From assembly GCF_964204645.1 (NCBI RefSeq), contig NC_134035.1, positions 6,388,501 to 6,452,500 of the forward strand: a stretch of 64,000 nucleotides of DNA. The letters are read 5' to 3'. Positions 1-64,000 of the stretch are shown here, piece by piece; within the stretch, counting starts at the first letter, position 1, and every line of letters starts with the position of its first letter. A program made the position numbers and the translations under genes. A model generated the notes under the pieces. The model did not search any database and was not told where the DNA came from. It was given only the letters and a program-made list of their open reading frames with translations. The DNA comes from Tubulanus polymorphus (lineage: Eukaryota; Nemertea; Palaeonemertea; Tubulaniformes; Tubulanidae).

Positions 1-59
1 AGGAACAGTTCATGTACAGGTTGACCGACGACTAGTGACAGTCGACTACTGTTGGTTGT

Positions 60-285
60 TTGTTGGTTGGCCCATTGAAGAGATGATAGAGTGCATATCT
101 CACCCGCTGGTTGACGGTCGACGGATGACACAATGCAATGTTGTCGTCAATTTATGTACAAGGATCGTGGTGACAAAAATGAGTGACGATAGAGTGCGTA
201 AACCTATATCATCCGCTGGTTGACGGTCGACGGACGACACGTCGCAATGTTGTCGCCAATGTATGTACAAGCATCGTTGGTTGAC
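60..285. repeat. Two-copy tandem duplication, period ~109 bp
   Basis: Two similar blocks follow one another. The shared strings GATAGAGTGC (85 and 188), CCGCTGGTTGACGGTCGACG (104 and 213) and TATGTACAA (153 and 262) are 103-109 bp apart, so the copies differ by a ~6-bp indel and scattered substitutions. The block is flanked by short GGTTGACTGGTTGACGG-type repeats. It has no coding potential; the frames across it are open on both strands only by chance. Probably a young minisatellite. Confidence 0.75.
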
Positions 286-2289
286 TGGTTGACGGGTGAC
301 CACAAAACACAAACAAACAAGAGAAGTAAATCTAAACCGAAACAGTAAACTATAAGCATCAGCTGCGAAAGTTTTATTTTTGATTTTGAAAAAAAAAGAG
401 CCGGCACGTATCGACGTCGTTCTGTAGCAATGTGAACAATGCCATATTTCATAGTCCCCACGTTTGTTTTTTGGGAGGCGCATCTCACGATGACAGTGAT
501 GAAGTTGAATAATGAATCTCCTGTGAATTTGAATGCTTAACCGCGTTGAAACTAATATCAGAGAACTGGAATTGACTAAAGAAAAATAGAAATGCAATTT
601 TTATTTTAAGTATGGGGTTTATCATGTGTTTGGTACCGTGGTGTGTTTGGTGTATGAGGTTAATAGATCGTTAATAGTTAATTTGTCGGTTGGTAGATAC
701 GTCGACACGTTGACACATTGAATGTTAATGGCTGGCGATGTGAATGTGTTGACATGACAACTTTCTTTGGGATACACATAAACCGAACAACGCAGTAAGC
801 ATACGCGAAGGAACTGTACTATGCAATACCCTACTTGAGCCGATAATTCTTGTACTTGGACACTACTTTAAGCGTTGCTACCACAGTTAGTTAAACGTTT
901 CAGAAAGAGCCAATCTTCTTACAACGAGTCTTAAGCTTACTTTGGTTTTAACCAATCAATGAACTTCGCTTATATGATTTATATATCTTTTTACATGACC
1001 TTCTCTTGATCTTGACGTTAAGTTGTACATTGGTTGGTAACGCAATTAATAAATAAATCTTATCCACCACGGACTAGTGGACAACTATCCACCCGGACTA
1101 CCGAATTTCAAACTCGGGATAGTCAATGGCGTTCTACATCAATATTAGATAATAGAATAGCTCGAGTGAGCGGTTGGTTCTCCCAGCGCTCAATTATTGT
1201 GTTCTGGTCTGTGCTCGTTTCAGTGCCGATTTTGTTTTGTTGGCAAATAATAGAAATCATGTCCGTTTTATGAAAGGACGTCACTGCGTCAATAGAACGG
1301 AGAGAACATTCATCTAAATATTTCAATTGATGGCCGCGTATCAGCAATCAACTGTTTGTTTACAGAGCGTCATCGGTAAATATACGATTTGACTGATGGA
1401 ATTTATGTTTATGCTGGGGAAACTTGGAATAGTCCGCGACGTGGAGTAGTCCGTAACGCAGAGCAGTCCAGTCCCGACCTACCGTGCAGTATTAGCGGGG
1501 ATGCTGCAAATAATCCCTCATTGAAGTACGGTCATACGAATCGCAATCAGTGTTTTAATCTGTGGTTTTACTCGTGACGCTGTGGTAATACTGTTACATT
1601 TCTCATAACAACTACGTATGCAAATTCGTTTGAGACATCTTCGAAAACTCTAACGTTCTATCTCAAAATGTGGCCATTCACGCGTGAAATTAGATTTTGA
1701 TATTGAATCGATATTCTTGCAGAGTGAACGTGGGTGATATGAAGATATTTCCATTCGTCTATATCGACCTTTCGCTTGTCTCTCGGTTCATAGGTTCGAA
1801 TCTGTAATTTTAGTGGTAGAGTTTCTTGGTTCTTCCCTGGCCCTTTCTCCTTGGAAAGAGAAGCGTTGAACCTACTGGTAATATTCTTGAGTGGAGCTTA
1901 GTGGATTGAACGAAGTCGTTTCTATTCATAAAACTGGCAGCAGGCGTAGATTCAAACTGAAGCTCACCATCGTGGATATTTCGTGCCTAAAATTTCATTT
2001 TTCCATCCCCAAAGTAAAAAGGGCACAATTTCATAATGAGGCACGTAATTTTCAACAGCGTTACTTTCACACCATTCTTTATGATTTCATCTTGCCCGGA
2101 AACTACATAATGCAGTACATTTTCTAGAAAGCCATTTTCACCAAGACTTCATTTATTGCACAAAAAGCAGTACATCTTCAAATAACTGGGGGAGGACCCC
2201 TCTCGTTTGTGGTGGATAATGCCTTTTTATAACTTGTGATACCCTCAACAGTGGTCCCTGGATACGCCCCTGGCTGGAATATAAATATA
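286..2289. other. No gene seen
   Basis: Only short unrelated open frames are present, and no conserved peptide is recognisable. A GGTTCGAATCT string near 1793 looks like a polymerase III B box, but no A box or cloverleaf can be built around it. Confidence 0.5.
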
Positions 2290-2416
2290 AGGCCAGTTGC
2301 TCAAAAGTTGGTTTAAGGTAGCTGGCGGATGAATACCACGTAAAAACAATGAACTTTGACAGTCACCATGTCAATTATCCACTGATTAACTCAAACCAAT
2401 TTTGAGCAACTGGCCT
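2290..2416. mobile_element. 127-bp MITE-like element with terminal inverted repeats
   Basis: The ends are near-perfect inverted repeats of about 25 bp. The left end begins AGGCCAGTTGCTCAAAA and the right end finishes TTTTGAGCAACTGGCCT. The interior is non-coding. The size, symmetry and lack of a frame fit a non-autonomous DNA transposon (MITE). I could not identify a convincing target duplication in the flanks, so the superfamily is open. A weaker look-alike of the left end (GGCCAGTTGCACAGCCAAGG) occurs near 61150. Confidence 0.75.
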
Positions 2417-3146
2417 CTGGTTTTTAAGGAGGTATGTGTGCTTCAGTTAAATCGATGTTTGAACATAATTAAATGATGATGTTTAGATGAAGTCTATTGC
2501 GTGTTGCCACAGTGGCGGAAGCGGAAACACATTTTGAAAGCCGACGCACCGATAGTTCAGTTGTGTATTTTTCCGCTGCGGTGACCGCGCGCGAGAGATT
2601 CCGGGTACAGATAGTTTCGCTCTCCCCCGGGAACTCGCGATGGTGTGATATAATAATCGCGAGCGTGCTCGAGCGGAAAATCCACATTCTATTTCATATC
2701 ATAATTAGTCAGTAGACAAAGAGCAGGTGCCCGATATATTACGGCAGGTGCCCGGTATACATTACTCATGAGTGGCAATAAGAAAACTGCGAGATTCGGA
2801 TGACAGTGGTCGGTGGCGCTTCGGTGGAGCTTAGTTAAGGTTGACATGCGGCGCAGAGTGATAGAGTCACCCTGTTTGGTGTAGTAATGGCAACTGACAC
2901 GACACCAATCACCGATGACATAGATTTATACCGCTGTTCCCCGTCAAATATATGACGCACAAATATTCGCAAATTATGTGCTCACGTAATATACATGGTG
3001 ACGTCACCGTGCTACTAAGCTGGTTTAAACTCTGTCTCCTGTATTATCGTGGCGGGTGGTTTGTGATCTGTTTTATTGGAACATTAGTCGGCGAAACAGC
3101 TGAGTTACTTACTATTAGGCCTACAGCGAGACTGTATACACACTGG
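2417..3146. other. No gene seen; 21-bp duplication inside
   Basis: Open frames on both strands at about 2470-2715 overlap each other and show no conserved residues. A 21-bp unit starting GCAGGTGCCCG is directly repeated at 2723-2743 and 2744-2764. Nothing else is recognised. Confidence 0.5.
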
Positions 3147-3410
3147 AACCTGCACCACCCCTTCAGCCTATAAACAGAGGCAGGTTGCTGATCGTTCAAT
3201 GTGCAGCCCAAACACACACTATACCACACTATACCTGTAAACAGATACAGGCTGCTGGTCGTTCAATCTGCAGCCCGAAATCAACCCCTTTAGCCCATGC
3301 ACAGAGTCAGGCTGCTGGTCGTTCAATCTGCAGCCCGAAATCACACTACCCCTTTAGCCCATACACAAGAGTCAGACTGCTGGCTGCTGTCGTTCAATCT
3401 GCAGAGTCCA
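3147..3410. repeat. Minisatellite, four copies, period 60-72 bp
   Basis: The core TGCTGGTCGTTCAATCTGCA recurs, with small changes, at about 3186, 3253, 3313 and 3385. It is followed in the middle copies by CAGCCCGAAATCA and CCCTTTAGCCCAT. Unit length drifts (67, 60, 72 bp) through internal indels. The 111-residue plus-strand frame across it is repetitive because the DNA is, and is not treated as a gene. Confidence 0.85.
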
Positions 3411-6400
3411 GGCCGCGGTTTCAATCTGACGTTGTCGGTTGCCGTCCGAAGGGGTGCAGGGTCGAGGCAGAGAGTACAGGGTCCCAGCACAGAGGGTGCA
3501 GGATACAGGCCACAGATTGATACCTAGTCGCAGAATAGCATTACCGTCATTGATTAGTAAATTTGACATAAATTGAGAATGCTTGTTCAAGTCAGCTATG
3601 ATTCATACACGAATGTCGGATGGTATTTTTCTATCATTGGGGAAAATCGTCTTCACGGCCTAATTACACGCACTGACAGGTCTTAGTATAAAACAACACA
3701 GGCGCGCATGCAGCATCTTCAACTGGCGCTGTGCTTCTACTTTGATCAGTTTGTGATTAATTGTCGCCAGTGTCACCGGGCGGCGTGAAGACGTTGCTCG
3801 TATAATTAGCCTAGTCAGTTTGGCGCAGCAATAACTGCATTATACGTATATAGTGCACAGTCATTGCTACTGTACACGCGGCCATCGAGCTGCCTTCAAT
3901 CTCGCGATAATAAATGAAAATTTAAAGTCTTTCAAACGACTCAGTAGACTTTGATTAGCGATTGTGTCCCTAGAATTTGTGTCTTCATTTGTTTAGTTTG
4001 ATTATACATGGTACTAATCAAACTATTTTAGTGGTAGTGCTGCATCTTTTGCTGCTGCTGCTGCAAGTGTTGGTGCTGTTAGTGTTGGTGCTGCTGTATA
4101 CGGCCGTTGGCAGATCAGCTGACGGAGTTCTTCGAATTTGCGCTGTAAATTTATGGAGATTTACACAGAGAAAAGACAACAATTTCACCCTCTATAATTT
4201 CGAGTTCAGGTTTAATCATCATAATTCATTTTGCGCGACGTACAAGAACTTGTTTACTGGGGCTCGATATTAAACACCGAACGATGGTTTATTCGTGGTG
4301 ATTAGATTGGAAAATTAAGAAAATCTCGCACGTTCTCGGCCTCCGTCAAAGTGTAGCGATCGCTAAACGGTCGAATTAATGACAAACATCATTTATTGGT
4401 GTACGTAGAATAATGATGATGAATTATGATCAGATTTACCTTGATCAATCAGAGCATCGTGCTCCAGCGCCGCCGCTGTATCATTAAAGCCGATCTGAGA
4501 ACCTCCTCTGCGGTTCCTATTGATCAATTGACGTAATCTGTCTCCGTGACGTTTCCCAATTGAATTTATCCTTATCAGGACGATGAATATAATGCCGTAT
4601 GATTGTATGCAGAGATAAATAAACCACTCGCTCCTCGCGCGCCTAGTTTAATAACTGGCGGAAATATCTCTCGATTGATAGTGACTCGTGTGCGACACAC
4701 AAACTGCGCTAGTCCTTCCAACTACAACAATAACAACAACAACAACAAAAACAATTTCATCCTCTGGAGTGGATCGAGGAAATCTGGAAGGCAGATGTAC
4801 AAGAGAAAAGACAGGGTATCCTTAGGGCGGAGCAGCCACAATGAAAGTCACGAACGGGTTCTCATCAGTGTTTGAAATTCTCGAAGAAAAACATCTGAAC
4901 TATGTTATTTCTGAGAAGATAATTGTCAAATTTGCAGGTGTGAACGACTTTGTCTTGACAAAATGGGCATCCGCAATAAGAAGGCACAAGTCTGTTCAGC
5001 GTTAGCCGATTTTGATATTATCGGAGCCACCCTTACACAATTCTTTGCCATTTCGTATCAAAGTGGCTTATACCGCTTTCTGATAGTTCGGCAAAAATAT
5101 CTCTCCTCATCAGTTGCAGAAAGCTCAAATCTTAATCTCAGTCAATTATGGCGAGATAACCTCTGATATAGTCAACAAGCGATTGGAGATTTAGTGATGA
5201 TAGCGAGGATGCGTGTGTCCGATTACACTGTATGTTGCGTCGCTCTGATCCGCAGATCGGGAGAGGATTTAGCTAGTTATGATTCTGTGGAGAAAATGTT
5301 ATTTTCCGAAGGCAGAGTTCACTGCTGAATAAACAACGAAATAACGCGGCGTGATATAGCATGATGCCACCACTGAGCCCGAGTGACAGGCAGTTGTGCA
5401 AAACTTGCAATATCGCAGTTCAATCTCTCTAAAATATCAAAATACACGGACTTGGTTTTGTATACCTCATCAGAAGATGAGGGCGGGCATTTCGATACAT
5501 ACAACCACGATTTTCACTATACCGCAAGGCTTGGTCTCTCTTTATGTAACCCCGCGAGCCTTTTCTTGAATGATATCAAAAACGTAATCTAGTTCACTAC
5601 GATTAGGCCTATAGTATCAAGTATGAATTAGCAGGCCACGGGGTTGGGTTGAAAAGGCGCCCGTGTACGTTATGGCGCGTGTGGACTGCCGTTATTATAA
5701 CTCGATCGATCTGCGCCCGTTCCCTCCTTCAGGCGCCACCAACGCCACGAGTTCATTTAAAAATTTAATACTGTTTTGTACGATCGATCTCGACCGATCC
5801 GATCCGTCTAGGACGTATTTTATGGCCGATTTGTGAGGCTTTATCTGCGCCGGAGAATTAAGCGCGCTATTGAGAAATTGCTTGTAGAACGTCGCTGCCA
5901 GATTTAGATAAGGGCAGCAGTACGGGGGGATTGCGCAGTACTGGAGTAGGATACCAAAGATGAAATCGGGTAAAACACTTGCTATTTACCGAGTGATTTC
6001 ATCAATGTTTGTACCGCTGCTCGGCGGCAATATTGGCCATCTCTACAGCAAATAAAATTGCTCTAAGCCGTGCGCTGTTTTTATCCGCGCGCAATTATAA
6101 GCCGATCATAGGTTCTGATCATTAATAGGGCTCTCCAGGAGAATAAGTACGATCTATACGTGAACCCCTGAGTTACACCGAGTGTATTCGACGACCACGT
6201 GATCTTTATTCGCGAATCAGAAATTACCGCGATGTGATTGGAGCGAGGAGTTTTCTGTTGAAGCTCGACGGGGAGCTACGGTGGCGTGCACGGTCGTGCC
6301 ACTGGTCTCCATTCTCCAAGTATTTAACAATAGAAATCCGAGAACGTCTATTATGGTTCTATAGGCATCTACCGTAAAACTATCTATTTGTTTTTGGGCT

Positions 6401-7132
6401 CTAGACCTGCAGCCACAGATATCGTTTGATAAATATCCAGCATCCAGTCAACAAAGGAAGGCAGAGGGACCAGCTACCAGTGACACAGTTCTCGGGAAAA
6501 ATTGACACTCGGTTCAACGGATATCGACTAGAATTCCGCTGTGGAGTTATGAAATTGAAAACGAAATAATTTTCTATGTACCTTTCCTGCCGTTGGGTCA
6601 TTTCTTTTAAGCATACTATATGTAAAGCCAAACTTTGTCGATGGTAAATTTTACAACAGCAATCTATGTCGGATGCGAGTAGGCATTCATCCCGTGTACG
6701 ATCTGCGTCTTCAGCACGGTGTTACAACTGACCACGCGTGGACGAATCTTTCAACTTACATTAAAAAGCAATCATGTTTTTTCGATTCAGAAGTTTATCC
6801 TTAATTAGAAATGGAGATGTGGTGGCCAGATCAATGGCACCCTTTTTGTTATTAGGATATAGGATATAGTCAAAAAGTTGGATAAACTACTTGCTAATTA
6901 TGATACATTGTCACTATTTTTTTCCGTTTTGATTGTGAGATTATTATCCTTTGATTGAATCTCGTCGAAAATTTGCCGTGCGGTTTAATCATGTGGTTCA
7001 CAACTTCGTGGGGGGAGGGGGAGGGGCTGATTACCAGGACTCATTCCAACCTAATAATGGTCGGGGTTTCTTAGTTGTCGCTGCTCTAAACATTATCTAT
7101 GAATTTTTGAAATCTCGTATTTTGCAGCGGAG
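3411..7132. other. Non-coding stretch with short microsatellites
   Basis: No gene is recognised. CTG/TTGGTG-type repeats at about 4044-4100 give a leucine-rich frame that mimics a membrane segment. An AAC run lies at about 4725-4751. A CTCTAGACCTGCAGCCA string at about 6400 recurs near 7468, suggesting a short dispersed repeat. Confidence 0.5.
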
Positions 7133-7435
7133 CTACAAAATATCACCCCCGTTATACGCGTTAAAGTCGATTATCTTCTCATATTCTTGAGCGGTAAAAT
7201 TCCTGGCAAGAATCTCAAGAATCTGTAATATTCCAAGCTTGTATGGATTCTGAATCTTGGGAATCAACAAAAAATTATGAAAGTCTTTCGTCAGCATGCT
7301 TTCATATATAAATACCTTTACTTTCTGTTCTAGAGAAGGAAGGTCGATTGTAGATCGAGTGAACTGATTGTACATTTCTGAGGACTGCCGCTGTTGTTCC
7401 AAGTTAGAACGTCCTTTACCCATTTCTCGAAATTC
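7133..7435 (-). CDS. Candidate terminal coding exon, unknown protein
   Basis: The minus-strand frame encodes about 96 residues from an ATG at 7423 to a TAG at 7133. Composition looks protein-like: a charged N-terminus (MGKGRSNLEQQRQSSEMYNQ), then amphipathic helical segments (EQKVKVFIYESML; GILQILEILARNF) and no low-complexity sequence. An AG that could serve as a splice acceptor lies just upstream at about 7436, after an in-frame TAG, although no strong pyrimidine tract precedes it. It could be the last exon of a spliced gene, or chance. I do not recognise the family and propose no function. Confidence 0.3.
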   Translation of the reverse strand, partial: EFREMGKGRSNLEQQRQSSEMYNQFTRSTIDLPSLEQKVKVFIYESMLTKDFHNFLLIPKIQNPYKLGILQILEILARNFTAQEYEKIIDFNAYNGGDIL

Positions 7436-8295
7436 CTACCAGAACTTTTTTGTTTGTCTTTTAGCCTCTAGACCTGCAGCCAGAGATTGTGTCCCAATTG
7501 ATATCATATATTGTACTTCTCTTATAAGGATGATCATATATGAAATGGAAGGCATATCCAGCATGTGGACCATAGGGACAATTTTAGCTCTAGAGTCATT
7601 TCCTAACTGACATGTAACTTGATCCCTAATTCAGTAATGGTTATTATTGTATTGCATTTGCCCTGCCCAAAATAAGCCAAATTAGACAGTGCGTTCACAC
7701 GTAATCCACTCACTCGATACTAAACATCGATTATGAAACCATAAAACAGCCTTATTTCTAGTTTGTTCCTCTAAAAGAGGCGTCAACGTCGAAATATGGC
7801 CTTTCCATTTTTTGAATACGGGCCTGTATTGAAAATCGAATCTGTGTTGTACAAATGTTGTAAAACCGAGATAATACGCGTTATCCCACGCTACAAAACA
7901 TGACATACTCGCACTGATACGGACCTCTAAATTAGTTTGTTTGACGATTCAGTTGATTTAGACTTGGCGTTTTCTGACGCAATTTACCATGAAACAAACT
8001 TTACAACTGTTGATGCCTTTGATGATTTGAGACAACGTTACCTGTCAGTTTTTTTTATATACAAAGACCAAGCGTGTATGCGATGCAAACTATCTTTACT
8101 AGAAAAAAAACTCACCTTTAAACTGTCCTTGTTTGTTCAACATGTAAATGTTGTATGAAAATGAAATGACTTTAAAGCTGCTTCGTTTTTTGTTTCTGTA
8201 CTGTACTATACTATACTGTAATTATATAAATCATTATCTGTACTCATTGTATGAATATACGTGGAGCAATAACTTCAAATTCAATTTCATGTTAC
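7436..8295. other. No gene seen
   Basis: Overlapping short frames only. Nothing recognisable on either strand. Confidence 0.5.
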
Positions 8296-9090
8296 AAGAT
8301 GTAGTATGAAGGTTGGCTTATGAAGGTTGGCTACTACTCGACGCCTACCGACGCAACGGGTTTATTGGCGACTAGCGACAAAGGCCGCCAGTTGCCGTTA
8401 CATCCGCTCGGCATACGCCGGCTCACTCGGGCGACCCGACCCCTATAACCGACTCGTCGCATACCGTATCCAGCTCACCAATGAGTTGTTGCTCGACCTT
8501 CCTCATAGGAGGAGATTTGCGATAAGGGCTTTGCTTAATTGGAGGGTGTCCATTGACATTAATGTGGACTATTTACAATAAACAAGATTTCCCGTTCTAC
8601 TCCGGCCTACGGTATAGGCCGCAAGTTGCTTTAAAAGCTCTACCGATTACAGCTCAGCTGCGACGTGAAGGAACTCGGCACAGGAATTCCAGCCATTTAG
8701 AGACGGCATATATGCAGAATGTGACCACTAATTAACGTCATTAGTTTCTAGTCATAAACTTTCAAATTCAAATCCTAAACTTCAAAATTCAAATTTTAAA
8801 TTTGAATTGTTCGATTAGAATTAGAATAAGAATCTACTCTATTAGAATTTATTCAAAAGTAATCTTATAGGATTTTAAAGAAGATCCAGCGTTGATAAGC
8901 ACATGGCCATCTGCAATCGAGTCAGTTGCCAGTGATCGTAACCGACTAAAGCGGGAAAGCAATTGGCTGGATCGCTTATCCCGCTTGTCGGGCTCGGTTG
9001 CTATGGGAATCGGAGCGCAGTCGATCGCGGTTGCTGTCAGTTGCGTCAGTAGGCGTCGCGTCGCAGGTCGACGAAAGCCAGCCTGAAGAA
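8296..9090. repeat. GC-rich inverted-repeat pair, possible DNA-transposon remnant
   Basis: The left side holds TATGAAGGTTGGCT (directly duplicated) followed by CGACGCCTACCGACGCAAC. On the right, the reverse complement reads GGCTGGCT, then a ~10-bp insertion, then CGACGCCTACTGACGCAAC, ending near 9086. The ~20-bp matching cores differ at one or two positions. The arms are unusually CG-rich for the window. Frames across both arms share an RRLxTQ string because of the inverted repeat. A decayed terminal-inverted-repeat element about 780 bp long is the simplest reading. No target duplication was found. Confidence 0.35.
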
Positions 9091-12000
9091 TCATCGGTGA
9101 TTTTGTTCACGGACAATGATATCGTCCCTAGTTATGATGTAGGTCGGGTTTTCTAGATTTAACCCGGCGGTTATCGACGCGTGATCGTGTATTCGTCATC
9201 ATCTCTATATGAAAACCCGGCTGCGTTATTAATCGCTATTTTATACAGAAAGCTGATGCGAAATACTGATGAACTGTGCGAAGATTCTTGGTGATGAAAA
9301 TGACCGCGGTATCCGGGCAGTAAGTGCGAGTCGGGGGATATTTATTACCGCTAATGGTCGCGGCCGCGGGGGAAGATGGGTAGCCTCGCGTCTTACCCGT
9401 CACGATCCGAAGATCAACTCCTACTCAAACCCAGCCCACAGCGCTTGTTCATCGTTCATCATTTTTGAATACAAATCACTCAATGCCTTACTCTTATGAA
9501 TATAACGAGCGTCACGTGATTTCATTATTTCACAGAAAAAGAAAAACTGACACTCGAAAGAAGACACTATGAGAATTTGCCTAATCATAACATATTGACT
9601 CAAATACTAGGTTTTATATCGCTCAACTCTTTTCAAGGGATTGATAAATATGAATGATTTAGATTACACATGCGTGTTAAGTTACTGTTTTTGAAACAAT
9701 CACCTCACAAATATGACTAAAGAGGGGACAAAGTGTTGGTTTGTTGAAATGTTTCTATGCAATGTTAGTTGATGTGTGATCTCATCAGTCGGACATGCGT
9801 CCGAGTGGTCGTGTGCATCGTAGTCCTCACCCCAGAACGTCATGTGACAGCGGATCATTGGTCTTGGAGTCTCTCGGGGTTCCAGATACTATTACAAACA
9901 AAATCGCCAGGTTCCACCATTTCATCATCACTGTTTATCGGTTTCACGACGTTTCGATCGATAGGTTTGCGTTTTGTGGCCACTTCCGGGTCAATAACTC
10001 ATCAAAGTCTCGATATAATTAACAAGAAAAACTGAAGCGATGATGTTATTATCATCCCGGCTTCAGATCGATTTCTGCGATGTATCCGTTCTGTGGCGCT
10101 CGTCGCAACCAGATCGACCCCGCTCTATCCGTCTTTTAGCGCGCCGAAGACAATGGAAACTCCTATCGACTGTATGGTTCGTTAGAGCGGCGCACGCGGG
10201 AGTAACTTTCATCTCTATTTCAGTCTCATCGTCTCCGAGTTCTTATCGCAATCGATAAGAAAATAATATCAATATCGTTTGTAGTCGCAATAATATTCCC
10301 TAAAGGAAAACGCCACCGAGTTAATTGGTCTTACAATAATAGCCAGATAGTAGCAATAAAAAAAAACATGGAAGATTTGTTTTCTGAACGAAGAGGATTG
10401 AAGTAGTTTTGCTTTCAGCAATATTTTTGAGGTTTGTTTGAAATCTCCCTACTTGAGCCAAATGACGGTGATATTACAGGACGCTGACATACAATAGAAT
10501 AGTTGGCATATAATAGTTGATAATCTAGGCCTGTGCATCGTAAATCAAAAATAAACTTCAAATGATATATTCCTACGTATCCCTCTCCTCCTACCTCACC
10601 TATACCATTGTAAAATTATCTACTTAAATTACAACAAGTAATTTTTGTCATATCAGTGTTCATTTTGCAGACTGATGTCTAGTTTGTCCAGCATATACTG
10701 ATCTCTGCGGGTTCTGGACCAATGGAAATGTGCTCTAGTGTTAGTTATTACCGCACGGAGCGCTGTCATGCATGCTAACAGCTGCAGCTCGTTGACGTCA
10801 CATCACGACGACGCGGCAGCAGCACGCAGAGAGAGAAAGAGAGATCGGTAGCGAGGAAATCGTCGTGAATTGAGTTATTTGTCCTGAACCACTTCAGAGT
10901 AAGCTCTGGGTTCGTGTACTGCGTGCCGGGAATCGATAGAAATACTGCTGCTACTGTTCTGTAGCGGCGGCGACGACTGCAGCAACCATCCATCCGCACT
11001 CCGTGAGTCTCACGCTGAAAAGAGGTGATACGCTTACACTTCAAGGACTTCATAACAATCGGGTGTTTCATTCGATTTGATTTTTATTCGTTTATCTACG
11101 GCGTTTCATTGTTGATTGTGGAGGACATAATGTCTGAGCCACCCCCGACGACGAACGGCAAAAAACGAAATCGGATTTACATTCAAATTGGTTTCGTCTC
11201 CGAGAAAACAACGTAATTTTCAACAGAAACATGATTATATCGTAGTTATCTATTACGATTTCGGTGCGCGAGGGTTAACCTCATTATATGTAAGGAAAAA
11301 CATAAGGAAAATAACGGAAAACAGCTTGAACCGAAAGAAAGGTTTGGTTGTTCCTATCTTTTCGCGTTTGTGTGCGTCACCCTCGGGGGAAAGACAATTG
11401 CAATAGTTTGGTGATTAAGGCTTAATGTGACAACTGTACAAACAGAATTTGTAGCCGTAAGATCCGACGAACGTCGTTTCGAGACGGTATTATTGTTAGA
11501 GTTTCCTATTAAACCGCCGACCGCAACTCGTAAATACAACGCACTAACTTAAAGCCGTAAATTCATTTGGAATTTCGTTAATTTCGAGAAAGAAGAACCG
11601 GTGCGCGCATTTAGGACGTGTGCGGATTAGAGCTCGAGAACGCAACGGGAACATTTTGGAGACACATAAAGGAAAATCACTAGTAGATTATTGGGCCCGC
11701 GCTTACCCCAGCCGAAGATGTTACGCATGGAATACAATAACGTCCCTTAGTTCACCTATAACTCGCGCACAATGAACAGGATACCGAGTCATCTCACTTA
11801 TTTCGTCTTCGTCATCTGTAAGTAGAAAAATCATTGTTGGAAACATTATCGTATCGATGAAGAAATGTATTTTTCTAAATGTAATTCGTTTAACTGTATT
11901 TTTCCTTATTCTAAACAAATGGCAAATGATAAAGAAAAATGACATCATTAAACCCGTGCTATATCTGCATTGGTTTCCTGTTATTATTTACAGTATCGAT

Positions 12001-15000
12001 TTTTAGTTTATTATTGTGCATTTTATGTATCTATATCGTTTTTAATGATAAGACTAAAGCGCATATTGAAGACAAAAGTATCATATCCTGGTTTATACAG
12101 TCTGCAAAACCATTTTAAAATCACTCACTCTAGTCGGGTAGATCATGGACGTCCATGGGAAAATGGAAGATTGAATCATCCAATAATGCCTGAGTGGCGT
12201 TCAGCGGGTTTAGGGTTTGAAAAGTATTTTCGCAGTCAATTTCGTTCAATGCTATAAACCTCATTATACCACATTATTGTGAATCTGGGCTCCTTATGAT
12301 GACGGACGAGTTCTGAATGATCAAATGCGAAATAAATAAAGAATAGATTCACAAAGAAAATCATATCGTTTTATCCCGGATTTACTTAGACAATATGTAA
12401 CAAGACGGTGATATTTAATTAGCGCTACATCAATAGAAATCAAACGATCGTTAAAAGCCTTTTACTTCAATGCGAATTATTTTTCTGCAGTTAAACGACT
12501 TAAGTTTCTGTATTTAACGGTGCGCATATTGTCTCTTGCTTAAATGTAGTAACTCGTGCGCTGGATTCAAACCGATGAATCCCGGAACACGAAGAAATAG
12601 GAGATTATTAATGCGCATCATTATTTCTCTAAACAACGCTGCGCTCTCTCTCATGCGCGTCACATAGAAAACGAATATTGTTATTTTATTCCATTTGGGA
12701 TTTGTAGTCGTCGAGTGACGCAATGAGAAATTGCAATGGTTTCTGTTCTGAAAATATAATTGGCGTTTCGAGAAGCACATTGTATATGTATGCACGTACA
12801 TTAATAATATAAAATTCGCGTTGAAGTCAAACTATATATTCCGTATAGATGTTGAATTAATATCTGAAGTATTTTTCTCATCGCCCTCTCGAAGAGAAAT
12901 ACGAGAAACCCGAAGCCATTCTTTATAAGCGGTGCCTGGATGATACCGGCAATGAAAATGATGCAGCTTGTTTGATATGGAAGGAGCGGCCTCAACAGTC
13001 ACCGTCACTGGTACATTATCAAACGTATACGTATTTCATTGTTTCATCGACGTGAAAACAGGTTCTCTCCTAGATTTGTAAAAAATGACTTATTCGAATG
13101 ATTTCGACGAATTTGCCGTTGCTGCTTCAAGGCTAAACGTTTCATGCCATGCCTGTGACATAAATTTGTATCTTGCATTTCAATCGATTTCTGTTTATGT
13201 GTGTTTCTAATGGTAGGATATGTTTCGTCTTCTTGCCACGCTATCCCCAGCCACAACCTCAATTGAAACGAGTTTGGAAATTTGTTTCAAATTCAAACTG
13301 CCGTTTATTGTCAGATACTGGTTTCAGTTATGAGTGTGTTACTTTGAAATACACTTATACATGAAAAAGTCCCAACGATGCTCAATCTTGAAAGGTTTAG
13401 TGACACAAGTCTTGACTCAAAATAGCTAAGTAGTTAGAGTTTAAATATGTATCCAGCGGGCTAAAACTACCGTTTAACGCTATTTTCAAGATGACGACGC
13501 TATTTACTGACCAGTTGATAATATGTATTTCCTCGAATGCAATTTCACCGTTCGAGTGGCTTTACGCGTTTTTTAATGCTCGTTTCCAGCGATTGTTAGG
13601 TGGCATTCCGCGTTTTTTGTCGCTCATTTCCAGCGATTGCAACTCGAGCGGCGATTGAAGTCTATAATAACACGCAGTTACACAAGTCAATCTCCCTCCC
13701 AGTATTTATCGAGATGCACTAACGATAAATTTGTCTCTCAACCAGTATCAATGCAACTTATCGAGCCACAGGTGTGATCATGTTCGACAGGGCCGTAACA
13801 CTTAATTACATCTCGTGTCAGTCCGTTCAGGTCGCCGCAAAGTATAGAGAGCACTAGTCTCATTTTATGATCGTCGATGAAAAAGCAATAGTCTGCGCTT
13901 AGACATTACAGCTATATCGACCTGCCAGGAATCGTTTTTACTGTATGACTCTGCCATGATTCTGAGTGTGATTCAAGTATATTTCAGCTATCACGCTAGA
14001 AATGAATTTCGACTCGCGAGAAAGTTGTCTCCGGTGTCATTCGGTACAGTGGCATATAGGCACGCTAACGATTAAAAGTAGAAAACCAGGCACGCTGAAA
14101 TTTGGTCTGCGATGAAAAATCAGAACAATGCTGTTGTGTTTGTGTATTTAACCACGAGAGTGATGATACAAATTAGAGATAGGTTTTATTAATCCCGAAA
14201 GAGACTCGGCGTTATAATGTAATGTTTAAGATCGTAAAGCTGAAAGATGTATCCATCATTAAAGTATTGCTCATCATCCAACACATTCGGCATAATAAAA
14301 TGGTAGTGATCAGAGTGCTGACGAAACTAACCAAAATTTCCAATTATCTACTTCGATTTAAACCGAAGTTTCTTGACCTTCTAAATTTTGCACCGCGATT
14401 TTCAATTTCAAATTCCAAGTCTCGTTCCAGTCCGGAGTGGTGGTGGGTTTCAAAAAAAAATAAAGAGATTGGTATGATTACAACATAGCGTATGCCGCAG
14501 CCATTTTTTCAATGTCATCAGTGTTCAGTTTTTATTCTGATAACGAATAATGACGCCGATCTCACACAAATTCAATGAATATTTCATATAGACCTACTTA
14601 ATAACGCCAAATTTGTTATAATATCATAACTCTTGGTCCCAATGTTACAGACTTTGATGATCGTTTGTATATCAGACTAACTTCAGGCTTGGGCAATTCC
14701 GTCGATAACGTCATCACGAGACAAGTGATATGACGTCATTTCCGGAATCAAGGCGTGTTACAAAAATGTATCGAAATGTACATAAGAAATTTCGATGGAT
14801 GAAAATATGTTCCCGCAAATTGATGACTTATTTCAGATACGTGGGTTTTATTTCAAGAGTTAACGTTTAAAGCTTTCGAGCTGTGAACATTCAAAATGAA
14901 AGAATTCGTTTTCATTCAATGCTATTGATTAAGTAAAAGCCACAATTCATATGTTTACCGTCACAACAGCAGCAACAGCAGCACCAGCAGCAGTAGCGAT

Positions 15001-17935
15001 GGAAAAATATAGTTTCTGGTCCGTATCAGACAAATATCGATTCAATAACTAGAAAGATAATGACAAGAAATAAATCAAAAGAACCCCAATGACAGTCAGT
15101 ATTTGAATATCTCATTTCTGGATATGAATTTTGAGAATATCGATATCAAACACCAGTCATCACCAAAGTAACGACCTTGAGATGTCTTTAAAGACAATGT
15201 GACCTTCACATTTTAGCAAAGTGTAAATACACACAGGCGGGTGGGTTTTAGACGGTAGGTAAGCGATCGGGCGGGCGGGCAGGCATGCAAGCGACAGTTG
15301 ACCTTACCCTTACAAGGCAAGACGAATTTTTGAAAAATGTTTTCTCCTTTTACCCCGAATTGTGGCCGCACACATAGCTGCCAGTTGGTGCATACATTTG
15401 ATGTTTATCCCCGCGGGTACTGTTCCGTATAATAGGTTTACCGATATTTATGCACGACCTGCTCGAGCCTCGCCACGGCTGCAGCTGATATGCAGAGGCA
15501 GCAGTTTATATACTACCGGACGCTTGGCGGCTGATGCGCTGATAAACTATTGAGATTCCATACTTTTGAGGAGACGACGTGCTGATAATCAAGATTTCTT
15601 TGTATGAGTCCCCGGTTATAAAGCGGGTCATTCGTCCGAGGTTTTAATTACGGAGCCAGTATTACGGAAACTGCGTTTATGTCCGTCACTTCACGCTGCG
15701 CAGTAACAGCGTTGTCCATCTTGTCTTCAGTTAATCAGCTAATTCGCGCAGTTAATTGCGCTCAATCGGATCTGACCCATGCTCTTGATTCAGATGTTGT
15801 TCCGCTGAAAGTGGTTTCCTAGTTTTCTCAGCTGCTGATGGTCGTGCAAATCTTATAAAAAGAAAATACACACGGTCTGATCTGGTGCAGGCGCTATTGT
15901 GGCTGTTGGTCGATATGCCCCAGGGTCACAGCTGCACGGACCGTAACCAAAATCCAAAATAATGTCTTATTTCATGAGACTAGTTTTTAAGCAAGTTACT
16001 GAATTGGCTGGAAAAAGCAAAATGAGCTATAAAGAATGTGATTTTAAGTCTTAGCCTTGACGGTGCAAATTCCCGATCAGCAACAATTCAGAATGTGATG
16101 ATTGTCGTTGTTGAATGTCGCTGATATTTCTCTTGTGCTCGGTGGTCTGTGGAAGCTGGAAGTTCCTTTCTGTTCGCGAAGGACAAATTACTGCAGCTAG
16201 CTCGAGTTGTTATACGACTGTAATGAAGACTAATGCCTCTCAGTTTTATATCGTATCATAAATCAAACCGTAATAATAGGTCAAAGAATGATGTCATGTG
16301 CAACGACAGCGGAACAAATGATACAATGAAATCTAGTGCAATTAGTTATCTGCTCCTCGGAGATTTGACCGTCGCGAAAACAACTCCGGCAGTTATAACC
16401 ACAGCAACCACATTACTAACACCACTGAACCACTGAAGGCGGGCGTACGTCGCGTCGCAAGGCTTACACGCCTGGCTTAAAACACCCATTTGAAATACAT
16501 GAAATAAATAGCTGTCACAGCCAACTACGATAAGATCATTGCTATTGAATCTAAAAGAGAAATTCTAGTAATCTTAATGCTCTGCATTAGTTAGCGAACC
16601 TAGCGGTCAAATAACTACAACTACAACCTTAAATTTCACACCGGCATATTAGCGGAGAGTGGTTTGCCTGCCGCATAGTGCAAACAGAGCCAGAGTAAGA
16701 TTTGATCGAGCCCGCGATGTAACGAAAATAGAGTTTCAATATTCAGTCCACGTTAAAATCAAAATTTTCCATAAAGTTTGAGTTTCGTTGCTTTTCTAAC
16801 ACAATTTGATAGTAGATTATACTCTGAACAACAATCACATTTACAGCTACATTCGTCGAGTACTGCCAGCATGTGGTACAGCCATCAAAACGACCTTATA
16901 CTGGAAAAATTGATCAATGTTTTTGATTGCTGAACAAGAAAGCGGGCATGTGTTTACTCTGCGTGTCTTTGAGGTTCATTGGATGAAAAGAGCCGGGTCG
17001 TTTTATTGAATTGATTTGATGTTACAACATCGTCTCGTCTCGTGCGCGCTAACAAGTGGTGGGGCTCCGACCTGAATTGATGTCATTCCCGGAACACCAA
17101 TACGGAACCAACGATACCTAATTATCAGGGATGCCAGGATGGACTGTACTCCTCTCATTGACTTTATGCGGGTCGATACCAGGCTGAACTGCCACTCGCT
17201 CTATACTCTGTGTCATATCATCCATCGCTTTGTAGCGATTTCTATACGGTTTGTGAATCCGTCAATTTGTCCTCGGCAAAAAAAGATCAACTCATTCCCA
17301 ACTGATGCAACGTAATCATGTAAATTGTGGTACACCTTTCCGATTGACACATATTGACTGTTATAGATTGTTCACCCGTCAGAGTATTAAGATATGTCGC
17401 AAGCATAACAAAACACGAAGATGAATGGTCATTTATAGATTTCGGGGATCGTTCATGTAAATGGCTTGTTGCGTTTGACCGTAAGCGATATGGCGTCTTC
17501 GTCACGTGATAAAAGCACATGGCTGCAAGAACGCCCTCTATGTATATACATTTAGTTATAAGGGTGACTTCTGAGATAGCCGAAATGTTAACCTAATAAA
17601 CTCAGCGTTAAAGCGCACAATAAACAAGTACAAAGGGTACAAATTGCGACAGTAATAGAAGTCGACATATGGCGAACATGTCCGTATCCGTAACACGATT
17701 CAATTATTCATTGCTCGAGTCTCATCGGCTGCCGTGAGAAACTGAAGCCGTGTCTGCCATCGGAAACATGACACTGAAACTCGGCCCATTGGGGCGCATC
17801 CTATTCTGTGCTCTCGATGGACGCGCATGAGTTCCAATGGTAGAGAAATACTCAGTGGTAGAGAAATATAACTGATGTGGAAATACTGAGTCTGGATCTG
17901 GTTTCACATTCTCTGATAACTTTGATAGCGTTACA
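9091..17935. other. Long stretch without a recognised gene
   Basis: Only short open frames without recognisable domains. Minor simple repeats are CAG/CAA at about 14966-14998 and GGGC at about 15270-15285. A ~55-bp block at 17487-17541 with a TCACGTGAT core recurs at 39301-39351. A very large intron or intergenic DNA are both possible. Confidence 0.5.
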
Positions 17936-18118
17936 ATTTTTGATCTTGAAATAGGGATTGACCCTGTTATCTATTTGATTGGTAGATTTCGTTTGACTTT
18001 TTGTATTTCGTGTCCCTTAACAAACCCACCACACCTGCCGGGAACGAAACAGGGGGTTTGATTTTGGAATCGGAAATCGAAGTGCATGTAGTTGTGTGAT
18101 CAGCAGTCGAATTTACAG
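17936..18118 (-). mobile_element. SINE-like repeat, copy 1
   Basis: Read on the minus strand, this block matches the element at 44370-44570 almost end to end. Both contain CTTCGATTTCCGAT, then AAATCAAACCCCCTGTTTCG, CCCGGCAGGTGTGGTGGGT and AAGGGACAC, and finish with GTCAATCCCTATTTCAAGAT or its close variant before an A-rich tail (here the T run at 17936-17941). The two copies lie in opposite orientation 26 kb apart, as expected of dispersed retroposons. It is non-coding. The mobilising LINE is not known from the sequence. Confidence 0.8.
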
Positions 18119-20526
18119 CATTTTTGTTTTACTGGAAGTAGATAATTGGAAATTGCGGTTCTGGTTCATTCAAACAATCTTCCGGGTAATTTTGTTAACT
18201 GGCTTTATTGATAGATTGAGATTTTTGAGAAAAAAAATACATGACATGGTTGGAAATTTTCAGTTTTTCAGTTTTCTTGTCGTTTTCCACGTGCAAATGG
18301 TCCGATAGTTCATTGTGATTTTTTCTCGGGTATATGTTGGCGTAAAAGTCTTCTAAGTAGGTTATCCCATGTGTTCACTAGATTAAAAAGAAGCACATTT
18401 CGAAATGAAAATTATCCAGATGAGAGTATGGTCCGAAGTATAGTTGCACGACATCGACGATTCAGCTTCGACGTCCAGGTCATTATTCGTATCTCGGTCT
18501 GAATATCAAAATTATCGCAAAGGTCCGCTGAAAAGAGACAACTGAAAGGAGTATAACTAGTACAGCGATTGTCATTTTAACTTGTTTTTAAGAGATGATG
18601 ATGTCATTAGATGTCATGTGTGTTTATTTATGGTATTCAATTATTCAGAAATTGCCCGCAGAACACATTACCCATTACCTAACCATCTTCGAACTTCATC
18701 TGAAACCATCTGCTGCCAGTTTGTATGTGGTTATGATACTCTGCATTAAAGGACTCGATGTGTCCGTTGGTTTTGTCATCAGAGTAAGGCCTGTATTCAA
18801 ACCTAGTCCATTTAGTAAAATCTTTGTTTTTAATTACACGTACGGAAGAGACAAGATTTACAATCAGTGATAAGCCAGGTGGCGTGATTAACAGTCAGTT
18901 CTCCTTAGGTAGTTTGAACTTATTTGAACTGGATTTTATTGCTGCAAAATATACATGATCTAGAGATTGAAGCGCGGATAACCGATATTTTTCGAGACAT
19001 CTTTCAATATGATGATTCAGCAGTTACTCGTGTGTCTATATACACATCTCTGCTGCCTCATTGTTCGTTGTTTTTTTTACTATCGAGACTCGTGAAGCGC
19101 CTGATGAGGCTAAATAGTTTCACAGCCCCCGGTGACAAACATTTGAACCTACACAGATTTCTGTAAAACTACCACTGCAGAAACCTGACACACCATATTA
19201 TTAGCACGATGTCTGTCAGAATCATTTTACGCGCGTCTGAAGTTTCTGCAATTCGTCGAGCTTCAAAGGACAATAATAATGATAATGCTAGGTGACGTAT
19301 TTTGAAAATTAATGTTCTCACCACGCTCCACCCGGGCGGGATAATGCGCCTGACAAACCGCGCTGTTGTTATTCGATATTTGTGTCACGATCACGATTTT
19401 TACCAGTTATTACAAACGTATCTTTAATAATAATCAACATAATCATCGGAAAAATTTTAGACTCATCATCGAACAACAACAAATACCGCACCGAGCGGCA
19501 AGAATCGAATATTATGAAGTCATATTATAATCCTAGTCGAGGAGAGATCGATTTTGATATGAGATGGTTGTTAAATCCTAGTGGGAATTCTAGTTGTCGC
19601 TGCGATGAATACTGACAAGAATTCGTCTCTAATACACGAGGGACGTTCACATCTCACACAACACAGAACGGCTGAATGAGCAGCAACTTCTCTTCAAACC
19701 ATCATATTTCACTTGTATCATATTTCTTCCGGGATCTCGCAATAGTCTGTGCGCCGTGCTCTCTGCCGCTGCCGCCTGACATCAAAAGCACAATAGATTC
19801 AATGGCGACGTCTTAGGCGCAGTTATTTTATATGAGCATTGCCGATATCGTCGAGTCGTTATAGTAACTGTGTCTCACCTCCATAATATAACCTCACATG
19901 GAAACGGCCGTGAAAACCTACCTTATGAGATTCTGAAATTTCCAGATGCTTTTCGCATATTTTGAATAATGCATCTTCTCGGTGATGGAGACCAGATGAA
20001 ACGCATCAAGTTCTAGTTTAATAAAATTTGATTTGAATTAATCTTTATCTATTCAGTTAAACTTTTATCTGTAAAACTGAGCCCCGTTAAACTAGAATCA
20101 TGATCGCATCTGTTGTTTACACGAATTTTTGATTAGGTTAAAAGGGGTTTAAATTAGCTACGTCACTATCTATTCAGTATGAGATCTTCACAACCGGCTG
20201 TCGTGCGGATGACACAATTGCCAGTCTTGCTGATTCATCAAAATAGAAAAAATAGCAACAGCAGAAGCAGCTACGGGAGGGATTCAACGACTGCCTCCAC
20301 TCGCTATCAGTCGCCGATGATGCAAACGATTTAACTGCAATAGACAAAAACAATTTTAGTCGTAGTTTTTTTCTCTCGACATTTCCGCCGATATCAGATT
20401 GTGATGTTGCGTTTAGTAACGTATAACGTAACTGGAACCTGCCGTATCCATAAAGACCATCTCCGCGGATCCGTGTTTGGTGGCAGAAAAAAATGGTTCA
20501 TGACGTACGCGATATTTTCACATGAC

Positions 20527-20557
<31 letters not shown>

Positions 20558-23500
20558 ACTCATTGCTAGTTTGTTCCAATGTCACCGAGCGAGTTCTACA
20601 ATTCCGTAATTTTTTTTTCTTACGCATTTCATTTGTTGAGTTCCTGGTGACGTGTTCAACTGCGTCCTTTACACAACACCATTCACAAAGTGTTCCATTC
20701 GACAACTCGCCTTTAATATCCAAAGTGGATCAATAATGTTGATCTGTGTGTCAATTAGTTGATTGAGGGAGAGCTAATTAACTACGTATCAGTGTATAAC
20801 CGGTTCCAATCGGCTGATATACGCGCGAGATACACGAGATATTACTATTTGTTTAGATGTAGTATCTCCACAACAACGAGTCCGGTTTTTACGGCTAATT
20901 CAGTACGATCATCCATTTGATTAATTTTTCTGTGGAAAGTTTCTGTCTGCTGATCTTCGAACCTATTTCTTATAGACTAAAATCTACCGCAGTTGAAATC
21001 GTCTAATCAGCACTTCTCTCCATTTCTCCATCCCTACCTCCCCCTGTCTCCCCCTCTATCCTCACGCTTATGCTTTTCAAAACACGATGAACAAAACGTA
21101 CACAAGATTTTGTTCAACGAGTAATCAATTACAGGACAGTTGTCAAACTCATCGCAAAGAGCCATCGCTCTCTGAGCACGCACCGCGCGTCTTGATAGAT
21201 CTGGTTGGATTTCAGTGATGGCGATTTTTTCCATTTTTTCCATACACATACTGTAGTAGTAGGTAGCATGAATTAATCTAGCACGTTCTTGATTAATTTA
21301 CTCACCTCTTGTTCCACTCAATTCCACCTGGGACCGAATCGGTGAAAGGTTTTTAAAACTCTCAACAGTCATTCGGATTAAACGGTCAAGGTTTGCGTAT
21401 CAACGAACGACTTGACGACCCAATCACCTGAAATTGAAGCGACTCGGTAAACCGTATATAGTACTTTTATTTAAACGTTTTCGTCAATGTACCACTGCTT
21501 TATAGTTCGCCAAAATACAGTATTCCTTTATTTGTCAGTGACAGGGACCCGACTCGATAAACTCCGGATTCTTCCTGTCCCGGCAATCTGATTATTATCT
21601 CTGTTCATATGTATTTCTGTATTCTTTATGAGACTGCAAATAAAATACAAAAATACAAACTACGTTCTTTTTCGTTTTGGTGCTCTAGTGCCCTCATTTG
21701 CATATCAGGAAATTTAAGTCATGGCCCGAATCAGCCGCCATAGTACCCTTTGATCTAGTAAATGTGTTCAGAAATGCCGGAGTGGTTCTCGTGATTACTG
21801 ATTTATTTATTTTTTCACATTTTCTTTCATGATTCGATGAACTGTCGCTAAAAATATTTGCAATTGACAATGCGCAATTGGCAGTTTTTAGAAGATGGCG
21901 GTGAGCTTGGTGACGCTATTTATGAAATGTATGGACACATTTAAGCGGTGTGTTACGGAATGGCATGACGCGCGAGACCTTATCGTTAATAACGTCTGCA
22001 GCGGAAACTGGAACAACATGGCGCTGACGTTGACCCGTCACCTCGTGTGAATTGATGTATATAATGGAGGTAGAGATGACACCAGTCTATTATCGAGGGC
22101 AGCCATTGCTGCCACAGGTAACAACGGTAATCGGAGACGTTTATACGAAAACCGTCAACGACGTCGAATATTGCAATCACGTCACGATTTACCACTTGTT
22201 ACAAATTGTGTTAAGAGCGATGGTGAGCGGCGTGGCGGAGGTGAAACGATTCAGTGTCACCGGCCCTATACTTTCTACAACACAAGAACCACTTTTACGA
22301 ATCTGGAACTTCCCACAGTATTTTATTATAATGCTTATATGGTCTGCGTGAGACACGATCGTCATCGCGCAGATTTCGTGTCTGGAATATCGACGAGGCT
22401 TTCAAGCAAATCGAGGTTTTGACATTTTGTAGCGAAATATGCAATTACATATACATATTACTCGTTGCTTTGGAATATTCAGCTGGACTGGAAATTTCTT
22501 CCGATGAGTACACACCCAGCCAACCACCGCTAGCCCGAATGACCACCAGTGAGATGTAAATTGAAATATATTCGAATTAGTACGAATCATAATAACTAGA
22601 ATTATAGTTGTTATGCGCAGTCCTTTTGGCTGACGTCCAATATTTTTCCAACCGAGACCCGCCCGTTCAACGGGAATTTCCTACCAAAGTTGTTGGTATA
22701 ACCTGCAAAACCGACAATGTGTTAACGGATTATGGTTTTGCAGTACTAACAACTCTGGGACCCATATGGCGCGTTTTTGATCATCCATTACAGTTGTATA
22801 TTCGTAACCATGTCGTAAAATGTGGAAGCTGGAAATATATATTGACACAGAGTCCTAGCTCAGGAATGAGAGAAACTTCGTATAATTGGTAACTTTATGA
22901 TACCGCTTCATTAGTAGACACCAGAGTGGGAGTCTTGCAAGTGACCACACTTGTTCGTCTAATGAAGATAGGGTGAGAGGCTTGTGTCTCCTGGTTTTAT
23001 ACCCACGAAGACCACGTCATCAGTCCGTACTTTAAGGTTTTAGGTAAAGTTTTGTAACTAGCAGCCCCGGTTGTTGTCGGTTCAACATAACGTACCATTA
23101 CATAACGTAAAACAAGATCGATAAAAACCTGAACAATTTCTTTGCCTACAAAACGAGACGACGTTATTTTCTGCTTCAATTCGGCCGAAAGTGTTCTCGG
23201 ATGCAACTGAAGTATAGGCCGCGCTGCAACGTTAACGCCGCCTCGGAATTCAATGTTGCATATAGCTTTTGTTGCATTTTTGCAATTAAGTCGTATTTTA
23301 TGAACAGCTCTGAGCAGTAGGCCCGCATTAACGGCGGCTGCGTCGAACTGGAATTCACCAGCAGGAACTAGCAGTTAATTCGATCGAATAATTGAAGTAA
23401 ATTCGCAAACGAGTTTCATTTCATTCACGCACTCGCTATCAAGGCTAGTATCCATCACGGCGGGTCCGCTTGCATTGTTGTGACCAGAACGCTGTGCCAT

Positions 23501-24564
23501 TCTGCGACGGATGCTGCTGCTGCTACTGCCGCCAAAATTGATTCTCAATTAGCATCAATTTGACAAACAGTTTTACAACATATTGAAATGTACGGCTGAC
23601 AGTAATTTAACACACTACCATCAGTAATTAGCAAATTAAATCCTGCAAAGACTGGAGAGAGAGGGGGAGCTGTTTGTACCGTATAGTAGCACACGAATCT
23701 CGTAATTAAATGACTTCTGTTAATTACATGTGATTAGCTCCAAATACTAATTACACAATAGAATACGATAATTCTCTTATACGTGATTCGATTGAAATCA
23801 GATGTAAAAATCTTCAAAATCTCAAATTGGAAAATTCCTAATCTTATTTAAAGGAAGATTGGAAATTAAACGTTTTCTTCATATTTTTCTCTCTCTGGAT
23901 GAAATTTCGTAGTTGTCAATTTTTCAAATGTTGCAAAACTTTGAGTCAAATTCTAACCGAGAACTGTTGCTGGGTTCTGAGGATGTTATCAGAGTTCAAT
24001 GAAACGATGTTTAATATTTTCTATGTATGTCGATTATTTGTTTAGTATTTGATATTGTGATACTTACACCACACACAGTTTGCGGGCCCCTCCTTCAATA
24101 AACACAACCAGGCAATAATTAATCAGGCAACCGCTCAACATGAGGATGTGACGGGTATCGAATATAAGCCGTTATTATCTACTTTTTCCGAATTGAAATT
24201 TGATACAAAGTCTTTTCGTAAAACATTCGCTTTTTCTAAATTATTCATTGCGTCAAAATGATTTGTGAGATGAATAAAAGTCGTAGCGTCCTGTATTCGC
24301 GTTACCAATATCACCCAACGTTGGACATTGTCTTCGTCGATATGCAAATATCTGATGACGTGTGGCTTGGAAACGATAAAAACTATAATCCGAGACGTTT
24401 TTGGGACGCGGGCTAATATCAATTTATTTTAATCAGAGGTACGTTTTAAACACAATATATGGATTTCCATGGCGGGGTAAGAATACCCTGCACTACCATA
24501 TTTCACATCTGCGCGCGCACTGCTGCTTGTTGTGGTTTGGTATTCAGCAGATGAATATTCTGAG
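18119..24564. other. No gene seen; small GAT repeat
   Basis: Only short frames. A GATGATGAT run lies at about 20525-20560. A 20-bp string GGCCCGAATCAGCCGCCATA at 21723-21742 has near copies at 33670 and 34702. No conserved peptide is visible. Confidence 0.5.
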
Positions 24565-24805
24565 TGAACTATCCCCTATTTCCCCCAGTTCTAGTCAACC
24601 CCTTTCCTCCTCTCCAAATCTCTCCTCATTTTCCCTCTGTCACTCCTCTTTCAGTCATTCCCCTCTTTTCTCTTTTCTCTTTTGTCTTCTCTTCCTCGTC
24701 TCTCATCTGTCACCTCTCTTCCCCAAGTCGCTCTCATCGCCCCCTCTATTTTTTTCCAATTGTTCCTCTTTCACCCTCCTTCTGCATTCCCCCTTCCACT
24801 CTAGG
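24565..24805. repeat. Pyrimidine-rich tract
   Basis: About 240 bp of C/T-dominated sequence on the plus strand (CTCTTTTCTC, CCCCCTTCC and similar). Ser/Pro/Leu/Phe-rich frames on the plus strand are by-products. Such tracts can form triplex DNA, but nothing here shows a function. Confidence 0.7.
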
Positions 24806-24934
24806 AGAGGCAGGTGTTTTATTTTCACTGATAAGAGACGCGGCTGCGGCTGCCGTGGTGATTACGCTATAAGCTAAGCTACGCATTAAAACGACATAAA
24901 TACGTTAAAAGAAGAATCTGTTATTTCCGGATCT

Positions 24935-25256
24935 GCAGCAGCGGCAGGCAGCGGCAGCGGCAGCGGCAGCAGCAGCAGCAGCAGCAGCCAGCGGCAGCAG
25001 CCAGCAGCCAGCAGCGGCAGCAGCAGCGGCAGCAGCAGCGGCAGCCAGCGGCAGCCAGCGGCAGCAGCCAGCAGCCAGCAGCGGCAGCCAGCAGCGGCAG
25101 CAGCAGCAGCAGCAGCGGCAGCAGCAGCGGCAGCAGCAGCGGCAGCCAGCGGCAGCAGCCAGCAGCGGCAGCCAGCAGCGGCAGCGGCAGCAGCAGCAGC
25201 CAGCAGCAGCACCAGCACCACCAGCAACAGCAGCAGCACCAGCACCAGCAGCAGCA
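24935..25256. repeat. Degenerate GCA/GCG/CCA trinucleotide array
   Basis: About 320 bp of interspersed GCAGCAGCA, GCGGCAGCG and CCAGCAGC units, with higher-order repeats such as CAGCCAGCGGCAG. The minus strand stays open as an Ala/Leu-rich frame and the plus strand gives Gln/Ala/Ser runs. No non-repetitive coding sequence is attached on either side, so I treat it as a microsatellite rather than a polyglutamine or polyalanine exon. Confidence 0.85.
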
Positions 25257-26607
25257 TTGCGCGGAATTGGGAATATTTATTCACACAATGACTTAGAAAA
25301 TGCGTTAGAATTTTTCATACTTTTCTGGCTAGAATCCCGAGACGTTCTTGTTTCCGGTACCGTATACACATATAAGATTCCCGAATCTGAAATTTGTGGC
25401 TCTTGTAATACATTATATTTTAGCATACAGATAGCTACTAATACTAGTATCTAATTCTAATATTCGTTGAATATGGAAAACACGTTTGCAATCCCTATCA
25501 CCAACAGAATATTGATGCGATAGAGAGTTACGGCGTAGAGCCACCAAACTTGTACGACAAGTCCGAGACACATGCCTCATGAAGAAACGCCACAATTCTG
25601 AAGCTCTCATCGTTAGTGCACCGCTGAGAAGGAGGTGACATCCATATGGTGGCTGATTCATATTTAAAAAGTATATGACACTTTCGGTCTCCACAAACTT
25701 TGAAAAAAACATGTCACACTTTTTGTTTTGACGATCCGCCATGGCATCAAAACGATTGTTTGAACAATTAGAACGGATTCAACTTATTCTTTGAACTAAA
25801 GCGCGATTTGAAAAGTTAGATCGTATATGTGTGTATAGTGAGTAGTCAAACTAAATGTCTTCTCTCCGCCGGCGAGTGGTACGGATGAGTTATGTATATA
25901 GCACATTAGTTAGAGACGCGAGTAAAAGGCGATCATAAATCATGTTGTTCACAGTTGCAGCCATTAGTAGATGCAAATATTGCAGACAAGGACGCGGTGA
26001 ATGATGACCATCTTTCTATTCACTGTAAAACGCACGGAACCAACATACATCTATCCATCTCCTATAACACCATTCTCGCACAACCGCCACGCCCCCCCCC
26101 CCCCAACACGCGACCATTACGCCACCAAAAGTGGGTTAATTCAACCGAATCGTTCAAGTAGAAAGCGTTTCGCCAAAAAACAACGAAAACGAAGTTGCAA
26201 CGAAAGCAGCGAATTCTTGTCATGACCTCGGAGGCTTTGGCGGAAATCCATCTCAAAAACAAGTATACTTTACCGAGCCAGAACATGTAAGCTTCAATGC
26301 ATGTCAAGTTTGACGATCCTAACTGAAAACAGTTGAACTGCTCTCGACTCGACTTCACTCGACATTTTTGGTTAATACATTTTATACATTACAAATAGTA
26401 GATCGGCTTTTATTCTATGTTTACATCTACACGCATGATGGTACGAACGAGCACGCATTAGACGATCCCCGACGGCCAAAGGGAATTCTTCACTTTTCTG
26501 TCAGAAAACAGACAGCTAAATTCCAGCTCCGGGTTTATCTCGAAAAACAATGAACGTGTGATGACTAACAAAGATAAAACAAGTGGTGAATTTAATTCCA
26601 CGCTTAG
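25257..26607. other. No convincing gene
   Basis: A 109-residue minus-strand frame (25413-25742) begins with ATG in a good context (GCCATGG) but has no recognisable domain or splice structure. A C14-type homopolymer lies at about 26089-26103. Nothing else is seen. Confidence 0.45.
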
Positions 26608-26708
26608 CTCTGCCTCTGCCTCTGCCTCTGCCTCTGCCTCTGCCTCTCCCTTTCCCTCTCCCTCTCCCCTCCCTCCCCTTCTCTCCCCTCCCCCCTCCCC
26701 TCCCTCTT
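26608..26708. repeat. Polypyrimidine tract with CTCTGC hexamers
   Basis: Six or seven CTCTGC units run into CCCTCTCCCT-type sequence. There is perfect strand asymmetry over about 100 bp (all C/T apart from the G of each hexamer). Confidence 0.85.
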
Positions 26709-29545
26709 AGTTTGTGTCTGCGTTTAGGAGGACGTCGTACATCAGCTGCAGACGTTCAGTAAACGTGAGATACATTTCCTAATCGTCAACGTCGATAATT
26801 ACAAGTGCCGTTTTACTGGCACTCGCTATTTTCCTATTCTGTCTTTGCCCAGTGTTTCCTATACGTGCACTTACATGTTTCGACGATTATCGCAGTACGT
26901 TTAAAACAGTTAGATGACTATGCTGCTACTTGTGCTGCTGCTGCTGCTGCTTCTGCTCTGTCGAATTCAGAGGATCGGTATTTTTCTTCAAGATGTAAAT
27001 TTGAAAGCTGCATGGCAGCGATTAGAGTTTTCTGCACCAATGATTCTGTTACAGGGAGCCGCAAATCCGCATTGTAATGATTTGTCCGAATCGTAGTCCT
27101 AAGTCCCAACCTGTAATATTGTAGGTTTCAATCGGTGCTGCCATCTATTCATCACCTCCGATTCACGCAATGGCAGACTGATATCAGCGAGCCCAAACAC
27201 GATGTTTAACCATTGACTCTAAGCATCATAGTTTTACACAAGACAGCGAATGTGTAGCTTCGTATTGTAAAAATTTCAATCGTTTTAATTCTAGAATCTC
27301 CTTTCCTCGCTCGACAACGGTTAACTTAAAGGAATATACCAGCTAAAGCCGCTCTTTTGTCATAGTCGTCTTGTCCCATTGTCGAAGCATTTTTTAATCT
27401 TTTCAGAAACTGTTCTTGAAGTGTGCTTCAAATGAAGTTAGAAAATCTTAGTTTCATTCCATAGTTATTTCAATGCAGGGCGTCAATTTTGATTCCAAGT
27501 TTCAGCCCTGTTTTCAATGCGTGTGTTTGAGTCGTCACATTTTCATTTTCCCTATCATCTTGGGGGAGATGGTTTTTTAACGGTTTGAATTTTTCGAAAA
27601 CTATGCTGAAATAATGGACTTCAAATTGAGTAACGCACAGATACACATGTCAGCGTTAATCTCTGTCGAAAGAAGTCTTCGATTCATTCATTTATATTTT
27701 ATGAAATTTCTTTATGTGGAACAGCAACAGTTTCCGACACATTTCGATCATCTCTGACTTCGCTAAACCGCGGACATGCAGCAGGAGCAACAGCAGCTCG
27801 AGAGTAATTTCTAACTTATTTTCGTCAATTCTGGTTGACGTTTCGGATGAATGAATTGCAGTAGCACACTGGTAGTCACAAGAACATTATTCGATCCCAT
27901 CGCTCGCGCTCGTCGAAGCGTTCAGTTAGCTCAACAAATTGCTCTTTTGCCAAACGTTGATGGCTACAAACGCCAGCAATGTATTGCGACCAGAGTATGG
28001 GTCTGACATCCTGTGTAATGGAAAAATGTGAAACGGCTGCTCTATACGGTTCCGCTGAATTCACATGATGGAAGTCGATTTGAACACGACTCTCGGGTCG
28101 GTCCAATGGGTCGTGACTCACACTGGACGAGGCTAGAGGTTACAGTTTCCACGGTTACCAAAAAAATATATCCCATTGCTCATGATAGTATTTGAGTCGA
28201 GACGTTAAGATAACTCGTGCATATACTTATGTAATGACTGGCTTTTAGCAGATTGATTTGAAAACGAGGCCCCCAAAATAGCGACAACTTCGGCAGGGGC
28301 AGATTTAGAGAGAGAAGGGGGTTTTGCCAAGATAACACGGTTCAAGTCTAGTATAGAGTGGTATATCGCCCCACTCAGAGTTGCAAGATAAAGAAGGAAT
28401 AATTCAACTACGCGCATTGAGTTTTCCTATACCGACATACCGACGAAACTACAAACCGACATGCCGAACATGTGCCACAACCCACATATTCCGCCATGTT
28501 GACTGGTGACCTGCTGTTTATCTACGATGAATAAAGATTCATAAAGGGTTAATTCAAATTGTGATCTATTGCTGTGAGCATTGGATATCTTATTAGTCAG
28601 ATACACATCCTCCCTCTCGACCTCCTCCTCTCTCACTCCTCGCGCGCTCAGTTTGTCGGATTTTCTGGAATGGGAAAACATCTCTCTTTCTGATTAATTA
28701 CATCAAGGGAAAACGGAATAGCCTTCTCGATTAAGCAAACTGCCATCCGCGCTGTCCTGCACGCCTTTGATCAACGCTAGCAGACCTGCAGCAATCCATT
28801 TGTTGTCCATTCACAGCGACTGCTGTAGATCGCTCAGTTATGACAAGCTGGATTATTTTTCCAGTTGGTGCAAGCAATTTCCATAAATACGCAGGGAGAA
28901 CGAGTGAGGGAGTTAGTGAGAGGGAGAGAGGTAGGGAAAAAAGTGAGGTGGCATCGAATAGACAGGAACATGACAGCCAGGTCGACACCAGACGTGACCG
29001 TTGCATGGATCAAATCGTATTTCATTCATATCGACTTCATCTCCCGTCCAGAATCACTTAACAGACCTAGAATGTTTCTATATAATAAAAGCAGCCTTCA
29101 GGAACGACGGTTCCACGTGAAGTGATGGTTTCACCATAGACTACAGTGTCTCTTTAATGAACTGAAAGGGCATACTTTCTTCTAAGGAACATAAAGAGCA
29201 CAGGGCTTCGTATTTATTTTTTCAGATTGGTCATAAATTATTAGATAACATAAGAACCAAATTGAGCTTAGACTGGTTTTGGTATGCTCTTGGAACCCAA
29301 ATGTAGTTATCAAAGTAAAAGCACTTTTACTGACCCAACCTATGATATTGTATGGTATAAAAATCTATGACAAGGAAATTTGATCCGGTTTTGCGACTTT
29401 TAATCTCACGAAGTTGCGTCGATATCGTCTCCATCTTATAAAACATCAGGTATCATTGTGTAAGGCGGATTGAATCTAGATTTAATCAATTTATCCCAGC
29501 GGTGGCGGCTACGGTGCATTGCAGTATAATAAACCTGTTTCATTC
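26709..29545. other. No gene seen
   Basis: A TGC-repeat (about 26925-26960) creates leucine-rich and alanine-rich frames. The remaining frames are short and unrecognised. Confidence 0.5.
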
Positions 29546-32849
<3,304 letters not shown>

Positions 32850-33490
32850 TCCAAAGACTAGGTATTGAACAGAGAAACGAGTTATGAAATACTTTTTATC
32901 GGTGACAGGAAATTCGTGGAAAATTTTGTTTTCGCGTACTATAGCAGGGATTTGATAAATTTCTTTTTAATAAACCGATTATATTTAGTTCTTAATGCAT
33001 ATGTTATTGATTCAAATTTAATTAGGTCATTAAATTCGAGAATTTTGAAGCTTTTGAATAAAGGGCTTGACTGGCTGTTATGTTTTGTTTTGCCTTCTGA
33101 GTGTTTTTTTTTCTGTAACTTAGTTATTCTATTATGATTTGATTTAGAAATCAATGGAATCCAGGCTATAAGAGAAAATGAAAAGTGACGATGAATGTAA
33201 CTATCATACAGTTGTTTAAGACAACGGGAAGGAACAATGTGTTTGATGCAATTAAGTAGGTATAAGTCACTAGAGATTTCTTTACAGAGATTTTATTAAC
33301 ACATATAAATTGAAATCTAAATGCTCATCTATTTCGAGACCTAACGACGATGCTGATGACAATAGATTAATGGTTCCATTGTTTACTTGAAGAGTGTATT
33401 CATTTTTTTTTTATATTCACATGTTTCTATCGGGTTTGAATAATACTAATTTGGTTTTAGATAAGTTTAGCGTCAAATTGTTTGAATAGA
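32850..33490 (-). mobile_element. Non-LTR retrotransposon 3' fragment (LINE A), broken
   Basis: On the minus strand, translated pieces follow the order seen in the C-terminal half of LINE reverse transcriptases. First comes NNLTLNLSKTKLVLFKPDRN (33425-33487), the typical 'L-N-x-S-K-T-K' block after the catalytic motif. After a break, SLGLEIDEHLDFN matches the 'FLG-x-x-x-D-x-x-L' block. Then comes a longer frame (about 32937-33235) with CLKQLYDSYI, LIAWIP, ITKLQKKKH and PLFKSFKILEFNDLI, matching the post-RT thumb region of CR1/L2-type elements. At least two frameshifts or stops interrupt it and the 5' part is missing, so it is a dead 5'-truncated copy. The clade assignment is tentative. Confidence 0.65.
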
Positions 33491-35494
<2,004 letters not shown>

Positions 35495-36293
35495 TTGTCT
35501 CTAATAGGTTTTAAACAAAGCAGTTTGTTATCTTTAAGCACAAAAGTGGTCCAAAGGTTCGAAGTTCACTGAAAAAATTCAATTTCATGTACATGCTTTA
35601 TTTCGTACTTTCAAGAAGGAAAATGGGTTGCAGACCGCTGTGATTGAAACTTTCACCTATGCCATTAGCACGCCTGGCACTGCCTCGATTTACATATATT
35701 TCAACTGAGCGATATGTAATTAGACGACGAGGGTTGAAGAGGTGTTTATTATAGGCGTCGCGATATAAACGATTAATGATCCATCAAATGTAATTACAAT
35801 TACCAACGAGAACTCGTTTAACACTTTTTGATTAATAGTTCCTCATAAAACCGTCACATCGTACTATAGTATACTGAACACCACACTGATACCATACTAC
35901 AACTACGATCATCAGAGGCCTCATTTTTTCGGTCGAAGTTGACCCTTGATTCAAAACGTTGAACAAAATGAAACGAATGATGTTGGACGTCTCGTGATGA
36001 AAAGGAAAAACAGTTGAGGCAAACGCCAAGTACGCTTTCAGTACCGATGTTATAGGTGAACGTTGGTCTATGTTATCACAACTCGTTGGTCGGCGTTTTA
36101 AACCATACCACATGGAGCTCGCGACTACGTAAGTCTCAATCAAGACATCCACTGCGTTGAATTAGCGTTTTACTATTCAAACATGTGATGACATCGTTAA
36201 AACCGATGGGCTAAGAGCTCTCAATTACTCGATTAACGTCATCTATAAGAAACCATCTCGCAATGCTTGAATACTAGACTAGTATGACTATAC
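35495..36293. other. No gene seen
   Basis: Short frames only, nothing recognisable. Confidence 0.5.
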
Positions 36294-36387
36294 AGGTTAA
36301 CTATTTTATTTGACGCGCGATCTTTCGCTAATAATGTATAGCTTTATTATAAGCGAAAGCTAGTGCGTCAAATAAACTAGTTAACCT
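36294..36387. mobile_element. 94-bp fold-back (MITE-like) element
   Basis: Almost the whole segment is one imperfect palindrome. The left arm reads AGGTTAACTA, ATTTGACGC, TTTCGCT; the right arm returns AGCGAAA, GCGTCAAAT, TAGTTAACCT. Weaker pairing may extend about 15 bp further on each side. It is non-coding. A tiny terminal-inverted-repeat element or a regulatory cruciform are alternatives; the MITE reading is the simpler one. Confidence 0.65.
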
Positions 36388-39300
36388 TTAAAGTACTACT
36401 CGTCTCGTTGAATTCATTCTATACAATCTTCTCATCATGCTTGAATATATCAATTTACCCGTTATTCACAGTGAGATACAATTTGGACCATTTAGGCCTA
36501 AATTGTGAAACACCCGTTTCAATAAACAAAAAATGTTTCGCTCAACAAAAAATGCATATATTTCCCGAGTCATCGGTTGATGAATTAACTATTGTCTTTC
36601 AACGAGCCCTTCTCCATTGACCACTTCTACAGAATAACGATAAACGATTGCACGAAAACACCTCGAAACTGTATCATTATTACCATGAGAATCTAATTGA
36701 ACCGCAGTACTCGATGCAGTTAACATGGCGTTTGAAGTTGATATAAATTTGGATGTGCGGCCCGAGTTTGCATTCCAACTGTGGAAATACTATCGCCTTT
36801 AATCGCAGTGGAGCCGTTTCATCTCTCGCGTGAACTTCGTTCCCGTAGCACTTTACATGTATATTCAACCTACCATTTACAAATGCTATATGTGGCTGAG
36901 GATCGTCATCAATTGAATGGAATTATGAAGCCGCTTATTTTTACAGCTAATTTATTCAAATTACGATCTACGACGATTTGCGCAGCGATGCTATTAATGC
37001 ATGCGAGTCTAATCCGTGGTTTCAAATACGCATCAATTTCATTTATCGGCGGATTTCAGTCGCGCCGATGGTACGGGTGTTTTACGAGGTTCTGATCCGT
37101 TGAAGAAGCACGTCTCGAATTCCGATTTTAATTAGCATTCGCAGCGCAGCTAACATACATTAATTTGTAAGTCCCCAACGTCGAGAGGTCGTCACAGTTG
37201 AAGTTACGTCGTGAGGCGGTGGTATGTGTGAACTAAACTCGCTACTTGGTGCTAATTTCAATGATCTGAATTAAATGAAATATTCATCAATTTTCTGGCG
37301 TTAATTTACAGGAGACTCGACACCTCATTCAGCGCCGGTTGACGAGGTAAACCGCTTTCTAAATGTGGCGAATTAGCTGAAATTAATTTTGAAAGAAATT
37401 CCTTTCGTCCCCTTCGATTTCCCTGAATGGATCTATGGTTATATTTGACTCTGTCTAAGTTTGTATTTCCACTAACCGAGACATGATCAGAATAGAATGA
37501 ATGCCCTTTGAAAATATGATATTTTTTTGAGCCCGGGAATCTGTTCGAGTCGCTTGAAGTTTTTTTATGCTCACCGAGTATTTCTTTCCCCGGGAGAGTC
37601 ATTACAATAACGGATTGAATTACTATTGGTGATGTTGTTTACCAGCAGAGATCGTGTTACTAGCAGACATCGGAACACAACCCTCTAAAAACCGATCGAA
37701 ACCAAACTCGTGATCCCCCTTACGCGCCATTGTTACCGGAAACGCGTCCCCAAAACAAGCAAACCAAGAAAACACCGCTGCAGGTATACTTCACAATCCT
37801 CGGCTGCATTATCCGTTACCCGGGCAACGATGTTTGCAAATCTAGCAGACAATGCTTTAATTGTTAAACACCCATAGCTGTTTCAACATTTTTTGCTCGG
37901 GACAAATACGAAAACGAAATCCAGCTCTCTCCAGGAATGCACGATTAGAGAATATGACGCTACAAGTATTACGGGTTCCTACAATATTTTCTGGCATCGG
38001 GGTATTCGTCGGTAAATGTAGGATTTTTGTGCCGATGTTAAATGTTTAAAAAAATGTCATTGTCTTAGATAACTTTCATCTTCTATTAGAAACTACTTTG
38101 ACATACTGAAGCCGTTAGTTCTGTCCCATAGCTAGTTTCTACGAGTAAGCTTATCCCATCGCAACGGTGACAAAGTTCCGCTTTAATTCTGGTGAGCTTT
38201 CAATGTTGTTTAAAGATTGTCTTCGTCATTAATAATCTACGTGTAAGTTGTATGTGTCTGTTGTACACCGAACAAGCAAGAAGAGAATCAATATCAAACC
38301 CGATATTTGCTTTCACAGCACCAACCCTTCATGGATATACATCACGTCGCAAACGAACCTACAAATCAACCTGAATTAAAATAATCTAATGTTGAAAGTG
38401 TACTAGTTGCCATTGGTAATAGAACTGGCCGTTTCAACCCACTGGTTATGACATAATCGATCTCAAACACCTATTAACACTAACAACATTGAATTACATC
38501 TCGTGTTTGATTCTTTTTTCTCAGTAAAAACCATTTAGCAGAGCGTTAGAGTAAAATATGTCGTTTTATTTCCCGATATCTGAGAACTGATTGAACCCGA
38601 TTCAGCCGCGAGAGGAGGATATTCATTGATATCATTCACAGACGTTTCTCTTGTCGATTGCAGATATTCCATTCCTCAATGACAATTACCGTCGGTAATC
38701 ATTGACGAACATGTAGCAATTGCCGATATCAGCCTATAAGGTCTATTGAAAGATTTAATACGCGTTATACAAGAGTAAAACGAGTCAAACAGTGACGAAG
38801 TGAAGCCTGGATCCACCTGTGGCACGCGATGATAACCCAGGTGTGTTGCTACTGTATCCCTATGTCAAAATGCAGGGTCTGAGAAACTGAGAGTCCAGTC
38901 GTAGTGTTTTCGGAATTTTTATCGAATGTCATCGATTTGCTGCAACGTCTGGGAACTGTGGAATATGGCTCTGGCTTACCGGATTGGCATCAAAACATTA
39001 ATCATACATATTTGTGTAACGTTAGAATCTTGAAGCAACGCGGCACTGTTCTACTGACTTCGAAATGTTCAATATTGTATAGTTGACCATAGCAACAATG
39101 AGTGACCAATTATTGTTATGTTATTAAGTTATCTACATGGGTAAGGGTTCGATATCGATGCCCGATTCGAATCAATCCAATAGAAAATAGGGTGCACGTA
39201 ATGTCAGAGTTTGTTTAACGGTCATTGTTGGAAACTCTCCATGTTTGACAACATAAGTTTATCTGGTCACTTACAAGTATCGCATTGTACTCTGGCGACC

Positions 39301-39484
39301 AATATGGCGTCGGTCACGTGATATAAGAATGGGTGGCTTCATACCCTCTATAAAGCATCGAATATTTGCTAATCATAAACTAAATGTTTCTAATTAGAAT
39401 ATTCAAATAAGACAGCAATTGGAATCATCCTCAATATGTTAGCCATAGGAATGTAGACCAACTATGGTCTCATAGACAGGAGTT
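36388..39484. other. No gene seen
   Basis: Short frames only. One copy of the TCACGTGAT-containing ~52-bp block lies at 39301-39351 (partner at 17487). Confidence 0.5.
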
Positions 39485-39650
39485 CTCAAGGGCAGTTCTC
39501 CCAATTAGGCCCAACGACTAAAGAAAAATCTTTGGGTCAAAATAGCCCAGTTATCGTATCCGTTCGGTGATCCATAACCCTAGCCCGGATTCGAAACCGG
39601 GACCTAGCCTGCCAGTCATACTCATTAGACCGCCGAACTCTCGTGATTTT
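39485..39650 (-). mobile_element. tRNA-derived SINE-like repeat
   Basis: On the minus strand a good polymerase III B box, GGTTTCGAATCC (39587-39598), lies 30-40 bp downstream of a plausible A-box region (GGCGGTCTAATGAGTA). After it comes an unrelated tail ending in CCCAAAGATTTTTC. No full cloverleaf or acceptor stem forms, so it is not a tRNA gene. There is no second copy in the window and no clear target duplication, hence moderate confidence. Confidence 0.4.
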
Positions 39651-40455
39651 GTAGCTTGTCTGGCCAGTGTGGTAACGATTTAGCCGTGCTGACCAGTCGG
39701 GTGGGGTGAATCCATTCAACATCAAACCGTCGCCTGTCACTGTAATCGGCGCTTGTTACACTAAGGTTACTGGTATGTGAACTGTTGCGATAGTTACGTG
39801 TTTTACGTAAATCGTTTAACTGTTCAGCCTGAATCATTCCTTGAAAAAAAAAAATCACGAACGACTGAAGTTGAATCGCTCATCGTCACTGAGAGACCGC
39901 CACTACGACTGTGTACCGGAGGCAATTTAATGAAAGCGCACTCGTAACATTTACAAATTACTTCGAACGCTGAACGCAAGTGTGATGCGTGACGATCGAT
40001 CTACTGCATGCTGCCCCTTATATCCTCATAACCGTTGTTGTTTGCATTCTCTGGTTGTGATGAATATCCATCCGACTAATTACTACGAATAGCAATTCGA
40101 AGTTATTTCAGCCGTGAAAACGATTCAGTTATCGGATGGGTTTTGACCTCGTGGGATACGGACACGTTTCTCTCTCCCTCTCTCGATCGAGTAAAAAGTG
40201 TCCGGTACCGCTGCAGCCGATATCAGTGGTTTGTAGAATGTTATTGATTACAATTGACTCCGTGGATTGCATACTGTAGGCTACACGTGAATCTATGATT
40301 CTCTGAAAGGATGCATGGATGGATGGATTGGGTTTGAGTTACCCCCGGGGGACGGATAATCTATTGATCAAGTAAGTCAATACCGCACGTCCGTCGGTCC
40401 AGCTACAGTATGCCGCTAGTCTTCATTAAACCTATTTATAATTCGTTTGAGTCAT

Positions 40456-40720
40456 ATATGGGTAGGGTTTATTCATCTGATTTGCAATATGAGTCGAAAG
40501 ATCCAGCATTTTGGGTCGTCATATCGTCCTGAAGATGCTGTATTCAATTGTCATATTGGTAAGGTGTACTGAACTGATCTTCAATGGATCGGTAGAAACA
40601 TCCAGAATTTTGGGGCTTCATATCGTCCTGAAGATGACGTATTCAATTGTCATACTGGGTAGGGTGAACTTAACTGATCTGCGATAGATGGGTGGACAGA
40701 TCCGTATTTGAACCCTATTT
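40456..40720. repeat. Tandem repeat, ~99-bp unit, 2.5 copies
   Basis: Units begin GGTARGGTG/T at about 40461, 40559 and 40659. They share CATATCGTCCTGAAGATG and TATTCAATTGTCATA. The third copy is partial. Confidence 0.8.
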
Positions 40721-40760
40721 GAACGTATTTGAATCGATATTGTATTTGAATGTGGCTATC

Positions 40761-41027
40761 TTATTCCCTAACCGATTCATCCGCTGTAACTGACGTCATT
40801 GAGCCATAATCCATTACCTCAGCCTCGCTGTCAAAAACCGTCCTAGATACCAGAACACTGCCGAAAATATCAGATATTTCGATCTCAATTGTAAGATGTC
40901 TGCGGTGACGAAGTCTCCGATGTTTTCGTAAGAAGGATATTCCGGATCTGATGATAGAGCTGGAGTTCTGATTTACGATCATCCCGCTGCCCTTAGGATT
41001 TTCAATAAACATTCTGGAGCCAGACAT
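40761..41027 (-). CDS. Candidate N-terminal coding exon, unknown protein
   Basis: The minus-strand frame runs from an ATG at 41027 (A at -3) to TAA at 40761, 88 residues. The sequence is non-repetitive and balanced: a Ser/Gly-rich start (MSGSRMFIENPKGSG), a basic cluster (RKHRRLRHRRH), a strand-like stretch (LTIEIEISDIFGSVLVSRTV) and an acidic tail. GTTAGG at about 40772 could be a weak splice donor, which would make this a first exon whose last few codons belong to the intron. I do not recognise it. Chance cannot be excluded. Confidence 0.3.
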   Translation of the reverse strand: MSGSRMFIENPKGSGMIVNQNSSSIIRSGISFLRKHRRLRHRRHLTIEIEISDIFGSVLVSRTVFDSEAEVMDYGSMTSVTADESVRE

Positions 41028-41354
41028 ACTCAAATACCTTCAACCATTCCGTGGCCATCATCAGTGATTTATCGGAGCGGCTCAGGTGGCCTGTACATCA
41101 CTGTGATTAGCCCTACATGTCATAAATGACCAGGCTATTGACTCTTCGTTCACCGCGCACTAATAACATCTCTAGCTAATGAAGGCACTGACCATTAAAC
41201 TGACAATTGCCGGTCGCAACCCTTCATAGATGATCGTAAAACAACCATGGTTTGCTGACGCGAATTCCCACGGTGGTCACAACGGGTCATACGTACGTGG
41301 ATAGATGACTTGCTCGTCTGAGACTCGAACATAATTACCGAGTTCCAACTACTT

Positions 41355-41412
41355 GTATACGTATATGTATATGTATGTATGTATGTATGTATGTATATGT
41401 GTACGTACATAC
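41355..41412. repeat. (TATG)n microsatellite
   Basis: GTATATG and ATGT units run for about 58 bp. The frames across it (YTYMYMYVCMYV) are artefacts. Confidence 0.9.
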
Positions 41413-42510
41413 CCAAGAAATAATCCGGTCCCACTACGTAAAAGATATGGAGTCTCATGGAAGGAAGTGAGAAGTCGTGATGTACTACGCCCAAAACTAT
41501 GGAACCGGATCATGATCGAGTCTAAACAATTATTTGCGGTTCTATTAAAGGGAGGTTTATCTGTGAGTGACACGGTGAAGCCACGCGGGTATAATCCTAA
41601 CCGGGGTAATGTTATTATCTGGTGGAGATCGCTCGTGGGGTTTACACAACTTTTGAAATTGAATTAGAAGACAATGTTAATGCATTGACAAGAACTGACA
41701 AATCTAAATTAGTGCCTGTACTGATGCTGGTCTGAGCCGCAAGACCCAGCATGTGCTGCATCACCCAAAACGTGCCGATGTCCTAGCGCCCACTAACAAC
41801 TACATCACCCGGCTACAAATCTGTGGGTTACTCTTTGTTTTGCACGGCTGCATGTTGAACTGGGCTTTTGTGGCAGGTGGCATATCATCTATGATGGATT
41901 CTTGGCAAAATGATCGCGACTTCACATGATCGCGACATCCAGTTTGGATTTTATTCTTTCCCATGCATAGCTTTTCTGAACAAGCTATGCATCCAGGTCA
42001 CACCCTACAACTTTATTCCGGCCCTTTCGAAACTTAGGATTTATCTATAAATCAAACCATTCTGGTGTAATACTGTCTGTCACTGCGAGACTTGCCTTAA
42101 GGAGTTGATTCTGTAAAACAACTATCGGGCTATTTGCGCAAATCCAATACCAAATGACGAGAACATGCCGAGTTACTTTCCAACAACGACTGTTTTCGTT
42201 TAGTATTGTTGTGATTCAGTAATCGTTACTTTTGGTTTCTCTGGCGTGGGTAACACGCCTGCTGCTCGCACCCTAAACATTAGCAGCATTTATAGAGTTT
42301 TGGGATAAAGGCTCCAGATAATATAACGTCACCGGTGGCGCATTCACCTTTGAATTACATTGTGGTTGGTATCTATGTCACTTATGTGGCGACGTGTGTG
42401 TACCACATGGTGTGACGATCTGCTGCCTCATCAGTACATTATGAATAATTAAAATGCCTTCAGTGTTCGGGTGGAAAACACGGGGAAATGTTCACTCGTC
42501 TTCTGTGACT
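41413..42510. other. No gene seen
   Basis: A plus-strand frame continues out of the TATG repeat to 41667 (residues such as GVSWKEVRSRDVLRPKLWN) but starts inside the repeat and has no recognised domain. A GATCGCGACWTC string is repeated at about 41911 and 41929. Nothing else. Confidence 0.45.
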
Positions 42511-42992
<482 letters not shown>

Positions 42993-43057
42993 CTGAGTCA
43001 TCACACAGGGTATCACGGAGCTTAGGATTTTCACCGATCGACACGTCCTCAAGTATT

Positions 43058-43417
43058 CTAAATTCCCATTATATTTACATCAGTGATGTCGATTGACACT
43101 TGGTTCCGCACTTGACTTATCAAACCTACGGTCATACCAACCGAACTCCCGGTGTGTACGGTGAAAGTCTGTAATAACGCCCCTGTGAAGAGGAGACCAG
43201 AACTTTGCGTTACAAAAATGCGATAACGATCCATTGTCACTTCGACTGCCCTGGACTTGAGAATGTTGCCTCTGATAATATGATGATTTTGTCTCGTTAA
43301 ATCGAAGGATTGTAATTTACTGATACGAATTTTAGGCACATTTTTCTCAGAATGTTCGCGTCTGGTCACAAATGCCGCGCGTGTGTGTGTGAATCTGCAG
43401 TCGTCTAGTAGATTCAT
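43058..43417 (-). CDS. Possible coding frame, unknown
   Basis: A minus-strand ATG at 43417 opens 119 residues ending at 43058. The C-terminal part (DRYRIFVTQSSGLLFTGALL; VGLISQVRNQVSIDITDVN) is strand-rich and non-repetitive. The IRISKL string here resembles LRISNL in another frame just upstream (about 43430-43460), hinting at a frameshifted or exon-split protein with a repeated motif. No family is recognised. Low confidence. Confidence 0.2.
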   Translation of the reverse strand: MNLLDDCRFTHTRAAFVTRREHSEKNVPKIRISKLQSFDLTRQNHHIIRGNILKSRAVEVTMDRYRIFVTQSSGLLFTGALLQTFTVHTGSSVGMTVGLISQVRNQVSIDITDVNIMGI

Positions 43418-44352
43418 CACGGTATAAATTAGATATCCTCAGATCCCTGAATAAAACATAACTTCCACAACAACTCACAACGTCTTTAATTAGAGTCGCG
43501 TGTATATTGCAAAGGTTATCCGTAGATTCAGCAACAGAAGTAAAATCTGACGATATCAAAATCAATGATATCAAAATCAATTTCTAAACATGCTGGGTGT
43601 TAAAAGCAATTGTAATCATTATTTCTTATTCTCTGAAATTTCATATTAACCCCCATGTAATCATGTCTTGGGTATGCCTGCGACTGAACACAAAATACAT
43701 ACATGTGTTGTAAATTAAGCGAGTTCCACAGTTTTGATTTTTTGAAACATTCGAAATGATTTAATTCAAACCCTACTCAGGAACTATAATGTAACCGGTT
43801 CCAGATCTGCATCATTTTCAATAATAGCCCTACATTCTATCAGAATATTTGTTTCGTTGATTGTAAACTTAGTTCGTAATTTTCTGATCACTCTGCAGAA
43901 AGACCTTATTGTTATTTTGTTGATTATCTAACTGTTATTGTCATTACTATTTCTGTCCATGTTTCCTCGCCTATGAAATTCGTCTCGCGTCAAATTCAAC
44001 TATATACTAATATCAGTCAAACGCATTGCGAACCCTGACAGAAATTCGACAATCGGTCTGAACTAGTAAACTCTTCGTTGCACTGCCATTCGAATAAGTA
44101 CTGGGAAAATTAACCCATAACACCGACTAGGATGTAGGAATCGTCATGTGTATATAATCCTCCCAAACATCCTTACAAACTTGACCTTGAGATTAGGCAA
44201 CGGTCGGTAATATATCTAATATATCGTATGTGTGTTTATGGACACCTATTTTCCCGATGCGATATTATTTTTGTTCAATTTTCACTTTCCCGTTCGCCTT
44301 TGACACTTATATTGTCGTCATGCATGGTATAATATGATTGACTAGCCCCGGT
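43418..44352. other. No gene seen
   Basis: Short frames only, nothing recognised. Confidence 0.5.
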
Positions 44353-44585
44353 AAAAGCCCACCGCTCCTTTCTGTTAACTCGACCGCCGATCACACATCT
44401 ATATCTGTACTTCGATTTCCGATTTCAAAATCAAACCCCCTGTTTCGCTCCCGGCAGGTGTGGTGGGTCTGTAAGGGACACTCAATCGAAAAATCAAACA
44501 AAATTTACCAGCCAAATAAATAAATAATGGGGACAATCCCTATTTTAAGATAAAAAAAAAAAAAAAAAAAAAGCCCACCGCTCCT
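44353..44585 (+). mobile_element. SINE-like retroposon, copy 2, with poly-A and target duplication
   Basis: The body (about 44370-44552) matches copy 1 at 17936-18118. It ends in CAATCCCTATTTTAAGAT followed by a run of about 20 A (about 44552-44570). The 17-bp string AAAAGCCCACCGCTCCT occurs immediately before the body (44353-44369) and immediately after the tail (44569-44585, overlapping the A run), a textbook target-site duplication from target-primed insertion. The long pure A tail and intact duplication suggest a fairly recent insertion. It is non-coding. Polymerase III boxes are not clear, so a 5'-truncated LINE tail is an alternative. Confidence 0.88.
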
Positions 44586-44769
44586 ACTAGCAAACGCATG
44601 CCGCAACAAATAAGTAGCACGATTTATCGGTGGTGCTTATGCCGAAAACTGTTTCCCAACTACGCCGATACGCCTGCCACTATTGAGGTCACGTGATCAA
44701 TCAAATAATATGTGTCCGTTCGATGCATGCGCATTTAACTATTAAACCTTTATAACCTTTATACCAATG
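44586..44769. other. Unassigned spacer
   Basis: Short spacer containing GGTCACGTGATC at about 44688. No gene. Confidence 0.5.
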
Positions 44770-46165
44770 ACTCCGAAATTTTTTTTACCGAAAATGGTTT
44801 TGAAGGTCTCATATTTGGAAATAGACAGCTTACTATTCTGTTATACGCTGATGATAAAGTTTTACTAGCGGAATCCCCAGAAGACGTGGTTTAAGTTTAT
44901 TGAATCCTTACTGTACACAAAATGAGTTAAGTGTTAATATAAGAAAATGAAGTGATGATTTTTTTGCTGAAAGAATGATTACACCTGTTTTTCTGTACAA
45001 TAACAGTAAACTACCTGATATAGCTGATAATTTCAAAAATTGAGGGCTATACATCTCCTCTAACGGTAAACATAAGCATGCCGTTAACTATTTTGGAGAA
45101 CAAGGCCTTAAATCATTGTTTAGGTTACAAAAAATATTTTTTGCGGTATCGTTTAATTGTCGTACACGGCAAAATGTGATATTTTTGAAAAGTTAGTTCA
45201 ACCAGTTATGACATTTAGTTGCCCTGTTTGGGGTAATATAGCGTCACTTGATAGCATTGAACGTGTTCAATTGAAGTTCTATAAGCAGCAGTTAGGACTG
45301 AAAAGAAATACTGCTAACTGTATGGTATATGCCGAAACTGGGTAGATATCCTATTGCCATAAAGGTTAGAACGCTAGTATTGAAATTTCGGCTTAAAATC
45401 TTAAAATCAAACCGTGATAGTATGTTATGGTCGTCCTATGAAGTAATCAATCATGACCTTGAGACGGATCATAGACAAAGAAACTGGAATCTTTATCTGA
45501 AATTCTTGTTGGACCATTTAAGCTTTAGTTACGTCTGGCACACACAAGCAGAATTCGATGAGTTCCTTTTTTTTTAAATCTATCGACGGACTGCGGGATA
45601 ATTTCATACAGTCCTGACAGTCTAATTTGGAGATCTCTTCAAAATGTTACTACTGTAAACATACAAAGTTGTCATTTGGCACAGAAAATTATTTAGAAAA
45701 CTGTTCCCCATACGCTGTTAAATCGCTCTGCCGCTTTAGACCTTCGAAGATGGGCGAAACCCCCCTTACCAAATAATGAAAGATTTTGCGAACAATGCAA
45801 CTTGCAAGAAATCGAAGATGAATACCATCCTATGATGATCTGTCCTTTTTTTCAGCTCTATTAGGAAGAAACATACATCAAGATTTTACTGGAAAAGGCC
45901 TAGTGTTTTTAAATTCATTGAACTCCTTTCATTAAGAACTTCTAAACTCCAGGATTGTATGAAATGTTTTTCAAATGAAGTTACTTAACTTAAATCACAA
46001 ATATATAGATCGCTTCGATATTATGTCTAAAAAACCTACTTTTATTGTCTGATATTATATTATCGGTGTTTTACATGTATATTATATCCCTTTGTATGTG
46101 GATATATCCACCATAAAAGTTTGTATGACTTTGGTGATGAATAAATGAAATATAAATATAGATTA
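44770..46165 (+). mobile_element. Non-LTR retrotransposon 3' region (LINE B), decayed
   Basis: Reading along the plus strand: a YADD reverse-transcriptase catalytic motif within LTILLYADDKVLLAE (YADD at 44844-44855); a 'LVQPVMTFSCPVWG' block (about 45190-45235), the usual 'L-x-x-P-x-x-x-Y-x-x-x-x-W-G' element; CMVYAETG followed after a stop by RYPIAIKVRTLVLKF (about 45317-45390), matching the family's 'G-E-L-G-R-x-P-L' block; and a C-terminal Cys-rich segment in other frames (CEQCN...DEYH, about 45795-45830). The 3' end has ATGACTTTGGTGATGAATAA (about 46123-46142), typical of LINE 3' tails. Many stops and frameshifts show it is dead. The endonuclease and 5' RT parts are absent. LINE C has the same block order and is likely a relative. 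Confidence 0.8.
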
Positions 46166-47766
46166 AATCCGGTGACAAGTGCGATGAATGACGCGCGCAC
46201 TCGGCGACTTCAACGACGCAAGCGACAAATACCCTCGAATTTTTTACGGGTAAATGAAATGAATTTGAATGTACTTGTTCTGGCGTATTTGTCACTAGTT
46301 TCTTTTAAAGATATCAAATGATAGGGGCTATCGAACTGTAGGCTTCTGCTCGACAAGAAGTTTCTGAGGTCATGGATACTAATGTGGGTTCCCTTTATAA
46401 AGTGGTTCTTTCGAGGAAAAATACATCAGTCACGTGATTTACATCAGTCACTGATTTATTCATTTCTGGTTAAGTAAACAGGTGAATATAGATATGCCTC
46501 GGGTTTTCTACCCCAAAACTAATCATACGATACTAAGGGTTTTACACTGAATACATAAAAATCGGATGCTATTTCGCATGAGAAAACGTTTATTTCTGTT
46601 TGAAACGAAATTATCTTAGTCCATTCGACGTAAAGCCTTAAAACGCTCCAAATGACGTTCCGCAGAGTCCCTGAGTGGGTTCGGTGACAGAGGATCTTAG
46701 TTGTTTAGAGGATATGGCTGTACCGGATTGAATGTGGACAAAATAATTGTATTCCGTTCAGGGGTTCGGCGTTTTGTGGTATGCTGCTACCAATTTATTT
46801 CAAGTATTCAGTACAGACACATCAGAACTCGCACAACTGTCTTTGGACTCATTCCCAGTTAATCTCGAGTAAAATCAATTCTAATTATTGAGTAAGTCTA
46901 CCTGAAAGGCTTAGACTTCGCAAGTTATTTTGAAATGATGTGTTAATACAAACTCCTTTAAATCGTTTCTGTGACAAAATTAGAAGACTGCCGCTATCGC
47001 ATAGGTTCGAGCCGATAGAAGTATTGTATATATCATTGTTTGTCTGACTCATTTGCGAGGATAGAAATCACAATCTCGGGAGATGGCGTCATTGCCCCGG
47101 GGTCAACCAATATCGGCAGGGGAACATAAAGATTCTAGCGCATGCCCTGACGCTCGGTAGCGGTGTTCACGCACGAGTTGGCACCGCGTCATTGACGCTG
47201 ATCGGCGCTGACGGCGACGATCGATGGTTCTGACCAGTTCAGCCCCAAGTTTATCGCAGTTGCATCTGTATCACACCAACCTAATAGCGTCTCAGATATA
47301 CATAAATCAAGACACGCCGCAGTAATCCAGTAGCGCCTTTAAAGCTGTGGCTAGTGCTAGTTCTCTCTGTATACAGTAATGAAACCGACCGGTGTGTTTC
47401 AATCCCGTCGAGTAAATGCTCGGTTATGCAACGTAATCCATTTCTCGTTGGGTTTGCCCGTCGAGTCATGATTAAATTCGTTATGGTTTACCTAATCAAC
47501 TGTGCTGCTCTGTAACGGCCCTATTTTCAGTGAAACCAATAATAAAATTCGATTAAATGAATGCATATTTACATGCATTTGAATAACACACTAACTTTGA
47601 CAATGCAATTTGTTTTTGTAACTCATAGAATATTCTATTACCAACAATATATTGAAATGTGTCTAAAAGGCTTTCAACAGGAAATTACATACGGTTTTCA
47701 CGTACCCTGGATCCTGCGAATAGTATCTGTTGGTTATAGCTGAAAGAGAAAAAGTGGCACGAAATA
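46166..47766. other. No gene seen
   Basis: Short frames only. Host sequence ends with GAGAGG at 47767-47772, the left target duplication of the element that follows. Confidence 0.5.
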
Positions 47767-47772
47767 GAGAGG
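47767..47772. repeat. Left target-site duplication, GAGAGG
   Basis: Six bases abutting the left terminus. The same six bases follow the right terminus at 49884. Six is the Maverick/Polinton duplication length. Confidence 0.85.
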
Positions 47773-47921
47773 AGTAATAGGGTTAGTGTTGTTTCATACC
47801 AGAGGTCGAAAGGTCGAGCTCTTGAAAAATAAAAAATAAATTCTCACACGCTCGAATTTATTTTTTTTTTACCCACTCAACCTTTCAACCTCTGATATGA
47901 AACAACACTTACCCTATTACT
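47773..47921. repeat. Left terminal palindrome (hairpin-like end), 149 bp
   Basis: The outer arm 47773-47818 (AGTAATAGGGTTAGTGTTG...) is complementary over 46 bases, with few mismatches, to 47876-47921 (...CAACACTTACCCTATTACT). A second inner stem (AAAATAAATTC / GAATTTATTTT) closes on the loop TCACACGCTC. The end can therefore fold into one long hairpin. Confidence 0.9.
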
Positions 47922-48004
47922 CCAATGATATTCATATATATGGACATTATATAAATGAATATTATATTAATGAAATCAATCTTAATAAAAAATATGTATA
48001 ATAA
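47922..48004 (+). promoter_or_regulatory. A+T-rich leader of element gene 1
   Basis: The 83 bp between the left palindrome and gene 1 are almost pure A+T (ATATATATGG, TATTATATTAATG, TAATAAAAAATATG) and are conserved in the right repeat. Position and conservation suggest a promoter, with a TATAAAT-like string at about 47948. No experimental-type evidence. Confidence 0.35.
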
Positions 48005-48346
48005 ATGGAGAGTAAACAAAGAAACAGTGAATTCTTAATTAGAATTAAAGATACTACAAATGTCAAATCTGTAGATTATGAATTCAAAAAGTTAACAGAA
48101 TTAACCTTACATAAGAAATATTTAATTACAAATACGGAAACAATTACTAATAGATATGGTAATAAATTAGTTATTCAATTAGAATATGAAGGATTAAAAG
48201 GAAATAAATATAAATTCAGAACATATTTACCAGATAGATTTCATAGATTATCTACTGAAGATATTGAAGAATTATATTCTGGTGATTTCTATTTCATATA
48301 TAAAGGTAAGAATGAAAAAGGGCACCATGATATAGATTTCGAATAA
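48005..48346 (+). CDS. Element protein 1, 113 aa, possible OB-fold-like
   Basis: ATG at 48005 in the context ATAATAAATGG; stop TAA at 48344. After a polar N-terminus (about residues 1-25) the order of predicted elements is strand (KKYLITNTETI, 38-48), strand (YGNKLVIQLE, 51-60), strand with a YLPDRF motif (KYKFRTYLPDRF, 68-79), a short acidic helix (STEDIEELY, 83-91), strand (FYFIYKGK, 94-102) and a last strand (HHDIDFE). This five-strand plus helix order resembles small OB-fold single-stranded-DNA-binding proteins; that is an inference from pattern, not a family match. The first 58 codons lie in the left inverted repeat, so the reading frame crosses the repeat boundary. It is the first gene of the element; the next starts 105 bp downstream on the same strand. 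The frame is intact, with no stops or frameshifts, implying recent activity or selection. A DNA-binding role in replication of the element would fit but is unproven. Confidence 0.75.
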   Translation: MESKQRNSEFLIRIKDTTNVKSVDYEFKKLTELTLHKKYLITNTETITNRYGNKLVIQLEYEGLKGNKYKFRTYLPDRFHRLSTEDIEELYSGDFYFIYKGKNEKGHHDIDFE

Positions 48347-48451
48347 AAAAAATGTAAAATAAATGGTAGAATTAACAGAATATAAAAACTAACGATTAAT
48401 TAACGATTTGATGAAAATATCAATTTTAATTAAAAAGAAATTACTAATTAA

Positions 48452-48991
48452 ATGACTGAACAGATACTTCAATTCAAAGATATCGACTTACATGAATTAG
48501 AAAAATATATTACAATTAAACATTTTATTCCTATTCAAGATTTTATTAAAACTGCACGTTTTCGTTTTCAAGTGAATAATATTACTGAATTAAAATTTAA
48601 AAATCATTATCTAATGATAGAGTTATCGAATGAAAAAGATAAAATCTTATTCAATACAATAATTCCAAAATTCACAACATTTGATGAAATAGATAAACAT
48701 TTGATAATTACTGATGAAATACAATCACTTTTTAATAATGAAAATTCACATAAAACATTATTTTTACACTTACGTTATTTCCCTTTCAGAGAATGCTATG
48801 TAATGTTTTTCAGAGTAGAAGAAAAAAGATTTATCCCAGACATTCCAAATGAAAAATCATTCAAAGATGTGGGAATTCAATGTAATTTAGACAATAAAAT
48901 CGAAACACCTAAATATAACCCTAATGAAAGCGTTTTATGTAATTGTGGAAAATATTACACTCGAAACAATAAATCACATCATCTTAAATGA
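48452..48991 (+). CDS. Element protein 2, 179 aa, C-terminal half zinc finger
   Basis: ATG at 48452 (context ATTAAATGA) to TGA at 48989. The N-terminal helix-rich segment (DLHELEKYITIKHFIP) is followed by alternating strand-like blocks (ARFRFQVNNI, HYLMIELSN, KTLFLHLRYFPF, CYVMFFRVEE). A linker (about 125-160) precedes CNCGKYYTRNNKSHHLK at residues 163-179. Cys163, Cys165 and His176/177 match the start of the C-x-C-G-x-x-Y...N-K-x-x-H finger often found at the end of proteins of viruses and large DNA transposons. The last His of such fingers is missing because the TGA falls before it; a His codon lies in frame at 48998. So the stop may be recent, the gene may tolerate a partial finger, or the site may be metal-free. 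No enzyme motif is visible. Function unknown; a nucleic-acid-binding role is inferred. Confidence 0.75.
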   Translation: MTEQILQFKDIDLHELEKYITIKHFIPIQDFIKTARFRFQVNNITELKFKNHYLMIELSNEKDKILFNTIIPKFTTFDEIDKHLIITDEIQSLFNNENSHKTLFLHLRYFPFRECYVMFFRVEEKRFIPDIPNEKSFKDVGIQCNLDNKIETPKYNPNESVLCNCGKYYTRNNKSHHLK

Positions 48992-49093
48992 AAATATCAT
49001 AACTCAAAAATGATAATTCAACTCTAAATATTCACATTCAAAATAAGATATTCCAAATTACTTATCAATCTTTAAATTTTTGTTCTTAAATCA

Positions 49094-49243
49094 ATGAATG
49101 AGAATGAGTTCAGCATTCCAACTGTAAAAAGTGATTTAGAACATTATTTAGTTGCTGGAGGTTTAATATTAGCTGCGCTTTATTTTTATTATGAAAATAT
49201 TAGTAAAGATCTAATGAATGAAAATACGAAAGTAAGTAAGTAA
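49094..49243 (+). CDS. Element peptide 3, 49 aa, single membrane segment
   Basis: ATG at 49094 (context AAATCAATGA) to TAA at 49241. An acidic N-terminus of about 17 residues is followed by one strongly hydrophobic stretch (YLVAGGLILAALYFYY, residues 18-33) and a polar C-terminus. The topology suggests a small single-pass membrane protein. Same strand as the neighbours, 102 bp after gene 2. Small membrane peptides are common accessory genes of DNA viruses; no homology is claimed. It is short enough to arise by chance in A+T-rich DNA, but the composition contrasts with the surrounding spacers. Confidence 0.5.
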   Translation: MNENEFSIPTVKSDLEHYLVAGGLILAALYFYYENISKDLMNENTKVSK

Positions 49244-49333
49244 TTGAAAAAATTAAATGGAAATAATCATAGAAATAATAATCATAAAAAAATTTAATAT
49301 TGAATCAGATTAGTGAATTAATTAGATAAATAA

Positions 49334-49456
49334 ATGAGTGACAATAAGATATTAGAAATATTACATTTGATATATAAAAATCAAGAGCGCATTAAGTTAA
49401 TTATAATGCTTTCAGGATTAGTTTCATTTTCAATTTACTCATTAAAACAGTTATAA
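49334..49456 (+). CDS. Element peptide 4, 40 aa, hydrophobic C-terminus
   Basis: ATG at 49334 (context ATAAATGA) to TAA at 49454, ending just 8 bp before the right inverted repeat. Residues 1-20 are polar and helical (MSDNKILEILHLIYKNQERI); residues 21-37 are hydrophobic (KLIIMLSGLVSFSIYSL). It resembles a tail-anchored peptide. It begins with the same TAAATG context as genes 1 and 2. Unknown function. Confidence 0.45.
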   Translation: MSDNKILEILHLIYKNQERIKLIIMLSGLVSFSIYSLKQL

Positions 49457-49464
49457 CTAATTCT

Positions 49465-49645
49465 TTGAATAACTAATTTATTACCATATCTATTAGTAAT
49501 TGTTTCTATATTATATTTGTAATTAGATATTTCTTATGTAATGTTAATTCTGTTAACTTTTTGAATTTATAATCTACAGATTTGACATTTGTAGTATCTT
49601 TAATTCCATTTAAGAATCCACTGTGTATTTGTTTTTACTCTCCAT
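49465..49645 (-). pseudogene. Inverted, truncated copy of element gene 1
   Basis: Within the right inverted repeat the minus strand repeats the leader and start of gene 1 (ATG at 49645, again in ATAATAAATGG). Small indels shift the frame and a TAA ends it after 11 codons (49610). The copy stops at the repeat boundary, so only the first third to half was ever present. It marks the inverted repeat as a duplication that captured a gene start. Confidence 0.85.
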
Positions 49646-49730
49646 TTATTATACATATTTTTTATTAAAATTGATTTCATTAACATAATATTCATTTATA
49701 TAATGTTCATATATATATGTTTATCATTGG

Positions 49731-49883
49731 AGTAATAGGGTAAGTGTTGTTTCATATCAGAGGTTGAAAGGTTGAGTGAGTGAAAAATAAAAAATAAATT
49801 CGAGCGTGTGAGAATTTTTTTTAAAATTTTTTATGAGCTCGACCTATAGACCTCTGGTATGAAACAACACTTACCCTATTACT
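49731..49883. repeat. Right terminal palindrome (hairpin-like end), 153 bp
   Basis: Same architecture as the left end: AGTAATAGGGTAAGTGTTG at 49731 pairs with the terminal CAACACTTACCCTATTACT. The loop GAGCGTGTGA is the complement of the left loop, so both ends are in the same orientation rather than 'flipped' relative to each other. Confidence 0.9.
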
Positions 49884-49889
49884 GAGAGG
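49884..49889. repeat. Right target-site duplication, GAGAGG
   Basis: Exact copy of 47767-47772, immediately after the CCCTATTACT terminus. Confidence 0.85.
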
Positions 49890-52269
49890 GTCGGAGAGAT
49901 GGAGCAAAGATCAGATAGTTTTCATTTTCATTTGAAATGAAATTGCGATTTTTCGAAGTTTCGTCAAATGAGATTTCATTCGCCGTTTATCACTTCTGTG
50001 TTCTGCCTTTTGAAATAGTATTTAACCACCGTAAGTAGAACGCAGCAGAGATAACGTTTCATTTAAATTTATAATATTGACGCGAAAAAATACAAATTTG
50101 AACCTTTTGGCAGCAACAGTGACCACAGGGTTGAGGTTTTGGTGTCCGCTTTTTGCCGGCTCTTCATGGTACAACAACAGGAGGTGCTGAGTTTGGAACA
50201 CAGATGATTTGCTTGTGAAGAACCAGTCCAAGGATGGGTTTTATTATCGATAAGGTTGAAAAGGTGGGTTCGCAGGAAAAGGCATTTGAAACAACCAAAG
50301 CAGTAAATGTATTGACTGCCTGAACTGAGAAATAAAATATTCTCGTGCTCAACTGTGAGTGGAGCTGAATAGCGCGCGGTACCAGGGGTTTAAAACGAAC
50401 TCGAATAGTTCAGAATCTTATCGTTTTACAAGTGGCTTCTTTCTAAAAGCGAGAGACGGAACCGGATTTTAATCTGCGACCTCCTCTCATTTTGAAGGGT
50501 ATTAAAGTGAACCAGCTTTTCTCGCAAATATCGTGAGGACTTAAATGGCGAAGAGGAGACACGGGACAGAAAGAAAACATAAACTGATAAAACACGGTAA
50601 TAATCGATATTGAAAAATGGAAAAATCTTGTGTTTTCAACAACATGGGCCCTGGTAGAATTCAGCAGAATCAGAAAAATCGTGTTGCTGCCAGAAAAAAA
50701 CAATGAGAACCTGCAGCTTGTTTCCCCACCATAACTTCATATCGAATCGAACGAGTAATAATAGCATGTATTGAGTAGACTCGGTGCTTGTCTCGGGTTT
50801 CACAGGACCGGTAAATGTTCACCGCAAGGCAGTAAGTAAATTCCGAGTAACCGGAGTGACGATGGGTTGTCGTCACATGAATTGAAGTAAAAATATGTTT
50901 CTTGATATTTTCTCAGTTGAGCATGCGATAGACCTAGGGTATCGGCTCCGAGTGGCAAGTGCAGTTTTTACTGTACCTTTATCATTTTTCTTTTTGTCTG
51001 AGCAATCGTGAGGAGATGACGTAGTCTTACAGCAGTGTTTTGTCTACAAATGAACTCCAAGCGGACCCTAATGGATTCTCGAGGACGCAAAGAGATTTGC
51101 GAGGATTTTCTAAACGTAAATTTATTGAGTAGAAACAGCGATTTCTGGGGAGTTTTTGTAGCTGGTGTTTACGACAGTGACTAATTGGAATGTTTTATAC
51201 AGCTGTACAGCCGTTCAGGATTATGGAAGTTCTGCTGCTGAAAAGTCGAGACTGTATATCCGAGTTGCGTAATTTGGAACCACTGATAAATTCAGATACG
51301 ATAGTTATGAGAAATCATGTCGTGAATGAATGGTCTATTTAATAAATTATCCGGAGTGTCACAGCTCCAGGGTCAACAGTCACGCGGTTACCTTTATTTT
51401 CAGCGAATGACCAAAATGACGTTGAAATTACTGCACCGAACTGGGCTTTACGTCTCAGCTTAACTCATGGTTTCGTGACATAGGCCTACGCGGGAACGTG
51501 AGTGGCATTGATAGTTTTCAGAGATAGAGGAGATAGGAGAGTGGAAGAGAGGTGATATGTGGGAGAAGGGAAGTGGAGAGAGAGAGAGGAGAGAGGGGAG
51601 AGGGAACTAGGGAGAACATATGGTGGTGCGATGTGAGTCATTAGTTTTTGCGGTGCGTCTCGTACGACACAATCATTCGCAAACAAAATCACACATCGAT
51701 TTTAACAGTCGAACGAAAGAACGATGTAAGATTTTATAATGGATGGTTTATTGGTGCCGTTTGAATGTTGATTAGTATTGATGCAATGACTAATACAATA
51801 AAAGCCCCTAAATTCAATCAAAGAACAGACATAGAAAAAGGATGGAGATGGTTGAGGAAAGCGCGATACAGACGTGTGTCGAGGTTCATGCCTTTATCGT
51901 TTCTACTGTTATTGTATACATTATATGTTTTAACGATTTCATATAAAAATTCCTAATATATCGGGGCTGACTAGCATTCAGGCTCATTCAAATATAATTC
52001 CATAGTCTCTCGAGTGATGCAAGTTGTAGGATTCTTTGGGCTTTGGCGGAATGAAACGGGTAAATATCGGACGAGATTCAACTTACCTCTACTCAACGAG
52101 CCGCCATTCACGGGAATCAATATCGCATTTCTTTTCGAATGATTCACGAAGTAATGCTTTTAGAAAGACCCGAATTAATAAACCCGAATATTCCCATCGA
52201 ATCATTGTCTGCAATGCATAGTGGATGATTCGGACCATACTAAAAACAATTTTGTACAGCAAGAGCTAC
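49890..52269. other. No gene seen
   Basis: Host sequence resumes. A GA-rich patch lies at about 51520-51610 (repeat-derived Ser/Leu frame on minus). Other frames are short and unrecognised. Confidence 0.5.
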
Positions 52270-52285
52270 GATAAGTAATGTTCAC

Positions 52286-52440
52286 AAGTTTGGTTTTCTC
52301 GTTCGAGAATTCAAGACTTTAGGCTTTCTCCTGCGAGAAAACCAAAAAATGGGCCAATGTTGAAATTTTGTATCCAGCCTCTATCCAGTCAGAAAATTTT
52401 TTCAAACCAAAATGTTTTGTTTTCTCGTGCGAGAATTCGA
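52286..52440. repeat. Duplicated hairpin-forming block
   Basis: TTTGGTTTTCTCG (about 52289-52301) pairs with CGAGAAAACCAAA (52334-52346) around a ~32-nt loop. A second GTTTTCTCGTGCGAGAATTC lies at about 52417-52436, echoing the first GTTTTCTCGTTCGAGAATTC. Possibly two decayed copies of a small inverted-repeat element. Confidence 0.45.
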
Positions 52441-53589
<1,149 letters not shown>

Positions 53590-54198
53590 AGCCCACCTTG
53601 GACTTAAGTCCCAGCGGGCTATTGCGTTCTCTTTTTGTCCGTCGTCCGACCATTCGTCCGTCCGTAGACGGAATCCAGTTATTTTGGAACGTTTTGAAGA
53701 GGCTTCAATGTAAAGTCTTGATATTTCGGTTACACATGGATCTACGCTAAACACATTTTCAGCCTAAAAACTGGCCCTGTCAGAATCAAGATGGCCGACT
53801 GGCGACCATTGTTGTTCACCGAAATCAGCACTTTTTACACATTTTTGAAATTTCAAGGGAAATTTAGACGACGCTTTCATCAATTATCATTATCCTTCGT
53901 ATATATGTGTATCCGTCAAGGGCCCATCAGTGTAAGAAAAATTTCAAGGTCATTGGACTTAGGATATGGCCACCAGGGAGCGTTGAATAGTAGAATAACT
54001 TAGTATTTCCATTTACATTGGTATCTAGGCATATTTCGTTGTCACAATCTATTGCAAAATTGTAGCTGGTAGCATGTTCCATCATTGTAGTGAGTTTCAA
54101 GGTAATTGGTTTTTGTATATGGTCACTTAGGGGCGTCGAATATTGAAATTGTTTGATTGTTGAGCATTTTGAACCGGCACTTTCCAAGTGGGCATGGT
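53590..54198. repeat. Dispersed-repeat candidate with palindromic head
   Basis: The head (53590-53620) is AGCCC...GGACTTAAGTCC...GGGCT, a perfect 12-bp palindrome (53600-53611) inside a wider inverted repeat. It is followed by CCGTCCGACCATTCGTCCGT. The far end holds TCCAAGTGGGC (54183-54193), complementary to the GCCCACCTTGGA at the head except for one extra base. The interior has two related phrases, TTTCAAGGTCATTGGACTTAG (about 53942) and TTTCAAGGTAATTGGTTTTT (about 54095). This looks like a ~600-bp non-autonomous transposable element; there is no second copy in the window to prove it. Confidence 0.4.
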
Positions 54199-55919
54199 AT
54201 CCCTGGACCCCTGGTTTTATTTTGTCGAAAAATTCCTCAGACTAAGTATGAGTAAATCATTACATACATATTCTCACTAAATCACAGAAATGATGGGCTG
54301 GCAACAAAATATTGCCTGGAAATTGTATATTCTGCAAGTATCACGGTTACCCTATAAGCAGCTTCTGTAGCCGGGACTTGACTGTCCCTGCCTCTCCCTG
54401 CCTCTTTCCTTCCCCTCTTTCGGATGACATGTAGTTTTTAATTTCAAACTGCCATTGGGCAGGTTCATGGCTAGTTATACATAAACTAGATGGAAGCACG
54501 GTAAACGAATATCAGCTCCGTCTATATTGTGTGATGTAGAAATTGCTTAAGGAATCAATGATGACAAAATTCATATCGCCAATTTCTCCGTCGTCTAAAA
54601 CCAGTAACGAGGCTCATTTAGAGTCGGCAGTGAGATCCGATAGGGTAAAAACCATAATCAGAATGCGAAACGGCGACTAATCCTGTTCCGATCGCTGTCA
54701 CTAGTTTCTAGTCGCGTATTGCTGCCAGAAAAGTCGGGATTATGTATATTTCAATCACTGCTTTCTCTCCCGCCTCTCTGTCTCTCTCTCCGTCACTTCC
54801 ACGCCCGATGGTCGTCGAACTGTCGGCATTAATTGTGGCCGAACGCAATGCTAGATGCTGATAGAGATATAGAAATGTGTCTAAACACTCAGATTCACTG
54901 CGCGTACTGCCGTCGCTCTCCAAACACACTGAAAATACCGTTATTACCACTTCCGTGGTGCTGCGAACAGCCAGATGAAATCATGGGAGTAGTCCACTGT
55001 GTGTTCCAAGGGTCTGTTTGGCTCTTAGGACTGGGTGTTCTGTTGCCTGCTGTGTGCGGACGGCTGTGGAGTCCGCTTTGTGGCTATCAGGACTGTATGT
55101 CCTGTTTATTGCTATGTATGCGCTGGATGGCTGTGTTGCTTGCTCTTGGTGGACTAGGACTTTTGTAATTTTTTGCTTTTGGTCATTTGTACGATACGGA
55201 AAGAAGAAAAGAAAAAAGTACCGTTTAGATTTTATTTGATGAATGAACAATGAGTAAAAATGAATCTTAGAGCAGAAAAAAATCTGCCAGGACTGTTGGT
55301 TCTCCATATTCTGAGTGCGTTTTGATTTCCTTTATATTACGTTAGTCCCACCATAGTAAGATTTATGGGCCAAGAAGTTCGTCTATTCTCCGGTTTTAAG
55401 ATCTTTCTCGGCGATGTGGTTTGGTGAATTTTCGATTTTGTGGAGAATTTTAGTTGCGCTCAACGCATGATTTAGTTTGCTTCGTTCGGGCAGGACGCGT
55501 GATATGTTCCCTTTTGCAGTCTCAAGATTTTAGAATGTTCAGTGTTTTGCTTTGTGGCCGGTCAGCTTTTTGTTGCCGCCGCTCGAATATTCCCCTTGGA
55601 ATTACCTTTGATCAATGTCTTTACCGACTTTGAGGTGAAAATATTCAAATCTTAGCAAAGAATTAGGTCGTCTGAAACCTCTATTCGAACCTCTAAGTAA
55701 ATTTGTCAGTTTCTGTTGGTTATATTGCGTCTTAGGACTAAGTGTCCTGCTGCGCGGACGACTGAAGGGCTTCCTTTTCCAGCATCCTCTTCTCGCTGAG
55801 AGCCTTTCCTCTCATGAAATGACTCCAAATGACTACGTATGGCTGTACGTACAAGTATCCAGCACATGAAACAGGATAGATTCATAGATTCAATCTTTGT
55901 TCAGCAAAAACATTTTAAA
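54199..55919. other. No gene seen
   Basis: Overlapping frames at 54833-55307 share a GGACTG...TGTCCTG motif that recurs near 55735 (CTTAGGACTAAGTGTCCTGC), so they are partly repeat-derived. Nothing recognised. Confidence 0.45.
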
Positions 55920-57380
55920 AAAAACATTGTTTGCAACTGATACAGTTTCGGTAAACCAAGTATATACATAATAGGAGATAAACAAGTAATACAATGAGGC
56001 ATAATTAACACTAATGAGGAAAAACATAATTGAAAATATACAAAACATTAATCGAAGAAATATTAGGACAATGGCAAACCGAGTTTAATAAATTTGGCTA
56101 GCTGAACAATACTGGTTGTAGGGTTTAGGTTGTCGAAAGTGGAGATTAAACTATTTACGTCTAAGATAGATATATTTAATTCCTTTCCCAGATTAGCGAC
56201 TCTTTTACAATGGAACAAAAAGTGACATTCGTCGTCCAACACATTACAGATATCGCGCAAACGTTTTCCTTTTCTATACCGCGGTGTCTACCTTTTTCAA
56301 TTATCAAGCTGTGAGTAGACGTCCGTAATTTAGCAACAGCATTTCTGAGGTTAAAATCTTTTAGCACTAACAAATATCTTTCTAACTTAAAACTTACTTT
56401 AACTGCTTTATAGAAATTATAACGGAAATGACCACTTGATCTTAAGTCCTTTTGCCAGAGATCCATAAAGATAGCTGTCCGACGCTTTCTAATACCCAAA
56501 ATAATGCTATTTGAATAATGCCCCAAATTGTTCCAAACATTTGAGTACCCTAAATTTGATAGAATTGATTTAACGGTAGATATATGATTGAATTTGCCCT
56601 CCCTTTCATCTTTATATTGTTCTAAAAAGGACAAGTAGATCAATGATTTGCTATTACCCGACGACATAACTGACATCCAGTACTTTAAAGCTGACATAGT
56701 GATATCAATATAAAGTGGAACCTCTCCCAAATCACCAAATAGTGGTAAAATCGGAGCCTTAGAATTAAGCTCCATTATGAACCTGAAATATCTTGACTGC
56801 AGCTTTTGAACTACCCATTTGTTATAATGGTTAACCCATATCCGTGAGTGACCCATTTGATTTCTTTAGAAATGAGATATAGGGCAGCACTCCCCAAACT
56901 TCATTACCATACATAACTATTGGTTTGATTAAACTGTTAAAAAGCTGTAGTTGTTGTACAATATATAAATCCTTGAACCCAGGCATTTTAGTTAGATTGA
57001 AAAGCCCTCTTAAACCCTTACTCAACAGTGAGTCTTGTAGCAGATTAAATTTGCCATTAAAAACGGATGTTGAAACCCAGATAATTGCAACTTTTAACAC
57101 AATCTATGACATCATCCTTAGAAATGTAGCTATTTGTGCAGTCTAATTTACCTGCTTTTTTAAATTCAACAATACACGATTTAGGGATATTTACTTCCAG
57201 CCCCACAATTATTTACAGTGGAGCTCAAGTTTAGCTAAATACTTTTTTAGGCCTTTGCTCGAGTGCGAAAGTAAAATAAGATCATCGGCATACATGAGAC
57301 AGGGTACAATATGATCATATAAAACAGGAGGAATCGTCTACGCGAGACAAACCACATTACTGTCGGCTGTTTGAATACGA
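55920..57380 (-). mobile_element. Non-LTR retrotransposon 3' region (LINE C), decayed
   Basis: Reading down the minus strand: LMYADDLILLSHSSKGLKKY, with the YADD catalytic motif at 57281-57292; after a stop and shift, EVNIPKSCIVEFKKAG; QLQLFNSLIKPIVMYGNEVW (about 56890-56950); then a 226-residue frame (56176-56856) with LFGDLGEVPLYI, SALKYWMSV and a long helical tail; finally, in another frame, CNVLDDECHFLFHC (about 56203-56245), the C-terminal Cys/His element. At least three frameshifts or stops split it, and the endonuclease and N-terminal RT are absent, so it is a dead 5'-truncated copy. The block order, and the 'G-x-L-G-x-x-P-L' phrase shared with LINE B (plus strand, 44.8-46.2 kb), suggest the same broad family. 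Confidence 0.88.
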
Positions 57381-58944
57381 TTCATTAAATTGAACACAGA
57401 GCTAAAAGTTATTGCTCATCAGTAAACGGTTTAATCAGTCAGGCAAACGACGCTTAGAATTAAAAACATGCATCGCTCCCTCAACCCGCTCCCTCAACCC
57501 GTCCCGTCCTCCTTCGTCTCTTCTTTACTATACTGTTGAGGTGGCGTCGCTACAGTGAACGCATTGAGCATGATGGTGTCGTCATCTCGATGAACCTCAC
57601 CAGTTACTCATCAGCATTGATAAAAACATGCATAATGTGAAGCGAAACATTGGCGATCAATTCATGCAAAACTATTTAAAAAGTCAAAATCTTAAGAATA
57701 TGAATAGTTCTGAGATAAAACGATTGCTAACCTTTGCTCGTAGATGCTTGCATAAAAAAGCTTCAGAGTTTTCGACGCATTTTTTATGCGATGATCTGAC
57801 GTGGTGTATAGAAACTGAAATAGGACCCTAACTAATAAGGGCTAAATAAGATGCCGTGAAGTGGCCTTATATCGTATCCATATTTCTGATATGGTTGTTG
57901 TCGCATCTATTCGGATTTCAAAGACAACATTCTAAAGATTTCTTAATTACGAGAACGATCGATGCTCATATTGCTTTAACGTCGATACACAATATTCGAT
58001 GTATTCATATTACAGGGGTCATATGGTATCTTACACACCTCGTTTCCTATCTTTTTACGTCATTGCTCTTACTGGTCGTTTGTCAGAAAAAGTCCACAAA
58101 ACAACTTCAACACATATATTTCGAGATGGTCAAAACAACTCGGGTTACTATACGTAAGTCTGATGACCTAAATAATACTTCTTGAAAACAAAAAAATACT
58201 TTTGGGCAGAATCGAGCGAAATTTCGGAATAATTCATCGATATATGTAGAGTTAACAACAAATCATCTTTTCTCTTGCCATTCCTTTTCATTTTGACAAA
58301 ACAGTATGGGTTAAACACTAGATTTGCATTAGTGGCTCGCGTGGCTCACTAATAATGAAGCTCGCATTCAGAGGCGTTGTTCCATCCTCGTGCAACTTTA
58401 TCCCCCTAATTATCCTGATTAAATAAATATAGCAATAAAATGTGGAAAATCATGTGGAATTAAGTTTATGGTGTATGATCTGCAGCCTCACGCGATATAA
58501 ATTCACTGGCGTTTTACCTCTGATTTATAGCAAACTTTACGACTAAGGATACTGACTGAGCACGCACCATTAAGCCCAGTTAATAAGATCCCAGCAGCTT
58601 CATAAATCTATATGAAAAGCCGTCTCGCAATCTTAGAAATTGAGATTATTTTCTCTCATAAATGAACGTGCATGTTCGTGTTTGCACGAGTTTGAACCCA
58701 AAAAGTGAACATTCCTTTCCAAATAAGTTTCAGAGACAACAGGGGTGGGTTTCAGGGATCGGCACAACCTGCAGCCGACCCAGCGCGGCTTCCTATGAAA
58801 TATCGTTTTCGTGGGCCAAAAAAATTAATTACGGTAATGTCTTGTTCACGGTTTATAAATTCGGTAGGAATAGTTATTTTGATAAATTCTACTCAAAACG
58901 TGGGCGTAAGTCAACTTACTTCTTGCATTGCTACATAATACTGA
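57381..58944. other. No convincing gene
   Basis: A 67-residue plus-strand frame (57628-57831; SSEIKRLLTFARRCLHKKAS) and a 109-residue frame (57856-58185, hydrophobic start) have no recognised domain. Nothing else. Confidence 0.45.
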
Positions 58945-59100
58945 TGGGTATGCCATCGGTGGTTTTTACGGGTTATTCTCCCTGGTGGTTATTATACTGG
59001 GTATTTCCTTCATGGTTGTTATACTGAGTATTCCCCTAGTGGTCATTATACGGGTATTCCCCGGGTGATTATTGCACTTGGGATGCCCCTCGTGGATATC
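58945..59100. repeat. Degenerate minisatellite, ~28-32-bp unit
   Basis: About five units of the form GGGTATTCCCCNGGTGGTTATTATACT, with substitutions and indels, from TGGGTATGCC (58945) to CCCTCGTGG (about 59094). Confidence 0.75.
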
Positions 59101-62100
59101 AGTGTTTTATTGAGTAAAATGAAATTGATCTATCTAGAATCTTCGACTGGTTGAAACCTTGTCCAGAGATAGTCGAGATGAGTAACTGTTTCTTGTCTGC
59201 CACGTGATGTCGGTGTTGCGCTCATATATTTTTCAACTATCGCGTTCCATACTGAGGTACCAAAGGGAGAAGAGCTGAACTCAAACCCGCTTGACACTGC
59301 GCTCTGATCTACGAAGAATGCTGCAAAATGACAATATCCACACAGAAATATTTGACGACAATAGATCACGGAACGATTTTAGCGCTAATAAATCGAATCG
59401 TTTCCCATGGCCCGAGGCAGCACCGGCATGTCTCCAACTGTGAGCATTGATAGACAGGTTCCGGAGACAAGAGAACCACCAACGTCGTGCGAACGAGCGC
59501 CACTTTCTACATAAACTCTCGAAGGGGAAATACGTTAGTCACGCAATTAACCGCGCACTTTAAACTGTGAAATACACGCCGGATACAGGCAATTATCAGT
59601 ATTATTTGTAAATTAGCTGTGTAGAGTACACACTATTCTCAACGGAATTTTAGGGTAGTTTATATCTTACAAGTTCGGTGGACGCTTGTGACGTTGCTGT
59701 TTTTTTTCTGCGACGAGGGACACTGCGGCAACAAATTCATCATCACTTGTATCATTAACCCTTTGAGGTGAGCAGGTTTGGAGCACCATGAAGGTTGCAT
59801 CCAGATAATCTTTTTTAATTTGACCATCGATACATACCATGGAACAAAGTTGCTATATTTTTATCGACTTCTCGGCAACCAGCCCCAGCCCCTGCTGCAC
59901 GGACGGGGTCCATCGCTACTGCGTCGAGGCGCTCCAGGGAAGGGGTCACCGCCACTGCTTCCAGTGACGGGTCGGAATAAATTTTGTGTTGTTACTCCCC
60001 TTTGTCTCTGTCGCTATGGTTTCAATTATGGCCGACGATGTATAAGAATAATTAATGACATTGCACGCTTGTAAAACGATACCTCCGTACTGCGCCGCGA
60101 CTCCCAGAAAAAATATGGAAACGCCGATCTATGCGTCTTCGACTCGGCGTTAGTGGTAAATCCCTCGGATATTGTCGGTACTCGTCGGTTGTGTTTTGTA
60201 TCGATATTTCCCACAAACGTCAACTACAGCAGACGACAAAAAATTCCCCGGGTTTCCTCGTTATGCATTATTAATAGTGCTTCGTCGACTCATTGTGAAG
60301 CTTTCAGTTCGAAAAAATCGGTCTTCTGGCAAAATTACGAATCGACAGGACACTGAAGCGTTGGTGTAGCGTGGCTTTTGTCAAATCGTGCAGATTGCGT
60401 TTTCATCACGTGAAGATGACGTGTCACATTGACGACGGTAAAGGACATAACACGTGATCAACATGACAGATATCCAGATTTCATAATTTCACCCCTTGCA
60501 CTTAAGAAAAAAAAGCTATGACGTCGCGTACACGGCCCTTTAAAACCAATGAGAATTCGTTATATTAAGTTTTCTCCTTAGAAAACATTTTCATCCAAAG
60601 GTGTGGCTTCGTAATTTTAAAAGCCTCTCGCCTTTCACGAAAACGTGCTGCTACCAGCATCGATTTAAGTTGAAATTCCGTCTGATTCGTATACATGCGT
60701 ATAATGTATTTTGAATGTATATATTGCACAAAGCGATATATTGAACAAGTTTACGAGACATAAATTGAAATCTAGCACCGTTACCAAAGGCGTTTTTTAT
60801 GAAGTTCTAAACGATATCGAATAGAAATTATCGAACATTAGTTCGGTGCGGATACGTATATATACACGGCTACATACACGTGCATGAAACCGAGGCCTTA
60901 AGTTATATCACCATCAAAGCCACATGTTCTGTACCTGAAGAGAAAAATGAACTTGTATCAGTCAGATGCCATCCGATCCGACTATGGACACACCGGCTTA
61001 GTACTAACTAACGAGAAGGAATACAAATATTACAGTCGATATTAAACAGCCCATATTACCGCCCGCATTTATCTGCGAATTTTGACTTGAATTGTGGAAA
61101 TTGTCTTCAGTAATCGATTTCTACCTTACTTATTATTAGGCCATGAGGCCAGTTGCACAGCCAAGGTTTAGCACGTAAAAATTGGACTAGTTCTATTGTC
61201 ATACAAATCGTGGCCATATATAAGATATTCTAATCAGTCCATAACATATGACTGATTTCCGAGAAGCGCAACCTGGGTAAAAACATGCTGGATATGTGGA
61301 TCCAGCTACATACAAGGGCTACCACGTAAAAAGTATTGATGTACCGAAATGGCTTAACCGACGATAAAGTTCTTTCATAGTCCCCTGGTGGCAGTTGCAC
61401 GAACTAGTCTGTCGCACATGCTCTCCGTGCGACCTATAGATCAATAATTTCGTTATTACTTGGTTGATCTACCTTTATGCATCAAATTGTTCAGTTAGGA
61501 ATTTGCATTCAGAAATATACAACGATTTTTAACAAAGTTGTTTTTTCCATTTATCAGTGACAGTTTACACTTTGCACATATGTTTGAACTATAACAACTT
61601 TGAAAATGAACGTATACTCAATGAACATTAATTTACTTCAATCACCAAGAGGGAATGATAGGTAACAAAATTATTGCATTGTCGGAATTTGAATGGAACA
61701 TGATGTTGCATCATCTGCATCGACGTCTTTGGAGCGATTTAGGCAATGTTGAGTTCATCTACCAAACGGAAGATGGTACACATTGGCGGCGATAGATGAA
61801 ACCGAAACGGGAAATGACGGATCAGGACTTATATCAGTCCAATAACGTGATTTGCGAAAACAAAATGGCGGCTTTTTTAATCACTGATATATGAATCGCG
61901 AGAATTGACGTGTCCGGAATAATTTGAGTCCGAATCCGTCATTTACGGTTGAATTGACGCTCAAAGTCGTCCGGTAATTGTAGGCTTTTCGGGGTGCACT
62001 TCTATCAATGGATGACAATTCTTTGCCACATTATTGTCGCTGTTTAGATACGAAAATTACGCGGGATTAATTCATAGTGAATTACTATCCACAAATTCGA

Positions 62101-62247
62101 AATGGTGGACGCTGAGTTATTTTTCTTGCAGAAATGAAAATTACGTTTATAAGCTGTTAGTGGTCGAATCTGAGAGGAGTTAGTGGTTTTATGAACATTT
62201 TTTGGCTGGAAAGTGGAAAAGATATAATAATAATGATAATAATAATC
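59101..62247. other. No gene seen
   Basis: Short frames only. CACGTGAT strings lie at about 59201 and 60451. A GGCCAGTTGCACAGCC string at 61150 recalls the end of the 2290 MITE, and GGTGGCAGTTGCACGAAC at about 61387 may be its distant partner. Confidence 0.45.
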
Positions 62248-62336
62248 AATTACAAAAGGGTTTCTGCAAGAGCAGCAGAAACCCTAATAATCAACAGAAT
62301 TACAACAGGTTTCTGCGAGAGCAGCAGAAACCCTAA
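62248..62336. repeat. Two tandem perfect hairpins, ~50-bp unit
   Basis: Each unit holds AATTACAA followed by a stem-loop: GGGTTTCTGC / GCAGAAACCC with loop AAGAGCA (62258-62284), and AGGTTTCTGC / GCAGAAACCCT with loop GAGAGCA (62307-62334). The stems are conserved while one loop base and the spacer differ. Confidence 0.85.
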
Positions 62337-62419
62337 ATAGATTTTCAAGTTAATCACTTTATCATTTTTCTATCATTGACAACTGATTTTTTTAAGAGTT
62401 AATTAAGTATTATTACACT

Positions 62420-62545
62420 AGAGCCTATGAGGTTCCCCTCGACTACTCCTGTGAAACGGGAATCGTCTGAGATGCCCCTCTCGATCACTCCTGTGAAACT
62501 ATACTGGGATCGTCTGAAATATCCCCTCGATCATTCAGATGTCAA
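62420..62545. repeat. Tandem repeat, ~50-bp unit, about 2.5 copies
   Basis: Phrases CCCCTCGAYYACTCCTGTGAAAC and GGGATCGTCTGARAT recur at about 62436, 62475 and 62522, with one 6-bp insertion. Confidence 0.75.
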
Positions 62546-63409
62546 CTTGTTTATACGTCACGACAAGTTATTTCTGTGTTGAAATAGATCGGCAAACATG
62601 AGAATATAATTTTTCTGTTCAATGGTCAATCGTTAACAAACAACAAAGACGGCTCCGTTTTTAATTTTGTTGGTTAAAGAATGTCGCATTTCGACTGATT
62701 TTGCTGACGTTGCCATCCGAATCGAATATGAAGCCTGCCTATATAATATGAAAATATTTCGTATAATTTGTACGAAAGTGCGAACCGCGACTCCACCGCT
62801 GCCATCTGTGGGTAAAGGGAGACATTTGATCCCATATACCGTTTGACGCCACGGCATTGTGCAACAACAAAATCCGAACCAGTTTTGTAGAAAAATCTAT
62901 ACATGAATGGAAGATGTCGAGCTCAGAGAAGGAAGGGTACTCGATAAATTACCGCTGCGTAGTTCAAATCGAAAAAAGGGAGTTTATACAATTCGTTTTA
63001 CCATAGGCGCGTAAAAGTGAAAAGTCGTTTGTGCAGTGACGCCGTTACCGTACAGCAGCATAGCTCAGTAACCGCCATTGGCTCCTCACGCAACCGACTT
63101 TCTCCTCTTCGTCGACGATGGAATTGCAATTAAAATCTCTACAATGATTGGCCTAATCAATAATTAATACATCAAACACCGGGACAATTAAGCAGTTGAA
63201 GCACCTTCCATGTCAGTGCCCGGAATCATCAACGATTACTTTTTTAATTCTTTGAGGTGTTCATCATGTACCGTGTGTAGCTTAACTCATCTTGAGGTAA
63301 AAAATATCGTTGATAATACACTTTTTCATGCTTTTATGCGAAGAACAAATACTATACGTCATCGTATACAATTACTCTAATACGTTTGGTTTTTTCGCAT
63401 TATAGGTGA
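62546..63409. other. No gene seen
   Basis: Short overlapping minus-strand frames around 62633-62904 without a recognised domain. Confidence 0.5.
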
Positions 63410-63528
63410 ATACCCATCCACCATCCCTGTCAGTCTTTCCTGTCTTCTCTCCCTCCTCCCCCTTCCTCCCTCCCTCTCCATCTCTCTCCCTCTCCATTTC
63501 TCGCTCTCTTCCTCCCTCCCTAGCTCCT
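63410..63528. repeat. Pyrimidine-rich tract
   Basis: About 120 bp of CCCTCC, TCTCTC and CTTCCTCC sequence on the plus strand. The Pro/Ser frame across it is repeat-derived. Confidence 0.8.
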
Positions 63529-64000
63529 CAATATATCGTGCCCTTTAATCGTAGGCGCAACTTATTGAAGTGTCGCAGGGAATTGATACCAGTTTCGTAT
63601 GATACAAAGTCTTTCATTTTCGTGAGCGCTTCGAAGCTGAGCTTAGTCTTTGTGTGCGGCGTCACCCGGGTAATTGATACTTTCTGACAGCGAAGGTAGT
63701 AGCTTCATATACTAAAAGTCACGTACGTTTAAACATCGTCGAATAGAGATAAACACAATGTATTTTACCGGTTTCGAAGCAGTAATCAGTGAGGTGTCGC
63801 GCACTCGCTATACTGTCAAGTAACGTCCCGGTGAGGGTTAGAGATGGTATTAATCTATATCTGGCCGCGTCCTGTTCTCTGTTACTGAACTGATAATTTC
63901 TGGTTAGTGATCGTAAATAAACGACGCAGATTAGTGAGAATTGAATGCGGTATGAGTGTTCAACTTGTCGGAAATAAAGGCCCACCAGGTGGCGTTAGTG
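63529..64000. other. No gene seen
   Basis: One 88-residue minus-strand frame (63719-63985) without recognised domains. Confidence 0.45.

Follow-up and report, generated by a model that had tools for sequence, protein, structure and literature searches.

A degraded copy from a probable family of gene-carrying Polinton satellites in the genome of Tubulanus polymorphus

We describe a 2,111-bp element (47773-49883, 23% GC) in a 64,000-nucleotide stretch of the Tubulanus polymorphus genome (contig NC_134035.1, positions 6,388,501 to 6,452,500), referred to here as the window, and conclude that it is probably a degraded, satellite-like copy belonging to a non-autonomous, gene-carrying family that accompanies Polintons/Mavericks in the same genome. 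The small elements are like Polintons in having AG tips together with long inverted repeats and target-site duplications of 6 bp. An apex motif and a promoter-like motif are common to them and the Polinton of this genome, as is a 113-aa gene in the case of the window copy. They differ from it in size (1,962-5,017 bp in the nine separate insertions with duplications, against 18.3 kb), in carrying genes A, B and C of their own, and in their gene content otherwise, as the frame lists of the small copies that we read contain no polymerase, integrase, ATPase or capsid gene.

The window element and its family

An important starting point was a preliminary description of the window, which had noted GAGAGG on both flanks, AGT...ACT termini and inverted repeats of about 400 bp. 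All three were confirmed (Table 1): the tips read AGTAATAGGG from 47773 and CCCTATTACT up to 49883, and an alignment of the terminal inverted repeats shows 90.6% identity across 426 columns. Both ends of the element also carry a foldback of about 150 bp, which that description had overlooked; folded as single-stranded DNA, 47773-47923 reaches -45.1 kcal/mol (z -13.7). No empty site of the window insertion was found in the assembly, where a search with the flanks matched only the flanks themselves.

Table 1. Features of the window element, in window positions
Feature	Position	Strand	Remark
Whole element	47773..49883	+	tips, target-site duplications, inverted repeats
Left target-site duplication GAGAGG, 6 bp	47767..47772	.	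exact match to right flank
Right target-site duplication GAGAGG, 6 bp	49884..49889	.	exact match to left flank
Left terminal inverted repeat, 413 bp	47773..48185	+	reaches into 113-aa gene
Right terminal inverted repeat, 424 bp	49460..49883	-	inverted copy of 113-aa gene start inside
Left terminal foldback (hairpin)	47773..47921	.	~150 bp
Right terminal foldback	49731..49883	.	~150 bp
30-bp apex motif AAATAAATTCTCACACGCTCGAATTTATTT	47834..47863	+	identical to motif at both C9 Polinton ends
Apex motif, right copy	49792..49821	-	1 mismatch
Polinton-derived block	47974..48382	+	89% identical, 410 columns
Promoter-like motif	47975..48007	+	type before Polinton polymerase gene
113-aa gene, full length	48005..48346	+	in Polintons just 3' of PolB
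Remnant MVELTEYKN-stop	48363..48392	+	first codons of Polinton gene after 113-aa gene
Gene A, 179 aa	48452..48991	+	relatives longer, C-x-C...H...H finger end
Promoter-like motif	49076..49096	+	ends at gene B ATG
Gene B, 49 aa	49094..49243	+	shortened; relatives 70-77 aa
Gene C, 40 aa	49334..49456	+	shortened; relatives 100-101 aa

The duplications are exact in eight of the nine insertions (the window, L002, L005, L026, L034, L038, L056 and L068, the last with CCTACT) and contain one mismatch in L022; in a displaced-flank control, 6/336 matched. Besides the window, the 6-bp duplication is present in eight other insertions but not in L070, the tenth insertion compared (flanks CATAAA / CCCCCG). 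Genome-wide, a 34-nt tip pattern allowing at most three mismatches gave 48 forward and 50 reverse matches, and the reversed control gave none in either orientation. Additionally, scanning 65 loci, several of which overlap, for tip pairs with 6-bp flanks differing at no more than one base yielded eight distinct tip-bounded elements, overlapping loci being left out of the count; a 721-bp tip pair in L029 was judged spurious and excluded from it.

The small elements combine AG...CT tips with inverted repeats several hundred base pairs long, and the left arms span 265-978 bp in seven elements and only 62 bp in L056. In L068 and L070 the inverted repeats contain the whole A-B-C set, and their near-identical arms (99.85% and 99.7%, respectively) suggest recent activity. 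It had also been considered that the segment might be the collapsed end of a larger assembled element; we rejected this because the tips and target-site duplications enclose 2-5 kb, and several insertions bear duplications of their own.

Genes A, B and C

Four intact-looking frames on one strand had been reported for the window, and four short ATG frames are indeed found on its plus strand, but A, B and C are truncated compared with their sisters. Window A stops 7-12 residues early (its relatives have 186-191 aa from the same start) and is without the last histidine of its C-x-C...H...H zinc finger, a finger recognised by eye. Gene B has one membrane segment, and full-length C has a membrane segment (both by eye) plus a C2H2 finger, with a score against the C2H2 model of 1.5e-4, just below the cut-off. 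The window copy is a degraded member of its family. For the family, the earlier idea that a small relative of Polintons has retained genes of its own is well supported by the tips, target-site duplications, apex motif, presence of A, B and C in many copies with dN/dS below the neutral medians, and lack of linkage to listed Polinton genes. It is not supported for the window copy, in which A, B and C are all truncated and the first gene (113 aa) is Polinton sequence.

With curated cut-offs, Pfam and NCBIfam returned no match to any of A, B and C (NCBIfam in the case of full-length B), and PHROGs gave nothing convincing for A or C. In the protein collection, the 179-aa protein A has no homologue at E <= 0.01 and C none at E <= 0.1, while viral contigs contain no homologue of A or of the 113-aa protein. 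Domain searches with A, with C and with the 113-aa protein gave no helicase, and neither did NCBIfam with full-length B. Matches below cut-off were set aside, namely those to DUF5126, Tsp45I, RepL and several PHROGs and, for the 113-aa protein, to an IS4 transposase. A weak HMM similarity between A and the 113-aa Polinton protein (E 0.0026, tiny set) did not survive profile-profile comparison (probability 1.2%), and this kinship was therefore dropped.

Among 30 fetched copies of A, 19 are stop-free; the other 11 have stops and were removed before further comparison. The dN/dS analysis was restricted to frames free of stops whose start and length had been fixed, and their medians are 0.49 in A group 1, 0.31 in A group 2, 0.17 in B and 0.29 in C, with neutral medians of 0.92, 0.78, 0.78 and 0.87. 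Only B and C fall clearly outside their neutral 95% intervals (0.34-1.94 and 0.40-2.05), with dS reaching 1.44 and 0.77; the value for A group 2, from four pairs, nearly touches its interval (0.33-3.90), and that for A group 1 falls inside (0.42-2.30). The A region of L061 is broken.

Relation to the Polinton of the same genome

Full-length Polintons with matching termini had been suggested as a target for searches. The copy read end to end (C9:9231110-9249417, 18,308 bp) has the same tip decamer as the small elements and a 6-bp duplication, ATGGTC; this is the Polinton duplication length stated in PMC10045372. Its terminal inverted repeats are 462 bp long and 98.7% identical, with terminal palindromes of 268 bp. 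It encodes an ATPase (Pox_A32, 6.3e-10), an integrase core (rve, 1.1e-7) scoring 32.4 bits against a cut-off of 32.6, and a chromodomain (4.8e-5) below cut-off. Two further products, which we take from their motifs to be PolB and the capsid protein, have no fitting match in Pfam, NCBIfam or PHROGs, or, for PolB, among PDB sequences. This Polinton family is abundant in the genome. Of 2572 PolB candidates the 73 best-scored show 96-100% identity, and of 1424 integrase candidates the 150 best-scored show 91-100%, 363 aa being the commonest open frame among the latter; both lists hold only the closest relatives of the C9 Polinton's genes.

Several motifs connect the two kinds of element. The apex motif is identical at 30/30 positions in the left end of the window element and both Polinton ends, and 50 shuffled versions of the element, scanned on one strand, never contained it; at four edits it is absent from four of the eight whole-scanned tip-bounded elements (L005, L034, L038 and L056). 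The promoter-like motif ahead of the 113-aa gene is presumably of an early type. The gene-B-type motif precedes gene B in 8/8 satellites or pieces scanned and also seven Polinton genes, including the capsid-like one; two interior Polinton pieces hold 7 where 0.38 are expected, the motif having been defined after both the satellite and the Polinton sets were seen. The part of the window to the left of the element (47 kb) has no occurrence of it. Window and Polinton tips are only 78% alike over 55 nt, so the helper of the window element may have been another Polinton family; by eye, the genome-wide list of tip matches contains no facing window-type tips 10-30 kb apart.

The Polinton-derived block comprises the spacer between PolB and the 113-aa gene, that gene itself and the start of the next Polinton gene, and the window's 113-aa gene is accordingly Polinton sequence. 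Among the loci compared, the gene occurs outside Polinton pieces only in the window, L004 (three stops) and L061, and the one satellite-satellite pair (window-L061) gives a dN/dS of 0.54; its protein has one homologue in the protein collection (P0001, 62%). The linkage and copy lists contain the best-scored members of larger sets of candidates. Within them, 67/73 listed PolBs have the 113-aa gene within 2.5 kb, and for the 113-aa gene and integrase the count within 12 kb is 104/150. Of the 150 C loci listed, none has an integrase within 12 kb (4.3 by chance, for 150 listed integrases), and at 20 kb one near an integrase (chance 7.0), two near PolB (chance 3.0) and seven near the 113-aa gene (chance 7.2). 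Furthermore, A, B and C have no convincing HMM match among the ORFs of the one full Polinton.

Explanations, known systems and meaning

We infer that the satellite depends on a Polinton. The Polinton's protein-primed polymerase would copy it as linear DNA from the hairpin tips, and the Polinton integrase would insert it, producing the 6-bp duplication. Gene B might be turned on together with the virion genes, and A, B and C might aid satellite copying, transcription or packaging. The inverted repeats seem to grow inwards as one end is copied onto the other, since those of the window reach the Polinton-derived gene and those of L068 and L070 hold A-B-C.

Three other explanations have to be weighed. 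The small elements could be ordinary internally deleted Polintons that are drifting, with frames kept open by chance or recent copying. Their tips, duplication length and 113-aa block are all of Polinton type, L022 and L049 retain 46-52 codons of the polymerase gene's zinc-finger start (the most PolB sequence seen), L067 has a Polinton-type endonuclease gene, and stops interrupt over a third of the fetched A copies. We nonetheless consider this unlikely: A, B and C were not found in the full Polinton and are unlinked to the listed integrases and PolBs, B and C lie under their neutral intervals at dS values up to those given above, and the A proteins of L067, L068 and L070 are open at 37-43% identity to window A. 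Doubtful to a somewhat greater degree is an origin of A, B and C in another Polinton or virus lineage of the host, living or extinct, of which the small elements would be deletion derivatives. In its favour, our end-to-end reading covered a single Polinton, the listed PolBs and integrases are only those closest to it, and A and C have no protein-collection homologue to fix their origin. Against it, tip-bounded insertions of 2-5 kb have no room for the missing genes, PolB and integrase show no excess near the listed C loci, and L068 and L070, with their near-identical arms, have A-B-C and no replication gene.

We give least credence to a small DNA virus or transposon that is self-sufficient, replicating with a protein of its own (e.g., A) and owing its Polinton-like tips to inheritance. 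The finger-like end of A, the below-cut-off matches to RepL (a plasmid replication protein, E 0.036) and Tsp45I (a restriction enzyme, E 0.0062) and the terminal hairpins, reminiscent of hairpin-ended small DNA viruses, speak for it; the lack of curated Pfam or NCBIfam matches for A, B and C and of convincing PHROGs matches for A and C speaks against it, as do 6-bp duplications and tips that match those of the Polinton.

The small elements resemble MITEs and other non-autonomous DNA transposons in their matching tips, many copies and apparent use of another element's machinery; MITEs, however, are non-coding, whereas the small elements keep genes. Part of the picture also recalls virophages, mobile genomes depending on a helper virus, but virophages encode their own capsid and the small elements have no capsid gene. 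An exact-phrase search of the literature collection used here returned no account of non-autonomous Polintons/Mavericks or mini-Polintons. Tlr elements, according to PMC4028283, were earlier proposed as non-autonomous Polinton derivatives; the argument made there is that they form a separate lineage of ancient origin that encodes its own capsid, whereas the small elements have no capsid gene. In architecture the small elements resemble the transpovirons of Mimiviridae, linear episomes carried by a giant virus and its virophage. PMC7031253 describes transpovirons of 7.4-7.6 kb and 22% GC whose inverted repeats measure 380-520 nt and whose centre holds a tandem repeat; their core proteins include one with a zinc finger and a helicase that is conserved, they also encode a small protein with a single membrane segment and have helper-like regulatory elements, and their host is a giant virus. 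Similarly, the small elements have 22-25% GC, repeats of several hundred base pairs, a helper-like motif before B, putative finger and membrane proteins and, in some copies, a minisatellite separating A from B. They differ in that no helicase was found, in being smaller and integrated with 6-bp duplications, and in their putative helper, a Polinton; the likeness proposed here is one of architecture.

A bolder and more tentative reading, which we rate as possible rather than probable, is that the family corresponds, in the nuclei of a multicellular host, to transpovirons and phage satellites. Its members would be tiny linear genomes carried along by Polinton viruses and activated by promoters of the helper itself, and their membrane and zinc-finger proteins would enter or remodel Polinton particles or replication sites, possibly at a cost to the helper. 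Polintons carry capsid genes, and their formation of particles in animals is still argued. If our interpretation is true, the fact that satellites retain genes, one of which follows a motif shared with structural genes of the helper, would be indirect evidence of a staged, virus-like Polinton programme that repays parasitism. The family would then consist of parasites of a parasite. Satellites are known from phages and giant viruses, and the family would join them as an integrated example, probably an animal one, offering small conserved proteins whose role is directly testable.

A family of small elements

The window copy carries inverted repeats of 413 and 424 bp (90.6% identity), and both of its ends are foldbacks of ~150 bp; for the left one, folding predicts a hairpin of -45.1 kcal/mol (z -13.7; none of 200 shuffles equally good). 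When the genome (267.8 Mb, 77 contigs) was searched with the element DNA, 155 matches were reported (best 40 of 2383 candidates scored), the strongest mostly in the element's central part; a search at the protein level, using the 179-aa frame of its gene A, also reported 155 (best 150 of 496 candidates scored), and A was free of stops in 19 of 30 copies fetched from it. A scan for paired tips at 65 loci, some overlapping, with 6-bp flanks allowed at most one differing base, yielded eight distinct elements of 1,962-2,702 bp (Table), and displaced flanks, serving as a control, matched in 6 of 336 cases. Since 60 of these loci had only ~1.5 kb of flank, absent ends there mean little. A ninth pair in the scan, 721 bp apart at L029, was set aside as spurious. 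There are also two longer members, L068 and L070.

Elements and other features in the genome of Tubulanus polymorphus (G000; L, fetched locus; C, contig)
Feature	Location	Size or character	Flanks or remark
Whole window element	window 47773-49883	2,111 bp, 23% GC	duplication, two GAGAGG copies
Tip-bounded element	L002		duplication GGCGCC
Tip-bounded element	L005		duplication CATGGT
Tip-bounded element	L026		duplication AATGTT
Tip-bounded element	L034		duplication GATTCT
Tip-bounded element	L038		duplication ATTATT
Tip-bounded element	L056		duplication CCTACA
Tip-bounded element	L022		6-bp duplication, one mismatch
Longer member L068	C10:7883725-7888741	5,017 bp	CCTACT at both sides
Longer member L070		~5.9 kb	flanks unlike each other
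Palindrome in L070	L070 50-5701; C6:16819500-16825200	5,652 bp, 99.7%	
Full Polinton	C9:9231110-9249417		duplication ATGGTC
Polinton tip palindromes	L064 6611-6878; L066 2150-2417	268 bp each, 87% self-complementary	
Polinton-like stretch	window 47974-48382	89% identity to Polinton	
Tandem array L067	C10:6056800-6064600	2,744-bp period, 99.9% identity	
113-aa gene match	G000:C5:10692728-10693066		inside 866-aa open frame
Frame near Polinton right end	L066 1797-2069 (-)	90 aa	polymerase zinc-finger start, endonuclease-like tail
Identical variant tips, facing	G000:C1:17135631 (+) / 17180124 (-)	44.5 kb apart	chance pairing or very long element
Long simple-sequence tracts	window 29442-30061, 42445-43096, 52836-53336	GA-rich, triplet repeats	open frames in several phases

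TTAGGG repeats lie close to the ends of several long contigs of the host assembly.

A Polinton of the same genome and shared signals

Through the 113-aa frame, which in Polintons lies just 3' of PolB, we reached a full-length Polinton whose tip decamer is that of the small elements and whose inverted repeats measure 462 bp (98.7% identity). A 6-bp duplication is given for Polintons in a passage of PMC10045372, and PolB, an rve integrase and inverted repeats are named as hallmarks in a passage of PMC12220804. The C9 copy encodes a Pox_A32 ATPase (6.3e-10), an rve core (1.1e-7, slightly below the cut-off) and, in a second, overlapping frame, a chromodomain (4.8e-5, below the cut-off), so that its integrase looks split. 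The endonuclease-like gene at its right end (L066) has a weak HNH_4 match (E 0.029), and for a relative of this gene, in L067, PHROGs gave a match to endonuclease VII (1.5e-15). What we take, from known motifs, to be the polymerase and capsid protein had no fitting match in the libraries searched, excepting an Endonuclease_7 domain (2.4e-5) in the upstream polymerase-type frame. The Polinton family is large in this genome, with polymerase matches at 96-100% identity (best 73 of 2572 candidates) and integrase matches at 91-100% (best 150 of 1424 candidates), the commonest open frame among the latter being 363 aa.

The small elements, which we propose to be satellites, and the Polinton have signals in common. 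A 30-bp motif at the hairpin apex is identical in the left end of the window copy and at each end of the Polinton, with a single differing base in L068 and in L070; with up to four edits allowed, it was not found in L005, L034, L038 or L056. A motif that reaches the start codon with a AAATAAATG-like end, defined after both gene sets had been seen, precedes seven Polinton genes, the capsid-like one included (7 seen versus 0.38 expected in two interior Polinton pieces), and, in all eight of the satellites or pieces scanned, gene B, with no other site within them and none in the window's leading 47 kb. In the Polinton, a second motif lies upstream of the polymerase-type frame and of the endonuclease, and in the window copy it lies upstream of the 113-aa gene; before the Polinton's 113-aa gene it is visible by eye and missed by the strict scan, which placed it before gene A in L026 only. 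The AAATAAATG-type motif may be late and the second motif early.

The satellite genes themselves are not linked to the listed Polinton genes. Among the best 150 of 375 loci of gene C, not one had a listed integrase within 12 kb (4.3 by chance), and within 20 kb there was an integrase at one (7.0), PolB at two (3.0) and the 113-aa gene at seven (7.2). In contrast, 104 of 150 loci of the 113-aa gene had an integrase within 12 kb, and that gene lay within 2.5 kb of PolB at 67 of 73 PolB loci, all lists being best-scored subsets.

Gene conservation and probable growth of the repeats

In sister copies, gene A encodes 186-191 aa from the same start that in the window copy yields 179 aa, and its product has a finger-like C-x-C...H...H end; B encodes 70-77 aa with one membrane segment, and C 100-101 aa with a membrane segment (both segments by eye) as well as a C2H2 finger (E 1.5e-4, slightly below the Pfam cut-off). 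The window A stops 7-12 residues short of these, and for B and C the window versions are much shorter than those of the sisters. Identity to the window A protein is 37% in L068, 37% in L070 and 43% in L067, all open, and L061 has a broken A region. Searched with profile HMMs for A, B and C, the Polinton ORFs gave no convincing match. An AT-rich minisatellite of varying length, with several frames open (MINCLTVE repeats), adjoins B in L041, L046 and L068-L071.

Median dN/dS, from pairs with dS > 0.05 and compared with neutral simulations, was 0.17 for B (115 of 120 pairs; neutral median 0.78, 95% interval from 0.34) and 0.29 for C (65 of 66; 0.87, from 0.40). For A it was 0.49 in group 1 (134 of 171; 0.92, from 0.42), which thus falls within its neutral interval, and 0.31 in group 2 (4 of 6; 0.78, from 0.33), barely outside; a separate run on the 19 stop-free copies gave 0.42 (117 of 171 pairs), with 0.22-0.48 for the window A against the other 18. 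The value for the 113-aa gene, 0.24 (5 of 6; 0.90, from 0.40), is low from Polinton comparisons, the sole satellite-satellite pair (window-L061) standing at 0.54.

The Polinton-like stretch of the window copy begins a little ahead of the 113-aa gene and ends in the first codons of the gene that follows; given its identity, it came from a Polinton. The start of the 113-aa gene recurs, inverted, within the right inverted repeat, so it is probable that one end was later copied onto the other. Inverted repeats extend into A in L022 and L034, and A, B and C stand on both arms in the palindromic L070 and in L068, where the arms span at least 2,050 bp at 99.85% identity. Replication as a linear molecule would fit such variable inward growth. 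The L067 array brings together GC-richer DNA, an endonuclease VII-like gene and an A gene fused to the zinc-finger start of the polymerase.

Likeness to known systems

Transpovirons, according to a passage of PMC7031253, have 22% GC and inverted repeats of 380-520 nt, with a tandem repeat at the centre; they encode a core protein with a zinc finger and a small membrane protein. The satellites are built alike, the likeness being one of layout, but lack the transpoviron helicase. In the open-licence literature, no paper on non-autonomous or miniature Polintons appeared under these exact phrases, and broader searches found no gene-carrying Polinton satellite described in the titles and abstract beginnings of the papers listed.

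The preliminary description took the window copy for a miniature, helper-dependent Polinton relative that had kept its own genes; this holds for the family, with helper dependence as its likely part, and the window copy is one of the family's degraded members. The main evidence lies in the tips, the duplications, B, C and the linkage, and is unaffected by the weaker selection support for A and the 113-aa gene or by the truncation of the window A, which is small. The satellite would depend on the Polinton, may be copied by protein priming and could be packaged.
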